This document shows, in pieces, positions 1 through 20,621 of a stretch of 20,621 nt of DNA. How positions within the stretch are numbered: the first letter of the stretch is position 1; each line of letters begins with the position of its first letter. This DNA comes from a virus: positions 1 through 20,621 of the IMG/VR virus record IMGVR_UViG_3300050132_000501; one strand, 5' to 3'. The notes under the pieces are model-generated. The model was not told the DNA's origin. It did not search any database and was given only the letters and a program-made list of their open reading frames with translations. The position numbers and the translations under genes were made by a program.

Positions 1-801
1 ATGCGGCCCGCGGCCGGCCAGACGTCCTATGATCCGGCCATCGATTCAGGAATGACCGACCATCTGTTGGATCAATCTCGACAGCTAATTGACCAATTTA
101 ACGCTCTGACACCCGCCGGCGGACCCAGGGCGCCCGACAGCTTGAGCATGGACAGATCCGGCTATCCCGCCTGGTATCCGGAGACGGCGGAAATCGGTGG
201 AGATGGCTCTCCGACGATGGGTGGCGACGGCCAAGCAGCACCAGACGACCAAGCAACTCTGGTTACGCCGGTCCAGCCGGCTGAACCTGTCGATCTGACG
301 CAACTCATACCTGTCGTTGCGCAAAGACGGCTCAAGGATTTGGAAAACTACCTTAGTCGGCCTGGAATTGAGGGCTTCACCAACCCGGTCCAACTGGACA
401 CAACGGGCAATCCAACAGCCGGATACGGACACGAGGTGCGTCCAGGAGATCACCTAAAGCTGGGGAATCCCGTAGACCCGAATTTAGCTCAAGGTTTCCT
501 CGATCAGGACGGTTCGGTGGCGTCATCCAACGCCGATCAGCAGGCTTTGCAAGCCAAGATCACCGATCCAAACCTTATCAGCCGTCTGGCTGCGGTGAAT
601 TTTCAAATGGGAACGGATTGGCCGCAAAAATTTCCCAAGGCCTATGGAGACATGGTGGCGGGGAAATATGACGCGGCGGCCAACGAGGTGGGATTGTCCG
701 GCGATGGTAAATCCAAGTCAAAATGGGCGATCCAGACTCCTGTTCGCGTTAGAGAATTTCAAGATGCCCTTCGGGCACTGGCGCCAAATGCACACCCATG
801 A
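1..801 (+). CDS. phage T4-type (GH24) lysozyme with long N-terminal extension
   Basis: This is a muramidase that cleaves peptidoglycan glycan chains. The C-terminal half, from about residue 110, carries the GH24 active-site layout: E124 in GIEGF, D133 in QLDTTG and T139 just before GYGHE. The E-8-D-5-T spacing equals the Glu11/Asp20/Thr26 triad of T4 lysozyme. A second typical segment, VNFQMGTDWPQKFPKAY, follows near residue 200. Residues 1-105 are a Pro/Gly/Asp-rich extension with no signal peptide or membrane segment; T4 lysozyme has no such part. Residues 19-30 fit TDxLxxQxRxxI, which recurs in the hydrolase at 4988-6088. The first base of the window is the ATG, so an upstream start cannot be excluded. 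Its stop overlaps a 12-codon ORF leading to the lipoprotein gene. It could be the lysis endolysin, a virion-borne lysin or a secreted effector. The lysozyme fold is confident; the biological role is not. Confidence 0.85.
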   Translation: MRPAAGQTSYDPAIDSGMTDHLLDQSRQLIDQFNALTPAGGPRAPDSLSMDRSGYPAWYPETAEIGGDGSPTMGGDGQAAPDDQATLVTPVQPAEPVDLTQLIPVVAQRRLKDLENYLSRPGIEGFTNPVQLDTTGNPTAGYGHEVRPGDHLKLGNPVDPNLAQGFLDQDGSVASSNADQQALQAKITDPNLISRLAAVNFQMGTDWPQKFPKAYGDMVAGKYDAAANEVGLSGDGKSKSKWAIQTPVRVREFQDALRALAPNAHP

Positions 802-835
802 TTGAGTCGAGGATGGGACGTGGGGAGGACGGTTA

Positions 836-1351
836 ATGCGCGCGCACCGGTTCAGATATTCCGTTCTGGCCATCGCCGTTTTGCTCCCGGGTTGTGCAGT
901 GAAGGCAACTCCAGACGCCGCGAGCGCGCCCAAGTCGGCCCGGTGGGTAAGGGAGAGCGCCGTCTATTGTTCTGGAAACAGAAATGGGGCCATCATCTTC
1001 GCCGGACGGGTTGAGCCAGATGACAGCCTGACGTTCGGGCTGTCCATATGGTCGGACCACAATATCGCCCTCTACGGAAGGGCTGTCCCCCACGGAAGTG
1101 GTTGGGAATATGTCATGCCGCACAATGACATGCTGCCGGACGTTCGGTGCAAGGTCGACATTGTCATGGGTCCAAACGGGGCCCCGTCGCTCACCGGTGA
1201 TCCCGACGCCAACTGCGAGGGCGCTGGCGGCCAGGGTATGTATATTGGCTCTGTTAAGTTCAAGAAGCGGAACTATGAAGGTCCGGTAACCAACGAACTG
1301 GCGGATTTGCCGACGTTTTTTAGCGACGCCGGGAAATGTGCGGGAAGCTAA
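836..1351 (+). CDS. secreted lipoprotein of unknown function, possible lysozyme partner
   Basis: This is a 171-residue predicted lipoprotein. A positively charged start (MRAHRFR) is followed by a short hydrophobic segment and the lipobox LLPGC, so C20 would be lipidated after signal peptidase II cleavage. The next residue is Ala, which fits release to the outer membrane. The mature part has four more cysteines (C45, C105, C127, C168), enough for two disulfides, and reads as a compact beta-rich domain. A strong Shine-Dalgarno sequence, GGGGAGG at 822-828, lies 7 bases before the ATG and fixes the start. It directly follows the lysozyme gene. I do not recognise the family. A periplasmic inhibitor or immunity protein for a lysozyme is plausible from position and secretion only. 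An outer-membrane spanin is unlikely, because o-spanins are much shorter and Pro-rich. Confidence 0.75.
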   Translation: MRAHRFRYSVLAIAVLLPGCAVKATPDAASAPKSARWVRESAVYCSGNRNGAIIFAGRVEPDDSLTFGLSIWSDHNIALYGRAVPHGSGWEYVMPHNDMLPDVRCKVDIVMGPNGAPSLTGDPDANCEGAGGQGMYIGSVKFKKRNYEGPVTNELADLPTFFSDAGKCAGS

Positions 1352-1408
1352 GACCTTCCCCATAATAAATTCGATCCGCTCTCCCCACGGTGTCCGGAAG
1401 AGATTTCC

Positions 1409-1672
1409 ATGGTTCCTCACAAGACAGTTGCGCCCGCAGCTCCGCGGGCCGACGCCAATTTGGCCCGCGAGCATGGGCCGGCGGCCATAAGGCGGTTGGT
1501 CGAATTGATGAAGGTTGACGACGCTCGGATCAGCTTGGCGGCGGCGACGGCCATTCTTGACCGGGCCTATGGAAGGGCCGGGACAGCAGCGGCCGAGGAC
1601 GCACCGCAACCGCAAGAATTTACAGTGATCGAACGGATAATCATTGACCGCGCTGGCGATCCAAACCGCTAG
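1409..1672 (+). CDS. small terminase subunit-like protein
   Basis: This is an 87-residue helical protein immediately upstream of the large terminase, overlapping it by 29 bases. The core at residues 17-57 (LAREHGPAAIRRLVELM, then LAAATAILDRAYGRA) matches the short HEAT-like helical domain found in small proteins beside PBSX-type large terminases, where the usual wording is xAAxxLLDRGYGKP. Such proteins are often annotated as small terminase subunits, which would recognise the packaging site and regulate the ATPase. No clear helix-turn-helix is visible, so DNA binding is inferred from position. The start is supported by GGAAGAG about 7 bases upstream of the ATG. The acidic, Glu-rich tail overlaps the coding start of the next gene. 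Confidence 0.65.
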   Translation: MVPHKTVAPAAPRADANLAREHGPAAIRRLVELMKVDDARISLAAATAILDRAYGRAGTAAAEDAPQPQEFTVIERIIIDRAGDPNR

Positions 1673-2927
1673 GGTGTTCCAGCCTCTGCTGGCGCCGGCG
1701 CGTTACAAGGGCGCCTGGGGCGGCCGGGGATCGGGCAAGAGCCACTTTTTCGCGGAGATGCTGATCGAGGACAGTCTGGCCCAGCCGGGCCTGCTGTCGG
1801 TCTGCATCCGCGAGGTCCAGAAATCGCTAGCCGACTCCGCTAAACGATTGATTGAACGTAAACTTTCTGGCCTTGGCCTGGGTGAGGCGGCGGGGTTCAA
1901 GGTCTATCGCGAGCTGATCCGCACGCCTGGCGACGGGGTGATCACCTTCCAGGGCATGGCCGACCATACGGCGGACAGCATCAAGTCTCTGGAGGGGGTT
2001 CAGCGGGCGTGGGTGGAGGAGGCGCAGTCGCTGACCACCCGGTCGATGACGCTGCTGCGGCCCACGATCCGTGAGCCGGGATCGCAGCTGTGGTTCAGCT
2101 GGAACCCGCGTCGCCGCACCGATGCGGTCGATGTCATGCTGCGCGGCAATCCGCCGACCGGGGCGGTGGTGGTGCGGGCCGACTGGTCGGACAATCCGTG
2201 GTTCCCGGCTGAGCTGGAACAGGAACGCCACGACTGTCTGCGCGACGACGCCGACCAGTACGGGCACATCTGGGAAGGGGACTATGTGACCGCGACGACC
2301 GGCGCCTATTTCGCGAAGCAACTAGCGGTGCTGCGAGCCGAAAGGCGCCTCTGTGTGGTGGCCGCCGATCCCTTGCTGCGGATCCGCTGCTTCTGGGATC
2401 TGGGCGTAAGCGACTCCATGGCCATCTGGGTGGCGCAGTTCGTCGGGCGCGAGATCCGGGTGCTGGACTATATCGAGGGGGCCGGCCAACCGCTGAGCTA
2501 CTATGCCGACGCCCTCCGCTCGCGCGGCCATGGCGCGGCCCTGTGCGTGCTGCCCCATGACGGAGCGGAGCGCGACAGCGTGCGTGCGGTGAAGTTCGAG
2601 GACCACCTGCGCGATGCGGGGTTCGAGGTCCAGACGGTCAAGAACCAGGGCAAGGGCGCCGCCATGCTGCGCATCGAGGCGGCGCGGCGGCTGCTCCCGC
2701 AGATTTGGATCAATGCGGCGACCACGGTCGGCGGCGTCGAGGCGCTGGGCGCCTATCACGAACGCAAGGACGACGGGCGCGGCGTGGGCTTGGGTCCCGA
2801 ACACGATTGGTCGAGCCATGCCGCCGACGCCTTTGGGCTGATGTGCGTGGCCTATGAAGAGCCCCAGGCGGCGGTGCGCGAGCGACGAGCGTCCCACCAT
2901 GTCGGACACGGAGGATGGATGCGATGA
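1644..2927 (+). CDS. terL: phage terminase large subunit (PBSX-type ATPase/nuclease)
   Basis: This is the motor protein that translocates DNA into the prohead and cuts the concatemer. The N-terminal ATPase has Walker A GGRGSGKS at residues 26-33, Walker B AWVEE at 122-126 and a coupling motif FSWNP at 151-155. The C-terminal RNase H-like nuclease shows its metal-binding acids in FWDLG (D252), LPHDG (D306) and HAADAF (D395). At 427 residues it has the normal length for the Terminase_3/PBSX family. The chosen start is a TTG inside the previous gene, because the stretch ARVFQPLLAPARYKGA before Walker A is normal for the family. A GTG at 1674 would remove only ten residues. The stop TGA overlaps the portal ATG (ATGA at 2924-2927), so the two are translationally coupled. 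Confidence 0.95.
   Translation: MTALAIQTARVFQPLLAPARYKGAWGGRGSGKSHFFAEMLIEDSLAQPGLLSVCIREVQKSLADSAKRLIERKLSGLGLGEAAGFKVYRELIRTPGDGVITFQGMADHTADSIKSLEGVQRAWVEEAQSLTTRSMTLLRPTIREPGSQLWFSWNPRRRTDAVDVMLRGNPPTGAVVVRADWSDNPWFPAELEQERHDCLRDDADQYGHIWEGDYVTATTGAYFAKQLAVLRAERRLCVVAADPLLRIRCFWDLGVSDSMAIWVAQFVGREIRVLDYIEGAGQPLSYYADALRSRGHGAALCVLPHDGAERDSVRAVKFEDHLRDAGFEVQTVKNQGKGAAMLRIEAARRLLPQIWINAATTVGGVEALGAYHERKDDGRGVGLGPEHDWSSHAADAFGLMCVAYEEPQAAVRERRASHHVGHGGWMR
2910..2914 (+). promoter_or_regulatory. Shine-Dalgarno that decides the portal start
   Basis: GGAGG lies 9 bases before the ATG at 2924 and directly abuts the ATG at 2915, which would leave no spacing. It therefore favours 2924 as the translation start. 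Confidence 0.6.
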
Positions 2928-4843
2928 AAAATGCTGCGGGTCATGCTGCGCACAAAACAACGCCGGACGACGATGTTCGCGAGGCGTTGGACGCCTTTGC
3001 GGAGTGCGAGGAACGCGACCGCGACAACTTCAGCGCCGGCCAGGATGACATCCGTTTCGCCCGGCTGGAGGAGCAGTGGCCGGAGGGCGTCCGGGTCCAG
3101 CGGATGCGCGAAGGCCGGCCATGCCTGACCATCAACAAGCTGCCAGCCTTTATCCGCCAGGTGGTCAATGACGCGCGCCAGAACAAGCCTGCCATCAAGG
3201 TCCAGCCCCAGGACAGCGGGGCTGATCCGCAGACGGCGGATTTGATCAGCGGCCTGATCCGCAACATCGAGACCACCTCGGATGCCGACGTCGCCTACGA
3301 CACCGCCGTGGAGTGCGCGACGACCAACGGCTTCGGCTATTTCCGGGTCAATCTGCGCTACGCCAACGACGACAGTTGGGAACAGGATATCGTCATCGAA
3401 AGAGTGGCGGACCCGTTCAGCATCCACGGCGATCCATACTCAACAGGCGCTGACAGCGCCGACTGGAACATCGCCTTCGCCACCGAGATGATGCCGAAGC
3501 GGGCCTTTGAGGCGCACTTCCCGGGTGCTGCCCCCATCGATTGGGCCGGCCGTGACGACAGCCCGACCGGCTGGCGCGAAGGCCACACCGTGCGGGTTGC
3601 GGAATACTGGACGCGGGAAGCGGTCAAGCGGCAGATCGTGCTGTTGTCCAACGGCGAAGTGGTCGACCTGAAGGACTTCGAGCGTGACCGGGGGATGTAC
3701 GCCCAGGCCGGCGTGGCGGTGATCGGCCAGCCACGTGACGTCGCGTCCCACCGGGTGACGCAGAAGTTGATGACCGCCAAGGAGGTGTTGTCTGTCACGC
3801 CCTGGGCCGGCCGCTACATCCCGATCATTCCGGTCTATGGCGACGAGGTGAACCTGGGTGGCAAGCGGCATTTCCGCTCGCTGATCCGCTCGGCCAAGGA
3901 CAGCCAGATGAACTTCAACTTCTGGCGCACCGTGGGAGCCGAACTGGTGGCCCTGGCCCCGAAAGCCCCGTTCATCGGGCGCAAAGGCGCTTTCGAGACC
4001 GACCGTGACAAGTGGGAGACGATCAACGGCGAAAGCCATGCCTATGTGGAATTCGATGGCCCGGAGGCCCCGATGCGCCAGCCGTTCGCAGGCGTACCGG
4101 CTGGGGCGTTGCAAGAGGCGCTGAACGCCAGCGACGACATCAAGTCGATCATTGGGGTCTATGACGCCGGCCTGGGCGCCCGATCCAACGAGACCAGCGG
4201 CGTGGCGATCGACTCCCGCAAGCTGGAGGGCGATGTTTCGACCTTCCATTTTATCGACAACCTGTCGCGCGGCATCCGCCATGGCGGTCGGGTGATCATC
4301 GACCTGATCCCCCACGTCTATACGCCGGGACGGGTGGTGCGAGTGCTGGGCCTGGATGGTGTTGCGACCACGGCAAGGCTGGGGACGGCGGGCCAGGCGG
4401 CGACCCCGGTCAGCGGCCAGGTTGACCGGATCTACGACCTGACCGCCGGCAAGTACGACCTGACAGTCTCGGCGGGACCTAGCTACACCACCCGCCGCGA
4501 AGAAGCCGCCGAGCAGATGACCGAGCTGATCCGCGCCTATCCGCCCGCCGCTCCGATCCTCGGCGACCTGCTGGCCAAGAATCTCGACTGGCCAGGCGCC
4601 GACGAGATCGCCACGCGGCTGCAGGCCTTGCTGCCGCCGGCCCTGCGAGGAGGTGGCGCGGGAGGAAATGCTGCGGTCACAGATCTGCAGCAACAAGTGG
4701 CCTCGCTGACGGCGCAGCTAACGGCGCTGGCGCGGGACAAGTCGGCGGAGCAGCAGAAGCTGGCGATCGATCAGTACCGGGCGGAAACGGAACGAATGCA
4801 GGTGGCGTCGGGGGCGGAGACGTCGGCAGCCGCTATGGCATGA
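2924..4843 (+). CDS. P22-type portal protein
   Basis: This is the dodecameric ring at one capsid vertex through which DNA enters and leaves; it docks the terminase and later the adaptors. The protein of about 639 residues has the layout of the P22-like portal family. It has an N-terminal acidic helix, then LTINKLPAFIRQVVNDARQN around residues 65-84, which is a typical portal wing/stem entry, then a DVAYDTAVECATTNGFGYFR segment. A long helical C-terminal region follows, ending in a Gln/Ala-rich coiled coil (DLQQQVASLTAQLTALAR). I use the ATG at 2924 rather than 2915 because of the ribosome-binding site spacing and the ATGA overlap with the terminase. The stop overlaps an ATG at 4840 that begins a 46-residue ORF. 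Identification as a portal is confident from both sequence and order. Confidence 0.92.
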   Translation: MKNAAGHAAHKTTPDDDVREALDAFAECEERDRDNFSAGQDDIRFARLEEQWPEGVRVQRMREGRPCLTINKLPAFIRQVVNDARQNKPAIKVQPQDSGADPQTADLISGLIRNIETTSDADVAYDTAVECATTNGFGYFRVNLRYANDDSWEQDIVIERVADPFSIHGDPYSTGADSADWNIAFATEMMPKRAFEAHFPGAAPIDWAGRDDSPTGWREGHTVRVAEYWTREAVKRQIVLLSNGEVVDLKDFERDRGMYAQAGVAVIGQPRDVASHRVTQKLMTAKEVLSVTPWAGRYIPIIPVYGDEVNLGGKRHFRSLIRSAKDSQMNFNFWRTVGAELVALAPKAPFIGRKGAFETDRDKWETINGESHAYVEFDGPEAPMRQPFAGVPAGALQEALNASDDIKSIIGVYDAGLGARSNETSGVAIDSRKLEGDVSTFHFIDNLSRGIRHGGRVIIDLIPHVYTPGRVVRVLGLDGVATTARLGTAGQAATPVSGQVDRIYDLTAGKYDLTVSAGPSYTTRREEAAEQMTELIRAYPPAAPILGDLLAKNLDWPGADEIATRLQALLPPALRGGGAGGNAAVTDLQQQVASLTAQLTALARDKSAEQQKLAIDQYRAETERMQVASGAETSAAAMA

Positions 4844-4980
4844 CCGGCTCCAGCCTCGCGAATGCTGCAGCGAGCGGTGCGGTGGGTCATATGGCCGAGC
4901 CCGAAGCAATCGAAGACGACGGGCCTGGTCCAACGATAGGCGGACGGCCAGGCCCGCAAGGGGGCTCGCGTACTCAATGA
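4840..4980 (+). CDS. 46-residue hypothetical ORF coupled to the portal gene
   Basis: This small ORF begins at an ATGA overlap with the portal stop and ends with a TGA 7 bases before the next ATG at 4988. The product is Ala/Gly/Pro-rich and acidic in the middle (AEPEAIEDDGPGP), with no membrane segment or recognised motif. It has no convincing Shine-Dalgarno of its own. The following hydrolase gene also lacks a good one, so this ORF may serve to carry ribosomes from the portal gene to the hydrolase gene. It could instead be a chance open frame. Function unknown. Confidence 0.4.
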   Translation: MTGSSLANAAASGAVGHMAEPEAIEDDGPGPTIGGRPGPQGGSRTQ

Positions 4981-4987
4981 CCTCATC

Positions 4988-6088
4988 ATGCCCCAGGATT
5001 CCATAGTGGCAGACGACACCACGACATCCGATGACCCGTTCGGCCGGACAGACGCCCTAATCGCGCAGGCGCGAGCCATGATCGCCACGCCGACGGCCGT
5101 TTCGGCGGCCAAGCAGCAGATCCAGCTCGGTCTTCCGTCAACCTATTATCAGACCGCCGATACCACGGCGGACGACGACGCCAGCGGCGATGATAACCCT
5201 GTCCCGGCATCCGCTCTGGCAGACTATCAGGCCTTCATGGACAGGCTGCGCACGGGCGGAAACGTCTGGCCGGGCGGGGCTGCCCCACAGTCCTTGCTGC
5301 AACTCGGCCTGCCCTCGACCTATAGGCAGGACGGCGGGGCGAGCGGTGGCGTCCAACTGGCCGGCAACACGCCACGGCCCTGGGACAATGTCCTGGGCCA
5401 GCCCGTCGCCGGGTTCACCGACGGGCCGAGCCTGCCCTTTGGGGAGCCGAATGATGTCACCCCGCAACTGGACGCCCGCTTGAATCAGCCGACGAAACCC
5501 GATCCCGTGTTGGGGTCGTCGGCGCAAGGAACCAAATATCTGAAGGACTCGGGGTTCTTCGATTCCGCATCACCCGGCTTCCAAACCCGCATCGATCCGA
5601 TTCCCGGTTACGATCAGACCGGCCCTTTTGCCTGGCGCGCCAGCAACGACCAGGCCTTTCTGGACGCGGTCAATCAGTTCAACGCCAAGCACGCCTTTCT
5701 ACCGGGCGATATCCGCTATGCCACCGCAGACATGCTGAAAGCGCAGGCCATGATTGAGACCGGGGGGACGCCCAAGGCATTTCTCGCCGATCCGTTGCAA
5801 GTGAACACCCCTTTGAATTGGAGTGACGCAAAAATCGCCAATGGTGGTCTCACAGGCCCCGATGAACCCATGACACCAGCCTTGAGCGCTAGCGCCGGGC
5901 TGGAGTGGCGCGACTATAAGCGGTGGAATGGAAAGACGAATGACTACGACGGCGACTATGAAGCGCTAAAAGCTTACAACGCGAACTCCCGAAAAACGAG
6001 ATCATCAGGCGACCTCCCACACAACGTATGGTATGGTCGCCAAGTTATAAACCTGGCCAATGCAGCGGCGGCGGCGAGCAAGAAGTAG
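4988..6088 (+). CDS. transglycosylase-like peptidoglycan hydrolase with repeat-bearing N-terminal extension
   Basis: This 366-residue protein has a C-terminal domain resembling soluble lytic transglycosylases. MLKAQAMIETGGTPKAF holds a candidate catalytic E257, DPLQVN at 268-273 matches the usual GLMQV element, and AYNANS at 329-334 matches the AYNAG element. The N-terminal two thirds is low-complexity and has no signal peptide. It contains two near-identical segments, QLGLPSTYYQ (46-55) and QLGLPSTYRQ (105-114), and at 21-32 the same TDxLxxQxRxxI pattern as residues 19-30 of the lysozyme at 1-801. It sits between portal and scaffold genes, fitting a virion-borne hydrolase that opens the wall during DNA entry, but a secreted effector is also possible. 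The ribosome-binding site is weak and translation probably depends on coupling to the 46-residue ORF. The fold is inferred from three short motifs. Confidence 0.65.
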   Translation: MPQDSIVADDTTTSDDPFGRTDALIAQARAMIATPTAVSAAKQQIQLGLPSTYYQTADTTADDDASGDDNPVPASALADYQAFMDRLRTGGNVWPGGAAPQSLLQLGLPSTYRQDGGASGGVQLAGNTPRPWDNVLGQPVAGFTDGPSLPFGEPNDVTPQLDARLNQPTKPDPVLGSSAQGTKYLKDSGFFDSASPGFQTRIDPIPGYDQTGPFAWRASNDQAFLDAVNQFNAKHAFLPGDIRYATADMLKAQAMIETGGTPKAFLADPLQVNTPLNWSDAKIANGGLTGPDEPMTPALSASAGLEWRDYKRWNGKTNDYDGDYEALKAYNANSRKTRSSGDLPHNVWYGRQVINLANAAAAASKK

Positions 6089-6097
6089 AGCCTTGTC

Positions 6098-6589
6098 TTG
6101 AAAATCAAGATCCTCTCGTGTCCTTCTGCAACTGGTTTTCGCGCCGTGTCGATTACGGTTTTGATCTTGCTCTCCCAGGCTGGTGGAGCACAGGCCGCGT
6201 CGATCAATCAGGTTAAGGCATTGCTTAAACACCAAGGATTTACGTCCTATATGGGCCCGTCAACACGGCTCATAAAGCTGGGCGATATAAAATATCCGCA
6301 CGTTATATATAACATATATTACTCTGCTCAAGACAGTAATGGCGGCCCGGGAACAGATGTAAAAACCATGCACCATGTTATTATAATAAAAGACGGGAAA
6401 ACTTATTTAGGATCGTACCTGATAAATAGTCGTCCATATGGCGTTTCAGGCCATAATGTCGTACTGCGATACGGAACCGAGGATAAATATTTTCACACGC
6501 ACTATTCGCGTTCCTATCTGCATATCGACGGCAAGGACCCGGTACATGCGTCATTCGACAATGATACACCGGCAGATTTTCGCAAATAG
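6098..6589 (+). CDS. small secreted protein, AT-rich gene, unknown function
   Basis: This is a 163-residue predicted periplasmic protein. A basic start (MKIKIL) is followed by the hydrophobic run VSITVLILLSQAGG and a likely signal peptidase I site after AQA (around residue 33). There is no lipobox. The mature part has no cysteines, is rich in Tyr and His (YNIYYSAQ, HTHYSRSYLH) and looks beta-rich. The start is TTG at 6098; AGAAG at 6081-6085 is a weak ribosome-binding site. The gene begins 9 bases after the hydrolase stop, repeating the hydrolase-then-secreted-protein order seen at 1-1351. The body of the gene, about 6230-6530, is clearly richer in A and T than everything around it, which suggests recent acquisition. 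I do not recognise the family. A hydrolase inhibitor or immunity role is inferred from position only. Confidence 0.65.
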   Translation: MKIKILSCPSATGFRAVSITVLILLSQAGGAQAASINQVKALLKHQGFTSYMGPSTRLIKLGDIKYPHVIYNIYYSAQDSNGGPGTDVKTMHHVIIIKDGKTYLGSYLINSRPYGVSGHNVVLRYGTEDKYFHTHYSRSYLHIDGKDPVHASFDNDTPADFRK

Positions 6590-6654
6590 AAAGGCCTGCT
6601 CTCGGTCGACCGGCGACATTGATAGTTCGCCCACCGCTCGTTCGGAGCCAGCAC
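6590..6654. other. convergent intergenic gap without a visible terminator
   Basis: These 65 bases separate the rightward secreted-protein gene from the leftward sulfotransferase gene. I see only a 10-base palindrome, CGGTCGACCG at 6603-6612, and no stem followed by a T run on either strand. Confidence 0.5.
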
Positions 6655-7560
6655 CTAAGCCCCTTCGCCCGTCGCCAGCCAGCGCGCGCAGTCCGGCCCC
6701 AGCTTCTCCACCGCCATCTTCTCGTAGGCCGCAATGTCGGCCGGCGGCAGGACGTCGCGCCAGCGGCCGTTCGTGCCCTTGTTGATGAAGGTGTCTGCAC
6801 CGCCTTCCCAAACGAAACCGCCCAACGGCGCGCATTGCTCGGCGTTGGTCTTCATATAGGCGAAGGTGCAGTGGTCGATGACGTCCGGCCACTTGTCTTC
6901 TGGCACGTCGACATCAAGGAAATCCGCGATGGCGCGCATCTCGCCGGGCAGGTCGGCCTTCAGCTGGTTAAAGTGGATCAGCTTGACGTTCGGCTGATGG
7001 CGCAGCGCCCACCAGGTGGAGATGTTCTCCCAAAGAGACCAGAAGGGATAGCCGTCCCGGGCGAGCCAGGTGTTGAAATACTGGACGATGTCGGGGTCGG
7101 CGCGGGGCAAGGGATCGCCCACCAGGCCGGGTGTCAGGTTGAACATCTCGTAGGCGACGTCTTTGAAATTGGCGTGGTGATTGTAGAGGCTCCAGACCAC
7201 GTCGCGGCCGTCGCGGGCGATGTAGATGTATTTGGCCTTGGGCGACATGACCAAGGCGTCCGCCGGCAGGTGGGTCTTGACGACACGGCGGTGGGTCTGA
7301 GCGGCGAAGGCCTGGCGAGCTTCGGGAGGAATGATGCGCATGTCCCACCACGGCGACAGGTCATGAATGTTGACCGCTGGGTCCCCTTGGTGAAGCAACT
7401 GGCCAACGATCTGCTGGGTCCAGGTGGTGCCTGACTTGGCGTAGGTGGCGACCACCACGTCGTCACCGCGGAAGTCGAAATTGTCCCACAGGGTCGAGTC
7501 CATGTGGTGATTGTGGATGTCGCGCGTCTTGCGCGGCGTGGCCATTTCAGTCTGCGTCAT
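6655..7560 (-). CDS. PAPS-dependent sulfotransferase
   Basis: This cytosolic enzyme transfers sulfate from 3'-phosphoadenosine-5'-phosphosulfate to a hydroxyl or amine acceptor. The 301-residue product shows the full Sulfotransferase_1 signature. The 5'-phosphosulfate loop is YAKSGTTWTQ at 40-49. The catalytic histidine H97 lies in KTHLP. The 3'-phosphate segment is RDGRDVVWSL at 116-125. The C-terminal INKGTNGRWRD corresponds to the RKGxxGDW motif. All key residues are present, so it should be active. The start is ATG at 7560, with GGAGGG 7 bases upstream; an in-frame TTG at 7575 overlaps that ribosome-binding site and is unlikely. It lies on the opposite strand to the phage genes and downstream of the PEP-CTERM gene, probably in one transcript. 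The acceptor is unknown. A surface glycan is likely by context, but small lipids are possible. Confidence 0.92.
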   Translation of the reverse strand: MTQTEMATPRKTRDIHNHHMDSTLWDNFDFRGDDVVVATYAKSGTTWTQQIVGQLLHQGDPAVNIHDLSPWWDMRIIPPEARQAFAAQTHRRVVKTHLPADALVMSPKAKYIYIARDGRDVVWSLYNHHANFKDVAYEMFNLTPGLVGDPLPRADPDIVQYFNTWLARDGYPFWSLWENISTWWALRHQPNVKLIHFNQLKADLPGEMRAIADFLDVDVPEDKWPDVIDHCTFAYMKTNAEQCAPLGGFVWEGGADTFINKGTNGRWRDVLPPADIAAYEKMAVEKLGPDCARWLATGEGA

Positions 7561-7567
7561 TAGCCAG

Positions 7568-7573
7568 CCCTCC
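7568..7573 (-). promoter_or_regulatory. Shine-Dalgarno of the sulfotransferase gene
   Basis: GGAGGG read on the minus strand lies 7 bases before the ATG at 7560. It rules out the in-frame TTG at 7575, which would place the start codon upstream of this site. Confidence 0.7.
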
Positions 7574-7653
7574 AAGCTCCGACGGCCGCCGGCGAGTTCG
7601 CCATTGAAGCCTTCGGATAGAGGTAATATCTGAACAGATCGGGTGGCTGGAGT

Positions 7654-8307
7654 CTAGAGAATGGCGGCAAGCGGGCGATACCCGCGCCGCCGCCGCAGCG
7701 CCGCTCCCAGGCCGCCGAGACCCGCCAGCAGCATGGCCCACTCCGCCGGTTCTGGTATGGCGGCAAGGGTTTCGGTGATGGTCAGATGCGAGGCGCCGAT
7801 CACGCCAAACGGGTCGGAATTGCCCCAGATATTGTACTGCGATGAACAAGGCGTGACGTCGGAAATCATTGCCGTGGCGCAGGTGTTGAACGCCAGGGGC
7901 GCCTGATAAAGGATCGAAGTCAGGCCTGGGGTCAGCGTTTCCTGGAACTCACTGAAGTTCCAGTTTCCGCCGAAGCTAGTCGTCAGACCAGTGTCGGTTT
8001 TGTAGGTGACATACTCATCGACTTCGTTCGGGATGGGCACAGTGAATAAGGCGTTGGGGTCGGCGCTGGTGTAGCTGAAATTCCACAGGTAGAGGCGTCC
8101 GTCGGTCGGCAGGGTATAGTCGAACCAGTAGGGGCCGAGGGCCGGGTCGATCACAAACGGCGTTCCAAAACTGCCCCTAGCCAGCCCCAGTGTTTTGCCT
8201 GGGGCCGCCGAGCCCATCAGGACCATCGCCATGGCCCAGACCGCCGCCGCCAAGGCGCGCCGTCCACCATACGAGGTCGAAAGCCGACAGATTGGTTTTG
8301 GCGTCAC
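7654..8307 (-). CDS. PEPxxWA-CTERM sorting-domain protein
   Basis: This is a secreted surface protein of 217 residues. An N-terminal signal peptide (hydrophobic ALAAAVWAMAMVLMG at 18-32, probable cleavage near AAPGKT) leads to a beta-rich, aromatic-rich mature domain with one possible disulfide (C143, C154). The C-terminus is a textbook sorting signal: PEPAEWA at 185-191, a transmembrane stretch to about 204, then RRRR at 205-208. In hosts with an exosortase this tail is recognised, cleaved and the protein is exported, usually alongside exopolysaccharide production. The start is GTG at 8307, preceded by AGGGGG. The sulfotransferase gene follows on the same strand about 90 bases later. It is a bacterial-type gene inside a phage head cluster, hence probable cargo. 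The mature domain is not recognised. Confidence 0.88.
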   Translation of the reverse strand: MTPKPICRLSTSYGGRRALAAAVWAMAMVLMGSAAPGKTLGLARGSFGTPFVIDPALGPYWFDYTLPTDGRLYLWNFSYTSADPNALFTVPIPNEVDEYVTYKTDTGLTTSFGGNWNFSEFQETLTPGLTSILYQAPLAFNTCATAMISDVTPCSSQYNIWGNSDPFGVIGASHLTITETLAAIPEPAEWAMLLAGLGGLGAALRRRRGYRPLAAIL

Positions 8308-8584
8308 CTTGACCCCCTAGGTTGCGCCCAGCCTCTCAGGGCGACTTGTCCGCTGTCAACCTGAGCCATTGGTAAGATTGAATTTATCAAAATTGATCGA
8401 CTCAGCCCGACGGGGCTTTGGGCCCTCAATTTAACTGTTGAGGGTGCGCGCAAATCGGCGCTTCCTAAGGTCAATCGAGGAAGTGCGCCCGGGCGGCGCG
8501 GCCTTCGGTCTTTTCAGAAATCCAGAGAATCCAGCGGCGTTCCCCACCGCCCGACCCTTCACACCCCCAAGAGGACCATTCGCC
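8308..8584. promoter_or_regulatory. divergent intergenic control region with two dyads
   Basis: This spacer separates the leftward PEP-CTERM gene from the rightward scaffold gene and holds no convincing gene. It contains an AT-rich patch (8371-8397) ending in a 12-base dyad, ATCAA-AA-TTGAT at 8386-8397, suited to an operator. A perfect 7-base-pair inverted repeat, CCCTCAA/TTGAGGG with an 8-base loop, lies at 8423-8444. On the minus strand TTGACA (8359-8354) is a consensus -35, but the sequence 17 bases further on (AGAGGC) is a poor -10. A promoter for each side is expected here from gene orientation; its exact position cannot be fixed by eye. Confidence 0.4.
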
Positions 8585-9424
8585 ATGACCAACATGACCA
8601 CGACCAACCCGGTCGGTGGCGACGGCTTGTCGCCTGCCCTGGGAGCCGTCGATCCCAACGCGATCCAGTACAGCGTCGGCGCCGCCGACGACGGCGACGA
8701 CGAAGATATGGAGACCGTCATTCATGACGGGCGGGCCTATGGCGTGCCCAAGAGCTTGACGCCCGCTCTGATGATGCGGGCGGCTTATACCCGCAAGACG
8801 CAAGACCTCGCCGATCAGCAGCGCGCCTGGGAACAGGATCGCGCTCAGCAGGCCGAGCTCGATGAAAGCCAGCTGCATCTTCGCGCCATGGTCCTGGCTC
8901 TGGACAGCCAGATGGCCCACTATGATCGGATCGACTGGCAGGCGATGGAGGCCAGCAATCCGGCCGGCGCGGCCAGCCTTTGGCGGCGATTCCAGCAGCT
9001 GAAGGATTCCCGCGCCGAGATCATTGGCCACGTCGCCGCCCTGGATCAGCATCAGGCCGTGCAGGCGCAGCATGACCACGCCGCCAAGCTGCAACACGGT
9101 CACGCGGTCCTGGCGCGCGAGGTGCCCGGCTGGTCGCCGGACATGGCTGGCAAGCTGGCGGTGATCGGCCAGACGGCGTTCGGGTTTTCGCCGGAGGAGC
9201 TATCCAAGGTTACCGATCCACGGCTGGTAAAGCTGCTGCACCGCGCGGCGCTCCATCTGGCGTCGGCCGGGGGGCAAGCCCAGGCCCAGCGCATCGCCCA
9301 GGGCCAGAAGACCCAACCCGCTCCGGCGGTGCGCGGTGGCGGCCGGTTCGCAGTTGGGGCCGACACCAACGATTTCGCGGCGTTCGAGAAGCTGGCCGAC
9401 AGCAAGCTGAAGCACCGATCCTAG
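8585..9424 (+). CDS. phage head scaffolding protein
   Basis: This internal scaffold probably guides coat assembly and is then removed. Identification rests on position (portal-side genes before, coat gene after) and composition. The 279-residue product is almost all helix: an acidic Asp-rich N-terminus (DDGDDEDMETVIHDG at about 36-50), then YTRKTQDLADQQRAWEQDR, a wording common in phage scaffolds of this type, a His/Gln-rich coiled coil, and a short basic C-terminal helix (KLADSKLKHRS) as expected for coat binding. The start is ATG at 8585, with AGAGGA 8 bases upstream. The frame stays open back to a TTG at 8438, but that extension is Pro/Arg-rich, lacks a ribosome-binding site and overlaps a hairpin. 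No protease gene is adjacent, so release without cleavage, as in P22, is likely. Confidence 0.75.
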   Translation: MTNMTTTNPVGGDGLSPALGAVDPNAIQYSVGAADDGDDEDMETVIHDGRAYGVPKSLTPALMMRAAYTRKTQDLADQQRAWEQDRAQQAELDESQLHLRAMVLALDSQMAHYDRIDWQAMEASNPAGAASLWRRFQQLKDSRAEIIGHVAALDQHQAVQAQHDHAAKLQHGHAVLAREVPGWSPDMAGKLAVIGQTAFGFSPEELSKVTDPRLVKLLHRAALHLASAGGQAQAQRIAQGQKTQPAPAVRGGGRFAVGADTNDFAAFEKLADSKLKHRS

Positions 9425-9492
9425 ACCGCTCCTTCCTTTCTTCCCATCCCTGATTTCAACGCCGGTGCGGCCGGCCAGAAGGATTCCTGCCT
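9425..9492 (+). other. short leader between scaffold and coat genes
   Basis: This 68-base spacer holds the coat ribosome-binding site AGAAGGA about 9 bases before the ATG at 9493. There is no terminator-like stem with a T run, so scaffold and coat are probably co-transcribed. Confidence 0.4.
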
Positions 9493-10728
9493 ATGACCAC
9501 CAATGCTTTCCTGTCGCCCAAGGTCTTCGCCAATGCGGGCCTGAAGCTGTTGAAGAACAATCTCGTCATGGCCAAGCTGTGCGACAGCGAAGGGGTCGAC
9601 AAGGAGTTCCAGCCCGGCGTGGGTGGCACCGTCTATGTCAAGCGCCCGCCGGAATTCATCGTCCGCCGGGGCGCCACCGCCAGCCCTCAGAACGTGATCG
9701 AGGGGGAGATCGCGGTGAACGTCAACATTCAGTCGGGCGTCGATGTGCAGTTTACCTCGGTCGAGGAAACGCTGAATGTCGACAAGCTGTTGAGCTCCAA
9801 GGTGCTGGCCGCGTCCATGGCGACCATTGCGTCCGACGTCGACAACGAGTTGATGAAGCGCACGCTGGACTTCCCCAACTGGACCGGCACGCCGGGCACG
9901 GCGGTCAGTTCCACCGCGCCGCTCTTCGCCGCGGCCCAGCGACTGGATGAGAACGCCATTCCCGCCGATAGCCGCAACGGCGTCCTGAATCCCGCCGACA
10001 CCTATGGCGTGGCGTCAAGCCTTCTGGCCAACGCCGCCCAGCAGGGCGACACGGCGCGGAACGCCTTGGAGAAGGCCAAGATTCCGGTGATCGGCAATAT
10101 CGACTGGTATATGACCCAGACGGTGCCGACCTTGACCACTGGCAGCCGCGTTGTCGGCACGTTCCTGGTCAACGGAGCGAGCCAGAACGTCGCCTATACC
10201 GCCGTTAAATCGACCATGCAGCAAACCTTGATCTGCGACGGTCAAGTCTCCAAGACCGTGGCGGCCGGTGAAGTGTTCACGATCGCCGGCGTGAACGACA
10301 TCAATCCGCGCACCAAGGCCGACCTTGGCCGGGCTAAGCAGTTCACCGTGGTCAGCGCCGCCACCTCGGACGGTTCGGGCAATGTGACCCTGACCATCTT
10401 CCCGGCGATCATCAGCGACACCACGAGCCCCTATCAGAACGTCTCGGCCGCCCCGGCCGACAACGCCGCCCTGACCTTCAATGGCGCCCTGTCCACGGCG
10501 TTCCGATCGGGCGCGGCCTTCCACAAAACGGCCATCAAGCTGGTGAGCGCCAAGCTGGTCATGCCCTATTCCGGCGAGGCGGATTACGCCACCGATCCGG
10601 ACACTGGCCTGACCGTCCGCTACTGGCGCTACAGCGATGGCGCCAACGACCTGCACAATCACCGCTGGGACGTATTCTTCGGCACGGTGACCACCGATCC
10701 CCGGCTGGGGACGCGGTTGAACGGTTAG
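9493..10728 (+). CDS. major capsid protein, P22 coat (gp5)-like
   Basis: This is the shell subunit of the icosahedral head, with an HK97-like fold expected. The 411-residue product is close to P22 gp5 in length and has the family's features. The N-terminal arm is NAFLSPKVFANAGLKLLKNN. The early beta segment is GGTVYVKRPPEF. The QFTSVEETLNVDKLLSSKVLAASMATIASDV region forms the long spine helix. A large central beta-rich insertion (about 215-330) is consistent with the P22 insertion domain. The C-terminus is HNHRWDVFFGTVTTDPRLGTRL. The start ATG has AGAAGGA upstream. It follows the scaffold gene and is followed by a strong terminator. No decoration protein gene is adjacent. Confidence 0.9.
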   Translation: MTTNAFLSPKVFANAGLKLLKNNLVMAKLCDSEGVDKEFQPGVGGTVYVKRPPEFIVRRGATASPQNVIEGEIAVNVNIQSGVDVQFTSVEETLNVDKLLSSKVLAASMATIASDVDNELMKRTLDFPNWTGTPGTAVSSTAPLFAAAQRLDENAIPADSRNGVLNPADTYGVASSLLANAAQQGDTARNALEKAKIPVIGNIDWYMTQTVPTLTTGSRVVGTFLVNGASQNVAYTAVKSTMQQTLICDGQVSKTVAAGEVFTIAGVNDINPRTKADLGRAKQFTVVSAATSDGSGNVTLTIFPAIISDTTSPYQNVSAAPADNAALTFNGALSTAFRSGAAFHKTAIKLVSAKLVMPYSGEADYATDPDTGLTVRYWRYSDGANDLHNHRWDVFFGTVTTDPRLGTRLNG

Positions 10729-10755
10729 GCCCTTAAAGCCGGCTCGATCCCGCAC

Positions 10756-10812
10756 CCTGTCACCCTGGCGATCCCCCTCGCCGGGGTGACAGGCCTTGTT
10801 TTCATTCTCTTT
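10756..10812 (+). terminator. rho-independent terminator after the coat gene
   Basis: The stem CCTGTCACCC/GGGTGACAGG (10756-10765 with 10784-10793) extends through one T-G pair into GGCGA/TCGCC around a six-base loop, giving about 16 base pairs. It is followed by a T-rich tract (10796-10809). It lies between the coat stop and the first adaptor gene and should end or attenuate the head-gene transcript. Confidence 0.85.
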
Positions 10813-10828
10813 CCCAGAGGCGAGCCCC

Positions 10829-11467
10829 ATGGCCCTGACCACCTACGCCGATCTGAAACTGGCGGCCGCTGACTGGCTGAGCCGGGCAGACCTGGACCAG
10901 CAGATTCCGGACTTCATCAAGCTGGCTGAGGCCACGCTAAACAAGATCGTGCGGTCGACGCGGATGACCGCCAATGCCGACGTCACGGTCAATGCGGGCG
11001 CGCGTAAGGCGGCCCTGCCGAGCGACATGCTTGAGCCCATCTATGTGACACTGAAGACTGACGAGGACTTCCCGCTGGAGGCGGTGTCGCCGGAGCAGCT
11101 CGTGGCGCTTCGCCGTTCGCGGATGCGGGCCCAGGGAACGCCCCGGTTCTACGCCATCGTCGGGCGCAGCATTGAGGTGACGCCGACGCCGGCCAGCCAG
11201 ATCACCCTGGACGTGGCCTACTACCAGACCATCACATCCCTGGCGTCGGACAGCGACACCAACTGGGTGCTGCAGTTCGAGCCGGATCTCTACCTCTATA
11301 CGGCCCTGCTGCACGCCGCGCCCTTCCTTCAGGATCAGGCGCGCGCCGCCCTTTTCCAGAACCTGCTGACCCAGCAGGTCGCCGCGGCGGTCCAGGCCAA
11401 TCAGACCATCGGCCTTGATAACCGCGTGGCCGGCGCGTCGCTGAGCAGCCCGTCGGACGTCAAATGA
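10829..11467 (+). CDS. head-tail adaptor protein, SU10-adaptor-like, copy 1
   Basis: This 212-residue connector protein is expected to form a ring under the portal and extend the channel. Features typical of the podoviral adaptor family are visible: an N-terminal helical part (LKLAAADWLSRADL, IPDFIKLAEATLNKIVR), a beta segment with ALPSDMLEPIYVTL, GTPRFYAIVG, then NWVLQFEPDLYLYTALLHAAPFL. The start is ATG at 10829 with GAGG upstream, inside AGAGGCGAGCCCC; the frame is open a little further upstream, over the terminator tail. The stop overlaps the ATG of a paralogous gene (ATGA at 11464-11467). Its product and that of the next gene align over about 190 residues, so this is a tandem duplication. 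Confidence 0.8.
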   Translation: MALTTYADLKLAAADWLSRADLDQQIPDFIKLAEATLNKIVRSTRMTANADVTVNAGARKAALPSDMLEPIYVTLKTDEDFPLEAVSPEQLVALRRSRMRAQGTPRFYAIVGRSIEVTPTPASQITLDVAYYQTITSLASDSDTNWVLQFEPDLYLYTALLHAAPFLQDQARAALFQNLLTQQVAAAVQANQTIGLDNRVAGASLSSPSDVK

Positions 11468-12624
11468 TCTATTCCGACCTCGTCGCCGCGATCCTGGCCT
11501 GGGTGACCAGGCCCGAGATCGAGCAGTCCGTTCCGATCTTCATTGCTCTGGCCGAATCCCAGATCAACCGCGCCTTGGCCGTTGCTGGAATCACCGGGTC
11601 GGTGCAGCGGGCGACCATCACCATTGCCGGCGAATATGTCACGGCCCCGGTGGACCTAGCGCAGATTCAAAGCCTGACGCTATCGACCGGCGAGGGGGTG
11701 GAGAACGATACCGAGCTTGGCCTTGAGACGATCAAGCGGCTGTTCACCGCAGCCGGCAAGCCGCGCTATTTCACCCTCATCGGCCAACAGTTCGGCTTCG
11801 TTCCGGTCCCGGATGCCAGCTATTCTGCCGTCCTGGTCTATCAGGCGCTGCTGGCAGCCGTCTCCGACGCAAACCCGACCAATTGGCTTCTGGCCAACTA
11901 TCCCGACGCCTACCTCTATGGCGCCCTGGTCCAGTCCGCGCCGTTCCTTGGCGACGATCCGCGCCTGAACACCTGGACCAGCCTGTTTCAGACCGCGCTG
12001 GATGGAATCGTCACGGCTGAGCGGGCCAAGCGGGGTAGCCAGGTGACCCGAGCCTTCAGCCCCAACATGCCCAGCAGGGGCCCTTTCGGCTATCGGGATG
12101 GGAGCTTCGCGGGGTCGAGCACACCTGGCCCGACGCCAACGCCAACGCCAACGCCGACCCCAACCCCGGCCCCGACGCCAACACCTACGCCGCCAGGCCC
12201 AGTTCCAGTCAACGCAATTGCCCCGTCGATCAGCGGAACCACCACTATTGGGCACGTATTGACCGCCAATCCCGGTTCATGGAGCAACGCGCCCAGCAGC
12301 TTCGCTTACGTCTGGAAGCGGGATGGGGCGCAGATCAGCGGGGCAACCGCCAACACCTACCTGCTGGTCTCGGGCGACGCGACGCACGCCCTCACCGTGA
12401 CAGTCATCGCAACCAACACCAACGGACCATCCGCTCCGGTGACCAGCGCGCCGACCGCGACGATTTCGGCTGGGTCAGGTGGGACCATTGTGCCGTTTGT
12501 CGTGGATCTTCCGCAGACCGGCGACACGCTGTTGAGCCTGGACCTGTCCGATGTTCCGGTCGGCAATGGGGTGACGGTGATCAACACCGCCGCCTCTGTC
12601 GTTCTCGATTTTATCTATGAATAG
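11464..12624 (+). CDS. second adaptor paralogue fused to Pro-Thr linker and Ig-like domain
   Basis: This is a 386-residue three-part protein. Residues 1-205 repeat the adaptor fold of the gene before it (PIFIALAESQINRAL; GKPRYFTLIG; NWLLANYPDAYLYGALVQSAPFL). Residues 220-249 are a Pro-Thr linker built on a repeated ACGCCA hexamer. Residues 254-335 form an Ig-like domain of the kind found on bacterial and phage surfaces (GTTTIGHVLTANPGSW, FAYVWKRDGAQISGATANTY, HALTVTVIATN). A 43-residue tail, GDTLLSLDLSDVP to FIYE, ends the protein. The adaptor part would sit in the connector and the Ig-like part project outward, perhaps for weak binding to surface sugars. It is translationally coupled to copy 1. 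The domain calls are confident by pattern; the fused arrangement is unusual for a connector. Confidence 0.8.
   Translation: MIYSDLVAAILAWVTRPEIEQSVPIFIALAESQINRALAVAGITGSVQRATITIAGEYVTAPVDLAQIQSLTLSTGEGVENDTELGLETIKRLFTAAGKPRYFTLIGQQFGFVPVPDASYSAVLVYQALLAAVSDANPTNWLLANYPDAYLYGALVQSAPFLGDDPRLNTWTSLFQTALDGIVTAERAKRGSQVTRAFSPNMPSRGPFGYRDGSFAGSSTPGPTPTPTPTPTPTPAPTPTPTPPGPVPVNAIAPSISGTTTIGHVLTANPGSWSNAPSSFAYVWKRDGAQISGATANTYLLVSGDATHALTVTVIATNTNGPSAPVTSAPTATISAGSGGTIVPFVVDLPQTGDTLLSLDLSDVPVGNGVTVINTAASVVLDFIYE
12121..12210 (+). repeat. hexanucleotide-based Pro-Thr linker repeat
   Basis: Imperfect ACGCCA-type hexamers encode alternating Thr-Pro (residues 220-249 of the adaptor paralogue), including three exact copies in a row. 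Slippage by one unit would change linker length without shifting the frame. Confidence 0.7.
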
Positions 12625-12633
12625 GGGCCAGCC

Positions 12634-15633
12634 ATGACCACTTATAAGGGCATCGGGTTCGATGGCGGGGACTTCGATCCCACCCTCTATCCCTGGCTAA
12701 CCGGCTCGGTCACCGGCGCTTATGATCCTGCCGCCGGTCAAGGCCTTCTGTTCGGCGGCCATGATGTCTCGCATGGCAACGGAACCTTACCGGACTCGCG
12801 CCTATATGGCGCGGAGGGGTGGAGCACCCAGGTCTATCGCTATGACATCGACAACGGGACGTACACGTTCCGTTGCGCCGTGGGCAACGTTAACATTAGC
12901 GGTGCGGCCAGTCTGGTTATCGACAACGACGACGGGGCCGCCATCGTCTTGAACAGCGGCGCTTCTATCGACATTCATCAGGTGCTTGTCGCCGACAACA
13001 CCGTTATGTCAGACACCGACTGGATCGCCAGCAACGGTGGCTTGGGCGGCGGTCCCGGCGTCAGCGTCTCCGTCACCAAAGGCTACGTCCTTCTCTATGC
13101 GGACGAAGGCACCACCGGCAATCCCCGCATCGTCCAGTTCGAAAGCTCGGGCGTCACACTTGAGGACGCGACCCTAGCTACCGACCATACCAACTATACG
13201 GCCACAGCAACTGGCGGCGTGACGACCATCGGAAGTGCTGTCGTTACCGGCCTGTCCAGCACGTCGGGCATGAAGACTGGGATGCGGTTCGACGCCTCAA
13301 GTGTGCCCTATGGCAGGACGATCCTGAGCGTCGATAGCGGCAGTCAGGTCACCCTGAACGACGGAACGGGCGTTACCGCCGCGACCGGCTTAGCTGTACG
13401 AGTGGGCTATTCCGTGACGTTGTATGAGGCCTCGCCGGCTAATGCGGTCATTGCGCCGATCACCCTGGTTAACGGCCCCAGGGACGGCCTAATCGTCTAC
13501 GAAGCGGACGGAACGACAGTCAGTCCCTACATCAAGGCGGTTAAAGTGGGCTCGCAGCCCTGGCTCGGATACAGTACCACGCCCCTGCCCGGCGCGACGC
13601 CTCACGCCTTCAAAATCTATCAACCGAATGGCAGTGACACCCCGCATACCACGTCGATTTCCCTTCCCGTGATTGCGGCCCCGAACAAGCTGGCCGACGC
13701 CGCAGTGCGGCCGGTCCTGGCCAAGATGCTGACGCCGAACTACCTGCGGCGCAAGAACACCCTGGACACCATCGAGAGCGGCAAGTGGCACGGATACAAG
13801 GGACAGGCCTTCGAAGCCAGCGTGACGGTTTATTCGATCTCGCAACTTCTCGACCAGATGAACACCTTCCAGAGTTCCGCAGGTGTCAACAAATGGTTCC
13901 ACATCAGGCTGGGGACCGGCAGTGGGTCGGACGATTGGGCGTCGGACTCGTCGGGCTGGAACAGCACGGGCTTTGACTTTAAACCCGCCCTGGGTGGCGG
14001 CCTGTTGATTACCAACGCGCCGACCCAGCAACCCGCCATCACCGGGGGTATCTACACCGCTGAACCCTGCGGCTTGCAGTTCGGCCTGCTTGGGGCCTAC
14101 GCGGGCATCGCCAACTCGCCGATCCTGCTGGCTACCGATACCGGCGCTCCCTGCTGGCGTGGCGATGGCCACAATGTCGATGCTGCGACGACCATCATCT
14201 TCGAGAATGTCTGGTTCGGCAGCTTGGCAAATCCCGCCAACTCTGGCGACAGCATGAGCACGACGGCGGACAAGGCTGGCTGGGGCCTTGGCTTCAACTA
14301 TGTTGGCGAGCAACTTACTGTCCGAAACTGCCGGTTCCTCGGGACGGCGCTGGGGATCATCGCCATCGCCTGTCGGCGCGTCGAAATCCTCGACAATGAA
14401 TTCGCGGTGCTCAACGATGACTGCATCCGCATTGGCGCTCTTGTTCACCCCTATGGCCGCTGGGGGACGAGCGGGCTGCTGGACGGGACTGGCGGCGACG
14501 ACGTGTTCTACAATATCGCCCGCAACACTCAGCACCGCCAGATCGACATTGCCGACACGATCGGCTGGTCAGGCGTCAACTGGGGTGATCCCCACTGGGA
14601 TGTCATCCAAGTCCAGACCCAAACCTTCTTCTTCGACGCCACGGGCTGCACGACCACGGCCGGAAGTGCGGTTGTGCCTGGCATTCCCAGCACCACGGGC
14701 ATGCTCGCTGGCCAGGTCTTTGACTGCCCGACCGTGCCCTTGGGGCGCACCATCGCCAGCGTCGATAGTGGCACTCAGATCACCCTGGCGAGCGGGGCGG
14801 GCGTAACCGCAGGCTCTAGTCTTCCAGCTGCGGCCAGGACCTATACCGGCTGTATCCACATCGTGAATGAAGACTGGACGGTCGTTAACAAGGTCTCGAC
14901 CATCAGCGTTTGCCCGTCCGACTCTAGCCGGGTGGGCTTCCCGGTGCGGCAGTTCTTCGAGCCCAGCGATGTCTGCCCGATCTATGGGTCATTCAACAAC
15001 AACATGGCGGGAAATTCAGCCAAGGCCGGTCTCGATTTCGGCAATGGCATTGGCTTCGCGGAGTTCAACTCGTTTGGCGGCTCCGCGCAAATGCCGTCAT
15101 CAACCGTTGATGCGGTGGTTCAGTCCATCCAGGAGATTTTCAGCCGCAACGATGAGCTTAAGGGCGCGCCGAACTGCAACTATAGCCGCCTGAACATCGC
15201 CCACGCCGTTTCAAACAACCTTGGGATCAGCCTGTTCTCTGAAGGCGATGTGGTGGCTGACTTCGCTGACGACGGCACCACTGAGACACGGCCCGGCGCG
15301 GTCATGGCCGGAACCTTCACCCAGGACGGCGACCGCACCGGCCGTTGGGTCTATTCTATTGACGACACCCTGTCGGCCGATGACCTGCGCAAGGCGTTCT
15401 ACGACACCTTCAAGCCGAAAGCTGGCGTCCTAGCGGGTGTTTCTGAGCTTCATCTACGACTGAACCCCGGAGACATGGCGACCTTGTCCAACAGTCATGC
15501 CGGGAGCCTCAACGCCATCACGGATGGGGAGCCCATCGCTACGGGTGCTGAAGGCGCATCTGCGACCTGGCATCGCGGCGCCTCGGAAACCGGCCCGACG
15601 GACGGCATTGACCTTACCTACGGCGTGATCTGA
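12634..15633 (+). CDS. tailspike-like protein with beta-helix domain
   Basis: This 999-residue tail protein is probably the receptor-binding spike. Residues 1-170 look like an all-beta head domain ([20 protein letters not shown]). Residues 192-250 form a compact module, and a second copy occurs at 669-727 with 37 of 59 residues identical by eye. Between the two, about 500-610, are parallel beta-helix coils ([41 protein letters not shown], ending at residue 601). The NDDCIRIG turn recalls pectate-lyase-like polysaccharide enzymes. The C-terminal 270 residues are unassigned. The start ATG follows AGGGG, 9 bases after the previous stop. It could cleave or bind a host capsule or O-antigen; catalytic residues cannot be named. 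There is no match to the P22 gp9 head-binding domain that I can see. Confidence 0.7.
13207..13383 (+). repeat. tailspike internal module, copy 1
   Basis: Encodes residues 192-250, with GSAVV, STSGM and [18 protein letters not shown]. It pairs with the copy at 14638-14814. The DNA over the SVDSG part differs at only about three bases in 28. Confidence 0.75.
14638..14814 (+). repeat. tailspike internal module, copy 2
   Basis: Encodes residues 669-727, with GSAVV, STTGM and [18 protein letters not shown]. It is the same length as copy 1, with no gaps needed in the alignment, and sits just after the beta-helix region. Confidence 0.75.
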
Positions 15634-15643
15634 GGGGCGAGCC

Positions 15644-16609
15644 ATGGCTGACACCACCACCACCAATTACAGCTTCGTCAAACCCGAGGTCGGCGCATCC
15701 GCCGATACCTGGGGTGGGAAGCTGAATGGCGATTTGGATGCCATCGACACCGCGCTCGCCGCGCTTGATGGGGCGGCGCTGAAGAAGGCCAGCAACCTAT
15801 CCGACCTGGCCAGCGCCAGCACCGCGCGGACCAATCTGGGGCTGGGTGACGCTGCGGTAAAGAACACCGGCACGAGCAGCGGCACGCTGGCGGCCGGAGA
15901 CGATGGCCGGATCACAGGCGCGACGCAGAAGTCCGCCAACCTCTCCGACCTCGGTTCGGCGTCCACGGCGAGAGCCAACCTTGGCCTTGGCGGGGCTTCA
16001 GTCCTGAACGTCGGCTCCTCATCCAACACGGTGGCGGCGGGTGATGACGCCCGGTTCGGCGCCGCGGCGCTGAAAGCCTTGAACCTGTCTGACCTGGCTT
16101 CTCCCTCGACGGCGCGGGGAAACCTGGGCCTTGGCGGAGCATCTGTCTTGAATATCGGGACGGCCTCTGGAACGGTCGCGGCCGGTGACGACAGCCGGAT
16201 CACGGGCGCCGCTCAAAAGGCGTCGAACCTTTCCGACCTGGCCAATGCGGCGGCGGCGCGGTCCAACCTGGCTTTGGGCTCTCTGGCCACCTTGTCAGCC
16301 GTCAACAACGGCAATTGGTCGGGCGCGGTGCTGACCATCGCCAATGGGGGCACGGGCGCAGGCGATGCGGCGACGGCTCGGTCAAACCTGGGTGTAACGG
16401 CTGCGAATATTGGGTTGGGCTCGGTCGATAATAAGTCGTCGGCCACCATCCGTGGCGAGCTGACGGCTGCCAATGTGAACACCGCGTTGGGCAAGACGGC
16501 CGCGCGCATGAACGCGGGGACCGGCACGAACTCTGGCCTGATCTCTGTCGGCACGGCCGCCCCCAGCGGCACGCCTGACGACGGCCAAATCTATTTGCAG
16601 TACACCTGA
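15644..16609 (+). CDS. repeat-rich tail fibre protein
   Basis: This 321-residue fibre-type protein has an N-terminus ([22 protein letters not shown]) of the wording common at the start of phage tail-fibre or spike-associated proteins. Three 48-residue repeats follow at residues 48-95, 96-143 and 144-191, each reading NLSDL, STARxNLGLG, then AAGDDxR. A fourth is partial (from 192), and the last part diverges ([20 protein letters not shown], then [13 protein letters not shown]). Such STARxNLGL and NGGTG repeats typically form trimeric fibrous stalks. GAGGGG 6-11 bases upstream fixes the ATG. It lies 10 bases after the tailspike gene and its stop overlaps the next ATG as TGATG. No chaperone or receptor-tip domain is obvious. 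Confidence 0.8.
15785..16216 (+). repeat. three tandem 144-bp repeats in the fibre gene
   Basis: Units at 15785-15928, 15929-16072 and 16073-16216 encode equal 48-residue repeats without gaps. A partial, degenerating fourth unit begins at 16217. Copy number could change by recombination without frameshift. Confidence 0.85.
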
Positions 16610-17007
16610 TGAGCGGTCTCAATGTCGGCGTTGGCGGAGCGTGGAAGTCAGCCAAGCCTTTCGTGGGCGTCGGGGGGGTGTGGAAGGCCGTCCAGGCGGG
16701 GTTCGTCGGCGTCGGTGGCGTGTGGAAGCAGTTCTATACGGCCGTTCCCGCAATGTCGGTCACACCCGTCAATGGCTCCTGGTTTCCCGAATATGACAGC
16801 AGTAGCGGGGTTCCGGTCCTGGTCGACTATGTTGGTTCCTGTAGCGTCTCGGTATCCGGCGGCGTTGCGCCATATACCTATAGCTGGCCCGGGGGCACGG
16901 ACACCTACACCGAGCGAACGGCCAGCCCCTACAACCGAAGCATCGATTGCACCGTGACGGACTCGGTGGGGACATCCCAAACTGTCAACGCCCAGATCAA
17001 TCCATGA
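16609..17007 (+). CDS. small tail protein with VGVGGxWK repeats and Ig-like domain
   Basis: This is a 132-residue protein. The first 43 residues contain three copies of VGVGG[AV]WK (6-13, 19-26, 33-40), a pattern often found in small phage tail or fibre-tip proteins. From about residue 48 there is a beta-sandwich-like domain (VSGGVAPYTYSWPGG, then SIDCTVTDSVGTSQTVNAQI) resembling PKD or Ig-like folds, with a possible disulfide between C71 and C117. The ATG overlaps the fibre stop as TGATG, and its own stop overlaps the next ATG as ATGA, so it is translated in step with both. It probably decorates or tips the fibre. The repeat is a recognised pattern; its exact role is unknown. Confidence 0.7.
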   Translation: MSGLNVGVGGAWKSAKPFVGVGGVWKAVQAGFVGVGGVWKQFYTAVPAMSVTPVNGSWFPEYDSSSGVPVLVDYVGSCSVSVSGGVAPYTYSWPGGTDTYTERTASPYNRSIDCTVTDSVGTSQTVNAQINP

Positions 17008-18482
17008 CTCTTGTCCCTCTGACCCTGCCGCCCGGTGTCTATCGCAACGGCACGGAGGATCAGTCGAGCGGCCGCTACTATGACAGCAACTTGGTGCGCT
17101 GGACGGAAGGCACGCTTCGCCCCATGGGCGGCTGGACGACGCTTTCGCAATCTCCGGTCACCGGCAAGGGCCGCGCGATCCTGACTTGGCGCGACAACAG
17201 CGGCAACCGATGGGCGGCCATCGGCACCCATTCGAACCTCTACATCATGGACCGGCTGGGCCAGGTTTATGACATCACGCCCTCTGGCCTGACGGTCGGC
17301 GCTCCGGTTGCTCCCGTGGGCGGTGGCTACGGCGGCGGCGACTATGGGGCGGGAGACTACGGCGCTCCGGGCGACGATCCCGGCCTTATCGGCGACGCGA
17401 CCATTTGGTCACTCGATACTTTCGGCGAAAACCTGGTCGCCCTGAACAACGCCGATGGTCTGCTCTACCAGTGGCTCTTGGACACGGCCACAGCTGCCGT
17501 AGTCGTCTCAGCAGCCCCTGTGAACAGCCGGGCGCTGGTGGTGACCGAAGAACGCTTCCTGCTCCTCCTGGGCGCCGCTGGAAATCCGCGTCTAGTCCAA
17601 TGGGCAGATCAGGAGAGCCTGACCGCCTGGACGCCCGACCCGACCATCCAGGCCGGGAACTTCCCGTTGCAGTCTCGCGGCCGGCTGATGTGCGGGGCGC
17701 GCATCCGGGGCGGCACGTTGCTGTTCACCGACCAGGAAGCCTATCTGGCCACCTATGTCGGTGCGCCGCTGATCTACGGCTTCCAGCGGATCGGGGAGGG
17801 GTGCGGCATCATCAGCCAGGGCGCGGCCTGCGTCGGCGGTGACGCCGTGATCGCCTGGATGGGCGCCAAGGGCTTCTGGACCTTCGACGGCTATGCCGAG
17901 CCTTTGGCCTGCGATGTGTCGGACTATGTTTTCGGGGATCTGAACAGAAACCAAGTCTCGCTGATCACGGTGACCTATTCGCCCAGCTATGGCGAGATCA
18001 CCTGGTTCTATCCGTCGTCCATGTCGTCGGAAAACGACCGCTACGTTCGCTGGAATCACCGGGAAAATCATTGGGCCATCGGTCAGCTTTCGAGAACCGC
18101 GGGCATTGAGGAGGGCGTCTTTACCCAGCCCTTCATGGTCGGCCCGGACGGCGACGTCTTCGCCCACGAGACAGGTTGGAACTATGATGGCGCGGTCCCC
18201 TTTGCGGAGACCAGCCCGATCGCGATGGGGGCCGGCGACAATGTCTTCACCGCGCTGTCGCTGATCCCCGACGAGCTGACGGTAGGCGGGGTGCAGGCGA
18301 GTTTTATCACCAGAATGGAGCCAACGGGCGCGACCCGAACCTATGGCCCCTATAGCCCGACTATCAAAACCGACGTCCGGTTTACGGCGCGTCAGGCGCG
18401 GATGCGGCTGACCGCCACCGGCAACGGCGACTGGCGGGTCGGGACCTTCAAGATCGATGTGACGCGGGGAGGTTTGCGATGA
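17004..18482 (+). CDS. P22 gp10-like tail hub/DNA stabilisation protein
   Basis: This 492-residue protein is expected to close the head after packaging by attaching below the adaptors. The N-terminus LPPGVYRNGTEDQSSGRYYDSNLVRW is followed by GGWTTLSQSP, and beta-propeller-like stretches such as IWSDTFGENL-type blades recur (IWSLDTFGENLVALNNADG; NPRLVQWADQESLTAWTP; GFWTFDGYAEPL; YVRWNHRENHWAIGQL). These are typical of the gp10-like family of short-tailed phages. A Gly/Tyr/Asp loop (GGGYGGGDYGAGDYG near 111-125) is a family feature. I use the ATG at 17004, which overlaps the previous stop as ATGA; the frame extends upstream to 16947 inside the previous gene, without a better start. The 3' end overlaps the next gene, ATGA at 18479. 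Confidence 0.8.
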   Translation: MTLVPLTLPPGVYRNGTEDQSSGRYYDSNLVRWTEGTLRPMGGWTTLSQSPVTGKGRAILTWRDNSGNRWAAIGTHSNLYIMDRLGQVYDITPSGLTVGAPVAPVGGGYGGGDYGAGDYGAPGDDPGLIGDATIWSLDTFGENLVALNNADGLLYQWLLDTATAAVVVSAAPVNSRALVVTEERFLLLLGAAGNPRLVQWADQESLTAWTPDPTIQAGNFPLQSRGRLMCGARIRGGTLLFTDQEAYLATYVGAPLIYGFQRIGEGCGIISQGAACVGGDAVIAWMGAKGFWTFDGYAEPLACDVSDYVFGDLNRNQVSLITVTYSPSYGEITWFYPSSMSSENDRYVRWNHRENHWAIGQLSRTAGIEEGVFTQPFMVGPDGDVFAHETGWNYDGAVPFAETSPIAMGAGDNVFTALSLIPDELTVGGVQASFITRMEPTGATRTYGPYSPTIKTDVRFTARQARMRLTATGNGDWRVGTFKIDVTRGGLR

Positions 18483-18685
18483 TTCTGGCTTCTCCGCCCA
18501 AGGAATACAGCCCGTCCGACCAGGCCCAGATGCGCGACGCCATGCGCCGGGCCGACGGCGAGAACCACAAGCGCGGGCGGGATGTAGAGCTGGCGGCAAG
18601 CCGGCTGATCGTCACCGACGAAGTCACCGGCGTGCGCTATCGGCTGAAAATGGCGTCCGGCGTGGCGTCGTGGGTGGCGGTGTAG
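18479..18685 (+). CDS. small phage protein of the tail module, unknown function
   Basis: This is a 68-residue protein overlapping the end of the gp10-like gene by four bases (ATGA). It begins ILASPPKEYSPSDQAQMRDAM and ends RLIVTDEVTGVRYRLKMASGVASWVAV. That outline, a short helix then a VTGxxYxLxMxSG hairpin, recurs in small proteins next to gp10-like genes in other podoviral prophages, as far as I recall. There is no signal peptide or membrane segment. Function unknown; by position it may be a minor virion or assembly component. Confidence 0.65.
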   Translation: MILASPPKEYSPSDQAQMRDAMRRADGENHKRGRDVELAASRLIVTDEVTGVRYRLKMASGVASWVAV

Positions 18686-18692
18686 GGACAAG

Positions 18693-19064
18693 ATGACTGA
18701 CGCCGAGGCCCACTGGCTGCGTTGTCGGCCGTGGGTGGAGGCGGCGCTGGGTTATGCCGGCGGGACCCACGTGTGGACCGACGTCTGGGCCGAGATCGCG
18801 GCTGGGGAGTGCCAGTTCTGGCCCGGTGAGCGGTCAGCGATGGTCACCCATATCCTGGACTTCCCTCGCTCCCGGGGCTTGCACTTCTGGCTGTGCGGCG
18901 GGGATTTGAGCGAGCTGCTCGATATGCTGCCGCAAATCGAGGCCTGGGGCCACGCCCAGGGCTGCACGAAGTTCACCACCGCCGGCCGCCCAGGCTGGCA
19001 ACGGGTGCTGAAAGCCCATGGCTATCAGCCCGTATGGAATGTTTGCGCGAAGGACACACCATGA
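18693..19064 (+). CDS. GNAT-like fold protein in the tail module
   Basis: This 123-residue protein has the outline of a short N-acetyltransferase fold: a helix (WVEAALGYAG), the strands MVTHILDFP and LHFWLCGG, the helix LSELLDMLPQIEAWGHAQG, the strand TKFTTAGRPGW, then RVLKAHGYQPVW. GRxGWxRVLxxxGY is a recurrent ending in phage proteins of this kind. The canonical acetyl-CoA loop (Q/RxxGxG/A) is not evident, so enzyme activity is doubtful and a structural use is possible. It begins 8 bases after the previous gene, with a weak AGGGA site, and its stop overlaps the ejection-protein ATG (ATGA at 19061-19064). Confidence 0.6.
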   Translation: MTDAEAHWLRCRPWVEAALGYAGGTHVWTDVWAEIAAGECQFWPGERSAMVTHILDFPRSRGLHFWLCGGDLSELLDMLPQIEAWGHAQGCTKFTTAGRPGWQRVLKAHGYQPVWNVCAKDTP

Positions 19065-20401
19065 GCTTCAGTCTCGGCAAATCGAAGTCTAAGTCTTCGT
19101 CTCAGAGCCAGAGCCAGAGTACGAGCACCAATACACTCGATCCGACCCTATCGAACGCTCTGTATGGCAACGTCCAGCGGGCCACCGCCGCGGCCGACAG
19201 CCTGACCCCCTATACGGGTCAGCGGGTGGCGGGGTTCAACGATACACAGCTGTCCGCCCAGAATGACCTGACCAATCTTGCCCATTCGAATGTCGGCGGC
19301 AGCCTGTTGAATACGGCGGGTCAGGCCGCCAGCGCGGCTGCGGCTTACAAGCCGCAGACCGTTAACAGCACGGCCTATACGCCGGCCAGCGTCACCAACC
19401 CGGCGCCTGTGGCTCTGAACACCGCCGCGGCCGCCAATGCTGGTCCGGCCGCCCAGGCAACGGCGGCCGGCGCCGATCGCGGGGCGGTGCAGAATGTTTC
19501 GACCGGCCCGATAACCGCCGACCAGATCAGCGCCTATTTCAACCCCTACCAATCCTCGGTGGTTGATGCGACAAACGCCGATCTTCAGCGCCAGAAGGCG
19601 ATCGACCAGCTGAACAACGCCGCCGCCGCCACCAAGGCGGGCGCATTTGGCGGGACCGGCGCGGCGGTGCTGTCCAGCCTGACCAACGATAACTACACCC
19701 GCCAGATGGCGACAGCCGACGCCAACCTGAACAGCCAGGGTTACAACACGGCCCTGGCCGCCGCCCAGGCCGACGTCGCCCGCAAGCTGACGGCCGATCA
19801 AGGCAATCAGAACATCGATCTGGGCGTGGCGACAACCAATGCTGGGCTGCTGAACACCACCAATCTCGCCAACGCCTCGACGCTGAACAGCCAGGCGGCG
19901 TTGAATTCCGGTTATGAACAGCAGGCCAACCTGGCCAATGCGGCGGCCGGCAATCAGAACGCCCAGTTCAACACCAGCCTGGCCAACGCCACCGACCTGG
20001 CCAATGCGTCGGCTGCCAATAGCGCGGCGCAGTTCAACGCCGGCCAGGATCTAGCGGCGCAGCAGGCCAACCAGCAGGCCGGCCTGAACGCCAACAGCCA
20101 GGCGATCAGCGCCGGCGGTTTACTTGGCAACCTGTCCAACGAGCAACAGAGTCAGGCGATCACCAACGCCGGCCTGCTGGGCCAAGTGGGCGACGCGCAA
20201 CAGGCTCAGTCGCAGAAGGAACTGTCCGCCGCCCTGCAAGCCTACCAGGACGGCCAAGCCCTGACCCAGCAACAACAAGCCATGGTCAACAGCGCACTGG
20301 CCCTGCTGCCGGTCACCGGCACGGTGAGCGACAGCGGCACGTCGTCCGGCCAAGCGACAGGACAAGAAATCACTGCCAAAGCCGCTTACAGCGGAAAATA
20401 G
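19061..20401 (+). CDS. phage DNA ejection/internal virion protein
   Basis: This 446-residue protein is very rich in Ala, Asn, Gln and Ser. After a Lys/Ser/Gln start (MSFSLGKSKSKSSSQSQSQS) comes PYTGQRVAGFNDTQLSAQN. The core has ISAYFNPYQSSVVDATNADLQRQ and ATKAGAFGG, wordings shared by large internal proteins of many podoviral prophages. It then runs into irregular helical repeats (TTNAGLLNTTNLANASTLNS, QQANLANAAAGNQNAQFNTS). Such low-charge amphipathic helices suit proteins that are packed inside the head and threaded out to form a channel across the host envelope. The start is ATG at 19061, overlapping the previous stop; the frame upstream to 18893 is a shadow inside the GNAT-like gene. No lytic domain is visible here, so wall digestion would need one of the separate hydrolases. 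Confidence 0.7.
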   Translation: MSFSLGKSKSKSSSQSQSQSTSTNTLDPTLSNALYGNVQRATAAADSLTPYTGQRVAGFNDTQLSAQNDLTNLAHSNVGGSLLNTAGQAASAAAAYKPQTVNSTAYTPASVTNPAPVALNTAAAANAGPAAQATAAGADRGAVQNVSTGPITADQISAYFNPYQSSVVDATNADLQRQKAIDQLNNAAAATKAGAFGGTGAAVLSSLTNDNYTRQMATADANLNSQGYNTALAAAQADVARKLTADQGNQNIDLGVATTNAGLLNTTNLANASTLNSQAALNSGYEQQANLANAAAGNQNAQFNTSLANATDLANASAANSAAQFNAGQDLAAQQANQQAGLNANSQAISAGGLLGNLSNEQQSQAITNAGLLGQVGDAQQAQSQKELSAALQAYQDGQALTQQQQAMVNSALALLPVTGTVSDSGTSSGQATGQEITAKAAYSGK

Positions 20402-20414
20402 GAGTCGTTCTGAT

Positions 20415-20621
20415 ATGACCATACGCGGGATTCTCCATCTTCCGGCGGCGACGCCGCTGGAGCTGAAAACCGAACAACAAATGCTGACCGAAATCCCTGA
20501 CGCGAACGCCACAAGCAACATCGCCTCGCGAGCCATGAACGCGCTGAGTGAGTCCATGTCCCTACCCACCGCCCATGTCAGACCCTTCAGTTTCGGCCCG
20601 CGGGTTGGTGGCGGGCAATAA
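20415..20621 (+). CDS. 68-residue hypothetical protein downstream of the ejection protein
   Basis: This small complete ORF ends exactly at the window edge. GGAG at 20401-20404 gives a ribosome-binding site 10 bases before the ATG. The product (TIRGILHLPAATPLELKTEQ, then ASRAMNALSESMSLP, ending RPFSFGPRVGGGQ) has no signal peptide or membrane segment, and I do not recognise it. It is the next gene of the same late operon, so a minor virion or ejection component is the simplest guess. Confidence 0.5.
   Translation: MTIRGILHLPAATPLELKTEQQMLTEIPDANATSNIASRAMNALSESMSLPTAHVRPFSFGPRVGGGQ

Follow-up and report, generated by a model that had tools for sequence, protein, structure and literature searches.

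Two paralogous adaptor genes, one carrying a C-terminal Ig-like domain, between the coat and nozzle genes of a P22/LUZ24-type podovirus

The 20.6-kb virus contig analysed here (the whole of it is called the window) carries a P22-type head module of terminase, portal, scaffold and coat genes, and downstream of the coat gene lie two adjacent adaptor genes, referred to as copy 1 (C1) and copy 2 (C2). The order is coat, copy 1, copy 2, two putative fibre or spike genes, a gene for a 132-aa protein and the nozzle gene, so the pair sits between the major capsid protein gene and the nozzle gene, as expected of an SU10/LUZ24-type adaptor. The features are as follows.

2915-4843, + strand: portal protein, P22 type (PF16510, E 3.4e-176)
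9493-10728, + strand: major capsid protein, P22 coat type (PF11651, E 8.8e-43)
10829-11467, + strand: copy 1, SU10/LUZ24-type adaptor of 212 aa with a C1-specific neutral C-tail (LDNRVAGASLSSPSD) (PF24175, E 9.6e-33; PHROG 2941, E 2.8e-51; C1 clade SH-aLRT 100)
10883-10894, + strand: R-x-D-L motif (R19-L22) of copy 1 at the α1-α2 turn, as in single-copy adaptors
11464-12624, + strand: copy 2, adaptor with a C-terminal Ig-like domain, 386 aa (PF24175, E 2e-30; PHROG 2941, E 1.2e-38)
11464-12045, + strand: adaptor domain of copy 2, residues 1-194 (AlphaFold pLDDT exceeds 90 across most of residues 1-193; Foldseek ranks the Pa223 and SU10 adaptors first)
11509-11520, + strand: site at which copy 2 has lost R-x-D-L; the residues there are RPEI
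12046-12123, + strand: basic C-terminal tail of copy 2; the relatives L052 and L084 terminate in this region
12124-12195, + strand: Thr-Pro linker, S221-P244, encoded by a 6-bp tandem repeat (12133-12191)
12205-12465, + strand: Ig-like domain, residues about 248-334 (Hoc-like PHROG, E 0.001; AlphaFold and Foldseek results below)
12466-12621, + strand: C-terminal segment 3' of the Ig domain, 52 residues with a low-confidence fold; no relatives were found
12634-16609, + strand: two putative fibre/spike genes directly 3' of copy 2 (12634-15633, 999 aa; 15644-16609, 321 aa with tail-collar-fibre repeats)
17007-18482, + strand: nozzle (tail tube B) protein, 491 aa, kin of the nozzles in Pa223 and VP1 (phmmer E 5.2e-12 against 9nwi_Y and about 1e-6 against the VP1 nozzle chains; PHROG 3287, E 4e-75)

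Are both products adaptors? A preliminary description of this DNA had placed two products within 10829-12624, which is what we find: copy 1 runs from ATG 10829 to 11467, and copy 2 runs from ATG 11464, its start codon overlapping the copy 1 stop (ATGA), to 12624. It had also described an adaptor layout common to both over about 190 residues; BLASTP aligns the two proteins across 187 residues at 32% identity (E 3e-25), and the motifs on which that description relied (FIxLAExxxN, GxPRxxxxxG and NWxLxxxPDxYLYxALxxxAPFL) are all three present, exactly, in both. The Pfam family SU10_adaptor, PF24175, has a cut-off of 27 bits and gives 114.7 bits for copy 1 and 107.2 bits for copy 2, and PHROG 2941 is matched by both copies. 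Judged by these matches, the two copies belong to a single adaptor family. The AlphaFold model of the copy 2 adaptor domain is a helix bundle with a small β domain (pLDDT above 90; copy 1 was assigned by sequence), and its best PDB matches in Foldseek are the adaptors of Pa223 (9nwi, E 2e-12), SU10 (E 1.5e-9), VP1 and GP4, followed by the ring proteins of crAss001.

What sets copy 2 apart is its C-terminal part. The Thr-Pro linker and the Ig-like domain, both recognised in the preliminary description, occur in the window pair on copy 2 only. When AlphaFold was given an Ig alignment, the domain came out as a confident β-sandwich (pLDDT 96-98) for which Foldseek ranks Ig and FN3 domains highest; a fold of full-length copy 2 with adaptor rows only as input left the Ig part unresolved. 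Its sequence relatives are Hoc-like PHROGs and Ig-bearing phage proteins, including Stenotrophomonas phage proteins annotated as capsid decoration or whisker. We are thus looking at an Ig-like β-sandwich at the C-terminus of a protein that its family membership would place in the virion. The second copies of the nearest relatives (L052, 55% identity; L084, 46-47%) terminate normally, without an Ig domain, and for this reason the domain is best regarded as gained by copy 2, as had been proposed. How common is such a fusion? Among 426 adaptor ORFs and 108 Ig ORFs (all fetched loci, duplicates included), window copy 2 alone has adaptor and Ig in the same ORF. The preliminary description had suggested a search for further cases in other podoviruses; none came up in phage records or in scans of viral contigs with adaptor or Ig protein queries, nor among the adaptor loci of 299 genomes that belong to a single order, centred on G001. 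Two other viral contigs encode an Ig-like domain of this kind in genes adjoining the adaptor (L387:2387-3352 and L359:3237-5543). Seven single-copy adaptors (L021, L023, L026, L031, L032, L038 and L039) bear C-terminal extensions of 115-172 aa that are β-rich or fibre-like; they belong to other lineages, and their modules are different from, and independent of, the window Ig fusion. The adaptor C-terminus is therefore a repeated site of module gain, and the Ig fusion, in agreement with these seven relatives, shows that surface modules are tolerated there.

Where does the pair come from? IMG/VR was scanned with both copies and an adaptor HMM, which separated loci with the pair from single-copy ORFs. 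The pair was found in 87 non-duplicate contig loci, and 228 ORFs were single-copy; near-copies from related metagenomes are included among the contigs, so these locus counts are not independent. In 50,697 phage records (annotated phage isolates) no tandem pair was detected at E 1e-5. Every copy-1 sequence in the tree falls into a single clade (SH-aLRT 100), and copy-2 sequences are interleaved with single-copy adaptors at several positions; constraining copy 2 to one clade lowers lnL by 131 and is rejected (p-AU 0.0125), and a tree in which copy 1 is an old split from window-type copy 2 is compatible with the data (p-AU 0.54). Since copy 1 is one shared clade and copy 2 is scattered among single-copy adaptors, the pair did not arise by duplication within this genome. 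The preliminary description had spoken of a tandem adaptor duplication. The adjacent paralogues of one family are indeed there, but a recent local duplication is ruled out by the copy-1 clade common to the 87 contig loci, and the term should give way to 'acquired or long-diverged paralogue'. On these trees, copy 1 reads as a separately inherited second adaptor beside differing resident adaptors. One prophage in a Caulobacteraceae MAG (L239) has the pair and a third, divergent PF24175 gene; three adaptor-like PF24175 genes in a row, the first of them very divergent and without R-x-D-L, are seen at L239:7293-9217 and at L053:6946-8870. Of 116 single-copy loci, 90 have a small gene of about 105 aa 5' of the adaptor (for example L243:3687-4001, phiM5_15); the window lacks it. 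The idea that copy 1 is a substitute for this gene was discarded, as the gene persists in 36 of 79 two-copy loci.

Do the two copies do the same thing? Two things are typical of single-copy adaptors: the turn joining helices 1 and 2 bears an R-x-D-L motif, and the protein ends in a short basic tail. The motif is present in 87/87 copy-1 ORFs, in 0/87 copy-2 ORFs and in 187/228 single-copy ORFs; in the AlphaFold model of copy 2 its site is the turn that joins helix 3-14 to helix 17-40. The tail behaves in the opposite way. Scored as two basic residues close together within the last 12 positions and counted on unique tails, it is found in none of 23 copy-1 tails, in 26 of 27 copy-2 tails and in 56 of 79 single-copy tails. 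The tail of window copy 2 differs from the RxKIRSY typical of marine relatives. R-x-D-L is still present in the nearest single-copy sisters of copy 2 (L236 versus L109, L230 versus L060, an Octadecabacter virus versus L055). A tree built without the motif columns gives four well-supported independent contrasts, of which on average 3.7 run in the direction of loss (sign-test p 0.125); the contrast is phylogenetically clustered, and these independent comparisons are suggestive, not significant alone. In the T7 adaptor, the α1-α2 loop touches the nozzle and a C-terminal embracing helix touches the portal (PMC6702177). Given the reciprocal loss and these T7 contacts, the simplest reading is that copy 2 became the portal-side and copy 1 the nozzle-side protein. 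The portal-facing and nozzle-facing parts of an adaptor are hard to dissect because one protein normally does both, and two paralogues that each keep one half would allow both interfaces to be read out directly by genetics. This reciprocal loss is a more interesting result than the suggested collar.

How could two such proteins be arranged? We propose that this P22/LUZ24-type podovirus has a neck made of two paralogous adaptors instead of one, and that each copy most likely makes its own dodecameric ring, stacked in the order portal, copy 2, copy 1, nozzle. Copy 2 would have kept the basic C-tail, whose expected role in single-copy adaptors is to clasp the portal, and copy 1 the nozzle-facing R-x-D-L turn of helices 1 and 2; the loss of the opposite feature by each copy would amount to a division of labour between the duplicates. 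In this virus alone, the copy 2 C-tail appears to have been lengthened by a Thr-Pro stalk with an Ig-like domain at its end, which could place up to 12 flexible Ig arms around the neck near the capsid vertex, presumably exposed on the virion surface. With the copy 2 ring on the portal side, the arms would emerge near the capsid-neck junction. Since phage Douge has Ig-like domains that, in isolated form, attach to the host surface (PMC13033339), accessory adhesion is the most likely role of the Ig domain, and the arms would be weak, probably glycan-directed accessory adhesins. To the arrangement as a whole, with stacked dodecamers in this order and the Ig arms as neck accessory adhesins, we give about an even chance. 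The whisker-like collar for host contact suggested in the preliminary description is plausible and would be consistent with these rings. A wider evolutionary scenario is put forward more tentatively, as somewhat short of an even bet: a second, separately inherited adaptor (copy 1) would have joined differing residents in a mainly uncultured podovirus clade, the resident would then have lost its nozzle-facing motif to give a hetero-stacked two-ring connector, and one virus would have acquired twelve tethered Ig-like arms on the portal-side ring, the first Ig-decorated podovirus neck.

Is the Ig domain an adhesin at all? It could be baggage, neutral or structural, or else a site at which fibres dock. 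Phage Ig-like modules are promiscuous (also Fraser 2006, cited in PMC13033339), fibre genes adjoin copy 2, and the fusion is seen in one contig only, so that selection on it is not demonstrated. Set against this are the frame, which is open through linker and domain with a composition like that of the rest of the genome, and the binding seen with Douge; we regard a non-adhesive role as unlikely, if with a real chance. Ig-like domains on multicopy virion or decoration proteins are familiar from Hoc, T5 pb10/pb6, Peru-2 P2_50 and the Douge MCP/TTP, for which weak glycan binding has been proposed. These known decorations sit on capsid, decoration, tail-tube or fibre proteins and, unlike the domain of window copy 2, none was found on a podoviral adaptor.

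Might the two rings be stacked the other way round? In that case copy 1 would contact the portal, copy 2 would contact the nozzle, and the Ig arms would point toward the distal tail, among the fibres. Copy 1 does come first in the gene order, with the fibre genes directly 3' of copy 2, but the basic tail is on copy 2 and the α1-α2 motif on copy 1, and the T7 contacts argue for the opposite order; the reverse stack seems improbable to us.

A third possibility is a single ring in which copy 1 alternates with copy 2, six of each, leaving six Ig arms. A 6-fold nozzle and fibre set could use such a 6+6 ring, the adaptor subunits of SU10 alternate between two conformations (PMC9509320), and a one-ring option was named by Hardies and co-workers for the phiGT1 dual tubeA phages (PMC10386132). 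However, the reciprocal loss of motifs on opposite faces is predicted by a stack and not by a mixed ring, and stacked rings are found in crAss001 and, by chain counts, in Pa223, which makes the alternating ring a distinctly doubtful arrangement. The tail entry of Pa223 (9nwi) contains 24 chains of one adaptor and 6 nozzle chains; from these counts, the LUZ24-like tail of this phage apparently has two adaptor dodecamers made from one gene. GP4 is a further precedent: its entry 8jov combines two distinct sequences of adaptor fold, of which one is present as 12 chains. SU10 has a single adaptor dodecamer (PMC9509320), so the family is not always two-ringed.

Finally, that the fusion is a metagenomic assembly artefact made at the repetitive Thr-Pro linker is very improbable indeed. 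In favour of an artefact, the linker DNA is a 6-bp repeat, the remaining viral contigs lack the exact junction 29-mer, and an Ig domain is found on no further adaptor ORF. Against it, the ORF is single and continuous with the next gene 9 bp downstream, a typical sequencing read is longer than the 59-bp repeat, and the GC3 of the Ig part (0.75) is close to that of the neighbouring spike gene (0.757).

Returning to the proposed two-ring neck, how does it compare with known systems? According to the phiGT1 account (PMC10386132), Sulfitobacter phage phiGT1 and the Bcep22-like phages are, like the window, P22-like podoviruses with adjacent paralogous adaptor (tubeA) genes, and either two rings or one mixed (heteromeric) ring was proposed for the phiGT1-like and Bcep22-like pairs. 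The dual-adaptor kind, as described there, is therefore already known, and what is new is that both copies are LUZ24/SU10-like. The phiGT1 pair combines a LUZ24-like and an Mx8/Pr-like protein, extremely divergent from each other, the Pr copy being a long-branch outlier in our adaptor tree. The window does not have this combination: both of its copies match PF24175 and PHROG 2941 strongly, and they are of LUZ24/SU10 type, 32% identical and with reciprocal motif loss. The passages of that account consulted here do not mention an Ig domain, which window copy 2 has. Through a window-type pair, the question of one mixed ring or two rings in dual-tubeA phages becomes testable.

The best structural match of copy 2 is in Pseudomonas phage Pa223 (a LUZ24-like Bruynoghevirus), whose nozzle is homologous to that of the window; there both rings, going by chain numbers, come from one gene and there is no Ig domain, whereas the window has two adaptor genes with an Ig domain on copy 2. 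The SU10 (Kuravirus) adaptor gp11 has its Pfam family and fold in common with the window copies, but it is one gene forming one dodecamer, with a fibre-dock domain and no Ig (PMC9509320). In crAss001, five stacked rings made from four paralogues (R1-R4) lie between portal and muzzle (PMC10172136). Like the window, crAss001 has paralogous adaptor-fold proteins; there the dodecamers stack and fibre hubs form a collar on R1/R2. The crAss001 paralogues, three to four of them, are divergent, belong to a different phage order and have no Ig fusion, and the window does not carry the Crassvirales structural gene set, its portal and coat being P22-type (PF16510, PF11651), which leaves kinship at the level of the fold only.

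Several other genes of the window deserve a mention. Directly upstream of the nozzle gene, the 132-aa protein (16609-17007, + strand) has GVGGxWK repeats and, at its C-terminus, a SprB/Hoc-like domain, which gives this virus a second surface module of Ig/PKD-like type. The 999-aa putative spike (12634-15633) contains a module of about 60 residues twice, around residues 197-258 and 674-735. Between the portal and scaffold genes, the structural module is interrupted on the opposite strand by host-type cargo (6655-8307, - strand), made up of a sulfotransferase (6655-7575, - strand; PF00685, E 2e-47) and a PEPxxWA-CTERM sorting-signal protein (7654-8307, - strand; Pfam E 4e-5, NCBIfam NF035944 E 5e-9).
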